NCBI GenBank assembly: GCA_028824015.1
Contig: JAPPFC010000025.1
Location: 1 to 53,969, forward strand
Length of the DNA: 53,969 nt
Reading direction: 5' to 3'
From: a bacterium
GTDB taxonomy: Bacteria > Actinomycetota > Acidimicrobiia > Spongiisociales > ZC4RG35
Position 1 is the stretch's first letter. Every line of letters starts with the position of its first letter. The translations under genes were made by a program, and so were the position numbers. The notes below the pieces were generated by a model. It had not been told where the DNA came from, did no database searches, and saw only the letters and a list, made by a program, of their open reading frames with translations. This document shows, piece after piece, positions 1 through 53,969 of this stretch.

Positions 1-110
1 GTCTTGGTGTTTGACTGGTGTCAGTATGGAATGGCGGTGGGACAGGATCAACCTCACCAACGGAGCTTTTTTCACACCCTCCGGCAAAACGCACGACAGG
101 TGTCGCCCCA
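1..110 (+). repeat. Copy A of a dispersed ~110-bp repeat
   Basis: This stretch matches the reverse complement of 44386-44495 without gaps: by eye about 90 of 110 positions agree, and about 47 of the first 50. It starts at or before the window edge, so its outer end is not visible. It lies just downstream of the stop codon of the minus-strand AtuA-like gene. Copy B lies just downstream of the cox-like operon, in the same orientation relative to its upstream gene. It could be the end of a decayed insertion sequence, a MITE or a 3' untranslated element. No transposase reading frame is visible beside either copy. Confidence 0.7.
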
Positions 111-127
111 ACACCGAGACCGGGGAC

Positions 128-1939
128 CTACGCGGGCCTTGTCTCCAGGAGCGATACGGGGATGGGAACCACCTTGGCCCGCAGGTACTCTCCGAGGCTC
201 TTGGCCTGTGGATCGGTGCGGGTGCTGGATGACACGCCTTCTCCCAGCAGTCCCCGGACCACGAAGTTGATGGCCCGCAGGTTGGCAAGAACGTGACGCT
301 CGACGTCCAGGTCGGCCGCTTCGGAAACCAACTCCCGGAACCGCGACTCGGACAGAAACCCGGTCAGCCACCCGAAGGCCTCATCGCTCTCCACCCACAC
401 TCCGACGTTGGCGTCGCCACCCTTGTCACCGGAGCGGGCGCCGGCAATTCTCCCCAGTGGAGCCATTGCCATGTCGCCGGCTTCCCGAAAAGCGGGTCCG
501 ACTCCTGCTCCCGCCGGCGATGCGGCGCAATCGGGGTCCCCACCTGCCTTCCTGGCGGTCGTCGGCTTTACCGGAGGAGAGACGGACACCTGCTTCTGTC
601 GGTCCCCCATCCGGACCTGCTGGACGATCCGGGAGGCTGGCACTGTCGTAGGCCAGTAGACGGCGTAGGGGGAGGAGTCCCGGGGTGGAGCCGTCATGAA
701 GAATCCCGGATAGTGCGCAAGGGCCAGTTCCACCGCGGCCCGGGAAAAGCGCTTGCCGACCTTTGCGGGGTCGGGGTCCTTGACGGTGATCCGGAGGTGG
801 GACATGGCTGCCTCGTTCGAGGCGGGATCGGCGTGGCCGGTGTCGTTGAACGACACCGCCGCCTCTTGGAACTGGTCCGCCCCGCCCAGACTCTCCCATA
901 AGGCGGCGGTGACGGACTCTGCCTTGTGTTCGGCGTCCAGGCCGGTGATCACCATGGTCACAGAGTTGCGATAACCCCCCAGGTAGTTCAGGGCCACCTT
1001 CAGGGTGGGAGGCGGCGGTTCCCCCCGCACTCCGGTTACCGCCACCCGGTCGGGGCCCTCCTGGGAGAGCCGTATCGAGTCGAGACGAGCGGTTACATCG
1101 GGATTGTGGTATCGAGGCCCACCCACTTCGTACAGGAGCTGGGCGGTCACCGTTCCCAACGACACCAGGCCGCCGGTTCCCGGGTGCTTGGTGATCACGG
1201 CCGAACCGTCCGGGGAGAGTTCGGCGATCGGGAACCCCACCCGCTCCGGTCCGGGCACCCGCTCGAAGAAGGCATAGTTGCCTCCGGTGCACTGTGCGCC
1301 GCACTCGATGATGTGCCCCGCCACCAGGGCTCCTGCCAACTGGTCGTAGTCCTCGGTGGCCCAGTCGAAGGCCCACATTCCCGGTCCGATCACCACCGCG
1401 GCGTCCGTGACCCTTCCGGTAACCACCACGTCGGCGCCCCAGGACAGGGCCTCTGCGATGCCTCTCCCACCCAGGTAGGCATGGGCGGTCAGGGGGGTGA
1501 TGCCCGATGGGAGGGGCCTGCCGGTGTCGAAGTGGCGCAATCCGTTGGTCGCCCTCAGTTCCCCGACGCGCTCGGTGAGATCGTCGCCGCCCACCCAGGC
1601 GATCCGGGCTTCCAGGCCGAGCCGCTCGGTCAATTCCTCCAGCCGTTCCGCCATCCCGGCCGGATTGAGGCCACCTGCGTTGGATACCACCTTGATCCCC
1701 CGATCCAAACAGGTTCCCAGCACCTCTTCCATCTGGGTCAGGAAGGTTCGTACATACCCGCCCTCCGGATCACGGCGTCGCAAACGCCAGAGGATCGCCA
1801 TCGTCAACTCGGCCAGGTAGTCCCCGGTGAGAACGTCTATCGGTCCCCCCTCCACCATCTCCCGCGCCGCGTCCTGCCGGTCTCCGAAGAATCCGGAGCA
1901 ATTGGCTATGCGGAGGGCCCTGGCGGTGCCCGCCGTCAT
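128..1939 (-). CDS. AtuA-like protein (DUF1446 family)
   Basis: Predicted 603-residue protein of the acyclic terpene utilisation AtuA family. The N-terminal two thirds is a DUF1446 domain, beginning RIANCSGFFGDRQDAAREM and containing the glycine-rich GAQCTGGNYAFFE segment. The C-terminal ~100 residues carry the AtuA C-terminal motif GARSGDKGGDANVGVW. Family members are linked to acyclic terpene or branched acyl-CoA catabolism, but the reaction is not established. I take the ATG at 1939 because it overlaps the stop of the upstream aminopeptidase gene as ATGA, which implies translational coupling. The frame stays open further upstream, but that part has no family similarity and lies antisense to nothing useful. 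The product is probably cytoplasmic, since no signal peptide is seen. Confidence 0.85.
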   Translation of the reverse strand: MTAGTARALRIANCSGFFGDRQDAAREMVEGGPIDVLTGDYLAELTMAILWRLRRRDPEGGYVRTFLTQMEEVLGTCLDRGIKVVSNAGGLNPAGMAERLEELTERLGLEARIAWVGGDDLTERVGELRATNGLRHFDTGRPLPSGITPLTAHAYLGGRGIAEALSWGADVVVTGRVTDAAVVIGPGMWAFDWATEDYDQLAGALVAGHIIECGAQCTGGNYAFFERVPGPERVGFPIAELSPDGSAVITKHPGTGGLVSLGTVTAQLLYEVGGPRYHNPDVTARLDSIRLSQEGPDRVAVTGVRGEPPPPTLKVALNYLGGYRNSVTMVITGLDAEHKAESVTAALWESLGGADQFQEAAVSFNDTGHADPASNEAAMSHLRITVKDPDPAKVGKRFSRAAVELALAHYPGFFMTAPPRDSSPYAVYWPTTVPASRIVQQVRMGDRQKQVSVSPPVKPTTARKAGGDPDCAASPAGAGVGPAFREAGDMAMAPLGRIAGARSGDKGGDANVGVWVESDEAFGWLTGFLSESRFRELVSEAADLDVERHVLANLRAINFVVRGLLGEGVSSSTRTDPQAKSLGEYLRAKVVPIPVSLLETRPA

Positions 1940-3384
1940 AGGCGGCGGCTGTGCCGGGGCGATTCCCGGCACAGATCCTCCACCGCATCGGGCGCTTTGG
2001 GGAGGTCGGCCGTGAGCACTTCGCAGCCGCCGGTGGTTATCAACACGTCGTCCTCGATCCTGATTCCGATGCCCAGCAGTTCGGGCGGAATCGGGTGTTT
2101 GACCTTGGGGGCTGCCTCGCGCAGTTCCTTGTGACGGCCGACTGCCGAGGGGTCGAGCATCCGTTCGGCCATCCACTGGTCGGAATCGAATTCCAGCATG
2201 GCGAACTCCACTTCCGGCCGGGAGGGATCCACATAGAGGCCCGGCTCGACGGTGAGCGCCATGCCGTGCTCCAGGGGACGATGGGCGCCGTCCAGGCGGT
2301 AGGAGCCCACGTCGTGGACGTCGATTCCCAGCCAGTGGGAGGTGCCGTGCATGAAGAACTCCTGGTAGAGGTGCATGCTCATCGCTTCGTCGGCGCCGGT
2401 GGGAAGGAGACCGATTTCCACCATGCCTTCTACCAGGACTCTGAGTGCGGCTTCGTGGGGTGACCGGATGTGGTTGCCCGGACGGCAGGCTGCGATCGCT
2501 GCCTCCTGGGCGGCGAGGACCACCTGGTAGACCCTGCGTTGCGGGGTGGTGTAGGAGCCGGAGACCGGGAAGGTGCGGGTGATGTCAGACGTAAAGTGGT
2601 GGAGTTCGCAGGCTGCGTCTACCAACAGCAGGTCACCGTCCTCCATCCGCCGGCTGTTATCGACGTAGTGGAGGATGCAGGCATTGGGCCCTGACGCGAC
2701 GATCGACGGGTACCCGTCGCGGGGGGAGCCTCCCATCCGCCACACGTTTTCCATGGCGGCCTGCACCTGGTACTCCCATCGTCCCGGTCCGGCAAACCGC
2801 ATGGCCTCCCGGTGTCCTTCCATGGTCAGATCACAGGCATCCCGAAGCCACTGGACTTCCTGAGGAGATTTGAGAAGTCGAAGGTCGGCGAGAACCGGAC
2901 GCAGGTCGCTGAGATGACGCGGGAGTTCCATCCCCAGTCGGGTCCTCAGCGCATGGGCCTTTTCCAGCAGGTTCATGACTTGCCTGGACCGGGCGTCTCC
3001 GGCCACCGAATGCCAGATCACCGAACGCCCTTCCGCCAGCTTCAGGAGGCGGCTGTCGAATTCCGTCACCGGATAGGAGGCATCGGCGCCGTACAACTCC
3101 TTTGCGCCTTCGGTTCCCGCACGAGGCCCGTCCCATATCTCTTTCTGGCGATCCCGGGGTTGTACGAAGAGGGTGAATTCTCCTGCGGGATGCTCAGGGG
3201 CGATAACTGCCGCGGCATAGGGTTCTTCGAACCCGGTGAGATAGAAGAAGTCGGAATCCTGGCGGAAGGCATGGTCCACGTCGGGGTTGCGCGTCCCCGG
3301 GACCCCGGCCATGACCACAACCAGCCCTTCGGGGCCTACTCTCTCGGCGAGTCGCCGCCGGTTGTGAGCGTGAGGGTCGTTCAT
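1936..3384 (-). CDS. pepP: Xaa-Pro aminopeptidase (M24B)
   Basis: Predicted 482-residue aminopeptidase P that removes the N-terminal residue ahead of proline. An AMP_N domain (RQDSDFFYLTGFEEPYAA) precedes a creatinase/M24 catalytic fold. The five metal ligands can be picked out: Asp in LLLVDAACELHH, Asp in TSDITRTFPVSG, His in HGTSHWLGIDVHDVG, Glu in LTVEPGLYV and Glu in GIRIEDDVLIT. The start at 3384 (MNDPHAHNRRRL) matches family N-termini; an in-frame ATG at 3453 adds 23 residues with no family similarity. It is the first gene of a two-gene unit with the AtuA-like gene (ATGA overlap). Length is normal for the family and nothing is missing. Confidence 0.92.
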   Translation of the reverse strand: MNDPHAHNRRRLAERVGPEGLVVVMAGVPGTRNPDVDHAFRQDSDFFYLTGFEEPYAAAVIAPEHPAGEFTLFVQPRDRQKEIWDGPRAGTEGAKELYGADASYPVTEFDSRLLKLAEGRSVIWHSVAGDARSRQVMNLLEKAHALRTRLGMELPRHLSDLRPVLADLRLLKSPQEVQWLRDACDLTMEGHREAMRFAGPGRWEYQVQAAMENVWRMGGSPRDGYPSIVASGPNACILHYVDNSRRMEDGDLLLVDAACELHHFTSDITRTFPVSGSYTTPQRRVYQVVLAAQEAAIAACRPGNHIRSPHEAALRVLVEGMVEIGLLPTGADEAMSMHLYQEFFMHGTSHWLGIDVHDVGSYRLDGAHRPLEHGMALTVEPGLYVDPSRPEVEFAMLEFDSDQWMAERMLDPSAVGRHKELREAAPKVKHPIPPELLGIGIRIEDDVLITTGGCEVLTADLPKAPDAVEDLCRESPRHSRRL

Positions 3385-3469
3385 CTCGGTCCTGTGGTTT
3401 CGGAGGAGGGTGTCCCCCGGAAGGATACGAGGTGAACCGTCGCCGGCGCTCATCCGGAGTGGTCACCCG

Positions 3470-4447
3470 CTAGGAGGGGATCAACGCCAGATCGACCACA
3501 AGCGGGAAGTGATCCGACCCGAGATCCGGCCCCAGCCACCGGTCCGAGACCGCCAGATGGGAGGAGTGGAGAAGGTGGTCGATGGGAACCCGGGTGAGAA
3601 TATTTCCGTCCACCGGGAAACTCGGGGCCAGTCCGAAGCCGCGCTGGGAGTTCCGGAGCCCGGACCCGGTGAGGGGCCCGAAAACGTGCGACCAGGGGGT
3701 GGCGTTGAAATCTCCGGCCACCACGGTCGGGCCCCTCGCCCTCCCCACCCAGTCGGCTACGAACTCGAACTGAGCATCTCGCAGCGCGGCCCGCCGGGCG
3801 TTGGTGGGCGCCAGGGGATGGATACCCAGGATGGTCACTTCGGTCGTCCCCAAGCTGACGACCACCTCCATCGCTCGCGCCTGCCTCTCCCCCCAGCCGT
3901 GGCTGATCGCCTCCGAGGGAGAATCTCTGGTGAGGGTCAGGGTCGAGAAAACCAGATGGTCGGGCCGGGAACGATGCTGACGGTAGGGAAGTCGCCCGCC
4001 TGCCAGAGCCTCGGTGAACGCCCTCTCCCACAGCCGGTTGGCTTCATGCAGGAAGACCACATCTGCGTTTACCTCCGAGAGGAACTCGATCACCTGCTCA
4101 TACTGCTCGTTCTGGCCCTGGACGTTGAACGAGACCACTCTCATGGTGGGGGAGGCAGCGGGTATGGTCTGCTTCCCCCAGAACAAGGGCGCCACGTATG
4201 CGAGGTTGACAACGCCCAGCGTCAGTATCACCCAACCCAGTCGCGGCCAACTCCTCAGCAACAGCGCCGCTCCCCCAGCAAGCAACACCGCCGCGAACTG
4301 CGGACGGAAACTGGTCGCCAGGTCGAACACCCACCACCACCTGCCAAAGAACCCGGCCAAGCTGATCAGGCCGATCAGCAGGACAGGTATAGCCACCACA
4401 ATCAACCAGGCCAACCCTACACCTGTGAGGGCCTCTCCGATTGTCAC
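3470..4447 (-). CDS. Membrane endonuclease/exonuclease/phosphatase-family protein
   Basis: Predicted 325-residue protein. About three hydrophobic segments fill residues 8-100 (AWLIVVAIPVLLIGLISLAG, then FAAVLLAGGAALLL and GWVILTLGVVNLAYVAPLFW). They are followed by an EEP catalytic domain with the usual signatures: SFNVQG at its start, Glu in FLHEAN, AGDFNATPW and the terminal GSDHFPLVVDL histidine. The architecture matches YafD/YbhP-like membrane-anchored EEP proteins, which act on phosphodiester or phosphomonoester substrates; the substrate here is unknown. The start is GTG at 4447, forming a GTGA overlap with the stop of the upstream metallopeptidase gene, so the two are probably translated together. 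Confidence 0.85.
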   Translation of the reverse strand: MTIGEALTGVGLAWLIVVAIPVLLIGLISLAGFFGRWWWVFDLATSFRPQFAAVLLAGGAALLLRSWPRLGWVILTLGVVNLAYVAPLFWGKQTIPAASPTMRVVSFNVQGQNEQYEQVIEFLSEVNADVVFLHEANRLWERAFTEALAGGRLPYRQHRSRPDHLVFSTLTLTRDSPSEAISHGWGERQARAMEVVVSLGTTEVTILGIHPLAPTNARRAALRDAQFEFVADWVGRARGPTVVAGDFNATPWSHVFGPLTGSGLRNSQRGFGLAPSFPVDGNILTRVPIDHLLHSSHLAVSDRWLGPDLGSDHFPLVVDLALIPS

Positions 4448-5172
4448 AGAGGAAGCAGGCGCTCGACTTCCCTGAGGCGCTGGCGGAGTTCATTCACGTC
4501 GGGTAGTTGGTAGGCGACCAGATCCCAGAACTGCTTGGAGTGATTCATCTCCGTCACATGAGCTAGTTCGTGCACCACCAGGTAGTCGATGAGGTCGGGT
4601 TCCAACATCATTGTCCGCCAGTTGAAGCGCAGGGTCCTGTCATAGGCGCAGCTTGCCCAGCGGCGCCGCTGATCCCGGACCAGGACACGAGGTTTGGCAT
4701 GAGCGGCCACGAAGGGCAACCAGTCGTCCACCCAGGCCGGCAGGTCTTCCTCGGCCTGCCGCCAGTACCAATCGACGAAGGCCTTCCTGATCAATTCCCG
4801 GCGCTTCTCATCGTCCATGTCCGGGGGCGCGTCGAACAGAAAGCAGTCCTCATCGAAACGGATCCATGGCCGCAGGAAACGATCGGTATCGACTATCAGT
4901 TCGAAGTCCCGACCCAGATAGGGCATCGTTTCCCCGGTTACAAACCGCCGGGGGGCGGGCCTTTCTCCGAGAATCCTGCGCCGTTCCAGGATTCTTCGTC
5001 CCTGTTTGCGAATCAACTGCTCGACTTCGAGATCGGAGGCGTCGGCCGGGGCAAGCACCCGCACGTTGTCGAGGCTCACCTTGGTTTGAAAGGTCTTGTG
5101 GCGGCGGGCGCTGCGAACCACCTCGTAGGCGATGGTGGCGTCACCGACTTGGATGCTGCCGTGGTTGTTCAT
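4444..5172 (-). CDS. YgjP-like zinc metallopeptidase (DUF45)
   Basis: Predicted 242-residue protein of the YgjP/DUF45 family (peptidase clan with M48-like zinc site). The zinc-binding motif HELAHVTEMNHSKQFW supplies HExxH plus a downstream histidine. The family RRWASCAYDRTLRFNWR segment precedes it. I chose the second in-frame ATG (5172, MNNHGSIQVG) because GGGAGGT lies about six bases upstream of it; the ATG at 5193 has no comparable ribosome binding site. In many bacteria these genes sit near type I restriction genes, but none is seen here. It overlaps the following EEP gene by four bases. Confidence 0.85.
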   Translation of the reverse strand: MNNHGSIQVGDATIAYEVVRSARRHKTFQTKVSLDNVRVLAPADASDLEVEQLIRKQGRRILERRRILGERPAPRRFVTGETMPYLGRDFELIVDTDRFLRPWIRFDEDCFLFDAPPDMDDEKRRELIRKAFVDWYWRQAEEDLPAWVDDWLPFVAAHAKPRVLVRDQRRRWASCAYDRTLRFNWRTMMLEPDLIDYLVVHELAHVTEMNHSKQFWDLVAYQLPDVNELRQRLREVERLLPL

Positions 5173-5287
5173 TTGGACCTCCCGTCCGGCCATCTTGAGA
5201 TCAGGCCTGCCCGTGTGCGTGTTGTCCTGGTTTCTTGTCCCTGCCCGTCGGGTTCGGTTTCTCCCTGGGCGGTGAGTGACTATGGGA

Positions 5288-6160
5288 CTACAGGTGTGAC
5301 ATCCACTCTGCGATCATCTCCCCGATCTCGTGACCGGAGTCCTCCTGGATGAAGTGGGTCCCCCGCACGGTCCTCTCGGTCTGGTTGGGCCAGGAACGGC
5401 ACAGTTCCCGCTGTTTGCCGATCAGGATGGTCCCTGGTTCGGCGTTGATGAACAGCTTGGGGACGTTGGTCACGGCCAGCCAGGCCGAGAAGGCGGCGGT
5501 GATCTCCGTCACATCTGCCGGATGGCCGTCGATGGGGATTTCCCGGGGCCAGGTGAGGGTGGGTCTCCGACTCTCGCCGCCTGCGGCGTAGGGGCGGCGA
5601 TACTCGTTCATAACCTCTTCCGTGAGGGGATCGAGGACCGAGGCGGGGAGGATCCTCTCTACGAACACGTTCTTCTCGATGACCATCTCTTCGCCCGCCG
5701 GGGAACGCATCGCTTCGAAGATGCGTCGAGCGGGTCCGGGCCAGTCATCCCAGGAGACCGGGCAGACGATGGTCTCCATGTACACCAGGCCCCGGACCGC
5801 GCTCCGGTGCCGGTTGGCCCAATCGAAAGCAAGGGCGCCGCCCCAGTCGTGCCCTACCAGAGTTACGTTGTCGGTGGCGCCCACCGCTTCCAGCCACCCG
5901 TCCAGGTAACGGCGGTGCTCCACGAAACGGTAGGAGCCCGGCCCCGAGGGGTCGAGTTTCTCCGAGTCCCCCATCCCGATCAGGTCGGGCGCCAGGCAGC
6001 GACCCTGACCGGACACCGGAGGAATGACCTTTCGCCACAGGTAGGAAGAAGTGGGGTTGCCGTGCAGGAACACGATCGGATCTCCCTCACCGGCCTCGGT
6101 GTAGGCCATGCGTTTGCCCTGGACGTCCACGTACTTCTTGGAGGCTGCAGAGTTGCTCAT
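5288..6160 (-). CDS. Haloalkane dehalogenase (alpha/beta hydrolase)
   Basis: Predicted 290-residue alpha/beta hydrolase closely resembling haloalkane dehalogenases of the DhaA/LinB type, which hydrolyse a carbon-halogen bond to an alcohol and halide. The nucleophile motif GHDWGGALAFDWANRH gives Asp105 followed by the halide-binding Trp106. HGNPTSSYLWR gives the second halide-binding residue, Asn35. Glu129 in YMETI is the catalytic acid position of this subfamily, and the base is the His in EDSGHEIG near the C-terminus. The start MSNSAASKKY at 6160 is preferred over an in-frame ATG 16 codons upstream. It is divergent from the nitroreductase gene across 76 bp. Related alpha/beta hydrolases share the fold, so substrate preference is inferred. 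Confidence 0.88.
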   Translation of the reverse strand: MSNSAASKKYVDVQGKRMAYTEAGEGDPIVFLHGNPTSSYLWRKVIPPVSGQGRCLAPDLIGMGDSEKLDPSGPGSYRFVEHRRYLDGWLEAVGATDNVTLVGHDWGGALAFDWANRHRSAVRGLVYMETIVCPVSWDDWPGPARRIFEAMRSPAGEEMVIEKNVFVERILPASVLDPLTEEVMNEYRRPYAAGGESRRPTLTWPREIPIDGHPADVTEITAAFSAWLAVTNVPKLFINAEPGTILIGKQRELCRSWPNQTERTVRGTHFIQEDSGHEIGEMIAEWMSHL

Positions 6161-6236
6161 GGGACAAAGCCTAAAGACAAAGGGACGGACCGACGGCGGC
6201 GGATCCACTGACCCATCGGTTTACTCTTTGGGGCCT

Positions 6237-6884
6237 ATGGACCTCACGCATGCTCTATACACAACCCGGTCCATGCGCCGGGTGCTGGCGGACCCGATTC
6301 CCACCGAGGTGGTGCAATCCATGCTGGACGCGGCGATCCGGGCGCCCTCGGGGGGCAACTCGCAGAACTGGCGTTTCGTGGCGGTCACAGACCCTGAAGT
6401 CCGCTCCGCCGTCGGGACGCTGTATCAGGATGCTTTCGCCATTCTCTTGGAGAGGGTCTACGGCAAGGTGCTGGAGAAAGCGCGCCGAGACGACGACCAA
6501 GGAACCCTGCGGATCCTCAGTTCCTCACAGTGGCTGGCCGACAACGCCTCTCAGGTCCCGTTGTGGGTGTTCTGCTATGTAAGGGGAGACCCCTCCGGCG
6601 CGTCCACTTATCCGGCGGTGTGGAGCGCCATGCTTGCGGCCCGCGGGCACGGGGTGGGCACCTGTCTCACCACCATCCTGGGCGAGTTCAAGGCGGAGGA
6701 GACCGACAAATTGCTGGGCGTCCCTGCCGACCGGGGATGGAAGCAGGCGGCGGCGGTCTCCTGCGGTTACCCCACGGGCAGGTGGGGGCTGGCACGACGC
6801 AGTCCCGTCCATGAAGTGGCTTATGCCGACAGGTGGGACAATCCGGTCTCCTGGCGGCTGGACGAGCCGTTGTGGGACGGCTAG
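6237..6884 (+). CDS. Nitroreductase-family flavoprotein
   Basis: Predicted 215-residue FMN-dependent nitroreductase-family protein. The typical N-terminal signature TTRSMRRVLADPIPTEVV and the FMN-contacting RAPSGGNSQNWRF segment are present. A C-terminal ARRSPVHEVAYADRW follows, as in actinobacterial members. The substrate is unknown; relatives reduce nitro groups, quinones or flavins with NAD(P)H. The start MDLTHALYTT at 6237 fits the family, whereas the open frame upstream runs antisense into the dehalogenase gene. It ends four bases inside the 3' end of the convergent dgt gene. Confidence 0.88.
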   Translation: MDLTHALYTTRSMRRVLADPIPTEVVQSMLDAAIRAPSGGNSQNWRFVAVTDPEVRSAVGTLYQDAFAILLERVYGKVLEKARRDDDQGTLRILSSSQWLADNASQVPLWVFCYVRGDPSGASTYPAVWSAMLAARGHGVGTCLTTILGEFKAEETDKLLGVPADRGWKQAAAVSCGYPTGRWGLARRSPVHEVAYADRWDNPVSWRLDEPLWDG

Positions 6885-7903
6885 TTCGGCAGACCCGGTA
6901 TCTCGCCGAATAGCATCTCGTAGGCGGAGATCGCCGCCCGGTCGGTGAATCCGGCGACGTAATCGACCGCTCGCACTCGTGGTGGGTCGTCGGCCAGGCC
7001 GAAGCCCTCGGGCACAATCTCGGGATGCCGGATGTAATGCTCCACCAGCCGGGTGATCACTCCCGCCGCCCACCTGTGCTCTCGACGACGGGCCGGGGTC
7101 TCGTACACCCTTTCGAACATCATCGTCCGGAATCGGGTCATCGCCGAAAGTCCTCCGGGGTCCATGGATACCTCCCCGCGGCGGGCCGACTGGTCGATGA
7201 CGGCGCGGCTCATTGCGGAGACCCACTGATCCGGTGGGCCGAAGCGGTCGAACATCTCGTTCGGGATGTCCCGCGGTGAGAGCGCTCCGTGGCGAAATGC
7301 GTCGTCGAGATCGTGAGTGAGGTAAGCGATCCGATCCGCGAAGCGGCACAGCATTCCCTCGGGCGTGATCGGAGCAGGTTCTATCCGCCAGGTGTGGGCC
7401 CGGATGCCATCCAGGGTCTCCCATGTGAGATTGAGCGGTTCCAGAAGGTTGAGCAGCCGTATCCCATGGGCGGCGTGGTGCCAGTCCCCTCCTTCCACAT
7501 AGGGAGAGAGAGCGTCCTCGCCGACATGGCCGAAGGGTGAGTGACCGATGTCGTGGCCCAGGCAGATCGCCTCGGTCAGGCTTTCGTTTAGACCCAGAGC
7601 GACCGCCATGGACCTGCCTACCTGGGCCACGTGGATGGTGTGGGTGAGTCGGGTTATCACATGGTCCCCCGGAGGGTCGGGGAACACCTGGGTCTTGTTG
7701 CGCAGCCGCCGGAATGCCTTGGAGAACAGAATCCGATCCCGGTCGACCTGGAAGGGAGTCAGCAATTCATGTGCAGGCTCCGGTTCGTATCTTCCCCTGG
7801 AATACGCCGAGCGGGTGGCGATGGGGGAAAGAGCGGCCTCGGCTTTCTCTCGATCCCGACGGTCACGGATGCGGAGTGCAGGTTCGTCCGGCTGGATTGT
7901 CAT
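6881..7903 (-). CDS. dgt: Deoxyguanosinetriphosphate triphosphohydrolase-like protein
   Basis: Predicted 340-residue HD-domain dNTPase that hydrolyses dNTP to the nucleoside and tripolyphosphate. Motifs: FSKAFRRLRNKTQVF, then RLTHTIHVAQVGR (His88) and the metal-binding HD at 117-118 in CLGHDIGHSPFGHVGE. The start at 7903 (MTIQPDEPAL) is supported by GGGGAGGG about six bases upstream; another ATG 12 codons earlier lacks this. It is divergent from dnaX across about 90 bp. In actinobacteria dgt often lies beside dnaG; no dnaG is present here. Confidence 0.92.
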   Translation of the reverse strand: MTIQPDEPALRIRDRRDREKAEAALSPIATRSAYSRGRYEPEPAHELLTPFQVDRDRILFSKAFRRLRNKTQVFPDPPGDHVITRLTHTIHVAQVGRSMAVALGLNESLTEAICLGHDIGHSPFGHVGEDALSPYVEGGDWHHAAHGIRLLNLLEPLNLTWETLDGIRAHTWRIEPAPITPEGMLCRFADRIAYLTHDLDDAFRHGALSPRDIPNEMFDRFGPPDQWVSAMSRAVIDQSARRGEVSMDPGGLSAMTRFRTMMFERVYETPARRREHRWAAGVITRLVEHYIRHPEIVPEGFGLADDPPRVRAVDYVAGFTDRAAISAYEMLFGEIPGLPN

Positions 7904-7996
7904 GTTGCGCCCTCCCCTGGTGGCCACCCGTGGAGACATTTATAGATGAGGTCCTCAGGCATGAATGTCCGCCGCCGAATATACCATTCCCAGCAC

Positions 7997-9886
7997 ATGG
8001 AGTACCGGGCGCTTTATCGCAAGTACCGGCCGCAGGTATTCGGGGAGGTAATCGGCCAGGAGCACGTCACCAATACCCTGGTCCGCGAGGCAAGGGAGAG
8101 AAGGGTTGCCCATGCCTACCTCTTCGCCGGGCCGCGGGGTACGGGCAAGACTTCAACCGCTCGCATCCTAGCCAAGGCGATCAACTGCGAGGATCCCCGC
8201 CCGGATGGCGAGCCCTGCGACCACTGCTCCACCTGTCAGGCCATCTCCAACGGCAGTTCGCTCGACGTCCAGGAATTGGATGCCGCCTCCCACAATTCGG
8301 TGGAGAACATAAGGGACATCCGGGTGCAGGTGACGATGGTGGCTGCCCGCCCCTCCGCCCACCGGGTCTTCATCCTCGATGAAGCGCACATGCTCTCCAC
8401 TGCCGCTTGCAACGCATTGTTGAAGACGCTGGAGGAGCCTCCTCCCAATGTCCATTTCATCCTGGCCACCACCGAGCCCTACAAACTGCTGGACACCATC
8501 CGCTCCCGCAGCCAGCGTTTCGACTTCCTCCCCGTTCCGGCGGAGGTTCTCACCCGCCATCTGCGCTCGGTTGCCGGCCGCGAGGGGTACGAGGTAACCG
8601 GCGACGGCTTGGAGACGGTGGCCCGCCATGCGGACGGGAGCGTGCGCGACTCTCTCAGCCTCTTGGAGCAGGTGGCCGCTCTGGGTGACGGGCTAGTCGA
8701 TCCGCAAGGGGTGGAACGGGCCTTGGGGGTGGCTGACCGGGAGACCATGACCGTCCTGGCAAAGGCGGTGGCGGAACGGGATGCGGCGGCGGCGCTCTCC
8801 CTGGTGGCTCGTCTGGACAGCCGGGGGGTCAATCTCCGTTCCTTCGTCTCCGAGGGAATCGGGTTCTTCCGGGGGATATTCTTGGCGCACCATCTTTCCG
8901 ATCCGGGGGCGGCCGCCGACGACTCTCCCGAGGTGGTCGAGGCTTGGAAGGCGGCCGCGACGATCCTGTCGGTCCGCGACGTCAACCGGGTCATCGATCA
9001 ACTGGGCGACGCCCTGATCAAAATACGGGAGGGACGAGAAGAGCGGCTCATGTTGGAAATGGCCCTGCTCTGGATAGTGCGTCCCGAGACCTCCATCCAC
9101 CCGGCTGCGCTGCTTGCCAGGATCGAGGCGCTGGAAGCCAGGATCGGGGAGGGGACCCGCCCCCGAGGCTCCACTCAACCCTCCCCTCCGGCCGCCGCCC
9201 CCGCGCCCCGGAAGACCCTGGCCGGGACCGGCGCGCCGACTCCGGCAGCTTCCACCGTTCCCTCCAGAGAGAAAGAGTCGCCAGCCCCGGCCTCTCCCCG
9301 GCCCGCCGCCGCTTCCCCACCTGAAGATGCTCCCGTCGAGACCGGGCCTCTCACGTTGGAGAAGCTGGCGGCCATGTGGAAAGAGATCGCGGGGACCTTC
9401 GGGGGGATGCTGGGCGCTCTCCTGCGTCCCACCAACCCGGTGGCTTTGGAGGGGGATCGCTTGGTGGTTGACTGCGAGAACCATTTCCGCCTCCTGCGGT
9501 TGGAGGACAGTGACTCGGCGACCCTGATCGGCGAAGAGATCAAAAGGAGAACCGGCCAAACCATCAGGGTGGAGTATGTGAACCAGGCTACCCAGGGCTT
9601 GACCTCGCCCACCCTCCAGCAGGCGACCACCGTCCCACCCCGGCCGCCGAGCGCGGCCGAACCGCCAGAGGCCCACCCGGAACCGGATCCGCCTGAAGCC
9701 GAGACAGCGATTTCCCGTTCGCCGGCGGATGCTGCAGCGGCGCCGCCGGATGAGAGGACCGACGCCACGGACGCGGGAGAGGCCAACCACGACGGACCCG
9801 ATCCTGATCTCAAAGCCTTCTTCGAAGCGGCCGAGATCTCTGTGACCGAAGTGAAGAACCCGCCCGGCGGAAGTCTTCCCTTCTAG
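7997..9886 (+). CDS. dnaX: DNA polymerase III subunits gamma and tau
   Basis: Predicted 629-residue clamp-loader ATPase. The N-terminus (YRALYRKYRPQVFGEVIGQ) is canonical. The Walker A GPRGTGKTSTARI, a four-cysteine zinc module (NCEDPRPDGEPCDHCSTCQ) and the Walker B ILDEAHMLS follow. Residues ~400-480 are a Pro/Ala-rich linker, then a tau-like domain (LEKLAAMWKEI) and an acidic, Pro-rich tail to the C-terminus. The start at 7997 matches the conserved N-terminus; the longer frame from 7946 does not. recR follows after 53 bp. No ribosomal frameshift site was identified, so separate gamma production is not claimed. Confidence 0.96.
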   Translation: MEYRALYRKYRPQVFGEVIGQEHVTNTLVREARERRVAHAYLFAGPRGTGKTSTARILAKAINCEDPRPDGEPCDHCSTCQAISNGSSLDVQELDAASHNSVENIRDIRVQVTMVAARPSAHRVFILDEAHMLSTAACNALLKTLEEPPPNVHFILATTEPYKLLDTIRSRSQRFDFLPVPAEVLTRHLRSVAGREGYEVTGDGLETVARHADGSVRDSLSLLEQVAALGDGLVDPQGVERALGVADRETMTVLAKAVAERDAAAALSLVARLDSRGVNLRSFVSEGIGFFRGIFLAHHLSDPGAAADDSPEVVEAWKAAATILSVRDVNRVIDQLGDALIKIREGREERLMLEMALLWIVRPETSIHPAALLARIEALEARIGEGTRPRGSTQPSPPAAAPAPRKTLAGTGAPTPAASTVPSREKESPAPASPRPAAASPPEDAPVETGPLTLEKLAAMWKEIAGTFGGMLGALLRPTNPVALEGDRLVVDCENHFRLLRLEDSDSATLIGEEIKRRTGQTIRVEYVNQATQGLTSPTLQQATTVPPRPPSAAEPPEAHPEPDPPEAETAISRSPADAAAAPPDERTDATDAGEANHDGPDPDLKAFFEAAEISVTEVKNPPGGSLPF

Positions 9887-9939
9887 GGCCGGAGGGATTC
9901 CCGCAGGTTGTCTCACTTTCCCAATACCCTGCCAGGAGT

Positions 9940-10536
9940 ATGAAGTTCGAGCCGCCGGTCCAGAAGGTGATCGACGAGTTTGCCAGACTGCCGGGGATCG
10001 GCGCCAAGACCGCTCAGCGGTTGGCCTTCCACCTCATGTCCCTTCCCAGAGACGCCGCGGAACGTCTTGGTGAGGCGATTCTGGAGATGACCGAGCAGGT
10101 GCGGAACTGTTCCCGGTGTTTCAACCTCACGTCGGAAGACCTGTGTGCTATCTGCCGGGACACCAGGCGGGACCACACGCTGGTGTGTGTGGTGGAAAGG
10201 CCCCAGGACATCTCGGTGATCGAACGCACCAACGAATTCCGAGGGGGGTACCACGTCCTGGGCGGCGCGCTGTCACCGCTTAGAGGGATAGGGCCGGACC
10301 AACTTCGCATCCCCGAGTTGGAAAGGCGGATGGAGACGGAGGGAATCGTGGAGTTGGTGATGGCCACCAATCCGACCCTGGAGGGAGACGCCACTGCGCT
10401 CTACCTGGCGAGGGTGTTCAAGGCCCGCGAGGTGCGAATAACCCGTCTTGCCTCGGGCCTGCCGGTGGGAGGAGATCTTGACTACGCCGACGAGATAACC
10501 CTGGGTCGAGCCCTGGCCGGCCGCCAGCAGATGTAA
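9940..10536 (+). CDS. recR: Recombination protein RecR
   Basis: Predicted 198-residue RecR of the RecFOR pathway, which loads RecA at gapped DNA. It has the helix-hairpin-helix segment LPGIGAKTAQRLAFHL and the four-cysteine zinc finger CSRCFNLTSEDLCAIC. The Toprim domain has CVVERPQDISVIE and a C-terminal TNPTLEGDATALYLA, with a Walker-like RLASGLPVGGDLDYADE end. Length and order are normal. It follows dnaX directly; the nucleoid-associated ybaB gene that commonly sits between them is absent from this 53-bp gap. Confidence 0.96.
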   Translation: MKFEPPVQKVIDEFARLPGIGAKTAQRLAFHLMSLPRDAAERLGEAILEMTEQVRNCSRCFNLTSEDLCAICRDTRRDHTLVCVVERPQDISVIERTNEFRGGYHVLGGALSPLRGIGPDQLRIPELERRMETEGIVELVMATNPTLEGDATALYLARVFKAREVRITRLASGLPVGGDLDYADEITLGRALAGRQQM

Positions 10537-10557
10537 GAACCGCCGAGGGAGGGTCCG

Positions 10558-11865
10558 CTAGCTCAGGCGAGCAGCCATCATGCGCCGGAGGCGAGCCGAA
10601 AGGGCACGGGCATCGGCGGTCTGCAACTCCCCGTCTCTTACCACCACCTTCCCGGCTACCACCACATGGCGGGGGCGTCGGCCCGGGTTGGCCCACAACA
10701 GTCCCTCCAGCGGGTCCCCCACCCCGGCGTCTTCGGGCCCTGTTATGTCGTAGCAACAGAGGTCAGCGGCGGCGCCTGGCTCCAAATGTCCCAATTCGGG
10801 TCGTCCCAGCCCCTGTGCCGATCCCGCAGTTGCCGCCGCCATGAGTTCGAGGGCAGTGGGTGGACGCTCCGTCAGTCCTCCGACCTGCAGGGCGAGGCGG
10901 GCGTCGGACAATAGGTTCCCTGCGTCGTTGTATCCCCCTCCGCTCGTGCCCAGTCCCACGGTGATCCCGGCGTCGATCAGGGCGCCCACCTCGCAGATCC
11001 CCAGGCCCATCGGCACGTCGAAGCCCGGAGCATGGGTGGCGGTCACTCCGGTTGCGCGTAGCCTGTCCCGCTCGGAGGCGGTGATACCGCAGAGATGGGC
11101 AAGGGTGACGTCCGGGGAGAGCCATCCCCACTCTTCCAGGAGCGCCAACGGGCGGCAGCCGTATCGCACGGCGGCGCGCGCCACGTCTATGGCTTCGTTG
11201 GCCTGGGTCCGGCGCCGGAGACCCCATTTCCGCGCCGCTTCCGAGAAGACCGCGAAGGTCTCGGGGCCGTCGGAGTGCACCCCGGCCGGTCCGCACGCCA
11301 TCTGCAGCATCCCGTCGGCGCCGAGAGCGGGGTACCGGCCCATCACGGACTCCAGTCCCGAGGCCAGTGCCTCCGGATCGTCTCCTGCCGACCCGTAGCC
11401 GAATACCAGCCTGGCGCCAAGCCTCCGGGCTGTTGCCACCGTGGCCTCCACCAACTCCATGGGCGCCACGCCCTCGGGCCAGGTGAAGTGATGATCCGCG
11501 ACAGTGGTGACGCCCGCCAACAACCCTTCGGCAACACCCACCGCCGCCGCCGCCTCCGCGAGGCGGGGGTCCACCGCCGCCCTGCGGTAGTAGCCGGCCA
11601 TGGCCGCCAGCCAATCTCCCATGGAGAGATGCCGGGTGCCGGGCAGGGTGCGGAAGGCTGTCTGCAGCAGGTGATGGTGGGCGTTTACCAGTCCGGGGAC
11701 CACCACGCATCCGGAGGCGTCCAGGATTTCGGCGTCTGCACGGTTGAGCGGAAGGGCCGGGGCGGAGTCCACTTCATGCACCCGGCTTCCTGCGCAAACC
11801 AGGGAGACGCCTCCGAGTCTTCGGGATCCGGTCCACAATTCTTCGGCGCCGCGCACGATGAGCAT
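10558..11865 (-). CDS. Amidohydrolase (ATZ/TRZ/guanine deaminase type) with altered metal site
   Basis: Predicted 435-residue amidohydrolase most like 8-oxoguanine deaminase/ATZ-type enzymes. The beta-strand 1 HxH is present (GLVNAHHHLLQTAFR), as are VADHHFTWPEG and the LAHLCGI histidine. Two usual ligands look replaced. The THxxE position reads RRTQANEAID (Gln for His). The strand 8 GTDG position reads GLGTSGGGYND (Ser for Asp). Either the enzyme uses a different metal arrangement or it has lost activity. The start is uncertain: 11865 (MLIVRGAEEL) fits domain boundaries, while ATG 11892 has GGAG just upstream. It is divergent from the creatininase-like gene. Confidence 0.8.
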   Translation of the reverse strand: MLIVRGAEELWTGSRRLGGVSLVCAGSRVHEVDSAPALPLNRADAEILDASGCVVVPGLVNAHHHLLQTAFRTLPGTRHLSMGDWLAAMAGYYRRAAVDPRLAEAAAAVGVAEGLLAGVTTVADHHFTWPEGVAPMELVEATVATARRLGARLVFGYGSAGDDPEALASGLESVMGRYPALGADGMLQMACGPAGVHSDGPETFAVFSEAARKWGLRRRTQANEAIDVARAAVRYGCRPLALLEEWGWLSPDVTLAHLCGITASERDRLRATGVTATHAPGFDVPMGLGICEVGALIDAGITVGLGTSGGGYNDAGNLLSDARLALQVGGLTERPPTALELMAAATAGSAQGLGRPELGHLEPGAAADLCCYDITGPEDAGVGDPLEGLLWANPGRRPRHVVVAGKVVVRDGELQTADARALSARLRRMMAARLS

Positions 11866-11890
11866 CAGGACATGGTAAACATGGCCTACC

Positions 11891-12709
11891 ATGTCTCCAA
11901 TGTCCAGTCCGGGTTCCCGCTTACTCGAAGAACTCACTCTTCCCCAGGTCAAGGAGAAGATTCGCCCTTCCTCGGTGCTGGTAATGCCGATCGGATCGGT
12001 GGAGCAGCATGGGCCGCACCTTCCCCTGACGACCGACCACCTCGTCGCCTCGGAGGCGGCCAAGGCAGTGGCAAGCCGTTGTGGCGAGGATCTGGATCTT
12101 TGGCTACTCCCCACCCTGGCGGTGTCCAAGGCGAACGAACATGCCTGGGCGCCGGGGACGCTCTGGCTCCGGGCGGAGACTCTCCTATCGGTGGTGAGCG
12201 ACATCGCCTCCTCGGCGGCGACCACCGGCGCGCGGCGACTGGTGTTTCTCAACTCCCACGGCGGCAACACTCCTCTGCTGGTTGTGGCATGCCGTGAGGT
12301 GAGGCTCTCCCTGGGGTTCCAGACCTTTCTGCTCCATCCCTTCCTTCCCCTCGATCACGGCGGAAGGTCCACCGCCGCTCCGGCGGGCGAACTGGGAATG
12401 GGAATCCACGGGGGCCACGACGAGACCTCCATAATGCTCCATCTGCGTCCTGACCTGGTGGACATGAGCCTGGCCGTCCGCCGGGTCCCGGATCGTCTGG
12501 CCGGGAACCGGCACGTGCGTTTCGGGGGATCGGTGCCTTTCGGCTGGACCTCCGACGACTTCGGCCCCGATGGCCACATCGGCGATCCGGTCGGCGCCAC
12601 GGCCCGGGAGGGGAAGGAGTTGTTCGAAGGAGCGGTGGAGATGCTGTGCGAACAACTGGCTGAGATTGCGACGTTCGATTTCGGAATGGACCCGGACGAC
12701 TCAAGGTAG
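11891..12709 (+). CDS. Creatininase-family amidohydrolase
   Basis: Predicted 272-residue member of the creatininase/formamide hydrolase family. Metal ligands are visible in GSVEQHGPHLPLTTDH (Glu, His, Asp), and LNSHGGN and GGHDETS supply the downstream His and Glu positions. The family includes creatinine amidohydrolase, the F420 and riboflavin biosynthesis enzyme ArfB and mycofactocin MftE; which of these it matches cannot be decided by eye. Translation may start at 11891 or at the ATG three codons later. Its 5' end nearly touches the divergent amidohydrolase start, leaving about 25 bp for both promoters. Confidence 0.85.
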   Translation: MSPMSSPGSRLLEELTLPQVKEKIRPSSVLVMPIGSVEQHGPHLPLTTDHLVASEAAKAVASRCGEDLDLWLLPTLAVSKANEHAWAPGTLWLRAETLLSVVSDIASSAATTGARRLVFLNSHGGNTPLLVVACREVRLSLGFQTFLLHPFLPLDHGGRSTAAPAGELGMGIHGGHDETSIMLHLRPDLVDMSLAVRRVPDRLAGNRHVRFGGSVPFGWTSDDFGPDGHIGDPVGATAREGKELFEGAVEMLCEQLAEIATFDFGMDPDDSR

Positions 12710-12781
12710 TCAAAGGGGTGAATCCCCCGGTTGCACCTTAGCCCGGAGGGTTCTCGATTGAGGTCCCGCCAAAGCTAAGAT

Positions 12782-12806
12782 GCGCCCCAAGCCGTCCTTG
12801 CGGCGC
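12782..12806. other. Hairpin upstream of the LLM monooxygenase gene
   Basis: Inverted repeat with arms GCGCC-C-CAAG and CTTG-C-GGCGC around a five-base loop, so nine paired bases with one C-C mismatch. It lies 28 bp before the start codon at 12835 and after the creatininase-family stop. There is no T tract, so it is not a standard terminator; it could be a leader structure or operator. Function unknown. Confidence 0.45.
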
Positions 12807-12834
12807 CCGGCAGCGACACAACCAGCAGAGGCCC

Positions 12835-13986
12835 ATGGAAACCGGAATATTCCTGTTCGGAGCAGTGGAGATGGACGACGCGGGAGCAGGCCCTCCTCGT
12901 CCTACCGACCGCCGCTACGACCAGAAGCAGATGTGGTACGCGGCGGAGCGGATGCTTGACATGGGGGTGGTCACCGAGGAGAGCGGCTTCGACATCTTCT
13001 GGTTGACCGAGCACCACTTCCAGTACGAGGGATACGAAGTCATCCCCAACGCCGTGTTGTTCGGCGCCGTGCTTGCCGAGCGGACCGAGACGCTCCGGAT
13101 CGGGGCGCTGTTCAACATAGTCCCCCAGTGGAACCCGCTGCGTTTCGCGGAGGACTTCGCCACCATGCACAACCTGTCGGGTGGTCGGGGGGTGCTGGGG
13201 GTGGGTCGAGGAACCGTGCCGCGGGAGGCCCAGACCCTCGGTTCCATGATCGGTAGCCACGACAATCCCGACAAGGCCGAGGCCGATCGCATCAACCGGG
13301 AGGTTTTCGACGAGACCATGGACGTGATCCTGGCGGCCTTCGAGAACGAGTCCTTCTCCTACCACGGGCGCCACTTCACCTATCCCCCGCCGGGGATCCC
13401 CGATCGGGGAGGGACGGTGCAGAAGCTCACCCTGGTGCCCCGACCCCTCTATCCCTTCGACACCTGGCAGGCGATCACCTCGCCGCCCACCCTGGAGTAC
13501 GTGCCGAGGCGGGGTTGGGGAGGGGTCTTCTGGTTGAAGCATCATCGATTTACTGCCCAGTGGTGGGACCGCTTTGCGGAGCTCTACGAGGAAGAACACC
13601 GAGAGCCTCTGGAACCGGGCCGGAAGCGGATGCTGGTGCTGAACGTGCGGGTGGAGGACACCCACGAACAGGCGTGGGACGCCTCCCGGCCCGGGCACGA
13701 CGAGTTCTGGAAGTTCCTGGGCCCCTACGGCTGGAGCCGGGGGTACATGGGTGAGGACGGAAGGCCCTCTCCACCCGGTCTGATCCCCACCCTGGAGCAA
13801 TCGGTGGAACAGAAGACCTGGGTGATCGGGACGGCCGAGGAGGTAGCCGAAGGGGTTTCCTTCTACGCCGATGTGCTGGGCGGCCTGGAGCATCTGACCC
13901 TTTTCCCGCACTTCCCGGGGGACACCTACGACCAGGCCGCCGAACAGATCCAGCGTTTAGGAGAAGAGGTCCTTCCCCTTCTCTAA
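12835..13986 (+). CDS. LLM-class flavin-dependent oxidoreductase
   Basis: Predicted 383-residue luciferase-like monooxygenase. It has the family core: GFDIFWLTEHHF near residue 60, ERTETLRIGALFNIVPQWNPLR, then SGGRGVLGVGRGTVPRE and a C-terminal WVIGTAEEVAEGVSFYAD. Actinobacterial members use FMN or F420; the cofactor is not determined by the motifs seen. Neighbours (amidohydrolases upstream, a 2-hydroxyacid dehydrogenase downstream on the same strand) suggest catabolism of a small organic substrate, but this is only context. Full length, no signal peptide. Confidence 0.88.
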   Translation: METGIFLFGAVEMDDAGAGPPRPTDRRYDQKQMWYAAERMLDMGVVTEESGFDIFWLTEHHFQYEGYEVIPNAVLFGAVLAERTETLRIGALFNIVPQWNPLRFAEDFATMHNLSGGRGVLGVGRGTVPREAQTLGSMIGSHDNPDKAEADRINREVFDETMDVILAAFENESFSYHGRHFTYPPPGIPDRGGTVQKLTLVPRPLYPFDTWQAITSPPTLEYVPRRGWGGVFWLKHHRFTAQWWDRFAELYEEEHREPLEPGRKRMLVLNVRVEDTHEQAWDASRPGHDEFWKFLGPYGWSRGYMGEDGRPSPPGLIPTLEQSVEQKTWVIGTAEEVAEGVSFYADVLGGLEHLTLFPHFPGDTYDQAAEQIQRLGEEVLPLL

Positions 13987-14037
13987 CTTTCTTCAAAAAA
14001 GGGGGATGAGTCCTTGTCACAGTTGCACCCTGGAGAG

Positions 14038-15030
14038 ATGACCCCCTCCGGCGCCGGGGCGTCTGCGCCGGTGGTGGCGGTGGTCAATTACACGGATGTG
14101 CCCCCCGAAAGGTTGTCGTCGCTGGTGGGCACCGAGGCGACGCTCCGGGCCGCTTCCACCAAGGCGGGCCTCGACGCCATCATTCCCGACGCCGAGATTG
14201 CCGTGATCTGGGCATACAAGTCGGACTTGCTGGAGGGATCGTGGGAGCTTGCCGGGAATGTGGATTGGGTCCATGTCGCCGCGGCTGGGGTGGACAGGCC
14301 CCTGTTCCCCAAGTTGGTGGAGAGCTCGGCGGTGGTCACCAACGCCGCGGGGGTGTTCGACCGGCCGATGGCCGAGTGGGTGTTGATGTGCATCCTGGCC
14401 TATGTGAAAGAGTTCTTCGACAACATGGAGTACCAGCGGGAGCGAAGGTGGGTCAACCGGGAAGTGGGAGTTCTGGAGGGCCAGAAGGCGCTGATACTCG
14501 GTGCGGGGGGCGTGGGACGGGACGTTGCTCACATGCTGGGGAAGGTGGGCATGGAGGTGCGGGGGGTGGCCCGGAGCCGAAGGGACGGCGATCCGGACTT
14601 CGGGACCGTCCATCCGATGGGCGATCTGGCCGAGTTGCTTCCCGAGGCTGATTACGTGATTTCCGCTCTGCCCCTTACTGCTGCGACCCGGGGCTTGTTT
14701 GGAGCCGAAGAGTTCGCACTGATGAAGCCCACCGCCCGGTTCATCAACGTCGGCCGGGGCGCCTCGGTCGACGAGGAAGCGATGATCTCCGCCCTGGAGG
14801 AAGGACAGATAGCCGGAGCGGCTCTGGATGTCTTCGTCACCGAGCCCCTACCCCCCGACAGCCCTCTGTGGGGTCTGCCCAACGTATACGTCTCCCCTCA
14901 CATGTCGGGCAGCGGATTCGAGGAGCGCCTTGCCGTCCAGTTCCTCGACAACCTGCACCGCTGGAAAGCGGGCCGACCCCTGCTCAACGTGGTGGACAAG
15001 CGCCTCGGTTTCGTCCCTTATCGCGGGTGA
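14038..15030 (+). CDS. D-isomer 2-hydroxyacid dehydrogenase-like protein
   Basis: Predicted ~330-residue NAD(P)-dependent dehydrogenase of the D-2-hydroxyacid family. It has the Rossmann motif LILGAGGVGRDVAHMLGKVG and the catalytic Arg region INVGRGASVDEEAM. EPLPPDSPLWGLPNVYVSPH supplies the Glu/His pair. The substrate-binding half is weakly conserved, so the substrate is not assigned. Start choice is open: ATG 14038, or TTG 14014 preceded by a GGGGG run, which would add eight residues. It follows the LLM gene on the same strand within about 50 bp and may be co-transcribed with it. Confidence 0.87.
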   Translation: MTPSGAGASAPVVAVVNYTDVPPERLSSLVGTEATLRAASTKAGLDAIIPDAEIAVIWAYKSDLLEGSWELAGNVDWVHVAAAGVDRPLFPKLVESSAVVTNAAGVFDRPMAEWVLMCILAYVKEFFDNMEYQRERRWVNREVGVLEGQKALILGAGGVGRDVAHMLGKVGMEVRGVARSRRDGDPDFGTVHPMGDLAELLPEADYVISALPLTAATRGLFGAEEFALMKPTARFINVGRGASVDEEAMISALEEGQIAGAALDVFVTEPLPPDSPLWGLPNVYVSPHMSGSGFEERLAVQFLDNLHRWKAGRPLLNVVDKRLGFVPYRG

Positions 15031-15047
15031 TGGTGCGTCATACCAGG

Positions 15048-15464
15048 TCAGAGGGACCCGCGAGGTACCACCCATTCGCAGGGTTGCCGGGTGACCTCAA
15101 CGATGAGGTCGAAGTCGGCGTCATAGTGGATAACCGTTAGGTCGTTGACTTCCGCTACGGCGGCAATCAGCAAGTCAGGCAGAGAAACCCGATGGCGGCC
15201 AAGTCGCGCCAATCTGTGCTGGACTTCCATGGCGCGATCTGTCGATTCTTCGGTCAGCGGATAAGAGGGCAGGGCTCGCCGTTCTGAGAGGATGCTCTCG
15301 TAGTCAGCGAGGGACCGGGCGCTGTAGAGGATCTCGAGGTCGATGATGGGAGTGGTGGCGACCAAGCCGTTGAGCAGGAGTGGCCCCAGTCGAGTTGCCA
15401 CCGGTTGTTGAGGAAGTCTTGCGAGAGCGCTCTTGTCAGCCAGCCACTGTGGCGCTACCGCCAT
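15048..15464 (-). CDS. vapC: PIN-domain toxin, VapC type
   Basis: Predicted 138-residue PIN-domain ribonuclease. The acidic site is recognisable: Asp10 (LADKSAL), Glu44 (DLEILYSAR), Asp97 (SLPDLLIAA) and Asp115/Asp117 (HYDADFD). It is the toxin of a type II module; targets of VapC proteins are usually tRNA or rRNA, but the target here is unknown. The gene overlaps the upstream antitoxin by 10 bp, which is the typical vapBC arrangement. Confidence 0.9.
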   Translation of the reverse strand: MAVAPQWLADKSALARLPQQPVATRLGPLLLNGLVATTPIIDLEILYSARSLADYESILSERRALPSYPLTEESTDRAMEVQHRLARLGRHRVSLPDLLIAAVAEVNDLTVIHYDADFDLIVEVTRQPCEWVVPRGSL

Positions 15465-15661
15465 GCGTCGGCCATCACCTCGTCATCGGCTATGTCGGTT
15501 CCCTCGCCGGTGATCAGGCGCACCAGATGCTGACGGCGAAGTTCGGCATTGACCACCTCGCGGAGGGAGGTGTTGACCGTTTCTTTGATAGTTGTCGCTC
15601 CGGTCAGGGTCCGAGCTTGGTCCAGCAAGTCGTCCTCGATGTCAATCAGCCGTTTCGTCAT
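15455..15661 (-). CDS. vapB: VapB-family antitoxin
   Basis: Predicted 68-residue antitoxin. The N-terminus MTKRLIDIEDDLLDQARTLT followed by TTIKETVNTSLREVV is the ribbon-helix-helix DNA-binding fold of the VapB (Rv-type) family. The C-terminal part, rich in Asp and Glu (EGTDIADDEVMADAWR), would wrap the PIN toxin. It precedes and overlaps vapC. An AT-rich inverted repeat just upstream (15672-15702) is a candidate autoregulatory operator. Confidence 0.88.
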   Translation of the reverse strand: MTKRLIDIEDDLLDQARTLTGATTIKETVNTSLREVVNAELRRQHLVRLITGEGTDIADDEVMADAWR

Positions 15662-15671
15662 GGCCCACCAG

Positions 15672-15702
15672 TATATATTGCGACCGATGTATTGGATATA
15701 TA
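15672..15702. promoter_or_regulatory. AT-rich inverted repeat upstream of vapBC
   Basis: TATATATTG and TGGATATATA form an imperfect inverted repeat in an otherwise GC-rich region, 11 bp upstream of the vapB start. VapB proteins commonly bind such palindromes to repress their own operon. The site probably also contains the promoter -10 element. The assignment rests on position and symmetry only. Confidence 0.45.
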
Positions 15703-15736
15703 GTTAGGGGACGGCAGAGGCCAGGTTCGTTGCTAC

Positions 15737-16456
15737 TCACAGGCTGCGGCCGCCGTCGATGAGCATCACCTGTCCGGTGATGAAGAGTGACCTGTCCGAG
15801 CAGAGGAAGGAGATCAGATCGGCGATCTCCTCCGGTTCGGCGGCCCTTCGCAGGACGGCGGTGTTTACCAGCCTCTCTCTCAGCTCGGGACGCATCGAGC
15901 GGCTCAGGATGGATTCGGTGAACCCGGGCGCCACGATGTTGACCCGGATCTTCCGGGGCGCCAGTTCCCGGGCCAGGGCCCTGGTCATCCCGATCAGCCC
16001 GCCCTTGGACATGGTGTAGTTGAACTGCCCGAAGCTTCCCAGGTAGGCCCGCGACGAGATGCTCACCACCGCCGACCCCTCTCCCAGGAACGGGATCAAC
16101 CGTCGGGTGAGTTGGTAGGCGCCGCCCAGGTTCACCCCGATTACCACCGAGAATTGTTCGTCGGTCATGTTCACCAGTCGGACGTCCCGGATGATCCCGG
16201 CGTTGTTGACCAGCGCCGCCAGCGCGCCTCCCCGGTCCTGCATCGCATCCACGATGGCCTGGCGTCCCTGCGGGGTGGCGACGTCTGCCACGATGCCCCG
16301 GGTATTCCGGCCGCCGTCCAGGGTGGCGGCTGTCTCTATCACGGCCGGGTCGAGATCGGCCATCAGGACGTGGAATCCCTCCTCGATGAACCGCATGGCG
16401 GTGGCCAGGCCTATCCCCCTTCCGGCGCCGGTGATCACCGCGGTGGGCCTGGTCAC
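15737..16456 (-). CDS. SDR oxidoreductase, FabG4-like catalytic domain
   Basis: Predicted 239-residue short-chain dehydrogenase resembling 3-oxoacyl-ACP/CoA reductases. It shows TGAGRGIG for NAD(P) binding, the NNAG motif and the active-site pattern SSRAYLGSFGQFNYTMSKG (Ser, Tyr, Lys). The C-terminus FITGQVMLIDGG is typical. Its ATG overlaps the stop of the upstream gene as ATGA. That upstream product resembles the degenerate N-terminal domain of mycobacterial FabG4, so together the two look like a FabG4 protein split into two subunits. The thiolase gene upstream on the same strand fits fatty acyl-CoA metabolism. Confidence 0.87.
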   Translation of the reverse strand: MTRPTAVITGAGRGIGLATAMRFIEEGFHVLMADLDPAVIETAATLDGGRNTRGIVADVATPQGRQAIVDAMQDRGGALAALVNNAGIIRDVRLVNMTDEQFSVVIGVNLGGAYQLTRRLIPFLGEGSAVVSISSRAYLGSFGQFNYTMSKGGLIGMTRALARELAPRKIRVNIVAPGFTESILSRSMRPELRERLVNTAVLRRAAEPEEIADLISFLCSDRSLFITGQVMLIDGGRSL

Positions 16457-16908
16457 GGGAGTGCCTTTCCCAGATGGATCGAGCCGAGACGGATCAACTC
16501 GCCGGTGGTGCCGGGGTTGTCCAGAAGGCGGGCCACCCAGTTCGCGACGGTCTCCGGTTCGACATCCTCGACGGTCGCAAGGACATTGGCCGGGATTCCC
16601 GCCTTGGCGGTCTCCTGGGCCAGGTCCCGGGCGGCCGATAGGAGACCGGTGGCAACCATGGCCTTTCCCGCCCCCCGTTTTCCAAGGAGGTCGGGGCTCC
16701 CGACCACGTAGACCACCGGCGCTCCCGCCCGGGCCGCCTCCCGGGTGAGCACGAACGCCTCGGTCAACTCATCCGACACATCCTCCCACTCCTCCCCGAG
16801 GGTCTCATCGGTCCAGAACACCAGGCCATGGGAGGTGGTTCCCGGCTCCACACCCGCTCGGGCCAGCCTTTCCCTCCAATCCGGTGGAACTCTCAAGTAG
16901 CTACGCAA
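16453..16908 (-). CDS. Degenerate Rossmann protein like the FabG4 N-terminal domain
   Basis: Predicted ~151-residue protein with no SDR catalytic tetrad. Its layout (SHGLVFWTDETLG, then a long helix, VVYVVGSPDLLGKRG, and a C-terminal TTGELIRLGSIHLG) parallels the flavodoxin-like N-terminal domain of high-molecular-weight FabG (Rv0242c type). The start is tentative. TTG 16908 gives LRSYLRVPPDW and avoids the thiolase gene, whereas the longer frame to 17154 overlaps the thiolase C-terminus antisense-free but out of frame. The gene is coupled to the SDR by ATGA. Confidence 0.65.
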   Translation of the reverse strand: MRSYLRVPPDWRERLARAGVEPGTTSHGLVFWTDETLGEEWEDVSDELTEAFVLTREAARAGAPVVYVVGSPDLLGKRGAGKAMVATGLLSAARDLAQETAKAGIPANVLATVEDVEPETVANWVARLLDNPGTTGELIRLGSIHLGKALP

Positions 16909-17027
16909 GACCCTTTCGTAGCCTAACGCCGGACGGTTATCGGACTCCGGTCCCCGCGCCGGGCTCTTCCTACCAGGTTGCCCATCGCCACCGCCCTTTT
17001 TCCCGAAGGGGGGACCGGAGGGGAGAC

Positions 17028-18236
17028 TCAGACTCGTTCCACCACCAGGGAGATTCCTTGTCCCGTCCCGATGCACATGGTCGCCAGCCCGTATCCGCCT
17101 TCTCTGCGGGACAGTTCGTGCACCAAGGTGGTGAGTATGCGCGCCCCGGAACAACCCAGGGGATGACCCAGAGCGATGGCTCCGCCGTTCACATTCACAA
17201 CCTCCGGGTCGATGTGGAGTTCATTCCGGCATGCCACCGCTTGGGCTGCGAATGCCTCGTTCAACTCCACCAGGTCGAGGTCGTCAACATCCAGGCCGGC
17301 CCGAGCCAGGGCCTTTTCGGAGGCGGGGACCGGCCCGATCCCCATCAGGTCGGGATGAACGGCGGCCACCCCCGAGGAGACCAACCGGGCCATGGGGGTC
17401 AGCCCGGTCCTCTCCAGTCCGGCGGCCGTGGCCAGGATCACTCCGGCGGCGCCGTCGTTAATGGGCGATGCATTGCCGGCGGTGACTGTCCCGCCTTCCC
17501 GGAATACCGGACGAAGTCCGGCCAGAGCCTCCATGGAGGTATTGGGTCGGGGGCCCTCGTCAGAGGTGATCAGGGCGATGGTCCGTTTCTTGGGCCCCAC
17601 CGGAGCCTCTATCGGGACTATCTCGTCGTCGAATCTTCCGGCCTGCTGGGCGGCGATAGCGTTCCGGTGGCTGGTCAGGGCGAATCGGTCCTGATCGATC
17701 CGGGTGACTCCGTACTTGGAGGCGACCTCCTCGGCGGTCTCGCCCATGTTGATGGGCGGGTACATGGCCTGCATGCGGGGGTTGACCAGCCGCCATCCCA
17801 GCACGGTGTCGACCATTTGGGGAGCGCCCACCGCGTAGCCTCTTTCTGGTTTGGTTACCACGAAGGGAGCGCGGCTCATTGCCTCCGAACCGCCCGCGAT
17901 CATCACGTCTCCCCAACCTGCAGCCAACGACTGAGCAGCGGTGATGACAGCCTGCAAGCCCGAACCGCACAGACGGTTGACGGTCTGACCGGGAATCTCG
18001 ATGCCCAGACCCGCCAGGAGCGACGCCATACGGGCTACGTTCCGGTTGTCCTCCCCGGCCTGGTTGGCGGCGCCCCACACCACGTCCTCCACGTCCACGG
18101 CCTCCAGGCTGGGGTTGCGATCCATCAGGGCTCGGACGACGTGAGCGGCCAGGTCGTCGGGCCGCACGGCGGCGAGTTGCCCTCCGATCCGACCCATGGG
18201 AGTGCGGCAAGCATCGACGATGAAGACATCGGTCAT
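17028..18236 (-). CDS. Acetyl-CoA acetyltransferase (thiolase)
   Basis: Predicted 402-residue thiolase II/acyl-CoA acetyltransferase. Catalytic residues are visible: nucleophilic Cys in VNRLCGSGLQAV, His in NGGAIALGHPLGCSGAR and the second Cys in the same motif. The C-terminal MCIGTGQGISLVVERV is canonical. It catalyses either thiolysis of 3-ketoacyl-CoA or condensation of two acyl-CoAs. Genes for a split FabG4-like reductase follow on the same strand, consistent with a beta-oxidation or reverse-type acyl-CoA pathway. It is divergent from the DUF169 gene over about 150 bp. Confidence 0.93.
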   Translation of the reverse strand: MTDVFIVDACRTPMGRIGGQLAAVRPDDLAAHVVRALMDRNPSLEAVDVEDVVWGAANQAGEDNRNVARMASLLAGLGIEIPGQTVNRLCGSGLQAVITAAQSLAAGWGDVMIAGGSEAMSRAPFVVTKPERGYAVGAPQMVDTVLGWRLVNPRMQAMYPPINMGETAEEVASKYGVTRIDQDRFALTSHRNAIAAQQAGRFDDEIVPIEAPVGPKKRTIALITSDEGPRPNTSMEALAGLRPVFREGGTVTAGNASPINDGAAGVILATAAGLERTGLTPMARLVSSGVAAVHPDLMGIGPVPASEKALARAGLDVDDLDLVELNEAFAAQAVACRNELHIDPEVVNVNGGAIALGHPLGCSGARILTTLVHELSRREGGYGLATMCIGTGQGISLVVERV

Positions 18237-18389
18237 ACGGGAACCATCCTAATCCCAGTGGCGTCCTGGCGGCGAGGAAGCGACGGAAGCTCCTTGCAGC
18301 AGCCTCGGATGGGGTGGCGGGGACCGGGCCCACCGTGCGTCTGAGGATTATGCTTGGCCGCACGGTTCCCTTTGATTCAAGGAGTTAGC

Positions 18390-19112
18390 ATGGCCACCGA
18401 CTGGAGAGACCTGTCCGAACGGCTCAGCGGTTTGCTCGGACTGGAGCACGCCCCCATCGCCATTACATTTTCGGAGGAGCCCGTCTCTTCGGAGAGTGGG
18501 ATCGCTCCCTTCGGGGGCCCGTTGTCGGAGCCGACTCCGGACGGCAGATCGGGGGCGGTGCCTGCTCCCTGCGTCTTCTGGATGCACGCCCACACCCGCA
18601 CCTTCTTCACCACCCCCGATGATCACGGCAACTGCTCGGTGGGCGAGTACACCCACGGCCTGGTTGAGGCCGGAGACATCCTCGATCGGGAGGATGTGGG
18701 AGCTTTGCTGGAGGTTGGCTGGGTCACCATGGAGGCCTTTGCCGGGGTGGCTGCCCTGGAGCGCCGGCCCTCCTCGATTGTGTACGGACCGCTCGCCGAC
18801 ACCCCGAGCGACCCTGATGTCGTTCTGCTGAGGCTGAGCCCCTACCAGGCCATGGAGTTGGGTGACGCGGTCGCCATCAATCTCAGCGGCAAGCCCCAGT
18901 GCCAGATTCTTCCCATCGCCATCGACCAGGCCAAGGTGACGCTGTCGATGGGATGCGCACTGTCAAGGGCGCGCACCGGGATGGGCGACGACGAGTTGAC
19001 CTGCGCCATTCCGCCAGGACAACTGGCGGAGATCGTTGCGAACCTGGAAGGCGTGGTGGGCGCCGACAAACAGGTGGTCGGCTACGCTCACGCCGACGCC
19101 GCTCGTTTCTAG
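18390..19112 (+). CDS. DUF169-family protein
   Basis: Predicted 240-residue protein of the DUF169 family: an N-terminal LSGLLGLEHAPIAITF segment, a central CVFWMHAHTR with NCSVGEYTHG, and a C-terminal ...TLSMGCALSRARTGM stretch. The conserved cysteines (FWMH-adjacent Cys, NCSVG, MGCAL) hint at a metal or redox role, but the family has no established function. The start at 18390 has AAGGAG about six bases upstream. No operon partner is evident; it stands between divergent thiolase and downstream lacI control region. Confidence 0.75.
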   Translation: MATDWRDLSERLSGLLGLEHAPIAITFSEEPVSSESGIAPFGGPLSEPTPDGRSGAVPAPCVFWMHAHTRTFFTTPDDHGNCSVGEYTHGLVEAGDILDREDVGALLEVGWVTMEAFAGVAALERRPSSIVYGPLADTPSDPDVVLLRLSPYQAMELGDAVAINLSGKPQCQILPIAIDQAKVTLSMGCALSRARTGMGDDELTCAIPPGQLAEIVANLEGVVGADKQVVGYAHADAARF

Positions 19113-19192
19113 GACCGAGCAGGGCCTCTTCGTTAAGGAGGGATTGACGCTCTAAACCCCCGCGGTCAGTCCGAGTCTCGCTTCCGGGAGTG

Positions 19193-19206
19193 TGGGAGCG
19201 CTCCTA
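19193..19206. promoter_or_regulatory. Upstream CebR/CelR-type operator (one mismatch)
   Basis: TGGGAGCGCTCCTA, a 14-bp palindrome with one departure from TGGGAGCGCTCCCA, the operator type described for the actinobacterial cellobiose regulators CebR and CelR. It lies upstream of the -35 of the lacI promoter, with about 68 bp centre to centre to the downstream perfect copy. That spacing suggests possible looping. Confidence 0.8.
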
Positions 19207-19230
19207 CTAATAGGACCTTTTCCTTTTGAT

Positions 19231-19260
19231 TTGGACGATAAATACCTGGGCCTCTATGCT
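19231..19260 (+). promoter_or_regulatory. Sigma-70-like promoter of the sugar locus regulator
   Basis: TTGGAC (19231-19236) and TATGCT (19255-19260) are separated by 18 bases, giving a plausible -35/-10 pair. The -10 abuts the perfect operator at 19261, so repressor binding there would overlap the transcription start. This predicts negative autoregulation of the lacI-family gene and possibly of the whole locus. Confidence 0.6.
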
Positions 19261-19274
19261 TGGGAGCGCTCCCA
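19261..19274. promoter_or_regulatory. Perfect CebR/CelR-type operator
   Basis: TGGGAGCGCTCCCA, a perfect 14-bp palindrome, located immediately 3' of the -10 element and 24 bp upstream of the regulator start codon. It matches the operator known for Streptomyces CebR and Thermobifida CelR. The regulator encoded next to it is the natural candidate ligand-responsive repressor. Confidence 0.85.
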
Positions 19275-19298
19275 GAAAGGGTTAAGAGGCATAGAAGT

Positions 19299-20324
19299 AT
19301 GGCAAGACGGTTGAACCTCGAGGAGATCGGACGCCGGGCGGGGGTTTCCCGCTCTACCGTCTCGCGTGTCGTCAACGGCGAGCCTCATGTTCGTTCCGAG
19401 ACCAAGAAGCGAGTGGAGGCGGTAATCGCGGAGACCGGTTACCGGCCGCATGCAGCTGCGCGTTCACTCGCCTCCAACAACACGGGGGTGATCGGACTGG
19501 TGATCCCCAGCGCGGTGGAAACCCTGTTTGACGATCCGTACTTCGGCCGCCTCATCCTGGGCATCAGCGCCGCCACCAACGAGGTGGACATGACCCTGGC
19601 CCTCTTCCTGTTCGGAGAGGAGCCCGACGAAGGGTCGATTATTTATCGGGTTGTTACACCTGGTCTGGTGGACGGGGTGATCGTGACCGCCACAACGCGG
19701 GGAGATCCCCTCATCGATCATATGCAAGGCGCTGACATGCCCTTCGTGGTGATTGGACGACCCGACAGCGCCCGCTCCACCTTCTGTGTCGACGTTGACA
19801 ATCGGGGCGGCGCCAGAGCGGCGGCTCTACATCTCGCTGCGCTCGGCCGCCGCCGCCCGGCGCTCATCGCGGCACCCTCGAACACCACCGCCGGCGTCGA
19901 CCGCCGCAATGGTTTTCTTGAGGGACTCTCCGAAGTCGGCTTGAGCGTCGAGAACCGGATCAGGGAAGGAGACTGGACACAGGGTTCGGGCCGTGAGGCC
20001 ATGTCTCTGCTGTTAACGGAGCGACCCGATGCGGTGTTCGTTGCTTCGGATCGTATGGCTGTCGGCGCACTGCGGGCCATCAGTGAAGCCGGTCTCAACT
20101 GTCCCGGCGACATCTCCGTCGTGTCATTCGACGGCCTGGTGCCGCCTGACCTCACCATGCCTCGGCTGACCTCGGTGGTCCAGCCGGTGACGGAAGTTGG
20201 CAAGCGGGCGACGCGGTTGCTCAGGTCGGTCATAGATGGCACGAGCACCACCCCCGAGCATGTGGTGTTCCCCACCAGGTTGGCCGTGCGGGAGTCATGC
20301 GGATCTGCTCCCCCGGGGTCGTGA
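19299..20324 (+). CDS. LacI-family transcriptional regulator (CebR/CelR-like)
   Basis: Predicted 341-residue LacI/GalR regulator. The N-terminal helix-turn-helix and hinge are clear (LEEIGRRAGVSRSTVSRVVN, then NTGVIGLVIPS). The remainder is a periplasmic-binding-like effector domain with NTTAGVDRRNGFLEGL and VFVASDRMAVGALRAI. The start at 19299 gives the standard MARRLNLEEIG N-terminus; AGAGG lies nearby upstream. It probably represses the beta-glucan locus downstream and itself through the two operators at 19193 and 19261. The likely inducer is a beta-glucan oligosaccharide or glucose-derived disaccharide; this is inferred from operator type and gene neighbours, not from the effector pocket. 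Confidence 0.9.
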   Translation: MARRLNLEEIGRRAGVSRSTVSRVVNGEPHVRSETKKRVEAVIAETGYRPHAAARSLASNNTGVIGLVIPSAVETLFDDPYFGRLILGISAATNEVDMTLALFLFGEEPDEGSIIYRVVTPGLVDGVIVTATTRGDPLIDHMQGADMPFVVIGRPDSARSTFCVDVDNRGGARAAALHLAALGRRRPALIAAPSNTTAGVDRRNGFLEGLSEVGLSVENRIREGDWTQGSGREAMSLLLTERPDAVFVASDRMAVGALRAISEAGLNCPGDISVVSFDGLVPPDLTMPRLTSVVQPVTEVGKRATRLLRSVIDGTSTTPEHVVFPTRLAVRESCGSAPPGS

Positions 20325-20347
20325 CGGTGTTTCGTGTTCTACGCCTG

Positions 20348-20362
20348 CCGCCACCGTGGCGG
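20348..20362. promoter_or_regulatory. Short perfect inverted repeat between regulator and binding-protein genes
   Basis: CCGCCAC C GTGGCGG, a 7-bp perfect inverted repeat with one central base, in the 154-bp gap upstream of the substrate-binding protein gene. No T tract follows, so it is not a classical terminator. It could be an operator or an RNA hairpin. No CebR-type palindrome is seen in this gap. Confidence 0.35.
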
Positions 20363-20478
20363 GTGTCCTCACCATTACGGCCCGCTCGACTCCGAGTGTT
20401 CGGGGTCTTTCCTTCGTATTTCCCGAAAACTGTCCCGAAGGCGTCCCAGAACGCCAAATAGCAAAGGAGAAACCAGCC

Positions 20479-21885
20479 ATGACCCACACATCCATCGGTC
20501 GGATGCTTGCCCTGCTGTTCGCAGTGTGCCTGGTGGCCGCCGCATGCGGCGAGGACGAGCCTGAAGCCACGCCAACCACGGTCGCGTCCGCAACGACCGC
20601 ACCCGAAACCCCGGCGCCTGAAACGACCGCCGCTGCGCCTGAAACGACCGCAGCCGAACCCGCCCCGGCAGAAGATGTCACGCTTCGGGTGCTGGTGCAC
20701 CAGAACCCCCCCATGGTGGAGTTCATGGAGTCGTTCAACCAGTCCTTCGAGGCAGCCCATCCCAACGTCACCGTGGACATGTCGGTGGTCGGCGCCGGCG
20801 ATTTGAGCATCGCCATCCAAACTCGTTTGACCGCAGGCGACATCGACGTGATAGACATTTTCGGCTTTGCCAACGCCGCTCAGCCATACATGTCCGGGGT
20901 CAACCCGCCGAACTGGCAGACGCTGATCGAGGCCGGATTGCTTATGGATCTCACCGGCCAGCCCTTCGTGGACCTCTACGATGAGGCGACGATCACAGAT
21001 GCCGGTTCCTTTGGTGGCAAGGTGTACTCGATCAACCTCGGTCGCGTGTCCTACAGCGGCATGTTCGTCAACCTCGATCTCTTCGACGCCACCGGAGTGG
21101 CCGTGCCCACCACCTGGGGTGAACTGGTGGCTGCATGCGACACGTTCAAGGCAGCAGGCAACGAGTGCATGACTGTCGGCGGCGGAGACGGATGGCCGAT
21201 CTTCGTTGGCGCCTACGGTTTGCTCGGCGCCATGTACCCCGATCAGGAGGCCCTGGTCGAGGGTCTCTGGACCGGTGACATCACCTGGGATGACGAGCAT
21301 TCGGTCGAGATGTTGAACCGGATGCAGATATATGCCAACGAGATGCTGGAAACCGGTGTCTCAGGGCTCTCCCATGACGCCGCTCCGGCACGGTTCGCCG
21401 CCGGCGACGTGGCCATGATGCCCACGGGCGTGTGGCAGGCGCCCGCCCTTGACGAAGTGGACTTCGACTGGACCTACATACCGTTCCCGGGAAGCGACAA
21501 TCCCGAGGACAACCAGTACCTGTTCGGCAAGTACGACCAGGGTTGGGCCATAGCCGCCGACACTCCCCACCCCGATGTCTCCCTGGAGTACCTGGCTGCG
21601 TTCTCGGAGCCGGGCAACTACCAGGCCTTCGTGAACGCGGTCGGCTTCATTCCCACCCAGCCCACCGCTGAACTCGCCACCAAACTCGGCGCCGAAGTGG
21701 CTCCGTACCTGGTGAACTATCGGGTCGGCTTCGAGCAATACTGGGTGGCGCCCACCGGCGCCGGTCAGTGGGCCAATGCCTCGCAGGCTGCCGCCTGGTT
21801 CGATCCGTTCAACGAATGGACCGATCCTGCCGGGTTGGGCGCCCAGGCGCAGGCTGACCTGCAAGCCGGGTTGGACGCCGGCTAA
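20479..21885 (+). CDS. Sugar ABC transporter substrate-binding lipoprotein
   Basis: Predicted 468-residue extracellular solute-binding protein family 1. A lipoprotein signal (MLALLFAVCLVAAACGED) places the lipid-anchored Cys at residue 23. It is followed by a Thr/Pro/Glu-rich linker with repeated APETTA units (about residues 30-65), then the binding domain starting VTLRVLVHQNPP. AAGGAG about nine bases upstream of ATG 20479 supports the start. It is followed by two permease genes, so it is the binding component of a CUT1-type sugar importer. Beta-glucan oligosaccharides are the inferred ligand because GH16 and phosphorylase genes follow. Confidence 0.92.
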   Translation: MTHTSIGRMLALLFAVCLVAAACGEDEPEATPTTVASATTAPETPAPETTAAAPETTAAEPAPAEDVTLRVLVHQNPPMVEFMESFNQSFEAAHPNVTVDMSVVGAGDLSIAIQTRLTAGDIDVIDIFGFANAAQPYMSGVNPPNWQTLIEAGLLMDLTGQPFVDLYDEATITDAGSFGGKVYSINLGRVSYSGMFVNLDLFDATGVAVPTTWGELVAACDTFKAAGNECMTVGGGDGWPIFVGAYGLLGAMYPDQEALVEGLWTGDITWDDEHSVEMLNRMQIYANEMLETGVSGLSHDAAPARFAAGDVAMMPTGVWQAPALDEVDFDWTYIPFPGSDNPEDNQYLFGKYDQGWAIAADTPHPDVSLEYLAAFSEPGNYQAFVNAVGFIPTQPTAELATKLGAEVAPYLVNYRVGFEQYWVAPTGAGQWANASQAAAWFDPFNEWTDPAGLGAQAQADLQAGLDAG

Positions 21886-21971
21886 ACCCAAGGCACTACC
21901 GAAGGTGGGGACTCCTTTCCGGTACCGTCCGGCAAGGGTCCCCACCGGGACTCCGAAGGATCCGATCACCA

Positions 21972-22913
21972 GTGGCCATCATCGACCGGAAATACCTGTT
22001 CGACAAAGGATGGAAGAGTGCTGCGCCGATAGCCCTGCTGCTGCCGGGCTTCCTCCTCTACCTCCTGATCGCGGTCGGTCCGTCGCTGGCCACGGCCGTC
22101 TACTCGTTCACCGACGCCACGGGTATCCGTGGCATTCCGGTCAGTTGGATCGGATTCGAAAACTACGACGAGTTCCTGTTCATAGGAGCTGCGTCCCGCG
22201 ACAACATCGCTGCACTGGTTCGGACCATCTATTTCTGCTTCTTCGTCACGACGATCCAGTTCGGCTTCGGCCTGCTGCTGGCCGTTCTGCTGAATCGCAA
22301 ACTGAAAGGCACGAAGTTCTTCCGGACCCTGTTTTTTCTGCCGGTGATTCTCGGAGTGGCCATTCAGGGACTGATGTGGAAGTTGTTCCTACTGCCGAGG
22401 GGCGGCCCGGTTGCCGAGTTCGCCAGCCTCTTCGGCTGGACCTCGGAGTTTCTGGGCGGGCAACCCAGGCAGGCATTCGCATGGGTGATCGTGGTTCAGA
22501 TCTGGGCGAACGCCGGCATCACAATGGTGATCTTCCTGGCGGGAATGCAAACCATTCCAGAGCGTCTCTACGAGTCCGCCCGGATCGACGGGGCCGGAGG
22601 TTGGCAGTTGTTCCGGCACGTTACCTGGCCGCTGCTAACCCCTGCGGTCAACACGAACCTCCTGTTGAACATCATCGGGTCCCTGCAGGCCTGGCAACTG
22701 TTCCTAGTCCTCATCGGCTACCGACCAGGGACGCAGGTCCTTGGGTATCTGGTCTTCGCTGAGGGTTTCGGACAGGTATCCGGCGAGGTTACGACTGCCT
22801 TCCGCCAGGGGTACGCCGCGGCCGCCTCCATCGGGCTGTTCATTCTCGTTCTGGTGATCGCCCTTGTCACCAACGTCTTCGTGTCACGAAGGGAAGAGAA
22901 GTTCCTGGGATGA
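21972..22913 (+). CDS. ABC sugar transporter permease 1 (MalF/CebF-like)
   Basis: Predicted 313-residue binding-protein-dependent permease with six hydrophobic segments. The EAA loop is YESARIDGAGGWQLFRHVTWP. The start is GTG at 21972. Its last four bases overlap the next permease as ATGA. This is the first of two inner-membrane subunits of the importer. No ATP-binding subunit is encoded nearby. Confidence 0.93.
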   Translation: MAIIDRKYLFDKGWKSAAPIALLLPGFLLYLLIAVGPSLATAVYSFTDATGIRGIPVSWIGFENYDEFLFIGAASRDNIAALVRTIYFCFFVTTIQFGFGLLLAVLLNRKLKGTKFFRTLFFLPVILGVAIQGLMWKLFLLPRGGPVAEFASLFGWTSEFLGGQPRQAFAWVIVVQIWANAGITMVIFLAGMQTIPERLYESARIDGAGGWQLFRHVTWPLLTPAVNTNLLLNIIGSLQAWQLFLVLIGYRPGTQVLGYLVFAEGFGQVSGEVTTAFRQGYAAAASIGLFILVLVIALVTNVFVSRREEKFLG

Positions 22914-23773
22914 CGACCGCACGCCAAGCATCGACGCAAGCCAAAGACAGACCGCGGAGACGGGGGTTCAGGAGACCCAGGATCGGGTCCTATTCGATCC
23001 TGGGTCTCTGCTCGATTCTCTACATCGGCCCGTTGTTGATGCTGCTGCTCACCGCATTCAAAACGCTGCCGGAGTTCTTCAGGGACCCAACCGGCATGCC
23101 GGAGTCATTCGGGTTCGAGAATTTCGTCGAGGCATGGAGCCTCGCCAAGTTCCCGAGCTACCTGATGAACTCGGTCATCTATACGGTCGTCGCCACAACC
23201 ATCTGCGTGTTGACCTCGGTGCTGGTGGCGTTCCCGATTGCCCGCGGCTACTTCAAGGGATCGAAGCAAATGCTGACGCTCTATGTGATCGCATTGTTCC
23301 TGCCACCTGCTTTGATCCCACAGTTCCAGTTGATCCTGAATCTGGGTCTGTTCAACAGCCGAGCGGGCTACATCCTGCTGTTTCTGGTCAATCCGATCGG
23401 GATCATCATTCTGGTCAATCAAATCAAAGCCGTCCCCAGGGAGCTTGATGAGTCGGCAGCCATGGACGGGTGCGGGTACTACCGCTTTGTTCTGAAGATC
23501 ATTGTGCCGCTGATCCGCCCGGCGATTGCGACAGTGACGGTGCTGCACGCCATCGGAATCTGGAATGAACTGGTCTTGTCGATCATCTACCTGACCAACG
23601 ACGACCTGTTCCCGATCACCCGGGGGCTGATCGTCTTCGAGAGTGTCTACGGAAGCAACTGGCCGCCCCTTGCTGCGGCTGTCCTGATCCTCATGACCCC
23701 GATGCTCCTCCTCTTCCTGTTCCTGCAGCGTTATATCGTGTCGGGGTTGACGGCCGGCGCCGTGAAGGGCTGA
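22910..23773 (+). CDS. ABC sugar transporter permease 2 (MalG/CebG-like)
   Basis: Predicted 287-residue CUT1 permease with about six membrane segments and the EAA loop ELDESAAMDGCGYYRFVLKI. The basic N-terminus (DRPRRRGFRRPRIG) is followed at once by the first transmembrane helix. It is coupled to permease 1 through ATGA. No ATPase gene follows, so the transporter probably borrows an ATPase encoded elsewhere, as CebEFG does with MsiK in Streptomyces. Confidence 0.93.
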   Translation: MTTARQASTQAKDRPRRRGFRRPRIGSYSILGLCSILYIGPLLMLLLTAFKTLPEFFRDPTGMPESFGFENFVEAWSLAKFPSYLMNSVIYTVVATTICVLTSVLVAFPIARGYFKGSKQMLTLYVIALFLPPALIPQFQLILNLGLFNSRAGYILLFLVNPIGIIILVNQIKAVPRELDESAAMDGCGYYRFVLKIIVPLIRPAIATVTVLHAIGIWNELVLSIIYLTNDDLFPITRGLIVFESVYGSNWPPLAAAVLILMTPMLLLFLFLQRYIVSGLTAGAVKG

Positions 23774-23842
23774 GGTCGAGTGATGGAGGCCCTTTCCGGT
23801 GCTCCGACGCACCTCATGCTCGGCTTACGGCACCGTTAGCTG

Positions 23843-25039
23843 ATGGTTGAGATCGCCGATGTCCAGGCAATATTGACCCAACCTGCCGCCGTCCGCCTGG
23901 TAGTCGTCAAGGTGTCCACTACTGAGCCGGGCCTCTTCGGACTCGGTTGCGCCACGTTTACCCAGCGCCCTTTCGCGGTGAGGGCGGCCATCTCGCACCA
24001 CCTGGCCCCGTTCCTGTTGGGCCGCGACGTCGAACGCATCCAGGAGATCTGGCAGATGTCGATGAACCACGGCTACTGGCGCAACGGTCCCGTGCTGAAC
24101 AATGCCGTATCCGGTGTGGACCAAGCCTTGTGGGATATCAAGGGCAAACAGGCAGGTATGCCTGTGTATCAGCTATTGGGTGGCCGCACCCGCGAGGCGG
24201 CGGCCTTGTACGTACATGCGGACGGCCGCGACCCTTCCGAGGTCGCCGACCGCGCCCAGGCACTGGTCGAGGACGGTTACCGGCATGTACGGGTCCAGAT
24301 GGGAGGGTACGGGGGATCCCAGGACGAAACGCGCCTCCCCCCCACAGCGCCTCCCGGCAACTACTACGACCCGCGCTCTTATGGACGGGCGGTGCTCAAA
24401 ATGATCGACCATCTTCGCAACGTGGTCGAGGAGGGAGTGGAACTGCTGCACGACGTCCACGAGCGACTGCATCCGATTGACGCGGTGCAGCTTGCCAAGG
24501 ACCTGGAGCAGTACAGGCTCTTCTTCCTGGAGGACCCCTTCGCTCCCGAAGACATCGGGTGGTTCCCGACCATCAGACGCCAATGCTCCACGCCGCTGGC
24601 CATGGGGGAGTTGTTCAACAACCCGAACGAATGGCGCCGGTTGATCACCGATCGTCTCATCGACTTCGTGCGCATGCACGTGAGCCAGATCGGCGGGATT
24701 ACCCCGGCGCGCAAGGTGGCCTCCTTCGCTGAGATGTTCGGGATAAGGACCGCGTGGCACGGTCCTCACGACACGTCACCGGTGGGCCATGCCGCCAACC
24801 TGCACCTGAACATGTGGGCTCCGAATTTTGGAATACAGGAATGGCCCCAGCCGTCAGAACTCGAGTACGAGATGTTCCCGGGTCTGCCCCGGGCCGGCGG
24901 GGGCTACCTGTATCCCAACGACAGCCCAGGGCTGGGCATAGACATCGACGAGAAGCTCGCCGCCCGATTTCGGTGTGACGAGAGGGTTGAGCAGTGGACC
25001 CAGACCAGGCTCCCCGACGGAACCCCGGCCAGACCATGA
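23843..25039 (+). CDS. Mannonate dehydratase-like enolase-superfamily protein (ManD type)
   Basis: Predicted 398-residue enolase-superfamily enzyme of the D-mannonate/gluconate dehydratase (ManD, RspA) subgroup. The metal ligands are in LLHDVHERLHPIDA, FFLEDPFAPED and AMGELFNNPNEW. The barrel-end HGPHDTSPVGHAANLHLN supplies the catalytic histidine region. ManD members dehydrate D-mannonate and/or D-gluconate to 2-keto-3-deoxygluconate, but some are catalytically weak and have other roles. Placement between sugar permeases and GH16 suggests an oxidised-sugar branch of the locus. Its stop overlaps the next SDR start as ATGA. No good ribosome binding site is visible for the ATG at 23843. Confidence 0.85.
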   Translation: MVEIADVQAILTQPAAVRLVVVKVSTTEPGLFGLGCATFTQRPFAVRAAISHHLAPFLLGRDVERIQEIWQMSMNHGYWRNGPVLNNAVSGVDQALWDIKGKQAGMPVYQLLGGRTREAAALYVHADGRDPSEVADRAQALVEDGYRHVRVQMGGYGGSQDETRLPPTAPPGNYYDPRSYGRAVLKMIDHLRNVVEEGVELLHDVHERLHPIDAVQLAKDLEQYRLFFLEDPFAPEDIGWFPTIRRQCSTPLAMGELFNNPNEWRRLITDRLIDFVRMHVSQIGGITPARKVASFAEMFGIRTAWHGPHDTSPVGHAANLHLNMWAPNFGIQEWPQPSELEYEMFPGLPRAGGGYLYPNDSPGLGIDIDEKLAARFRCDERVEQWTQTRLPDGTPARP

Positions 25040-25848
25040 CGGGCAGCTTGACGAGTCGTGGGTCCGGTGGGCGGTATCCGGACCTTGTGGGCCAAACTGC
25101 CATCGTCACAGGGGCGGCCAAGGGCATCGGTGAGGGCATCGCCCGCCGCCTGGCCACCGAAGGGATGCGTCTTGTCGTCGCCGACAAGGACAGGGATGCC
25201 CTGAACGGCACGCTGAGGGCCTTGCGAGAGTTCGGCGCCACAGTCGAAGAGGTGTGCGCTGATCTGACTCGTCCGGAGTTGGTGGACACCCTCTTCGATT
25301 TCACCCTGCGGCGCTTCGGCACCGTGGACCTACTGGTGAACAACGCCGCCGACCTGCAGAGAAGGCACTTTCTCGACGAGCACCGTGCTCTATTGGACCT
25401 GCAACTCGCCACCAACGTAGCCAGCCCCTATTTGTGTTCGCAGAGGGCGGCATCCGTCATGAGCCGGAACGGAGGAGGCGCCATCGTGCTGGTCTCGTCG
25501 GTGGGCGCCAAGAGGGCCCACCAACAGGGGCTTCCCTACGACATGACCAAAGGCGCGATAAACGCACTGGCGCGTGCCCTGGCAGTGGACCTCGGTCCGT
25601 ATGGGATTCGCGTGAACGCGGTCGGCCCAGGCGTTACCCGCACCTACCGGTGGCCGCCGGAAGACGGTGAGGAACGATCGAGGATCATGACGCAAATCCC
25701 GCTGCAACGTCCCGGGACGGTCGACGACATAGCATCGGCGGTGGCGTTCCTGGCATCCGGCGAGGCCAAGTACATCACGGGCCAGGTGATCTACGTCGAC
25801 GGGGGAATCACGGCGCAACTCAGCCCGCCCGGGCCATTGGCCCTGTGA
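25036..25848 (+). CDS. SDR oxidoreductase
   Basis: Predicted 270-residue short-chain dehydrogenase. TGAAKGIGEGIA binds the nucleotide, NNAADL replaces the common NNAG, and SSVGAKRAHQQGLPYDMTKG contains the Ser/Tyr/Lys site. The C-terminal YITGQVIYVDGG is canonical. The start ATG at 25036 overlaps the stop of the mannonate-dehydratase-like gene. An obvious hypothesis is sugar or sugar-acid oxidoreduction with that enzyme (for example hexonate/ketohexonate interconversion), but no substrate residue proves it. Confidence 0.88.
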   Translation: MTGSLTSRGSGGRYPDLVGQTAIVTGAAKGIGEGIARRLATEGMRLVVADKDRDALNGTLRALREFGATVEEVCADLTRPELVDTLFDFTLRRFGTVDLLVNNAADLQRRHFLDEHRALLDLQLATNVASPYLCSQRAASVMSRNGGGAIVLVSSVGAKRAHQQGLPYDMTKGAINALARALAVDLGPYGIRVNAVGPGVTRTYRWPPEDGEERSRIMTQIPLQRPGTVDDIASAVAFLASGEAKYITGQVIYVDGGITAQLSPPGPLAL

Positions 25849-25886
25849 AGGACGGCATGCAGGGTGAGACCACGAGAGGAAGACTC

Positions 25887-26879
25887 ATGAAACGACCTGA
25901 TCGAATCCGTGCAGCCTTGTGCGGCGCAGTACTCCTCATGCTTTTTCTGGCCGCAGGTTGCGCATCCGGACAGGACACGGCGACCACCAACACGACGACC
26001 ACAACCACCACCACGACGACCCGACCACCTACAACCACCACCTCCAGTACCACCACGACCACCACGGAACCGCCGACCACGACGGTCACGGCGCCCGATC
26101 CCGTTCCCATCGAGGAGATTGAAGGATGGGAACTGGTCTGGCATGACGAATTCGACGGCGATGTCATTGACCCCACGAATTGGACTTATGACATCGGTGG
26201 ATGGGGCTGGGGCAACGGCGAGGCCCAGTATTACACCTCTCGGCCTCGGAACGCCCGGGTCGAGAACGGAGTGTTGATCATCGAGGCTCACCAGGAGCGC
26301 TTCGAGAACTCCTACTACACCTCTGCCCGGATGTTGACGAAGGGTTTGCGGGATTTCAAGTACGGTCGAATCGAGGCGAGGTTGAAGGTCCCGGCGGGCG
26401 CCGGGCTGTGGCCGGCTTTCTGGATGCTCGGTGCCCACTTCGACCGACACTCACAAGATGAGGAGAACCATTGGCCGTTTGTCGGTGAGATCGACATCAT
26501 GGAGTACATCGGGCGCGAGCCCGATCTGATTCTCGGGACCATCCACGGACCCGGCTATTCGGGGGCGCTGGGCCTCGGCAAGTGGAACCGACAGGACTAT
26601 CTGATCGCCGACGATTACCACACATACGCCATCGAGTGGGATTACGAGGGCATCAGTTGGTTCTATGACGGCGATTGGTATCACACCATCGCCAGAGACG
26701 CCCCGGGCCACCGGGACTGGGTCTTCGACCATGAGTTCTTCCTGATACTCAATCTTGCCGTCGGGGGCCAGTTTCCGGGACCCATCGGCCTTGACGTCGA
26801 ATTCCCTGTCGCCTTGTACGTCGATTACGTCCGCGTCTACCAGGCCGTCACTCCAGTGGAGGAGGCGACGACCGGTTGA
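25887..26879 (+). CDS. Secreted GH16 beta-glucanase lipoprotein (laminarinase-like)
   Basis: Predicted 330-residue lipoprotein glycoside hydrolase family 16. A lipobox signal (LLMLFLAAGCASG) places lipidated Cys at 25. Residues ~30-68 are a Thr/Pro-rich tether, and the remainder is the catalytic domain. The catalytic signature GEIDIMEYIG gives Glu201 as nucleophile, Asp203 and Glu206 as acid/base. Upstream WGNGEAQYYTSRP is typical of bacterial endo-1,3-beta-glucanases, the basis for the laminarinase-like label. ATG 25887 gives a normal signal peptide; GAGAGG is just upstream. It would cut beta-glucan outside the cell to oligosaccharides for the ABC importer. Other GH16 specificities remain possible. 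Confidence 0.9.
   Translation: MKRPDRIRAALCGAVLLMLFLAAGCASGQDTATTNTTTTTTTTTTRPPTTTTSSTTTTTTEPPTTTVTAPDPVPIEEIEGWELVWHDEFDGDVIDPTNWTYDIGGWGWGNGEAQYYTSRPRNARVENGVLIIEAHQERFENSYYTSARMLTKGLRDFKYGRIEARLKVPAGAGLWPAFWMLGAHFDRHSQDEENHWPFVGEIDIMEYIGREPDLILGTIHGPGYSGALGLGKWNRQDYLIADDYHTYAIEWDYEGISWFYDGDWYHTIARDAPGHRDWVFDHEFFLILNLAVGGQFPGPIGLDVEFPVALYVDYVRVYQAVTPVEEATTG
25979..26085 (+). repeat. Threonine-codon repeat tract within GH16 gene
   Basis: A run of ACC/ACG/ACA/ACT codons encodes a Thr/Pro-rich tether of roughly 35 residues between lipobox and catalytic domain. Such low-complexity triplet tracts can vary in length by slippage. It probably acts as a flexible spacer through the cell envelope. 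Confidence 0.75.
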
Positions 26880-29800
26880 GCATCGTTCCCGCATCCGGAT
26901 GCCGGCCCGAGGGCCGAGTGTGCGTCGAGGACGGTCTGGAGTGGTACCGGATCGACCACTACGACCTGTTGGACCCCTTCTTGGTGAACGTAACCAGTCC
27001 GGGTGACCGGTGGTTGTTCGTTTCCAGTTCAGGGGCCTTGACCGCCGGGCGCCGCAGCCCCGAGCACGCCTTGTTTGCCTACGAGACGGATGACCGTCTA
27101 CACCGCAGTGGTGGCCGGACGGGACCCTTTACGCTCCTCAGGGTCGCAGGTTCGGCCGATCCGTGGGAACCGTTCGCGCCGCATGTGCCTTACGGCAGGG
27201 TCCACCGATCCCTCGCCAAGACGCTGTCCGGTGACCGCCTCCGGTTCGAGGAGCACCATCCCGGGCTGGGGATCACCTTCCGTTACACATGGGCGACGAC
27301 AGACCGCTTTGGGCTGGTGCGGACCTGCGAGCTGACGAGGGACCCTGACGCCCCGCCGGTTGCTGTCGAAGTCCTGGACGGGCTGGTCGATGTGCTGCCG
27401 GCCGGAGTGGAACTCGCCACCCAGCAGACCTCCAGCACGCTTATCGACGCTTATCGACGTTCAGAGTTTGACCCGGAGTCGGGACTGGGGTTGTTCACCC
27501 TCGAGGCAGTGGTCGGCGACCTCTCCGAGCCGGCCGAGTCCCTGCTGGCCTCGGTGGCCTGGTCACGGGGACTCGATGCCCCCGTAACGGCTGTGTCTGA
27601 TCGGCAGATCCGTCGCTTCCGCTCAGGAGAGTCGCTGGTAGCCGAGCATCTGGCAACCGGCGTCAAAGGCTCTTTCCTGATTAATGGAACCGCCCGCCTG
27701 GGCGCGGGGTCGCCGCTGAGATGGATAGTTGTGGCCGATGTTGATCTCGACCACATCGCGGTGGCCCGCCTCCGTGAGTGGCTGAGCAATGTCGACTCCG
27801 CGGAGGCGACTGTAGAGGCTGCGATCCACCGGTCCCACCAGGAACTGAACGGCCTGATCGCCCAGGCCGACGCTTTGCAGGAGACGGCTGATCGCGGCGT
27901 CGTCGCCAACCACCTGGCCAACGTGACGTACAACTGCATGCGCGGTGGCGTGCCGCCGGAAGACCACCGGGTGGCCCTGAGCGAAGTGAGCAGCTTCGTT
28001 GCCTCCCGCAATCGGACCGCCGGTGTCCGCTTTGACCGAATCACAGATCAAATCACAGATGGGAAGCTTCAGATTGTCGAACTCGACGACCTGCGGAATG
28101 TCGTGTTGACCGACCCCACAGTCGCCCGACTTGTGAACGAGTACCTACCACTGAGGCTCAGCCGGCGCCATGGCGACCCGAGCCGTCCGTGGAACAGCTT
28201 TCACATAGGCGACGGTAACTCGGCGGATGACCGGCTGCTGGCATATGAGGGCAACTGGCGGGACATCTTCCAGAACTGGCTGGCACTCGTGCACAGTTTT
28301 CCGGGTTATTCCCGGTCGGTTCTCGCCAAGTTCCTGAACGCTTCCACCATGGACGGCCACAACCCCTATCGGATCGGCAGCCAAGGGATCGACTGGGAAA
28401 TGCCCGGCGAAGGGAACTGGTCGAATTTTGGCTACTGGGGAGATCACCAGATCGTCTATCTGCATAGCCTCCTTGAGGCACTGCACCGGTTCCATCCGGG
28501 CTCTCTGGAGAGAATGCTGCTCCGAGCCGAGTTTTCCTACGCTGACGTGCCCTATCGGATGCTGCCCTACGACCGCATAGTCTGCGATCCCAAGCACACT
28601 ATGGAGTTTGATCACGCCGCCCAGGCAAGAATCGATCAGCGGGTAGCGAAGATCGGCCCCGACGGACGGCTGGTGGTGGGCGAGGACGGACAGGTACATC
28701 ACACCTCCATGGCCGAGAAGTTGATAGTGCCGGCCCTGGCGAAGCTTGCAAACCTGGTCCCCGGCGGCGGAATATGGCTCAACACACAGCGGCCAGAATG
28801 GAACGACGCCAACAACGCCCTGGTTGGTATTGGTGTTTCGGTGGTGACTGTCTACCACCTTCGTGAGTACCTGGTATTCATCGACGGGTTGTTCGAACGG
28901 TTGCCCGCCTCGGAGGTGTCGGTCTCACCGGCAGTCCTCGCATGGCTGGAAGGCGTCGAATCGGCCTTGAGATCATACAGTCATCTGTCTCGAGGAGGCC
29001 CGATCAGTGACGAGGAGCGTCGTCAGCTTATGGACCGTCTCGGCCGCAGTGGCTGCGAGTACCGTTCCCGCATCTATGGGAGGGCGCCCGAGGCTCCTCG
29101 CCCGGTAGGGGTGGCTGTGCTGCGGGGCTGGATCAAAGGCGCCCTTCCGCATCTGGACCAGGTCATTTCAGCAACTCGACGGCCAGACGGCTTGACACAC
29201 ACCTACATGCTGCTGCGGCTAGGGGAAGGGACCGCCCAACTTGATGCTCTGCCCGTGATGCTCGAGGGCCAGGTAGCGGCGATGAGTTCTTCCCTCACCG
29301 GCCCGCACGATGCCATCGCCTTGGTGGAAGCCCTGTTCGAGAGTGAGTTGTACCGGCCCGATCAGCGGTCCTTCCTGCTCTATCCGAACGCTCCCCGCTT
29401 GTCGTTTATGCAGAAGAACCAGGTTCCGGACACCCTGCTGCGTCCGGCTGTGAGGGACCTGATCGACAAAGACCACGAGATCCTGCGTCGCGGCCCGGAC
29501 GGAGTTGTGCGCTTTGCCGGCCACATCCGCCGGGCTCAGGATCTGGAGGAAGCGCTGGACTTGTTGGGTGGCTCATACCAGGCTGGCAGCGTCGGCCGCG
29601 CCGAGGTACTGGAAGTGTATGAAGACGTGTTCAGCCACCGATCGTCCGCCGGCCGATCCCAAACCATGTATCGATATGAAGGGCTCGGCTGTGTTTACTG
29701 GCACATGGTGATGAAGCTGCTGTTTCGGCTGCAAGAGCGCATCTTCGACGCCTTCGATGCTGGCGTGGACCGGGACGTGGTGGGCGACATGGTCCGGGGC

Positions 29801-30313
29801 TATCGGAGGATCAGGGCAGGATTGGGGCCTTCCAAGACGGTTGCAGACCACGGTGCCTTTCCCCTGGACCCCCACTCCCACACGCCTGCCCATGCCGGTG
29901 CCCAGCAGCCGGGCATGACCGGCGCCGTCAAAGAGGGCATCCTTCTGCGTTGGGGCGAACTCGGTCTAAGGGTCGAGGACGGTTGCCTGCGCTTCGCTCC
30001 GATCCTCTTGGATCCCCGAGAGTTCCTCGCGACGCCGCGCTCCTGGCTGCCCCTGGGATCCGGCGGGCGCCTGGATAGGGACACCCTTGGCTTCACATAT
30101 TGCGGCACGCCGGTCGTTTACCATCTGAGCGCTGATGGCCCGTGGACGCGGGTGACGTTTTCCGACGGAGGCAAGACCATCGGCGCCGATCGGCTCGACC
30201 GTACCGACAGCCGCGCCCTGTTCGCCCGGGTAGGCGCGGTCACCCGCATTGATGTCGGGGTGTCCCCGGCGACGCTCTTCATCAGCCAGCCGAGAAGCGG
30301 CGGCTGTCCGTGA
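26876..30313 (+). CDS. Large phosphorylase-like protein (GH94/GH149/GH161 group)
   Basis: Predicted 1145-residue cytoplasmic protein with no signal peptide. It resembles the large bacterial beta-1,3-glucan phosphorylase class. The N-terminus has LFVSSSGALTAGR, the middle GDGNSADDRLLAYEGNWRD and later GIDWEMPGEGNWSNFGYWGD. The segment GIWLNTQRPEWNDANN puts Asp644 in the WND context that carries the catalytic acid in GH94-type phosphorylases. The C-terminal ~200 residues form a separate beta-rich region. Such enzymes cleave beta-glucan oligosaccharides with phosphate to glucose 1-phosphate. Start is TTG 26876 in a TTGA overlap with the GH16 stop; an internal GTG further on is possible. GH161 or GH149 is my best guess by length and context, but I cannot align it. 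Confidence 0.7.
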   Translation: MSIVPASGCRPEGRVCVEDGLEWYRIDHYDLLDPFLVNVTSPGDRWLFVSSSGALTAGRRSPEHALFAYETDDRLHRSGGRTGPFTLLRVAGSADPWEPFAPHVPYGRVHRSLAKTLSGDRLRFEEHHPGLGITFRYTWATTDRFGLVRTCELTRDPDAPPVAVEVLDGLVDVLPAGVELATQQTSSTLIDAYRRSEFDPESGLGLFTLEAVVGDLSEPAESLLASVAWSRGLDAPVTAVSDRQIRRFRSGESLVAEHLATGVKGSFLINGTARLGAGSPLRWIVVADVDLDHIAVARLREWLSNVDSAEATVEAAIHRSHQELNGLIAQADALQETADRGVVANHLANVTYNCMRGGVPPEDHRVALSEVSSFVASRNRTAGVRFDRITDQITDGKLQIVELDDLRNVVLTDPTVARLVNEYLPLRLSRRHGDPSRPWNSFHIGDGNSADDRLLAYEGNWRDIFQNWLALVHSFPGYSRSVLAKFLNASTMDGHNPYRIGSQGIDWEMPGEGNWSNFGYWGDHQIVYLHSLLEALHRFHPGSLERMLLRAEFSYADVPYRMLPYDRIVCDPKHTMEFDHAAQARIDQRVAKIGPDGRLVVGEDGQVHHTSMAEKLIVPALAKLANLVPGGGIWLNTQRPEWNDANNALVGIGVSVVTVYHLREYLVFIDGLFERLPASEVSVSPAVLAWLEGVESALRSYSHLSRGGPISDEERRQLMDRLGRSGCEYRSRIYGRAPEAPRPVGVAVLRGWIKGALPHLDQVISATRRPDGLTHTYMLLRLGEGTAQLDALPVMLEGQVAAMSSSLTGPHDAIALVEALFESELYRPDQRSFLLYPNAPRLSFMQKNQVPDTLLRPAVRDLIDKDHEILRRGPDGVVRFAGHIRRAQDLEEALDLLGGSYQAGSVGRAEVLEVYEDVFSHRSSAGRSQTMYRYEGLGCVYWHMVMKLLFRLQERIFDAFDAGVDRDVVGDMVRGYRRIRAGLGPSKTVADHGAFPLDPHSHTPAHAGAQQPGMTGAVKEGILLRWGELGLRVEDGCLRFAPILLDPREFLATPRSWLPLGSGGRLDRDTLGFTYCGTPVVYHLSADGPWTRVTFSDGGKTIGADRLDRTDSRALFARVGAVTRIDVGVSPATLFISQPRSGGCP

Positions 30314-30361
30314 AACGCCTAGTCTGTCCTACGGCTGAAGGCTGTCCTGGCTTGAGTCTCC

Positions 30362-31543
30362 TCAGCTGGATAGCTCTCGATAGAGGGGAGTGGGAAAGCG
30401 GGGAGTAACCCGAACCCCGGATAGCCACCTGTCGAGTGTTTCTGCGCGTGTGGCTATGGCCGTCTCGCCGTCGGCGCCGACATCGCTGGTCAGCCGGTAG
30501 ACCACCGATCCGTCGGGTCTCTGGCCCCAAGCGCCCACCACCCGGCCGCACCACCACACGGTTGGTCCGGCGTTGCCGTTCCTATCGAACAGCCCATCCC
30601 ATCGGTCGCCGAGGTACCAGTGGCGCTCTCGCCATCCCATCACGGTGGAATCGAGGCCGGGAAGCAGCGCCGCCCACCGACCGGGGGAGGCAACCGGTTC
30701 GAGGTCGTCCGCCATGACCCATGCCGGGCCGGTGTCGACCTCGACCTCGGTCAGATCCATGGCGCCGAGCGCTGCTCTCAGATTCCGAAGGGTCCAGCCC
30801 GTCCACCATCTCAGGTCCGCCTCGGTCCCCGGCCCGTAGGCGCGCAGCCACCGCTCCACGAGTCTCCTGCGGGCAACCGCCGGGTCGAGTCCGGGAATGC
30901 CGCCGGGCAGTACCCTTTCCATGGTGGTCCACCGGTACTGACCGCTGCGCCAGGTTCCCCGCGGCCGTCCCCGAAGGATGCGCCCCTCGGTGGCCAGAAG
31001 GAACAGGATCCGGGTCGAAACGCCGACTTTTCCTCCCCACTTCTTCCCCCTTCCGAAGGTGAGGGTCTCCTTGAGTTCGGGCACATCCTCGCGCAGTTCG
31101 GTGGCCAGAGCCTCTCCGCGGTCCATGATCGCCCTTGCGGTGGCGTCCCCCACCTCTTCGATCCAACCGTATCCCTCGTCGGTGATCCCTTCGGCTTCCA
31201 GATAACCTGCCAATCTGCGCTTTTCGGGAACCGCCAGGGGGAGGGCGCACCCATGATGGAGCAGGGGGACCAGGTCGGAAGGGACGGCGAAGAGGGTGCG
31301 GCGCATTCCGAGAATGCGGAACAGGGAGGGATCGTCGTACAGACAGGCTTCCATGTCGCCGATCGACAGGCCGTCGACCCTCGCCCAAGCGGAGAGAAAG
31401 GGCGTGGCGGGATCGCTGGTGTGAAGTCCGACCTGGTGGCCGGCGGCCTCGACCGGCGACGATGCCCGATGATCGGGGTGAAGATGGTGGCGGGAAGCCA
31501 GACGCGCCCGCCTCTCCGCGACGTCGATCCGCCTGCTCACCAT
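30362..31543 (-). CDS. Winged-helix DNA-binding protein, AlkZ/YcaQ-like
   Basis: Predicted 393-residue HTH_42 family protein (winged helix DNA-binding domain, AlkZ-like). Characteristic segments are TRILFLLATEGRILRGR and the LLPGLDSTVMGWRERHWYL block near the centre-right, then GPTVWWCGRVVGAWGQR. E. coli AlkZ unhooks interstrand crosslinks as a DNA glycosylase; actinobacterial homologues are widespread and mostly uncharacterised. The N-terminus SRRIDVAERRARLASRHHL is unusual only in being basic. It converges with the phosphorylase gene across about 48 bp. Confidence 0.82.
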   Translation of the reverse strand: MVSRRIDVAERRARLASRHHLHPDHRASSPVEAAGHQVGLHTSDPATPFLSAWARVDGLSIGDMEACLYDDPSLFRILGMRRTLFAVPSDLVPLLHHGCALPLAVPEKRRLAGYLEAEGITDEGYGWIEEVGDATARAIMDRGEALATELREDVPELKETLTFGRGKKWGGKVGVSTRILFLLATEGRILRGRPRGTWRSGQYRWTTMERVLPGGIPGLDPAVARRRLVERWLRAYGPGTEADLRWWTGWTLRNLRAALGAMDLTEVEVDTGPAWVMADDLEPVASPGRWAALLPGLDSTVMGWRERHWYLGDRWDGLFDRNGNAGPTVWWCGRVVGAWGQRPDGSVVYRLTSDVGADGETAIATRAETLDRWLSGVRVTPRFPTPLYRELSS

Positions 31544-31658
31544 GGCAACGGCAGTCTATGAACGGATGGGTTGGGTTCGGCGGGCCGGATGGAGAGCGGT
31601 GGTCGTCCCGGCCACACCCGCCGGGACGACCCTGTTGTGCGCGTCGGTTTCCTCTTCC

Positions 31659-33017
31659 TCAGCCCACCACCGGTATCCGCTGCATGGCCTCGGCGACCTT
31701 GTCGTCCGGATACTCGTAGTCGGTCAGGCCGCCGGCCAGATAGTTGTCGTAGGCGGCCATATCGAAGGCGCCATGTCCGCACATGGCGGTGAGGATCACC
31801 TTCTCCTCGCCGCTCTCCCGACACTCATTGGCCACTCGGATGGCCGAAGCCAGGGCATGGGTGGGTTCGGGAGCGGGGACGATGCCCTCGGTCCGGGCGA
31901 ACTGGACGCCGGCCGCGAAGCACTCGTTCTGTCCGATGGCTTCCGCCTCTATCAGCCCCAGGTCATAGATGTGGGAGAGCAGAGGAGACATGCCGTGGTA
32001 GCGCAAGCCCCCGGCATGGATCGGATCGGGTATGAACGAGTGGCCGAGGGTGTGCATCTTGATGAGCGGAGTCATCCCGATGGTGTCCCCGAAGTCGTAC
32101 CGGTACTCGCCCTTGGTGAAGGAGGGGCAGGAGGCAGGCTCCGAGGCCCGGATGACCGGATCGATCCTCCCGGCCAGTTTCTCCCGCAGGAAGGGGAACA
32201 TCAGTCCCGAGAAGTTGGAACCGCCCCCGGTGCAGCCCACTATCACGTCGGGGGTGTCCCCGGCCATGGCCATCTGATCGAGGGCCTCCTCGCCGATGAC
32301 GGTCTGGTGGAGCAGGACATGATTGAGAACGCTCCCCAGCGAGTACTTGGCCTCCGGGTTGGTGGCGGCAACCTCGACGGCCTCCGAGATGGCGATCCCC
32401 AGGCTCCCCGGCGAATCGGGATCGGATTCGAGGACGGTCCGCCCGGCATTGGTCGCATCGGAAGGCGAGGGATGGACTGTGGCGCCCCACACCTCCATCA
32501 TCGATTTGCGGTAGGGCTTCTGGTCGAAGGAGGCTCGCACCTGCCAGACTTCACACTCCATTCCGAAGATGGCGCAGGCCAGGGCCAGGGCGGAGCCCCA
32601 CTGTCCGGCGCCGGTCTCGGTGGTCAGCTTCTTGACGCCTTCCTGGGCGTTGTAAAAGGCTTGGGCCACCGCCGTATTGGGCTTGTGGGAACCGGCCGGG
32701 CTTCCTCCCTCGTACTTGTAATAGATGCGAGCGGGCGTGTCGAGCGCCTTCTCCAGTCCGGTCGCCCGGTAAAGAGGAGTGGGCCTCCACATCCGATAGA
32801 CATCGATGATCTCCCCGGGGATGTCGATCCGGGAGTCCCCCGACACTTCCTGGAGGATGAGGGCCATGGGAAAGAGAGGAGCCAGATCGTCGGGGCCCAC
32901 CGGCTGATGCGTTCCGGGATGAAGCACCGGAGGTGGCGGCGCCGGCAGATCGGGAATGATGTTGTACCAACTGGTGGGTATCTGGGACTCGGCGAGAGTA
33001 AACTTCCTTTGAGCCAT
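31659..33017 (-). CDS. TrpB2-like PLP-dependent enzyme
   Basis: Predicted 452-residue protein of the TrpB2/TrpB-like (type II tryptophan synthase beta) group. PLP Lys112 lies in [16 protein letters not shown]; the phosphate loop is [12 protein letters not shown]. The extended N-terminal region [13 protein letters not shown] is the TrpB2 hallmark. It can make tryptophan from indole and serine in characterised relatives. No trpA or trp gene adjoins it here, so it is probably a stand-alone indole-scavenging enzyme. The start at 33017 has GAGG about eight bases upstream; a longer frame to 33131 antisense to the divergent gene is discarded. Confidence 0.92.
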
Positions 33018-33090
33018 CGTCGATCCTCTTTCTGCTCGGTTGCTTTCGATTGTGGCTGATATTAGATAACCCGACAATGCAGTTAGGCAG

Positions 33091-33669
33091 ATGACTGTCA
33101 GCCCTCCCGAATCCCTTCCCTGGACCAACAATCCCGACGCCGACCGCCTGTTGGCGGAGGACAGTCTGGCGCTTCTGATCGGGATGCTGCTCGATCAGCA
33201 GTTCCCCATGGAGCGTGCTTTCTTCGGTCCCTACCTGCTTCAAGAGCGGCTGGGAGGACCACTGGACCCCGGCGAGATCGCCGATTGGGATCCAGAGGAG
33301 TTCGCCGCCATATTCCGGGGCCCTCCGGCCATACATCGCTACCCGGCGTCCATGGCCAAGCGCACCCAGGCTCTCTGCCGGACCTTGGTCGATGAGTATG
33401 ACGGCGCGGCCGACCGTCTCTGGAACGAAGCCGCAGACGGAAGGGAGTTGTACAAGCGCCTGAAGAGCCTGCCCGGGTACGGGGAGATGAAGTCACGGGT
33501 GTTCGTGGGGATCCTGGGCAAGCGCATGGGGATTCAACCACCCGGTTGGCAGGACGAAGCCGCCCAGCGCCCCTCCATCGCCGATGTGGCTCGGTGGGAG
33601 GACGTGGCGGAGTTGCGGGCAATGAAGCGGGAGATGAAAAAGGCCGCCCAAGCGAAGAAGAAGGGTTAA
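33091..33669 (+). CDS. HhH-GPD family DNA repair-like protein
   Basis: Predicted 192-residue protein of the small actinobacterial HhH-GPD type. It has an N-terminal [21 protein letters not shown] segment, the helix-hairpin-helix [20 protein letters not shown] and a very basic C-terminus ([14 protein letters not shown]). HhH-GPD members are base-excision glycosylases or lyases. The canonical catalytic Asp downstream of the hairpin, as seen in EndoIII, is not evident here, so activity is uncertain. It is divergent from the TrpB2-like gene over 73 bp. Confidence 0.85.
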
Positions 33670-34019
33670 AGGGTTGGCGAGGAGGCCTCGCCGGTTCCAC
33701 GCAGTAACCGAGAATCGGTTCTCTGTGTCGCGAAAAACGGCCCCGTACTAATCGCCACAGGGCCCATCCCCCACCGCCACCACCGCAAGTCCGAACGCGT
33801 TCCACCCGTCCCGACCAGGGGACCGCGTTTGGAAGAGATATGACCTCCTGCTCGCCAAGGGGCTCACTTGTACGGTCCGGACGACGTCGGAGCGGACCGG
33901 GAGGTGTTCGACCCAGTCAATGTGCATCGGGGCTGTGACAGGAGTCAACCTTCACCGGCAGATTTGCGTCCCCTTTTTTTCACGATCTCTCCTCCCAACC
34001 CCTCCTAATCTCTCCGGGT
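33670..34019. other. 350-bp gap with two short hairpins, no convincing gene
   Basis: GGCGAGG-AGG-CCTCGCC (33676-33692) and AACCGA-GAA-TCGGTT (33706-33720) are two perfect stem-loops just after the HhH-GPD stop, without T tracts; they may end transcription or be processed RNA. The remaining gap has no good reading frame or ribosome binding site. A 66-codon minus-strand frame at 33748-33948 has no recognisable feature. Confidence 0.45.
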
Positions 34020-34622
34020 ATGAAGATCGATTTCTACTTTGATCCTGTTTGTCCGTGGTGCTGGATCACCAGCCGTTGGCTGACGGAGGTGGAGCCCCAC
34101 CGGCCGGTGGAGATCACCTGGCGGACCTTCAGCCTGTACATCAAGAACCAGGGCCTCGACCGTTCCGAGGACTACTGGACCGTCAGCGACTGGGGAAGGG
34201 GAGCCTTGCGGATCGTGGAAGCTGCCCGCGGACGGGAGGGAGAGGAGTTCGTGGGCGAGTTCTACACCGAACTTGGCGCCCGTTTCCATCATGACCATGA
34301 GGAGTTCCCCGACTTTGCAGTCAGCCTCCGGGCTATCGGCCGCTCCCCGGACTGGGCTTCCGCCGCCGATGATCCCCGCTGGGACGAGGCCATCGAGGAG
34401 TCCATGTCGGAGGTGCTGGGTCTCCTGGGCGATGACATCGGGGTGCCTGCCATCGTGTTCGACGGCCAGTACGGGTACTTCGGCCCGGTCATCTCCCCGG
34501 CGCCAACCGGTGAAGCGGCCCTGACCCTCTTCGACAGCTTCGCCAACTTGGCGGCCCAACCCGGAATCTGGGAGGTCAAGCGGGAGCGCACGGTCGGCCC
34601 TGTCTTCGGCCCCCGGCCGTAG
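34020..34622 (+). CDS. DsbA-family protein, Rv2466c-like mycothiol-dependent nitroreductase type
   Basis: Predicted 200-residue thioredoxin-fold protein with the active site CPWC at residues 11-14 in DPVCPWCWITSRW. This matches the signature of mycobacterial Rv2466c, a mycothiol-dependent nitroreductase/disulfide reductase. A C-terminal GVPAIVFDGQYGYFGPV block supplies the cis-Pro loop region. Cytoplasmic, no signal peptide. If correctly assigned, the host makes mycothiol. The Shine-Dalgarno is weak and the upstream tract is pyrimidine-rich. Confidence 0.88.
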   Translation: MKIDFYFDPVCPWCWITSRWLTEVEPHRPVEITWRTFSLYIKNQGLDRSEDYWTVSDWGRGALRIVEAARGREGEEFVGEFYTELGARFHHDHEEFPDFAVSLRAIGRSPDWASAADDPRWDEAIEESMSEVLGLLGDDIGVPAIVFDGQYGYFGPVISPAPTGEAALTLFDSFANLAAQPGIWEVKRERTVGPVFGPRP

Positions 34623-34652
34623 GGGAGAGCCACCACTTTAGACTCCACAGCC

Positions 34653-35459
34653 ATGTCTTCTCCTCCCACCATCGCCATACTGGGCGCCGGAGCGATGGGA
34701 TCTGCTCTTGCAAAGGGCCTTTTGGGCAACGGGTGGAGACCTGAGCATTTGACCCTGGCGGAAGTGGTGCCTGAACGGGCCGCCCAGGTAAGGTCCGAAC
34801 TCGGATGTGAATGCGTCTCCGATCCGGCGCTGGCCGTCCAGGGAACCGATGTGGTGGTGGTGGCGGTGAAACCCCAGGACATCGGGGTGCTGTTGCAGCA
34901 AGTTTCGGGAGCCGTTGCCTCGGATCAGGTGGTGATCACCCTGGCAGCCGGGGTTCGCATAGAGACTCTCGAGAATGTCCTGGGCGATACGCCGGTGGTC
35001 AGGGTGATGCCCAACACGCCGGCTCTCCTGGGCAAGGGGATGACCGGACTGGCCGGGGGCACCCATGCCGGTCCGAGCCACATAGCCGCGGCGAGGATGG
35101 TCTTGGAGGCTGTGGGCGAGGTGGTGGAGCTGGAAGAGGCCGACCTGGATGCGGTGACCGCGGTCTCCGGCACGGGCCCCGCCTACGTCTTCGCACTTGC
35201 CGAGTCGATGACCGAGGCTGCGCTAAAGCTGGGATTGGGAGCCGATGTAGCCCGCCACCTGGTGAATTACACGGTCCTGGGTGCGGGGGAAATGCTGGTG
35301 AGGACCGGCCGGAGCGCTGCTCATCTGCGCCGGCAGGTGGCCTCCCCGGGAGGCACTACCGATGCGGCGTTGGTGGTAATGGGCGATGGCGGATTCTCGG
35401 AGTTGATGGTGCGAGCTGTGGAAGCCGCGCATCGGCGGTCCGTGGAACTGGGCGGATAG
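34653..35459 (+). CDS. proC: Pyrroline-5-carboxylate reductase
   Basis: Predicted 268-residue ProC, which reduces 1-pyrroline-5-carboxylate to proline with NAD(P)H. It has the Rossmann motif ILGAGAMGSALAKGLL, VMPNTPALLGKGMTGLAGG, and the conserved VTAVSGTGPAYVFALAESM with the terminal RRQVASPGGTTDAAL. Everything expected is present. It follows the DsbA-like gene by 30 bp and precedes bcp by about 15 bp on the same strand. Confidence 0.95.
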   Translation: MSSPPTIAILGAGAMGSALAKGLLGNGWRPEHLTLAEVVPERAAQVRSELGCECVSDPALAVQGTDVVVVAVKPQDIGVLLQQVSGAVASDQVVITLAAGVRIETLENVLGDTPVVRVMPNTPALLGKGMTGLAGGTHAGPSHIAAARMVLEAVGEVVELEEADLDAVTAVSGTGPAYVFALAESMTEAALKLGLGADVARHLVNYTVLGAGEMLVRTGRSAAHLRRQVASPGGTTDAALVVMGDGGFSELMVRAVEAAHRRSVELGG

Positions 35460-35474
35460 AGACTGGAGGAGTCC

Positions 35475-35921
35475 GTGGGAGCGTCTCATTTCACCCTGTT
35501 GGATCAGGACCGAAACCCGGTGTCCCTGTCGGATTTCTCGGGGCGACGGTTGGTGGTGTTTTTCTATCCGAAGGCCATGACTCCCGGTTGCACCACGGAG
35601 GCGTGTGACTTTCGGGACAGCTACCAGGAGCTGTTGGCCGCCGGGGTGGCAGTGGTCGGCGTGAGCCCCGACCCGCCGGAAGCTCTGGCCAGATTCCGGG
35701 AGAAGGAGGACCTGCCCTTTCCCCTGCTGTCCGACGAGGACCATGCGGTGGCCGAGGCGTATGGCGCGTGGGGGCCGAAGAAGCTCTACGGGCGGGAGAT
35801 GGTGGGACTCATTCGGTCAACGTTTGTTATCGGCCCGGAGGGAGATTTGGAGCGAGAATACCGGAATGTTCGGGCCGGAGGACATGTCGATCGTCTCAAG
35901 CGGGACTTGCTGGGCGCTTGA
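35475..35921 (+). CDS. bcp: Peroxiredoxin of the BCP/PrxQ type
   Basis: Predicted 148-residue thiol peroxidase. The peroxidatic Cys39 is in TPGCTTEAC, with the resolving Cys44 five residues on, as in atypical 2-Cys BCP proteins. It starts at GTG 35475, preceded by GGAGGAG. It follows proC closely and may be co-transcribed. It would remove hydroperoxides with thioredoxin or mycothiol-type reductants. Confidence 0.94.
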   Translation: MGASHFTLLDQDRNPVSLSDFSGRRLVVFFYPKAMTPGCTTEACDFRDSYQELLAAGVAVVGVSPDPPEALARFREKEDLPFPLLSDEDHAVAEAYGAWGPKKLYGREMVGLIRSTFVIGPEGDLEREYRNVRAGGHVDRLKRDLLGA

Positions 35922-36032
35922 GGCCGACAGTACAACCGGGGGAGGCTGCCGAGTATCCTTCGGACGCACAACGGGACGGATTCTGCATGGAGTTTGCCTG
36001 TTGACGCCGAGCCCAAGGAGCAGGATCAAAGC

Positions 36033-38198
36033 ATGAATGCCTCGAAGGTGTTGTTTGCCTTGGGGGTGGTTTCGGCGGTTGGGGTGATGGCCCTCTGGTG
36101 GCTGGGATCGGTGATGCACTCCGAGCCGCGGGGAGATGTGGGACGGGAGGTCTTCGGGAACATCCCGGTCGGCCTGGAAGCAGCCTTCTATGTCTCGGTG
36201 GCGGCCTTCCTCTGGCTGACTTTCTATCTGTTCTCCCTCCGCGCCCGCAACTGGTCGCGCGGCGGGGGCGAGAAGCGCCTCGGGGAGTGGAAAGAACGGG
36301 TGCGACATCTCGCCGACGGCCTGCGTATGAAGACACTCTTGCGCGACACCGCCTCCGGTCTCATGCACTCGATGATCTACTACGGGTTCCTGGTGCTCCT
36401 GGCCGGGACCATCACCCTCGAGATAGACCATCTCATGCCGGAGTCTCTCAAATTCCTCCATGGCCCTGTGTACCTGGGATACTCCGCGGTGCTCGACTTC
36501 TTCGCGCTGGTGTTCCTGGGAGGGTTGGCATGGGCGGTCTTCCGTCGTTATGTCCGTCCCCCCGCCCGCATCGCTTCCAAGACCCGCCCCGAAGACGCCC
36601 TGGTGCTGGGCCTCTTGATCCTGGTGGGCGTCACCGGAGTGGTAACCGAAGCGGCCAGGATCGCGGTGGACGGCCAGCCCGACTTCGAGAGGTGGTCCTT
36701 CGTGGGCTACCCGCTCTCCTTCTTGATGCCGGCGTCGCCGGAACTGTTCCATCAAGTGGTGTGGGGGATCCACGCCGCCTCCTTCCTGGCGTTTCTGGTG
36801 GTGCTTCCCATGACCAAGCTGCGCCACGCCGTCACCTCTCCGGTCAACATGTTCCTGTCGCCCAAGGATCGGGTCAAGGGAGCGATGAAGGCCATGCCCA
36901 ACCTGATGGAGGCTGAGGACCTGGAGACGATCGGTGCGGCCACGGTGGGCGACTTCTCCTGGAAGCAGTTGTTCGACACCGACGCATGCACGATCTGCGG
37001 CCGGTGCACATCGGTGTGTCCGGCCAACATCACCGGCAAGGCGCTCGACCCCCGGGAGATCGTGGTCAAGTCGGGCGAGGTGCTGGCCGCCTCGGGCGAT
37101 CCGGTGGTGACCGCTCCTGTGGCGCTTCCCTCCACCATCACCATCGACACCGACTCGCTGTTCGAGCGCATCACGTCCGAGGAGGTGTGGTCGTGCACCT
37201 CGTGTCGAGCCTGCGATGACATCTGTCCGGTCAACATCGAGATCCTCGACAAGATTCTCGACATGCGCCGCTATCTGACGTTGATGGAGGCTGACTTCCC
37301 GCCCGAACTCGCCAAGGCCTTCGTGGCGATGGAGAACCAGGGCAACCCCTGGGGGCTGGGCAAGGAGCAGCGCCTCGAGTGGACGCGGCAGTTGGACTTT
37401 CCGGTGAAGGTCCTGGGCGCGGATGGGGTGGATTCGGCCGAGTACCTGTGGTTCGTCGGATGCGCCGGCTCCTTCGATGACCGCAACCGGGCGGTGACCC
37501 TTTCGCTGGCCCGCCTCATGCACGCGGCGGGAATCGACTTCGCGGTGCTCGGCCCCAGGGAGATGTGCAACGGGGATCCCGCTCGGAGGGGTGGGAACGA
37601 GTTCGTGTACCAGCAGTTGGCCTTCCAGAACATCGAGACGCTCGACTCCCTGGGGGTCGAGAAGGTGATCACCCAGTGTCCGCACTGCTTCAACACCCTG
37701 GCCAACGAATACCCTCAACTGGGAGGGAACTACCAGGTGATCCACCATTCGCAACTCCTCGCCGAGTTGTTGCGGCGAGGAACGCTCACCACCGGCGACG
37801 GATCGGTGAACGGCGAGGTCGAACCCCGGCGGGTCACCTATCACGATCCCTGCTACCTGGGGCGACACAACGACATCTACCTGGCGCCCAGGGAAGTGGT
37901 GGCCGCATCCGGAAGTGTCGAGATGGTCGAAATGCCCCGGCACGGGACCAAGGCCCTGTGCTGTGGGGCGGGCGGCGCACGGTTCTGGATGGAGGAACAC
38001 GTGGGCAAGAAGATCAACATCGAGCGCACCGAGGAAGCGCTGGCCACGGGTGCGGTGGAGGTGGCCGTTTCCTGTCCCTATTGCTATGTGATGCTGGACG
38101 ACGGCGTCAAGGAGGTGGGCCGGGAGTCGGACGTGGTGGTGAGGGACCTGGCGGAGATGCTGGCCGAGGTCGCCCTGGAGAGGGAGGGTAGCAAGTGA
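36033..38198 (+). CDS. EtfD-like membrane Fe-S protein (heterodisulfide reductase-related)
   Basis: Predicted 721-residue integral membrane protein. Several transmembrane segments (residues ~10-250) form a NarI-like cytochrome region. They are followed by a 4Fe-4S pair (CTICGRCTSVCPANITGKA and SCTSCRACDDICPVNIEI) and two CCG domains (CHCF plus YHDPCYLGRH with KALCCGAGGARFWMEE). The domain order matches mycobacterial Rv0338c/EtfD, which passes electrons from the electron transfer flavoprotein of fatty acid oxidation to the respiratory chain. No etfAB lies beside it. The start MNASKVLFAL at 36033 has AAGGAG upstream; TTG 35994 is also in frame. Confidence 0.88.
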   Translation: MNASKVLFALGVVSAVGVMALWWLGSVMHSEPRGDVGREVFGNIPVGLEAAFYVSVAAFLWLTFYLFSLRARNWSRGGGEKRLGEWKERVRHLADGLRMKTLLRDTASGLMHSMIYYGFLVLLAGTITLEIDHLMPESLKFLHGPVYLGYSAVLDFFALVFLGGLAWAVFRRYVRPPARIASKTRPEDALVLGLLILVGVTGVVTEAARIAVDGQPDFERWSFVGYPLSFLMPASPELFHQVVWGIHAASFLAFLVVLPMTKLRHAVTSPVNMFLSPKDRVKGAMKAMPNLMEAEDLETIGAATVGDFSWKQLFDTDACTICGRCTSVCPANITGKALDPREIVVKSGEVLAASGDPVVTAPVALPSTITIDTDSLFERITSEEVWSCTSCRACDDICPVNIEILDKILDMRRYLTLMEADFPPELAKAFVAMENQGNPWGLGKEQRLEWTRQLDFPVKVLGADGVDSAEYLWFVGCAGSFDDRNRAVTLSLARLMHAAGIDFAVLGPREMCNGDPARRGGNEFVYQQLAFQNIETLDSLGVEKVITQCPHCFNTLANEYPQLGGNYQVIHHSQLLAELLRRGTLTTGDGSVNGEVEPRRVTYHDPCYLGRHNDIYLAPREVVAASGSVEMVEMPRHGTKALCCGAGGARFWMEEHVGKKINIERTEEALATGAVEVAVSCPYCYVMLDDGVKEVGRESDVVVRDLAEMLAEVALEREGSK

Positions 38199-38229
38199 GG
38201 ACAGCACTGTCCATCCGTCTGAGATCCCG

Positions 38230-39036
38230 ATGAGGATCGGTTACCAGGGAGAGATCTACTCCTACAGCCATCAGGTGGCCACCGAACTCTTTGCGGACGA
38301 AAAGTTGTGCGGCTATTCCAACTTCTCGGGGGCTTTCTCGGCGATGAGGACCGGGGAGGTCGACCGACTGGTGCTCCCTATCGAGAATTCCACCACCGGC
38401 AGCGTCCTGCCGGTGCTCAACCGGTTGGTGACGGAGGATGTTCACATCATCGCGGAGTACAAGAAGGTAGCCAGTCACAGCCTGCTGGGCCTACGGGGCG
38501 CCACGCTGGACGATATTCGTCGGGTGGTTTCCCACCCCGAGGCGTTGTCACAGGCGGAGATGGCCATCGCCGAGCGGAACTGGGATGTGGTTCCCGTGCA
38601 TGACACGGCCGGCGCGGTGCGGATCGTTGCCTCCCAGGGAGATCCTCAGCAGGCTGCCTTGGCCCATGCCAGCGCCGCTGTACTGGGGTTGGAGGTGCTG
38701 TTGGAGCGGTTGGTGGACCGAGCGGACAACACTACGCGATTCGTGGTGCTGGCGCCCGGGAAACCGAGCGTGCCCGTTGAAGCCGACAAGACGTCAGTGG
38801 TCTTCGAGGTCCTTCACCGGCCCGGGTCGCTGGCGCTTGCCCTCACCGAGTTGGCCGCCCGGGGGGCCAACCTCACCCGGATCGAATCCCGCCCTTCCCA
38901 CCAGGCATGGCGTTACCGGTTCTTCGTCGATCTGATCCACTCCCCGGGGCCCGAGGGGTTGGCCGCGGTGTTCAAGCCGGACCTGGTTACGGTTAGCCGG
39001 CTGCGGATGCTGGGAAGCTATCGGGCCGTTCGGTGA
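38230..39036 (+). CDS. pheA: Prephenate dehydratase
   Basis: Predicted 268-residue monofunctional prephenate dehydratase of phenylalanine synthesis. The PDT domain opens MRIGYQGEIYSYSHQVA and carries the catalytic NTTRFVVL motif; a C-terminal ACT domain has RIESRPSHQAWRYRFFVDL, the phenylalanine-binding ESRP element. The family is feedback-inhibited by phenylalanine through this domain. About 243 bases of its 3' end are antisense to the downstream CpaE-like frame. Confidence 0.94.
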   Translation: MRIGYQGEIYSYSHQVATELFADEKLCGYSNFSGAFSAMRTGEVDRLVLPIENSTTGSVLPVLNRLVTEDVHIIAEYKKVASHSLLGLRGATLDDIRRVVSHPEALSQAEMAIAERNWDVVPVHDTAGAVRIVASQGDPQQAALAHASAAVLGLEVLLERLVDRADNTTRFVVLAPGKPSVPVEADKTSVVFEVLHRPGSLALALTELAARGANLTRIESRPSHQAWRYRFFVDLIHSPGPEGLAAVFKPDLVTVSRLRMLGSYRAVR

Positions 39037-40023
39037 TCGTCCGCCGACGAGGTCAAGCCGGGCCATAAGCGGCCCCAACGCAGCATGGATAGAACGGGGA
39101 GGAGGCGCTCCCCATTCCAGGTCGTCCAACTCCGGAATCAGGGCGGCGGGCGGGGTTCCCGTCAACTCTGTCAGGTGCCGGGAGATCTCCCGACCGAAGG
39201 GATCGTCGGATGGGAGCCGATTGATGACCATGTGGGTGGACAGTCCACGACCCAGCCTCGCCAATAGGGAGGCAGTCCGCACGATTCCCGTGGGACTGGC
39301 CCTACACACCACGACCCTGTGGCCGGGCCAGTCCTGAAAGGCCGAGATCCCAGGTCCGAGATCCACAACCACGGTCCGGTAGTCCCACATGCGCGACCAA
39401 CCGCTTCTCAACAATCCGCCCGATGATCCGCCGGGATCCCAGAGCACCAGGTCGATCTTCCCCACGGTCACCACCCGGTGAGGTTCGTTGGGCGGGGGAA
39501 GTCCCAGCCGCAGACCCAGAGCGGGAGCGGTGTCGGCTTCTATCAGAAGACAGGAGCCACCCCGGGCGGCCAGCCACGCTATGGCGAGCGCCACTTCCGT
39601 CCTGCCGGGGGCGCCGCGGGGGCCTCCGACCGTCACGACTGTTGGCGGGGGCGGATCCGGGCCTGGGTCCTGGGATGGCAATATCGCCGAGAGAAAGGCC
39701 GCGGCCCATTCCGGATCCGGCTCTTCCAGGACGGTGTGGCATCCCCAGTCTTCGAGCAGGTGGCGGCTGGCGGGGTGATGGGGATCGCTTATCCCGATGA
39801 CCACCGCTCCCATTCTCCTCCAAGCCGATACCAGGCCTGGCGACAACCAGGGGATCTCCACACCTACCACCACCACCTGCGCTCTCCCATCTGCGAGAGC
39901 CCGGTGGACCGGCGCGGGATGGAATGCCCGCCTGACAATCCGAAGCGTTCCGGCTGTTCTCGCCCTCTCCACCAGTTCCGATTCCCAGACCGGCCCGGCC
40001 GTGGTGACCACCCGAGGGATCAA
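38794..40023 (-). CDS. CpaE/septum-site-like P-loop ATPase, overlapping pheA antisense
   Basis: Predicted 409-residue protein related to actinobacterial CpaE/septum-site-determining (Rv3660c-like) ATPases of the MinD/ParA type. It has a receiver-like N-terminal half and a nucleotide loop VTVGGPRGAPGRTEVALAIA in which the usual Lys is not obvious. VVVDLGPG and VVVCRASPTGIVRTASLL follow. After residue ~325 the frame keeps open another ~85 residues across the antisense of pheA, ending only at 38794. That tail is Gly/Pro-rich and looks non-functional, so the natural stop may be missing or a frameshift present. The start is TTG 40023 in a TTGA overlap with the upstream small gene. Confidence 0.6.
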   Translation of the reverse strand: MIPRVVTTAGPVWESELVERARTAGTLRIVRRAFHPAPVHRALADGRAQVVVVGVEIPWLSPGLVSAWRRMGAVVIGISDPHHPASRHLLEDWGCHTVLEEPDPEWAAAFLSAILPSQDPGPDPPPPTVVTVGGPRGAPGRTEVALAIAWLAARGGSCLLIEADTAPALGLRLGLPPPNEPHRVVTVGKIDLVLWDPGGSSGGLLRSGWSRMWDYRTVVVDLGPGISAFQDWPGHRVVVCRASPTGIVRTASLLARLGRGLSTHMVINRLPSDDPFGREISRHLTELTGTPPAALIPELDDLEWGAPPPRSIHAALGPLMARLDLVGGRSPNGPIASQHPQPANRNQVRLEHRGQPLGPRGVDQIDEEPVTPCLVGRAGFDPGEVGPPGGQLGEGKRQRPGPVKDLEDH

Positions 40024-40322
40024 ATCAACTCCATCATCTCGATAGCGGAGAAGGGGATTATCAGTTGGCGGGAGTCCCCCAGTTCCACGTGATCCCGACC
40101 CACCGTGGTGGGTACGCCCTCGCACAGGTGGCCTCCTCGTACCCAGATCCTTATGGTGAGGTCAGCGTCGTCCGCGTCCAGCAGACGATCCCGGAGGTCG
40201 GACATTCGCTGCACCTGCAGCATTGCCGCCTCCTGTTCGTATTCCAGCGCCTCATCGAATCGCCGTCGAGCAAGCCTCTCGAACTGGGCCAGATCCGGGT
40301 GTTCGGGTTGGTTCGACTTCAT
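40020..40322 (-). CDS. Small unknown protein upstream of CpaE-like gene
   Basis: Predicted 100-residue protein, not recognised. The N-terminal half is helical, probably coiled coil (DLAQFERLARRRFDEALEYE). The C-terminal half has a small beta pattern (GGHLCEGVPTTVGRDHVEL, then IIPFSAIEMMELI) reminiscent of Sm-like or barrel folds. It is translationally coupled to the CpaE-like gene by TTGA, so the two may work together, possibly near septum or pilus/secretion ATPases. GAGG lies upstream of the ATG at 40322. Confidence 0.6.
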   Translation of the reverse strand: MKSNQPEHPDLAQFERLARRRFDEALEYEQEAAMLQVQRMSDLRDRLLDADDADLTIRIWVRGGHLCEGVPTTVGRDHVELGDSRQLIIPFSAIEMMELI

Positions 40323-40445
40323 GTTTCCCGCCTCGATTCGTGCCTGTTTGGACAATCTGCATCCCACCCGGCCACCAAGTCAACCCCGACCGGGAGGATT
40401 ATTTTTTATGATTTGTAAATTCTTCCCACTCTGACTTTCCTTTTG

Positions 40446-40456
40446 GGCCTCAGGCC
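40446..40456. promoter_or_regulatory. Palindrome upstream of molybdenum hydroxylase operon
   Basis: GGCCT-C-AGGCC, an 11-bp perfect palindrome about 36 bp before the operon start at 40493. The strip around it is AT-rich upstream (40395-40425) and a strong GAAAGGAGGTC ribosome binding site precedes the first gene. The palindrome is a candidate operator or part of a leader hairpin. Confidence 0.35.
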
Positions 40457-40492
40457 TGATACCGTGGGGAATCAACATAAGAAAGGAGGTCT

Positions 40493-40996
40493 ATGCACGT
40501 ATCACTAACTGTTAACGGTCAGCGTGCGGTTACTGATGTTGAGCCGCGTACGCTGCTGGTGCACCTGTTGAGAGAGGAACTGGGCCTTACCGGCACCCAT
40601 GTGGGATGTGACACGTCGTACTGTGGCGCCTGTACCGTGATCCTCGACGGGAAGACAGTCAAATCATGCACCATGCTGGCTGTGCAAGCGCAAGGGGCCG
40701 ATGTGACCACCATCGAGGGGTTGGCCGCCAATGGTGACCTCCATCCTGTCCAGGAAGGTTTTTGGGAGCGGCATGGCCTCCAGTGCGGGTTCTGCACGCC
40801 GGGGATGATCATGTCCGCAGTCGGTCTTCTCTCCGACAACGGGTCTCCATCGGAAGATGAGATCCGTCATGGGCTGGAAGGAAACCTGTGCCGTTGCACC
40901 GGGTATCACAACATCGTCCGGGCCGTCGAATACGCCGCCGCCAAGATGCGGGGCGAGGAACCGCCTGCCCCTGAATGGGAGGAGGGGTCGGCGTGA
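40493..40996 (+). CDS. Molybdenum hydroxylase small subunit (2x2Fe-2S)
   Basis: Predicted 167-residue CoxS-like iron-sulfur subunit. It has a plant-ferredoxin cluster ([21 protein letters not shown]) and the second cluster domain ([11 protein letters not shown] and [16 protein letters not shown]). It transfers electrons from the molybdenum site to the FAD subunit. The order small-large-medium, all coupled, is the arrangement of form II/xanthine-dehydrogenase-type enzymes. GAAAGGAGGTC lies six bases upstream of ATG. Confidence 0.93.
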
Positions 40997-43386
40997 GTAC
41001 CACCAGTGTTCTGGGCGGTGTGGTCAAGCGCAGAGAAGACCCGGCTCTGATCAGAGGTACCGGGCTCTATGTCGACGACCTGCAACTGCCGGGCATGCTG
41101 CACGTTGCCTTCGTGCGCAGCCCTTACGCCCACGCTCGGGTGGTGTCTGTGGACGCCTCCGACGCCGAGGCGATGGACGGGGTCCGGGCGGTCTACACCG
41201 CCGCGGATGTAGCTCATCTAGGTGATCTGGTCACCCAGGTGGCGGTGGGCAAGCTCCGGCCGCTCCTGGCGGGCGACAAGGTCAACCATCTGGGTGAGGC
41301 GGTTGCCATGGTGGTGGCCGACAGCCGCTACGGAGCCCGCGACGCGGCCGACGCGGTCGACGTCGAATACGATCCGCTCGACCCGGTGATCGACCTCAAA
41401 GAAGCCGCCTCCGACGCCGCCCTCGTTCATGAAGACATGGAATCCAATGTCCTCCTGGCATGGGAAGGCGGGCCGTGGGGCGACGAGGAAGCCATCGCCG
41501 CCACTCAACAGACCATCGCCGACGCCAAAGGGCGCGACGACACGGTCTCCGTCTCGATCGAAGCGGTCAACCAGCGTTTGCTGCCCATGCCGATGGAGCC
41601 TCGCTCGGTGGTGGCGGACTGGAACGTCGGCTACGGCCGGTTCACGGTCCACTCCTCCACCCAGATCGCGCATGCACTTGCGGGGGGGATCGCCCAGACC
41701 TTCGGGCTTTCCCTTACCGATGTCCGGTGCATTGCTCCCGAGGTGGGCGGAGGCTTCGGATGCAAGCTCAATGTCTACAACGATGAGATCCTGGTCTGCT
41801 TCGCTTCCCAGCAGTTGGGTCGTCCGGTGAAGTTCACCGAGACCCGGCGGGACGCGGCAGGCTCCACCATCCATGGTCGGGGCTGGGTGGCGACCGCCAC
41901 CATAACCGGGACCGGCGACGGACAGATTCTGGGCTACGAGTTGGACGGCATCGCCGATATGGGCGCCTACAGCCAGAACTTCACCGTGGCCATCCCCTTC
42001 CTGGGGCTGTTCGTGGGGGCGGGACAATACTCGTTCCCCACCCACTGGAAGGTGGCCTGCGTTCACACTCACACCATGACCACCGACGCCTACCGGGGCG
42101 CCGGCCGTCCGGAAGCCGCCTACTACCTGGAACGGGCGATCGACGCCTATGCCCGGGAGATCGGCGTGGATCCGGCAGAGGTGCGGAGAAAGAACTTCAT
42201 CCCCGCAGACCAGTTCCCCGGCGCCGCCACTCACATCGGGTTCCCCATGGACACCGGCGACTACGAGACCAACCTCGACGCGCTGCTGGAGACGGCCGGC
42301 TACGAGGACCTCAAGGCCGAGCGGGATCGACTGCGGGCCGAGGGACGGCTGGTGGGCCTGGGATTGGCCACCTACGTGGAAGTGTGCGGATTCGGACCTT
42401 CCGCCCTGGTGGACCTGGGTTTCTCCTGGGCGGCCTACAAGATACCGTCCGGTTTCAGTGGATCCGGCCTGGTCCGGGTGCAGGCCGACGGCACCGCTTC
42501 GGTGATCATCGGCACCGGCCCGACCGGACAGGGCCATCAGACCACCTGGGCGCAGATCGTCTCCAATCAGTTGGGGATCCCGGTGGAGAACATCAGGGTG
42601 AGCCATGGCGACACCGCCGAGTCACCGTTGGGGATCGGTACCTTCGGGTCCCGCTCCGCGGCCGTGGACGGATCGGCCACCTATGAAGCGGCCAACAAGG
42701 TTCGCGCCAAGGCAGCCGACCTGGCCGCCCATCTGCTGGAGGCCTCCGCGGACGACATCGTGTTCGCCGACGGCGGCGCCCACGTGGCCGGTTCTCCCGA
42801 CCAGCAGGTGTCGTGGTCCGACATCGCCACGCTGGCCTACCAGCCTCACCGCCTGCCCGAGGGCATGGAAGGGGGCTTGGAGGCCCACGCCGTGTTCAGT
42901 CCCGGAAACGCCACCTGGCCGTTTGGATCCCATCTGGCCCTGGTGGAAGTGGACGGCGACACGGGCGACGTGAAGTTGCTTCGCTACATCGCTATGGACG
43001 ACTGCGGCAACGTCATCAATCCGATGATCGTGGACGGACAGATCCACGGGGGTTTGGCGCAAGGCATCGGCCAGGCGATGTTCGAGGACGGCGACTACGA
43101 GGCGGACGGAAACCTCCTCAAGTGGTCGTTCGTGGAGTATCCATTGCCCACTTCCGCCGATTTGCCCTCTTTCGAGTTGCATCGCACCGTGACTCCCACC
43201 GACATCAACCCGTTGGGAGTGAAAGGGATTGGAGAGGCCGGTACCATCGGCTCGGCGCAGACCGTGGTCAATGCCGTGGTCGATGCTCTGTCGCCTCTCG
43301 GGGTGACCCATGTGGACATGCCCCTGCGTCCCAAGCGGGTGTGGGCGGCGATCCAGGCGGCCAAGACGAATGGGAGTGTGAGCTGA
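40993..43386 (+). CDS. Molybdenum hydroxylase large subunit, form II CoxL-like
   Basis: Predicted 797-residue molybdopterin-binding subunit. The active-site loop reads AYRGAGR (residues 366-372), not the AYxCSFR motif of true form I CO dehydrogenase, so this is a form II/aldehyde or purine-type enzyme of unknown substrate. Other signatures are [23 protein letters not shown] and [13 protein letters not shown]. The GTG start overlaps the small-subunit stop as GTGA. Maturation factors are not encoded here. Confidence 0.93.
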
Positions 43387-44246
43387 TGTATCCCAGGTCA
43401 TTCGAGTATGTATCCCCGGGGTCGCTGGACGAGGCAACGTCAGTCCTGGCCTCCACCGAGGGGGCCAAGGTTCTGGCCGGAGGCATGAGCCTCCTGCCGC
43501 TCATGAAGCTGAGGCTCTTCTCTCCGGATGTGCTGGTGGACATCGGCCGGATTCCCGGGCTCTCCTCCATCTCCGACCGGGGTGATCACCTCGCCATAGG
43601 AGCGATGGTGAGCCATGCCGCCACGGCCTCCGATTCGGCGATCGCCGAGCACGCCGCGGCGTTGGCGACCGCCGCCTCCTGGACGGGAGATGTCCAGGTG
43701 CGCAATCAAGGCACGACCTGCGGTTCGATCGCCCATGCCGACATCGCCGCCGATCAACCATCGGCAGCACTTGCTCTGGGCGCCACCATGGTGGCTGCCT
43801 CGGCGGGTGGCGTTCGCGAGATCGCGGCCTCCGACTTCTTCGTGGACACCCTCACCACGGCCTTGGAGCCGGGGGAGATTCTCACCGAGATCCGCATCCC
43901 CAAACAGGGCGGAGCATCGGCATACGAGAAGCTGGGTCGACGGGGCGGTCATACCGACTACGCCGTTGCCGGCGCAGCGGTTTGGCTGGACGTCTCCGAT
44001 GGCGCGGTCTCCAGTGCGCGGGTTGCGCTCACCGGGGTAGGCGCCAAGCCCACCCTGGCTGAAGGAGTCGTGGAAGCCCTGGTCGGGACCGACGGCTCCG
44101 ATTCGGCGATTGCAGCAGCCTCCGAGCGAGCCTTGGAAGGCGTCACAGTGCTGGACGACCTGTTCGGGACCGTCGAGTACAAGGCCCACCTGGCCAAGGT
44201 GATGACCCGTAGGGCTCTCCAACAGGCTGTAGCCGCCGCGACGTAA
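43386..44246 (+). CDS. Molybdenum hydroxylase medium (FAD) subunit
   Basis: Predicted 286-residue FAD-binding subunit of the CoxM/XdhB type. FAD-contact elements are AGGMSLLPLMKLRL and RNQGTTCGSIAHADIAAD. Usual family members have TIGG in the second motif where TCGS is read here. It begins ATG 43386, sharing one base with the large-subunit stop (TGATG), so the three genes form one translationally coupled unit. A strong terminator follows at 44284. Confidence 0.92.
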   Translation: MYPRSFEYVSPGSLDEATSVLASTEGAKVLAGGMSLLPLMKLRLFSPDVLVDIGRIPGLSSISDRGDHLAIGAMVSHAATASDSAIAEHAAALATAASWTGDVQVRNQGTTCGSIAHADIAADQPSAALALGATMVAASAGGVREIAASDFFVDTLTTALEPGEILTEIRIPKQGGASAYEKLGRRGGHTDYAVAGAAVWLDVSDGAVSSARVALTGVGAKPTLAEGVVEALVGTDGSDSAIAAASERALEGVTVLDDLFGTVEYKAHLAKVMTRRALQQAVAAAT

Positions 44247-44283
44247 CAAGACCTCTCTGCCGGAAGCGGGCGGAGAATTAGAG

Positions 44284-44316
44284 AAAGGGTCGGGACTCTC
44301 GGGTCCCGACCCTTTT
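44284..44316 (+). terminator. Rho-independent terminator of the molybdenum hydroxylase operon
   Basis: A perfect stem GGGTCGGGAC / GTCCCGACCC around the loop TCTCGG, extended by AAA and TTT arms and followed by a T-rich tail (CCCTTTTGTTG). It lies 38 bp after the medium-subunit stop, oriented to end plus-strand transcription. Confidence 0.88.
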
Positions 44317-44385
44317 GTTGCCTGTTTGTTCTGGTGTCCGGTTCGGGTTTGCCCTGCTACTGCCTAGATGTCCTGCTCGCAGTAT

Positions 44386-44495
44386 GAGGGCGGCACCCGT
44401 CGCAGGTTTTGCCACAGGCTGTGAAAAAAACTGCGGATGGGGGGTTGATCCTGTCCCACCGACATTCCATACTGACACGAGTCAATCACCAAGAC
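44386..44495 (-). repeat. Copy B of a dispersed ~110-bp repeat
   Basis: Reverse complement matches window positions 1-110 at about 82% by eye without gaps, with the best block over the first 50 bases. It sits just beyond the operon terminator and in the same direction relative to the upstream gene as copy A. Possible remnant of a mobile element end; no transposase is recognisable. Confidence 0.7.
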
Positions 44496-44702
44496 CGTCC
44501 GCCCAGGCGTCGCCCGGACCGTGTCGAGGGATTAAACGGCCTACTCAACAGGCCCTGTCCCAGGCTGGACAGAGCCTGACGACCCATGGAATGGTGGTGG
44601 CGGGGGAGGGTTCCCGAAATAGGGGCCGCGAATTTCGCGACTTGCCCGGCGTGATCAACAAGATCTCCTTCTCAAGACTGCTCAGAACCGGGGGATCCGT
44701 TC
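44496..44702. other. Gap without a recognisable gene
   Basis: About 200 bp between repeat copy B and the SPFH gene. A plus-strand frame spanning 44315-44737 crosses the terminator and repeat and has no ribosome binding site or recognisable sequence, so I do not call it. Nothing else visible. Confidence 0.5.
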
Positions 44703-45635
44703 TTAGGAAGGCTGTTTTTCTCCGCCCATGTCTTTGAGCAACTCTCCGATGGCCGCCACGCTGCCCAGTACCCCGCTGGTGTCGAGGGGGAGGAACACCT
44801 TGGTGGCCTGGCCGTCGGCGATTCCCTGCAGCGCCTCCAGGTAGCGGATGGCGATCAGGTCGGGAGTGGGATCCCCTTGGTGGATGGCTGCGAACACCTT
44901 CTCGATGGCTTGGGCCTCACCTTCCGCCACGGTTAGCAGCTTGTACCGGTCGGCGTCGGCGACCGTTTTGATGGCCATGGCCTCGCCTTCGGCTTCCAGA
45001 ATCTGGCTTTCCCGCACTCCTTCGGCCTTCAATATCCGGGAGCGCTTGTCGCCTTCGGCCTCGGTCACCACCGCTCTTCTCTCTCGCTCAGCTTTCATCT
45101 GGCGGTGCATGGACTGGGTCACGTCGGCGGGAGGCTCAATCCGTTGGATCTCCACCCGCACCACCCGGGTTCCCCACTTGTCGGTGGCGTCGTCGAGAAT
45201 CTGGCGCAGTTTGGAGTTGATCACCTCCCGGGAGGTGAGGGCGGCGTCCAGGTCCAGATCGCCGACCACGTTTCTCAGGTTGGTCTGGGCGAGCTTGGTG
45301 ACCGCCACGATGAACCGGCCCACGTTGTACTTGAGCTTGACGGGGTCGGTGGCCTCGTAGTAGATCACCGCGTCCACGGTCACCACCACGTTGTCCTTGG
45401 TGATCACTTCCTGGGGAGGAACGTCCACCACCTGCTCCCGCATGTCCACCTTGATGATCCGCTTCACGAAAGGCATCACCCATCTGAGCCCCGAATCGAC
45501 CGTGTGCTGGTACCGGCCCAGAAGCTCGATCAATCCCTTCTCATACGGCCTCACCACCTTCAGTCCTGCGGCAGCGAACAGGATCAGTACCAGGGCCACG
45601 GCCCCGAACAGTCCGAATACGGCTAGATCCTCCAT
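44703..45635 (-). CDS. SPFH/Band 7 membrane protein
   Basis: Predicted 310-residue stomatin/prohibitin-type protein. One N-terminal transmembrane segment ([20 protein letters not shown]) precedes the SPFH domain with [14 protein letters not shown] and [21 protein letters not shown] long helical region rich in Glu/Ala ([24 protein letters not shown]) forms coiled coil. It is a functional-membrane-microdomain-type scaffold. The NfeD gene upstream on the same strand, 34 bp away, is its common partner. Confidence 0.92.
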
Positions 45636-45669
45636 AACGAGGTCACTTCCTTCCTAGTTCAGATGGTTG

Positions 45670-46113
45670 TCAAGATCTCCGAACCACGACCAACTTGGTT
45701 CCTTCCACACCGATCACCTCTATGGTGTCACCGGTCGGGATGTTCTGCTGTCCGGCTTCGACGGTGGCCCGCCACTCCTCGCCGAAGATACGGACCAGTC
45801 CGTCCCCGCTCACATGGTCGATCTCCTCGAGGACCAGTCCGGTGGCGCCCTTCCAACGGTTGGCCCCAACCTGCGGCTGTCCGTCGGAGTCCTGGGTCCT
45901 GATGTACCTGTGCAGGACTGCCCACGACAGTAGGGAAACACCGAAGAACACCAGCCATTGGGCCAGAGGGGACAGACCCAGCCAGGCCATGGCAGCGGCC
46001 ACGCCCCCGCCGATGACGAACGGCAGCAGAAAGAACCCGGCAGTGAGCACCTCCCCGATTCCCAACAGGGCGGCCAGTCCCAGCCAGAGCCATCTCCATA
46101 ACTCGTTGTCCAT
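45670..46113 (-). CDS. NfeD-like membrane protein
   Basis: Predicted 147-residue NfeD family protein, short form. Membrane segments cover roughly residues 8-68 (LWLGLAALLGIGEVLTAGFF, VSLLSWAVLHRYIR). The C-terminal OB-fold ends VIGVEGTKLVVVRRS. It probably works with the adjacent SPFH protein in membrane quality control or microdomains. No protease domain is present, so it is the truncated NfeD1b class. Confidence 0.9.
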   Translation of the reverse strand: MDNELWRWLWLGLAALLGIGEVLTAGFFLLPFVIGGGVAAAMAWLGLSPLAQWLVFFGVSLLSWAVLHRYIRTQDSDGQPQVGANRWKGATGLVLEEIDHVSGDGLVRIFGEEWRATVEAGQQNIPTGDTIEVIGVEGTKLVVVRRS

Positions 46114-46294
46114 GTCTCGCTCCTTGCCCGGTCCTAGGGAGAGAACAGTCCCCTCGGGTCAGGGGTTCAGGTCTCCATTTCTCAGGTGCTTGTCGTCGCC
46201 AATTCTAGGCTTCTCCGGTTCCTATCCCCTCCGGATCTGTTCCTCTGGGCGGCTTCTCGACCCACGGGTAGTATCGAAGCAGAACGGATTGCAT

Positions 46295-48934
46295 ATGGCC
46301 GATAAAGCAGACAAATACGTCTTCAGTTTTGACGAAGCCGATCCGGCGGACAGCGACCTCCTGGGTGGCAAGGGGTCTGGCTTGGCGCGCATGATGAAAA
46401 TGGGGCTAGCAGTTCCCCACGGGTTTGTCATCACCACGGCTGCCTGCCGGTTCTACCTGGAGGAAGGACGGATGCCTCCGGGCTTTTGGGCCGAGGTGAA
46501 GTCGGCGCTGACCGAGATAGAGCATCAGACCGGCCGCAGCCTGGGCGGGGTGGCCGGCCCCCCGCTTCTCCTGTCGGCCCGGTCGGGAGCCAGAATCTCC
46601 ATGCCGGGAATGATGGACACGGTGCTCAACCTGGGCGCCAACCAGGCAGTGGTCTCGGAATTGGCCCGGTGGTCCGGCGATCAGCGCTTCGCCTGGGACG
46701 CCTACCGACGTCTGCTCCAGACCTACGGAGAGGTGGTACTGGGCGCCAACCGGGACGATTTCGAGCATGTCATGACAAGTCTCAGAGAACGCAGAAACGT
46801 CACCGAGGACTCCCGGCTCCCCACATCCGACCTGGTGGCCGCGGTGCGCCAGTTCAGGATGCTGCTGGCCGCCCAGGACAGCGAAGTGCCGGTGGATCCG
46901 ATGGAGCAATTGCGGAGGGCGATCGTTTCGGTGTTCGAGTCCTGGAACTCCCCGCGGGCCTACACCTACCGCCGGCTCCACGACATTCCGCACCATCTCG
47001 GAACGGCCTGCAACATCCAGATGATGGTCTTCGGCAACCTGGGCGTCGACTCTGGAACCGGGGTGTACTTCACCCGCGACCCCGCCACCGGTCAGCGGGA
47101 GATGTTCGGGGACTACCTGCCCAATGCCCAGGGAGAAGATGTGGTGGCGGGGATCCGCCAGACCCTTCCCATCTCCGTCCTGGCCGATTCCCATCCGGCG
47201 ATCCACGCCGAGTTGGAGGCGGTGGGTTCATCGTTGGAGACCGCCTACTCCGACATGTGCGACATCGAGTTCACCATTGAGAAGGGGAAACTGTGGATCC
47301 TGCAGACCCGCGTGGGTAAGAGGTCCGCGGCCGCGGCCGTCAGAGCGGCGGTGGAGATGGTTGGAGAAGGGCTGATCGACCGCCAGACCGCCCTGATGCG
47401 AGTGGAGCCGGGCCAACTGGAACAGTTGCTCGTACACGGGATCGCGGAGGACAAGTCACCGCCTCCGGCCTTCTTCGGGCTGGACGCCTCCCCGGGAGCG
47501 GCGATGGGCAAGGCGGTGTTCGACGTCCGACGGGCGGTGGAGATGGCAGGAGAGGGGACTCCCGTGATCCTGGTCCGATGGGAGACCACGCCCGACGACA
47601 TAGAGGGACTGTTCGCCTCCGAGGGGATCCTGACCAGCCACGGAGGGAAGACCAGCCATGCGGCGGTGGTGGCCCGCGCCATGGGGACGCCGGCGGTCAC
47701 CGGCGCCGCTGAGATCTCCATCGACGCCGAGCACGGGTACTTCACCGCGCCGGGAGGCTTGAGGGTGCAAGAAGGAGACACCATCGCCATCGACGGCACC
47801 ACCGGACGGGTCTTCGTCGGGGAGGTGGAGTTGGTGGAGCCGTCCCCGCCCGCCGAGTTGGAGTTGCTGTTGGGTTGGGCGGATGAAATGCGGCGGCTGG
47901 GGGTGTGGGCCAACGCCGACACCGGTAAGGACGCGGCCCGCGCCGCGGAACTGGGGGCGGAGGGCATCGGGCTGGCCCGCACCGAGCACATGTTCATGGG
48001 GGACCGGTTGCCGGTGGTGCGCCGGATCATCATGGATGAGGAGCCAGAGAAGGCCCTCCTGGAACTGCAGCAGTTGCAGGCCGAAGACTTCACCGCTCTG
48101 CTGGAGGCGATGGACGGAAAACCCGTGGTGGTCCGCCTGCTCGACCCTCCCCTTCACGAGTTCCTCCCCGACCGCTGGGACCTTCGCGACCAATACGATC
48201 AGCTCCGCGCCGCTGGGGAGCCCACCGCCGAGGTGGAGCGGATAATCGATGTGGTGAGGAGCTGGGAGGAGACCAACCCCATGCTGGGACTGCGGGGAGT
48301 ACGGCTGGGAATCATCCGGCCTTCGCTGTACCGGGTCCAGATCCGGGCGGCGTTGGAGGCTATTCGCCGCCGGATTGAGGCGGGAGGAGACCCGCGCCTG
48401 GAGATAATGGTCCCTCTGGTGGCCGATCCGGCCGAGATGGAACGGGTACGGGACATGCTGGTGGAGGAACAGGCGGCCTACGGGGTGGACAGGGAGGTGA
48501 AGCTGGGCAACATGGTGGAGATCCCCCGGGCAGCCCTGATGGCGGGGGATCTCGCCCGCATCTCCGAGTTCTTCTCCTTCGGCACCAACGATCTCACCCA
48601 AACCACCTTCGGACTGAGTCGGGACGACGCCGAGGTGCGCTTTCTCAACACCTACCTGGCCGACGGGGTGCTGTCTCACAACCCCTTCCAGTCGCTGGAC
48701 GAGAGCGGCGTGGGACGGTTGGTGGAATGGGCGACAGCAGATGGGAAGGCTGTCCGTCCCGACTTGTCGGTGGGACTCTGCGGTGAGCATGGGGGAGACC
48801 CGGCCAGCATCGACTTCTGTCACCGGGTGGGTCTTGACTATGTGTCCATGAGTCCTCCCCGGATTCCGGGCGCTCGGCTTGCCGCCGCCCAGGCGGCGAT
48901 CCGGAACGGGGACATTCCCCTTCCCCGATCCTGA
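46295..48934 (+). CDS. ppdK: Pyruvate, phosphate dikinase
   Basis: Predicted 879-residue PPDK interconverting pyruvate, ATP and Pi with PEP, AMP and PPi. The N-terminal ATP-grasp domain begins GGKGSGLARMMKMGL; the phosphohistidine is His455 in GGKTSHAAVVARAMG (family usually GGMTSH). The C-terminal PEP domain includes LARTEHMFM, GTNDLTQTTFGLSRDDAE and Cys829 in GLCGEHGGDPAS. Start 46295 is by family alignment. The open frame upstream to 45695 is antisense to NfeD. A weak ribosome binding site is seen. Useful for gluconeogenesis or PEP recovery. Confidence 0.95.
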   Translation: MADKADKYVFSFDEADPADSDLLGGKGSGLARMMKMGLAVPHGFVITTAACRFYLEEGRMPPGFWAEVKSALTEIEHQTGRSLGGVAGPPLLLSARSGARISMPGMMDTVLNLGANQAVVSELARWSGDQRFAWDAYRRLLQTYGEVVLGANRDDFEHVMTSLRERRNVTEDSRLPTSDLVAAVRQFRMLLAAQDSEVPVDPMEQLRRAIVSVFESWNSPRAYTYRRLHDIPHHLGTACNIQMMVFGNLGVDSGTGVYFTRDPATGQREMFGDYLPNAQGEDVVAGIRQTLPISVLADSHPAIHAELEAVGSSLETAYSDMCDIEFTIEKGKLWILQTRVGKRSAAAAVRAAVEMVGEGLIDRQTALMRVEPGQLEQLLVHGIAEDKSPPPAFFGLDASPGAAMGKAVFDVRRAVEMAGEGTPVILVRWETTPDDIEGLFASEGILTSHGGKTSHAAVVARAMGTPAVTGAAEISIDAEHGYFTAPGGLRVQEGDTIAIDGTTGRVFVGEVELVEPSPPAELELLLGWADEMRRLGVWANADTGKDAARAAELGAEGIGLARTEHMFMGDRLPVVRRIIMDEEPEKALLELQQLQAEDFTALLEAMDGKPVVVRLLDPPLHEFLPDRWDLRDQYDQLRAAGEPTAEVERIIDVVRSWEETNPMLGLRGVRLGIIRPSLYRVQIRAALEAIRRRIEAGGDPRLEIMVPLVADPAEMERVRDMLVEEQAAYGVDREVKLGNMVEIPRAALMAGDLARISEFFSFGTNDLTQTTFGLSRDDAEVRFLNTYLADGVLSHNPFQSLDESGVGRLVEWATADGKAVRPDLSVGLCGEHGGDPASIDFCHRVGLDYVSMSPPRIPGARLAAAQAAIRNGDIPLPRS

Positions 48935-48936
48935 CG

Positions 48937-49380
48937 ATGGCCGAAATCCGGCTCACTCCGGGAGGGGCGCCCGAGACGGTGTTGCCTGAACCGCCCGCGG
49001 AGGTGATGTCCGCATTGACGGCCGCCGGTGGCGACCGGGACCGAGTGGTGGAGACGGCGGCCGCGCACCCGGAGTTGCCCGAGGTCTGGGCCGCCCTGGG
49101 AGAGTTGTGCGAGTCGGGGTCCAGGGGGTTGAGCGATCACCTGGAGGCCTACGCCTACTACCGGATCGGCTATCACCGCGGCCTGGACGCTTTGCGACAG
49201 AACGGCTGGCGGGGCTCGGGATATGTGCGCGGATCGCATCCATCCAACCGCGGCTTCCTGTCCAGCCTGGACGGTCTCAGGCGGATGGCCGAAGCGATAG
49301 GGGAAGCCTCCGAAGCCGAACGTTGCGCTGACTTCCTGGGGATGCTCGACCCTGCTTATCAACCCTCCCCGGGACCGTAG
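48937..49380 (+). CDS. DUF3151-family protein
   Basis: Predicted 147-residue actinobacterial DUF3151 protein. Its TPR-like helix block is typical: PEVWAALGEL, AYAYYRIGYHRGLDALRQNG, HPSNRGFLSSLDGLRRMA and EAERCADFLGML. No known function. It begins two bases after the ppdK stop and is probably co-transcribed with it. Confidence 0.88.
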   Translation: MAEIRLTPGGAPETVLPEPPAEVMSALTAAGGDRDRVVETAAAHPELPEVWAALGELCESGSRGLSDHLEAYAYYRIGYHRGLDALRQNGWRGSGYVRGSHPSNRGFLSSLDGLRRMAEAIGEASEAERCADFLGMLDPAYQPSPGP

Positions 49381-49381
49381 G

Positions 49382-49864
49382 TCAGGAGAGTTCGCACCAA
49401 CTGGGCCCGGCGACCCGGTCCAGGTCGGCAAGGCTGATGGGGAATACGGTTGTGGGTGTGCCGGCCGCAGCCCAAACCGGATCATGGCGCCGGAGCGCCC
49501 GGTCGGCGAACACCCGGATCGGACGGGCATGACCGAAGGGGGGTGTCCCGCCTGCCGCGAAGCCGGTGGCTTCCCTCACCCGGTCGAGTGAAGCCCGGCG
49601 CGCTTTGTGACCTCCTGCCGCCCGAGCCAGGCTGTCGGTGCGCAGTCTGCGATCGCCTGGCACCAGGGCCAGCACCGCTTCCCCATCCACTTCGAACACC
49701 AGGGACTTGACGATCTGGCTCGGGCGGCACCCCACCGCCCGGGCGGCGTCGATTGCCGTCTTCGTCCCGTCGGGGAAGACCCTGATCTTCGGGGCGATGT
49801 CGAAGTCCCCACAACTCTCCAGCCATCGCCGGGTGGCAGAGGGCAGATTGTCAGCGGTTGGCAT
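49382..49864 (-). CDS. YbaK/EbsC-type aminoacyl-tRNA deacylase-like protein
   Basis: Predicted 160-residue YbaK domain protein. It carries the family's QIVKSLVFEVDG and the loop AAGGTPPFGHARPIRVFAD with the Gly-rich GGTPPFG element. Relatives hydrolyse mischarged aminoacyl-tRNA such as Cys-tRNA(Pro). It converges with DUF3151 across one base and follows the HNH gene after about 20 bp on the same strand. Confidence 0.9.
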   Translation of the reverse strand: MPTADNLPSATRRWLESCGDFDIAPKIRVFPDGTKTAIDAARAVGCRPSQIVKSLVFEVDGEAVLALVPGDRRLRTDSLARAAGGHKARRASLDRVREATGFAAGGTPPFGHARPIRVFADRALRRHDPVWAAAGTPTTVFPISLADLDRVAGPSWCELS

Positions 49865-49885
49865 TGTCCATACCTTTGGTGGTGT

Positions 49886-51091
49886 CTATTGTCGCTGCTT
49901 GATGGGCCGGCGCCGCCGGTTGCGTTGACGGAGTGCGTGGCGTAGGTGTTTGGGTGGTGGTTTGAGGTGGTACTTCCCGGATGGTTTCTTGCGTACTTGC
50001 CATCGGTCGTCGTGGACCCTGTGGTGGCAGCGTGAGCATAGAAGGACCATGTCGTCGATATCGGTGTTGCCATGCACCGCCCAAGGGATTATGTGATGCG
50101 CCTGGCACCAATTAGCGGTGGCGCCACATCCCACACAGGCCTTGTCCCTAGCGACAAGGGCGACCCGCTGGGCGGGACTGGCGGTCCGCCGTGACCGTCC
50201 CAGGTCCAACGGCACCGAGGCTCCCCGGAAGATGGAGGGCAAGATCTCCGACTGGCACGCCAGGTCCCGGATCTTCTCCACCGGGATGGGAGTCCCATCA
50301 CCCAAACGCCCGTTCCGAAGGTCCCGGTCGATCACGTCGTAGTCGGCGATCAGCAACAACCTCGGTCCGCGGACCTTGCCGGTGTCCTGGTCGGTTTCTT
50401 CTCTGGTGACCAAATACGCCAGGGCGTCGGCCATCCGCTGTCCCGGAGAGCATCTTGCGCGGGGGTCTTCTTCTCGCCACAACTCGTCCATCTTCTGCGA
50501 AAGGGCGGTTTCGATGAGAGCACCGGTGATCGGATCGAACCGGCCGTACAGCACGGTCATCCCGTCTGTGTGGTCGGTTTTGATCTTGGCGAACCTCTGC
50601 GACCGTTGATGCTCCAACCGGCTCATACCATCATCGGCGGAGCGTTCCTGTTGGTGCTTTCGGACAGTCCCGGCGAACTTGTCAGGAGACTGGGTCTTGG
50701 CCGGACCGATCAACTCGTTCTCGTCTATCTCCCCCTCTTGGGAGGCCTTGGCCAGGATCCGCGCGTTCTCATAAGGGATCTCACCATCCCGCAAACCCTC
50801 CGACGTTCGGGGCAACTCCTCCAACTCGACCGCGGTTTCTACTTCCGAGCGGGCCCGGCGGCGGGGTCGCAAACCCTTCTCCCTCAGATCGTTCTCCGTC
50901 ACGTGAACACCTTCTCTCCGGGTCAACTCCGCAAGGGTCTCAGCGCGGACCGCTGCGGCCTGGTTCTCCACCCGGAAGGTGGATTGCAGCCGTTCCTGAA
51001 GCTGTTCCAGAGTTGCGTCGCCCACCGCCAGATTGGGTAGAACCACCTCGATCACGTTGATGACCCGACGGCCATTGGCTGTCTTTTCCAT
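49886..51091 (-). CDS. DUF222/HNH endonuclease-domain protein
   Basis: Predicted 401-residue DUF222 protein with a C-terminal HNH motif (CVGCGATANWCQAHHIIPWA, then CSRCHHRVHDD). It belongs to the 13E12-type repeat family common in actinobacteria, often multi-copy. Function unproven: mobile or DNA-processing nuclease. The frame starts with ATG at 51100, 51097 and 51091; I prefer 51091 because of the promoter spacing (see 51099-51127), which leaves almost no leader. Its GC content is similar to neighbours. Confidence 0.87.
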   Translation of the reverse strand: MEKTANGRRVINVIEVVLPNLAVGDATLEQLQERLQSTFRVENQAAAVRAETLAELTRREGVHVTENDLREKGLRPRRRARSEVETAVELEELPRTSEGLRDGEIPYENARILAKASQEGEIDENELIGPAKTQSPDKFAGTVRKHQQERSADDGMSRLEHQRSQRFAKIKTDHTDGMTVLYGRFDPITGALIETALSQKMDELWREEDPRARCSPGQRMADALAYLVTREETDQDTGKVRGPRLLLIADYDVIDRDLRNGRLGDGTPIPVEKIRDLACQSEILPSIFRGASVPLDLGRSRRTASPAQRVALVARDKACVGCGATANWCQAHHIIPWAVHGNTDIDDMVLLCSRCHHRVHDDRWQVRKKPSGKYHLKPPPKHLRHALRQRNRRRRPIKQRQ

Positions 51092-51098
51092 GTTCATC

Positions 51099-51127
51099 AT
51101 TATACCACGAGAGGTGTGACAAACCAA
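51099..51127 (-). promoter_or_regulatory. Leaderless-type promoter of the DUF222/HNH gene
   Basis: Reading on the minus strand, TTGGTT (51127-51122) and a perfect TATAAT (51104-51099) are 17 bases apart. Seven bases after TATAAT comes the ATG at 51091, so transcription would begin at or next to the start codon. It is the best sigma-70-type promoter match I found in the window. Confidence 0.75.
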
Positions 51128-51309
51128 TGCATTATATTGCGAATCTGGGAAAACAAACACAAAATATTCTGTCTCTCTTCCGGTCTCGAAGGCACGGCCA
51201 GGCATCATAGACACCGGTTCAAACTCAACCACCACCCATCCCCTATCAGTCGTGGATCATGGGTATTCTCGGGTGATCGCCATAGGCTGGCAGCGGGAAG
51301 GAGCACCAA

Positions 51310-51765
51310 ATGAGGCGAACCATCGAGCATGTGAGGGAGTTTGCCGCCGCAGACCAGGGCTTGGCGTTTGTCTCCTTCGCCCGGGCGGACGGGACCGTGC
51401 ATTCGACGCTGATCAACGCCGGAGTGATGAACCATCCCGTAACGGACGAGGAGGTCGTGGCATTCGTCGTGAGGGGAGACACGGTGAAACTGCGCCACTG
51501 GCGGCACACCCGGAGAGCCACAATCACATTCCGGGCGGGCTGGTCATGGATCGGCGTCGAGGGCAGTGTCACCCAGGTGGGCCCCGACGACCCCCTGGAT
51601 GGGTTTGATCCGGCGGATCTCCCACGACTGCTCAGGGATATCTTCACAGCCGCAGGGGGCATTCATGAGGATTGGAACGAGTACGACCGGGTAATGGCCG
51701 CCGAAAAGAGGGCGGGGGTGTTCATCCATCCCACCAAGATCAGGGGCACGAACTTGGGCAGGTAA
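51310..51765 (+). CDS. PPOX-class F420-dependent flavoenzyme
   Basis: Predicted 151-residue split beta-barrel protein of the pyridoxamine-phosphate oxidase-like, F420-dependent class. It has LAFVSFARADGTVHSTLINAG and VRGDTVKLRHWRHTRRATIT, typical of actinobacterial members. Reaction unknown; related enzymes reduce or oxidise diverse small molecules with F420. AAGGAG sits six bases before the ATG. It stands alone, divergent from the HNH gene. Confidence 0.85.
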   Translation: MRRTIEHVREFAAADQGLAFVSFARADGTVHSTLINAGVMNHPVTDEEVVAFVVRGDTVKLRHWRHTRRATITFRAGWSWIGVEGSVTQVGPDDPLDGFDPADLPRLLRDIFTAAGGIHEDWNEYDRVMAAEKRAGVFIHPTKIRGTNLGR

Positions 51766-51849
51766 GCAGGAGCACATTCTCATCATCGGGTGCGGGCTAC
51801 CGTGCCAAACCTGCTGCCACCGGCAAGCCGAAAGAGAGCCGCCGTGCCG

Positions 51850-52470
51850 TTAGGAGATGCTCCAGGTTCCTTCTCTTCCAGCAGCAGTCCAGCCGTCCGG
51901 TCCTTCGACGACACGGTATGTCAGCCATAGTCCGCAAACACCACCGCACCAGAGGTTGGCTCCGACCGTAGCCCCTTCGTCATCGAATTCCGCAGGAGCC
52001 AGCGTGATGATGACGCTGCCAGGTATGACCGGCTCCAGTACATCCTCTCGTACGAATTGGCTCCAGTCATCGATGTATTCAATCGGGCCAAGATGGTCGA
52101 TGGCGGCGATGATCGCTTGTCGTTGCTCCTCGGTGAGCAACCGGCCGGACTGGCCCCGGTTCATCGCATCTCCGGCAGACGGGTCAAGGCGGTCCAGTAT
52201 CAGGACGCGGCTGAATCGGTGGTCAGGGCCGAATGTATTGTCGAACTCAACCAGTTGTCGCGCCACAGCGGCGTAGATCGATGGCTCTGCGGAAACACGC
52301 TCCGTCTCTGTGAGTGACCCGTTCCCACACGCCGGTAGAAGGAATAAACCGACCAGGACGGCGACTGGCGCCCACACCCGTGGGGATCCCGACCTGCTTC
52401 CCGCATTCGTCGAGTCCTGAATAGCGAGGGGCTCGGGGATTGACTCTTGTACGGGAGGGGCTTCACCCAT
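51850..52470 (-). CDS. Putative lipoprotein of unknown function
   Basis: Predicted ~206-residue protein, not recognised. A hydrophobic stretch VWAPVAVLVGLFLLPACGNG with a lipobox-like LPAC lies around residue 33-50, preceded by an unusually long hydrophilic N-terminus. That suggests either a later true start or a membrane-anchored form. The rest includes AAVARQLVEFDNTFGP, EEQRQAIIAAIDHLGPIEY and VIPGSVIITLAPAEFDDE. No family motif. Start is uncertain: 52470, 52479 or an in-frame GTG nearer the hydrophobic stretch. Confidence 0.6.
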   Translation of the reverse strand: MGEAPPVQESIPEPLAIQDSTNAGSRSGSPRVWAPVAVLVGLFLLPACGNGSLTETERVSAEPSIYAAVARQLVEFDNTFGPDHRFSRVLILDRLDPSAGDAMNRGQSGRLLTEEQRQAIIAAIDHLGPIEYIDDWSQFVREDVLEPVIPGSVIITLAPAEFDDEGATVGANLWCGGVCGLWLTYRVVEGPDGWTAAGREGTWSIS

Positions 52471-52587
52471 GAGCACGCCCATGTCCGGCCAGTATGGCGG
52501 CAAGGAGGAGGTCTGACCCGGGGTTTAGGGCAAGATGCGATTTGTCTTGGGTGGCAGTACCTTCCCGATCCGGTATCTTCAAATTGG

Positions 52588-53196
52588 ATGGCTCTGTTCG
52601 TGTCGCAAAGGGAGCGCCGGCTGTGGTTCTGGACGCTCGCCATCGTGGTGGCGATCTTCTCGACGCTAGGGCTGGCAGGCGCACTGGCCAAACAGCTGGC
52701 GGACACCGGCTTAACCACCCTGGGCTTCGCCGCCGCGATGCTATTGGTCGGGGTCACGGTGGTCGTCCAGGGGCTGAGGACCAAGCCCACCGGCGCCGAG
52801 ATCGGGGTGGCGCTGGGGGTGGCGGTGGTCTACCTGATGGTCCTGCTCCGCATGGCGTTGGCGGAACGCAGCCACCTCATCGAATACGGGGTGGTGGCTT
52901 CCTTCATCTATGAGGCGCTGAAGGAGCGACGCGGCCACGGTGGCCGGGTCCCCGTGCCCTCCGTTCTGGCGGTCCTGGCCACCGGGGTGGTTGGGGTGTT
53001 GGACGAAAGCATCCAACTGTTGCTGCCCAGCCGCCACTTCGATCCGGTCGACATGCTGTTCAATGCGCTGGCCGCCGTCATGGCGGTGCTGGCGCGGGTG
53101 GCCCTGGCCCGGGCGAGGCGTCGGAGGGTCACCATCCCGCTGGGATCATCCCAGGTGCCGCCGCACGGACCTGGTGACGGACAGCACCCTGGCTGA
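52588..53196 (+). CDS. VanZ-like membrane protein
   Basis: Predicted 202-residue membrane protein with about five hydrophobic segments. The C-terminal half resembles the VanZ family: IYEALKERRG, GVVGVLDESIQLLLPSRHFD, then a last helix MLFNALAAVMAVLARVALAR. VanZ proteins are linked to low-level teicoplanin resistance or membrane assembly, but most are of unknown role. The ATG at 52588 follows an AT-rich tract; no clear ribosome binding site. Confidence 0.78.
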   Translation: MALFVSQRERRLWFWTLAIVVAIFSTLGLAGALAKQLADTGLTTLGFAAAMLLVGVTVVVQGLRTKPTGAEIGVALGVAVVYLMVLLRMALAERSHLIEYGVVASFIYEALKERRGHGGRVPVPSVLAVLATGVVGVLDESIQLLLPSRHFDPVDMLFNALAAVMAVLARVALARARRRRVTIPLGSSQVPPHGPGDGQHPG

Positions 53197-53209
53197 TACG
53201 CTGTCCGGC

Positions 53210-53969
53210 ATGGGTATCAGTTTGGAGACGCGACGGGCGGTGGTGACGGGGGGAGCGGGTGGCCTGGGGCTGGTGGTGGCCGAGGCTTTGGCCGGGGCGG
53301 GCGCCACCACCTTTGTATGTGACATCGACTCGGTTGCGGTGGGGACGCTTCCGGCAAGTCTCCATGGTGCCGTCGTGGATGTGGCGGATGCCGAGGCGGT
53401 GGCCGCCTGGCTCGACCCGATCGCGGCGGAAGGGGTGGACGTCCTGGTGAACCTGGCGGGTTCGGGGGGACCCACCGCGCCGGTGGAGGAGATCGATCCC
53501 GAGGAGTGGCGTAGATGTGTGGAAGTGTCCCTGTCGGGGCAGTTCTATTGCGCCCGCCGGGTGGTTCCGGCCATGAAGGCGAGGGGTGGTGGGGCGATCA
53601 TCAACATAACCTCCACCACCGGGTTCATGGGGATGCCCAATCGCTCACCCTATGTGGCGGCCAAGTTCGGGGTGGTCGGGCTTACCAAGACCTGGGCGAT
53701 GGAGTTGGGCCGTGACAACATCCGGGTGAACGCCATCGCGCCCGGAGCCCTCAGGGGCGAGAGAAGGAAACGGCAGATCGCGGCGCGCGCCAAGGCCGAG
53801 GGCATCAGTGTGGAGGAGGCCGAATCCATGTCCACCCAAGCCAACTCCATGGGCACCTCGATCGATCCTCAAGAGGTGGCGGACCTGGTGCTCTACCTGG
53901 CCAGCCCCTCAGGTCGGCACATCAGCGGCCAGGTGATCGCAGTGGACGGGCATAGCGAGACCCTCTACC
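53210..53969 (+). CDS. SDR oxidoreductase, cut by window end
   Basis: 253 codons visible of a short-chain dehydrogenase; no stop before the window edge, so it is 3'-partial though probably nearly complete (the C-terminal SGQVIAVDGHSETLY is reached). NAD(P) motif TGGAGGLGLVVAEAL, then NLAGSGGP, and the active site STTGFMGMPNRSPYVAAKFG with Ser/Tyr/Lys. An extended loop with GALRGERRKRQIAARA lies near the substrate region. Substrate unknown. Confidence 0.88.
   Translation, partial: MGISLETRRAVVTGGAGGLGLVVAEALAGAGATTFVCDIDSVAVGTLPASLHGAVVDVADAEAVAAWLDPIAAEGVDVLVNLAGSGGPTAPVEEIDPEEWRRCVEVSLSGQFYCARRVVPAMKARGGGAIINITSTTGFMGMPNRSPYVAAKFGVVGLTKTWAMELGRDNIRVNAIAPGALRGERRKRQIAARAKAEGISVEEAESMSTQANSMGTSIDPQEVADLVLYLASPSGRHISGQVIAVDGHSETLY

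Follow-up and report, generated by a model that had tools for sequence, protein, structure and literature searches.

The window, a 53,969-nucleotide stretch of an Acidimicrobiia contig (JAPPFC010000025.1), carries a small cassette on its minus strand: a thiolase gene, the remnant of a CoA-transferase gene, and two coupled genes, the first encoding a protein that we refer to as the half-SDR and the second a catalytic SDR that we refer to as the partner (Table 1). The first-pass annotation had placed two coupled frames behind a thiolase gene, and this layout was confirmed: both genes are real, their frames are open at the coordinates in Table 1, and the thiolase gene precedes them in the same orientation. 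The junction had been read as ATGA; in the window it is GTGA, and the ATGA variant was found in some relatives. The thiolase scored above the TIGR01930 cut-off, and its best NCBIfam scores were to PcaF-like thiolases, under their cut-offs.

Table 1. Features of the half-SDR cassette in the window.
Feature	Position	Strand	Evidence
Thiolase (acetyl-CoA C-acyltransferase), 402 aa, upstream cassette gene	17028..18236	-	PF00108 E 1e-77, PF02803 E 7.9e-51
Remnant: start of a family III CoA-transferase gene, remainder deleted in this genome	16969..17027	-	comparison with L031
Half-SDR, putative pseudo-subunit, 151 aa, TTG start at 16908	16453..16908	-	translation; AlphaFold2 model
Shine-Dalgarno-like GGAAAGG within the final codons of the half-SDR gene; spacing to the SDR start 7 nt	16464..16470	-	sequence
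GTGA: start codon of the SDR gene overlaps stop codon of the half-SDR gene, 4 nt	16453..16456	-	sequence
Catalytic SDR partner, 239 aa, GTG start at 16456	15737..16456	-	PF13561 E 4e-54

Three other frames in the window were noted by eye. Immediately downstream of the SDR gene, a frame of 138 aa (15048-15464, minus strand) has the look of a PIN-domain (VapC-type) toxin. Beside the thiolase gene, on the opposite strand, lies a frame with a DUF169-type look (18354-19112, plus strand) that is conserved in the genus loci. The third (31659-33131, minus strand) resembles a TrpB-like tryptophan synthase beta (TrpB2), and similar frames are found ahead of the cassette at loci of the genus (e.g., L031, 15-1025).

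The arrangement of the two coupled genes is strictly conserved. The partner gene directly follows the half-SDR gene, with the same overlap, in all 28 loci fetched from the 28 class genomes that carry the half-SDR, and the 4-nt overlap RTGA was present at 32/32 junctions (32 genomes: these 28 and four divergent cases). An SD-like 4-mer was located 5-18 nt upstream of the SDR start at 27 of the 32 junctions. Together with the SD site of the SDR gene itself, the start/stop overlap would hold the output of both proteins in step. The idea that a frameshift or assembly error at 16453-16460 breaks a single fused gene has virtually no chance of being right, since the same overlap occurs in 32/32 genomes, the SD-like site in 27, and the protein ends are conserved on both sides of the junction; judged by these comparisons, an artefact is excluded for practical purposes.

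To describe the fold of the half-SDR, we used an AlphaFold2 model (27 family members; pLDDT 91.7, pTM 0.88). Five strands are predicted, and strands (E) and helices (H) follow in SDR order: E2-6, H9-17, E29-32, H41-60, E65-70, H71-74, H80-99, E107-112, H118-129, E138-141, and H144-147. The 50 VIA-align matches listed were all SDR chains of 212-267 residues, BbsC included, and were tied at Z 15-16, with an rmsd of 2.1-2.5 and 140-151 of the 151 residues aligned. The Foldseek matches listed were likewise SDR folds, with 4cql chain K at rank 1. According to the model and to strand labels that reflect our reading of the alignments, the half-SDR is an SDR missing approximately 90 residues (strands 2-3 and the glycine-rich loop), and is predicted to retain strands 4-7 and the two long dimer-packing helices, alpha-E and alpha-F. 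The motif TGxxxGxG is absent from its sequence, and the N-S-Y-K tetrad is not found: in the alignment, the positions of Y147 and K151 of the partner are occupied by K82 and A86, the latter being nearly invariant across the family. Judged from its sequence, the half-SDR is therefore a non-catalytic protein without the nucleotide-binding half and the catalytic residues.

Searches with the window half-SDR gave little. No Pfam family scored above its cut-off; NCBIfam yielded SDR matches alone, all sub-threshold and to the C-terminal part of SDRs; phmmer against the PDB returned only weak FabG matches; and NF006110 gave no match at E<=1. Half-SDRs range overall from 122 to 156 aa, and 13 of the 27 aligned members are shorter proteins of 122-128 aa beginning near strand 4, lengths that depend on the chosen start codons. 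With four near copies (L002-L005) omitted from the count, conservation peaked in the loop after strand 5, in alpha-F, and at the C-terminus. The C-terminal conservation may partly reflect the embedded SD site rather than protein contact.

A class-wide search found the half-SDR in 28/296 genomes at E 1.2e-19 or better; at E<=0.01 the number rose to 78/296, those beyond the 28 being weak matches with E above 1e-4. The family of the window, of which 28 genomes were sampled, accounts for 26 of the 28. A separate search with a partner profile detected the partner in 29/296 class genomes at E<=1e-75, namely the same 28 and G245. The latter is the sole genome with a partner match but no half-SDR match, and its SDR gene runs off the end of a contig of 4,428 bases. 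In G192 and G198 the pair is broken across contigs, and in none of the 296 class genomes did we find one gene together with a readable site for the absent other. G288 carries two copies of the pair, on separate contigs (C252 and C181). Furthermore, the pair occurs in several lineages of Actinomycetota: 58 phylum genomes matched at E<=1e-5, among which L067, L070, and L093 were checked in full and L068 and L069 by BLAST, and these five checked genomes give a minimum for the distribution beyond the class. Half-SDRs from the five other genomes in the genus were 76-93% identical to that of the window, and the 21 remaining aligned rows 43-57%. Within the genus, dN/dS was 0.07-0.17 for the half-SDR (five pairwise comparisons) and 0.17-0.20 for the partner (four comparisons); these sequence comparisons indicate that the half-SDR gene is under purifying selection.

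The product of the second gene had been taken for a catalytic SDR, and its sequence agrees with that assignment. The partner carries the glycine motif TGAGRGIG, and T9, G10, G14, G16, N109, S135, Y147, and K151 are invariant in 26/26 aligned partners, so that both TGxxxGxG and the N-S-Y-K tetrad are intact. D34 is also invariant in these 26. In FabG4-type enzymes a single aspartate is described as conferring NADH preference (PMC6008564, PMC8007833), and we infer by analogy that D34 occupies the equivalent position. By sequence, the partner is a classical catalytic SDR, probably of the NAD type.

FabG4 (Rv0242c type, NF006110) is one chain of approximately 450 aa in which a degenerate SDR part is followed by a catalytic SDR part. 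The pair shows the same order, but in two polypeptides whose genes overlap by 4 nt. A resemblance of the small protein to the FabG4 N-domain had been proposed from the window sequence, and this holds by way of divergent members, whereas the window family alone gives a tie: its profile scored 37.7 against the FabG4 N-domain, 37.5 against the FabG4 C-domain, and 36.8 against the partner SDR. In hhalign, three divergent half-SDRs that belong to a different family (L070, L093, and L135) matched the window family at 97.4% (score 70.1) and the FabG4 N-domain at 93.7% (score 50.2), against 0.4% and 15.6% for catalytic SDRs, the 0.4% being the value for the FabG4 C-domain. An extended profile of all members matched the FabG4 N-domain at 94.2% with a score of 52.0; its scores against the C-domain and the partner SDR were 42.7 and 44.8 (hhalign). 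The alignment covers residues 102-215 of the 226 of the N-domain, i.e., the last ~110 residues only, and the L070 half matched NF006110 at positions 84-201, the N-domain part (E 1.8e-5).

FabG4 was not among the 50 VIA-align rows listed for the model of the window half-SDR or among those for the divergent L070 half (pLDDT 88.2). In Foldseek, the L070 model matched FabG4 chains at ranks 2, 4, 18, and 45 in 148-155 columns, and the other rows listed needed 157-249 columns; the short, gap-poor FabG4 alignment suggests that the N-domain is the aligned part. The N-domain of HMwFabG is described as having seven strands (PMC8007833), whereas five are predicted in the half-SDR, which is without most of strands 1-3 of the FabG4 N-domain. 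Profile evidence thus argues for a remote homology between the half-SDR and the FabG4 N-domain that is limited to its last ~110 residues. The partner scored 163.2 bits against the NF006110 cut-off of 410 bits, below the family threshold.

In three trees, split partners and FabG4 C-domains formed separate clades, each with 99-100% support. The partners were sister to the FabG4 C-domains at 92/95 in a tree with a wide outgroup and at 88/92 when six long rows were removed. The sister relation was lost in a tree that kept the very long row L137, and in a tree of only three groups the placement of FabG4 relative to the pair was unresolved. For the 92/95 tree, 12 of the 30 extra SDR loci fetched were dropped by a motif filter, two more (the SDR of the pair itself and the G349 FabG4) were excluded by choice, and the other outgroups were randomly thinned; the L137 tree was built without 13 near copies and with the 26 outgroup rows, out of 28 candidates, that passed a coverage filter. 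The FabG4 stem is long, and long-branch attraction is possible. The partners are probably sister to the FabG4 C-domains, with moderate (88-92% bootstrap) and sampling-sensitive support. The likeness to the FabG4 catalytic domain that had been suggested for the second product therefore survives as a sister relation in two trees, with the partners outside the FabG4 C-domain clade.

The comparison of fused and split forms within Acidimicrobiia, as raised in the first-pass annotation, turned out one-sided: a FabG4-family match above the NF006110 cut-off was found in 0/296 class genomes (best few candidates per genome scored), and the split pair in 28. Among phylum genomes, FabG4 exceeded the cut-off in 22/198, and two genomes, G349 and G385, combine a fused FabG4 with a split pair. 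The claim that a FabG4 gene is split at this locus must be abandoned in view of the 32/32 overlaps, the separate clades, and the partial coverage of the N-domain. Our best reading of the sequence comparisons is that the split system is anciently related to FabG4 and did not arise by breakage of a FabG4 gene at this locus. Most likely, the split and fused architectures share an ancestor, and the reciprocally monophyletic clades are compatible with fission as well as with fusion. If a fused FabG4-like ancestor had undergone fission and the N-domain had then lost its front part, the resulting pair would work like FabG4. The homology of the half-SDR to the FabG4 N-domain, the sister placement of the partners, and a thiolase near FabG4 in 20/20 fetched loci (30-35% identical to that of the window) speak for such an origin; however, no fused form is nested within the split clade, the two clades are reciprocally monophyletic, and the class has no FabG4 above the cut-off, so we consider fission a serious but rather unlikely alternative. 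The converse, that FabG4 originated by fusion of a two-gene form still represented by the pair, is a speculative proposal that we consider rather unlikely. Equally tentative is its corollary that a stand-alone half-SDR exists solely to complete a catalytic SDR.

To place the pair in a pathway, we compared its neighbourhoods in the window, in two longer loci, and in 18 fetched regions. Of these 21, 16 contained a thiolase gene and five did not, and a family III CoA-transferase gene was present in 11 and absent from ten. MaoC hydratase genes were recognized by homology in 7/21 (in L115, 9 kb away), two of them confirmed by Pfam. Acyl-CoA carboxylase carboxyltransferase genes were found within 9 kb in 9/21 and biotin carboxylase genes in 8/21, counts taken from protein clusters of which one representative each was identified by Pfam. 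The carboxyltransferase loci are L115, L117, L119, L120, L121, L122, L123, L125, and L131, eight of which also have the biotin carboxylase.

MaoC hydratases and FabG-type SDRs act on (R)-3-hydroxyacyl-CoA. Our best guess for the role of the pair is therefore an (R)-specific 3-hydroxyacyl-CoA dehydrogenase that supplies the thiolase. Judging by the CoA-transferase and the carboxylase, the substrate may be a branched or dicarboxylic acid, and the nearby carboxylase genes hint at a branched-chain or isoprenoid acid pathway. Because thiolase and CoA-transferase are not universal neighbours, the substrate pathway is only loosely tied to the pair. A thiolase gene is near FabG4 as well, and the gene of the hydratase HtdX is described downstream of FabG4 (PMC6008564).

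The CoA-transferase gene has been lost from the window. A 132-bp segment comprising the thiolase end and the remnant is 88% identical to the thiolase/CoA-transferase junction of L031, and after the remnant the sequence continues directly with the stretch that precedes the half-SDR gene. No ortholog was found elsewhere in the same genome (G000; best 37% identity), and no match above 38% identity was found in G000, G164, G262, or G129. The whole gene is present in G251, whose thiolase is 95% identical to that of the window, and in G236. A remnant of the window type was not seen in G164, G262, or G129, so at least two losses of the CoA-transferase are likely.

SDRs usually pair through two equal subunits. 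In FabG4-type dimers, as described in PMC8007833 and PMC6008564, N-domain helices touch the C-domain of the opposite protomer; according to PMC8007833, the N-domain contributes alpha-4 and alpha-6 to this packing, and the C-domain of the opposite protomer contributes alpha-11 and alpha-13. By this precedent we propose that the half-SDR caps its partner likewise, through the FabG4-type helix surface, helix equivalence being assumed. We think it probable, with considerable room for doubt, that the pair, anciently related to FabG4, forms a heteromeric (R)-3-hydroxyacyl-CoA dehydrogenase in which the half-SDR is a minimal pseudo-subunit; we infer the assembly, stoichiometry, substrate, and reaction direction of this enzyme. 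The 239-aa SDR would bind NAD(H) and interconvert (R)-3-hydroxyacyl-CoA and 3-oxoacyl-CoA, the compound on which the neighbouring thiolase acts. The 151-aa half would most likely pack its alpha-E and alpha-F on the same helices of the catalytic subunit, stabilising it and standing in for a second catalytic subunit.

Pseudoenzymes often serve tethering or chaperone-like roles. The half-SDR could accordingly be an independent factor, a tether of thiolase, CoA-transferase, and SDR or an assembly chaperone, and its gene lies between the thiolase or CoA-transferase gene and the SDR gene in many loci. We consider this unlikely: the strict pairing is with the SDR, not with the thiolase (16/21) or the CoA-transferase (11/21), and the helices that the half-SDR keeps are those by which SDRs pair.

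To our knowledge, the closest characterised SDR with an inactive subunit is BbsCD, which, like the heteromeric dehydrogenase that we favour for the pair, has its inactive SDR subunit encoded next to the active SDR. BbsCD (hydroxybenzylsuccinyl-CoA dehydrogenase, 7pcs) is described as a heteromeric SDR with inactive subunits in a pathway with thiolase and CoA-transferase, the bbs genes including those for the CoA-transferase BbsEF, the SDR pair BbsCD, and the thiolase BbsAB (PMC10818641). This gene content resembles that around the pair, and the half-SDR model matched BbsC (7pcs chain A) with Z 15.3, an rmsd of 2.3, and 147 residues aligned. However, this Z is tied with those of many ordinary FabGs, and there is no special closeness in sequence: BbsC and BbsD scored 18.3 and 17.8 bits against the half-SDR profile, versus up to about 32 bits for ordinary FabGs. 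BbsC is moreover a full-length pseudo-subunit of 250 residues, about twice the size of the half-SDR, whose family spans 122-156 aa. That the pair is a BbsCD-type enzyme acting on substituted succinyl-CoA is thus very improbable.

Two further systems invite comparison with the proposed heteromeric dehydrogenase. The human mitochondrial ketoacyl reductase (heterotetramer; 4cql, 4cqm) is also a heteromeric SDR; its chains, however, are full-size SDRs (at least 212 residues among the matches listed), and the match of the half-SDR to them is one of general fold. The ketoreductase of modular polyketide synthases is described as an inactive structural subdomain with a catalytic subdomain (PMC5331325), a likeness by description, but it is a single chain within a megasynthase. 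In a literature search, with subscription journals mostly outside its coverage, no half-SDR subunit was described among the papers listed and no work joined FabG4 and Acidimicrobi-.

The half-SDR gene, kept with its partner, offers a natural minimal system for the role of the dead half in FabG4, BbsCD, and polyketide ketoreductases, where it may stabilise the enzyme, set cooperativity, or shape the substrate pocket. As each part has its own gene, the two proteins can be produced separately and then combined. An origin of FabG4 by gene fusion could likewise be tested with the pair; if that origin were true, the pair would be a model for the beginnings of the structural half in FabG4-like and polyketide ketoreductase enzymes.
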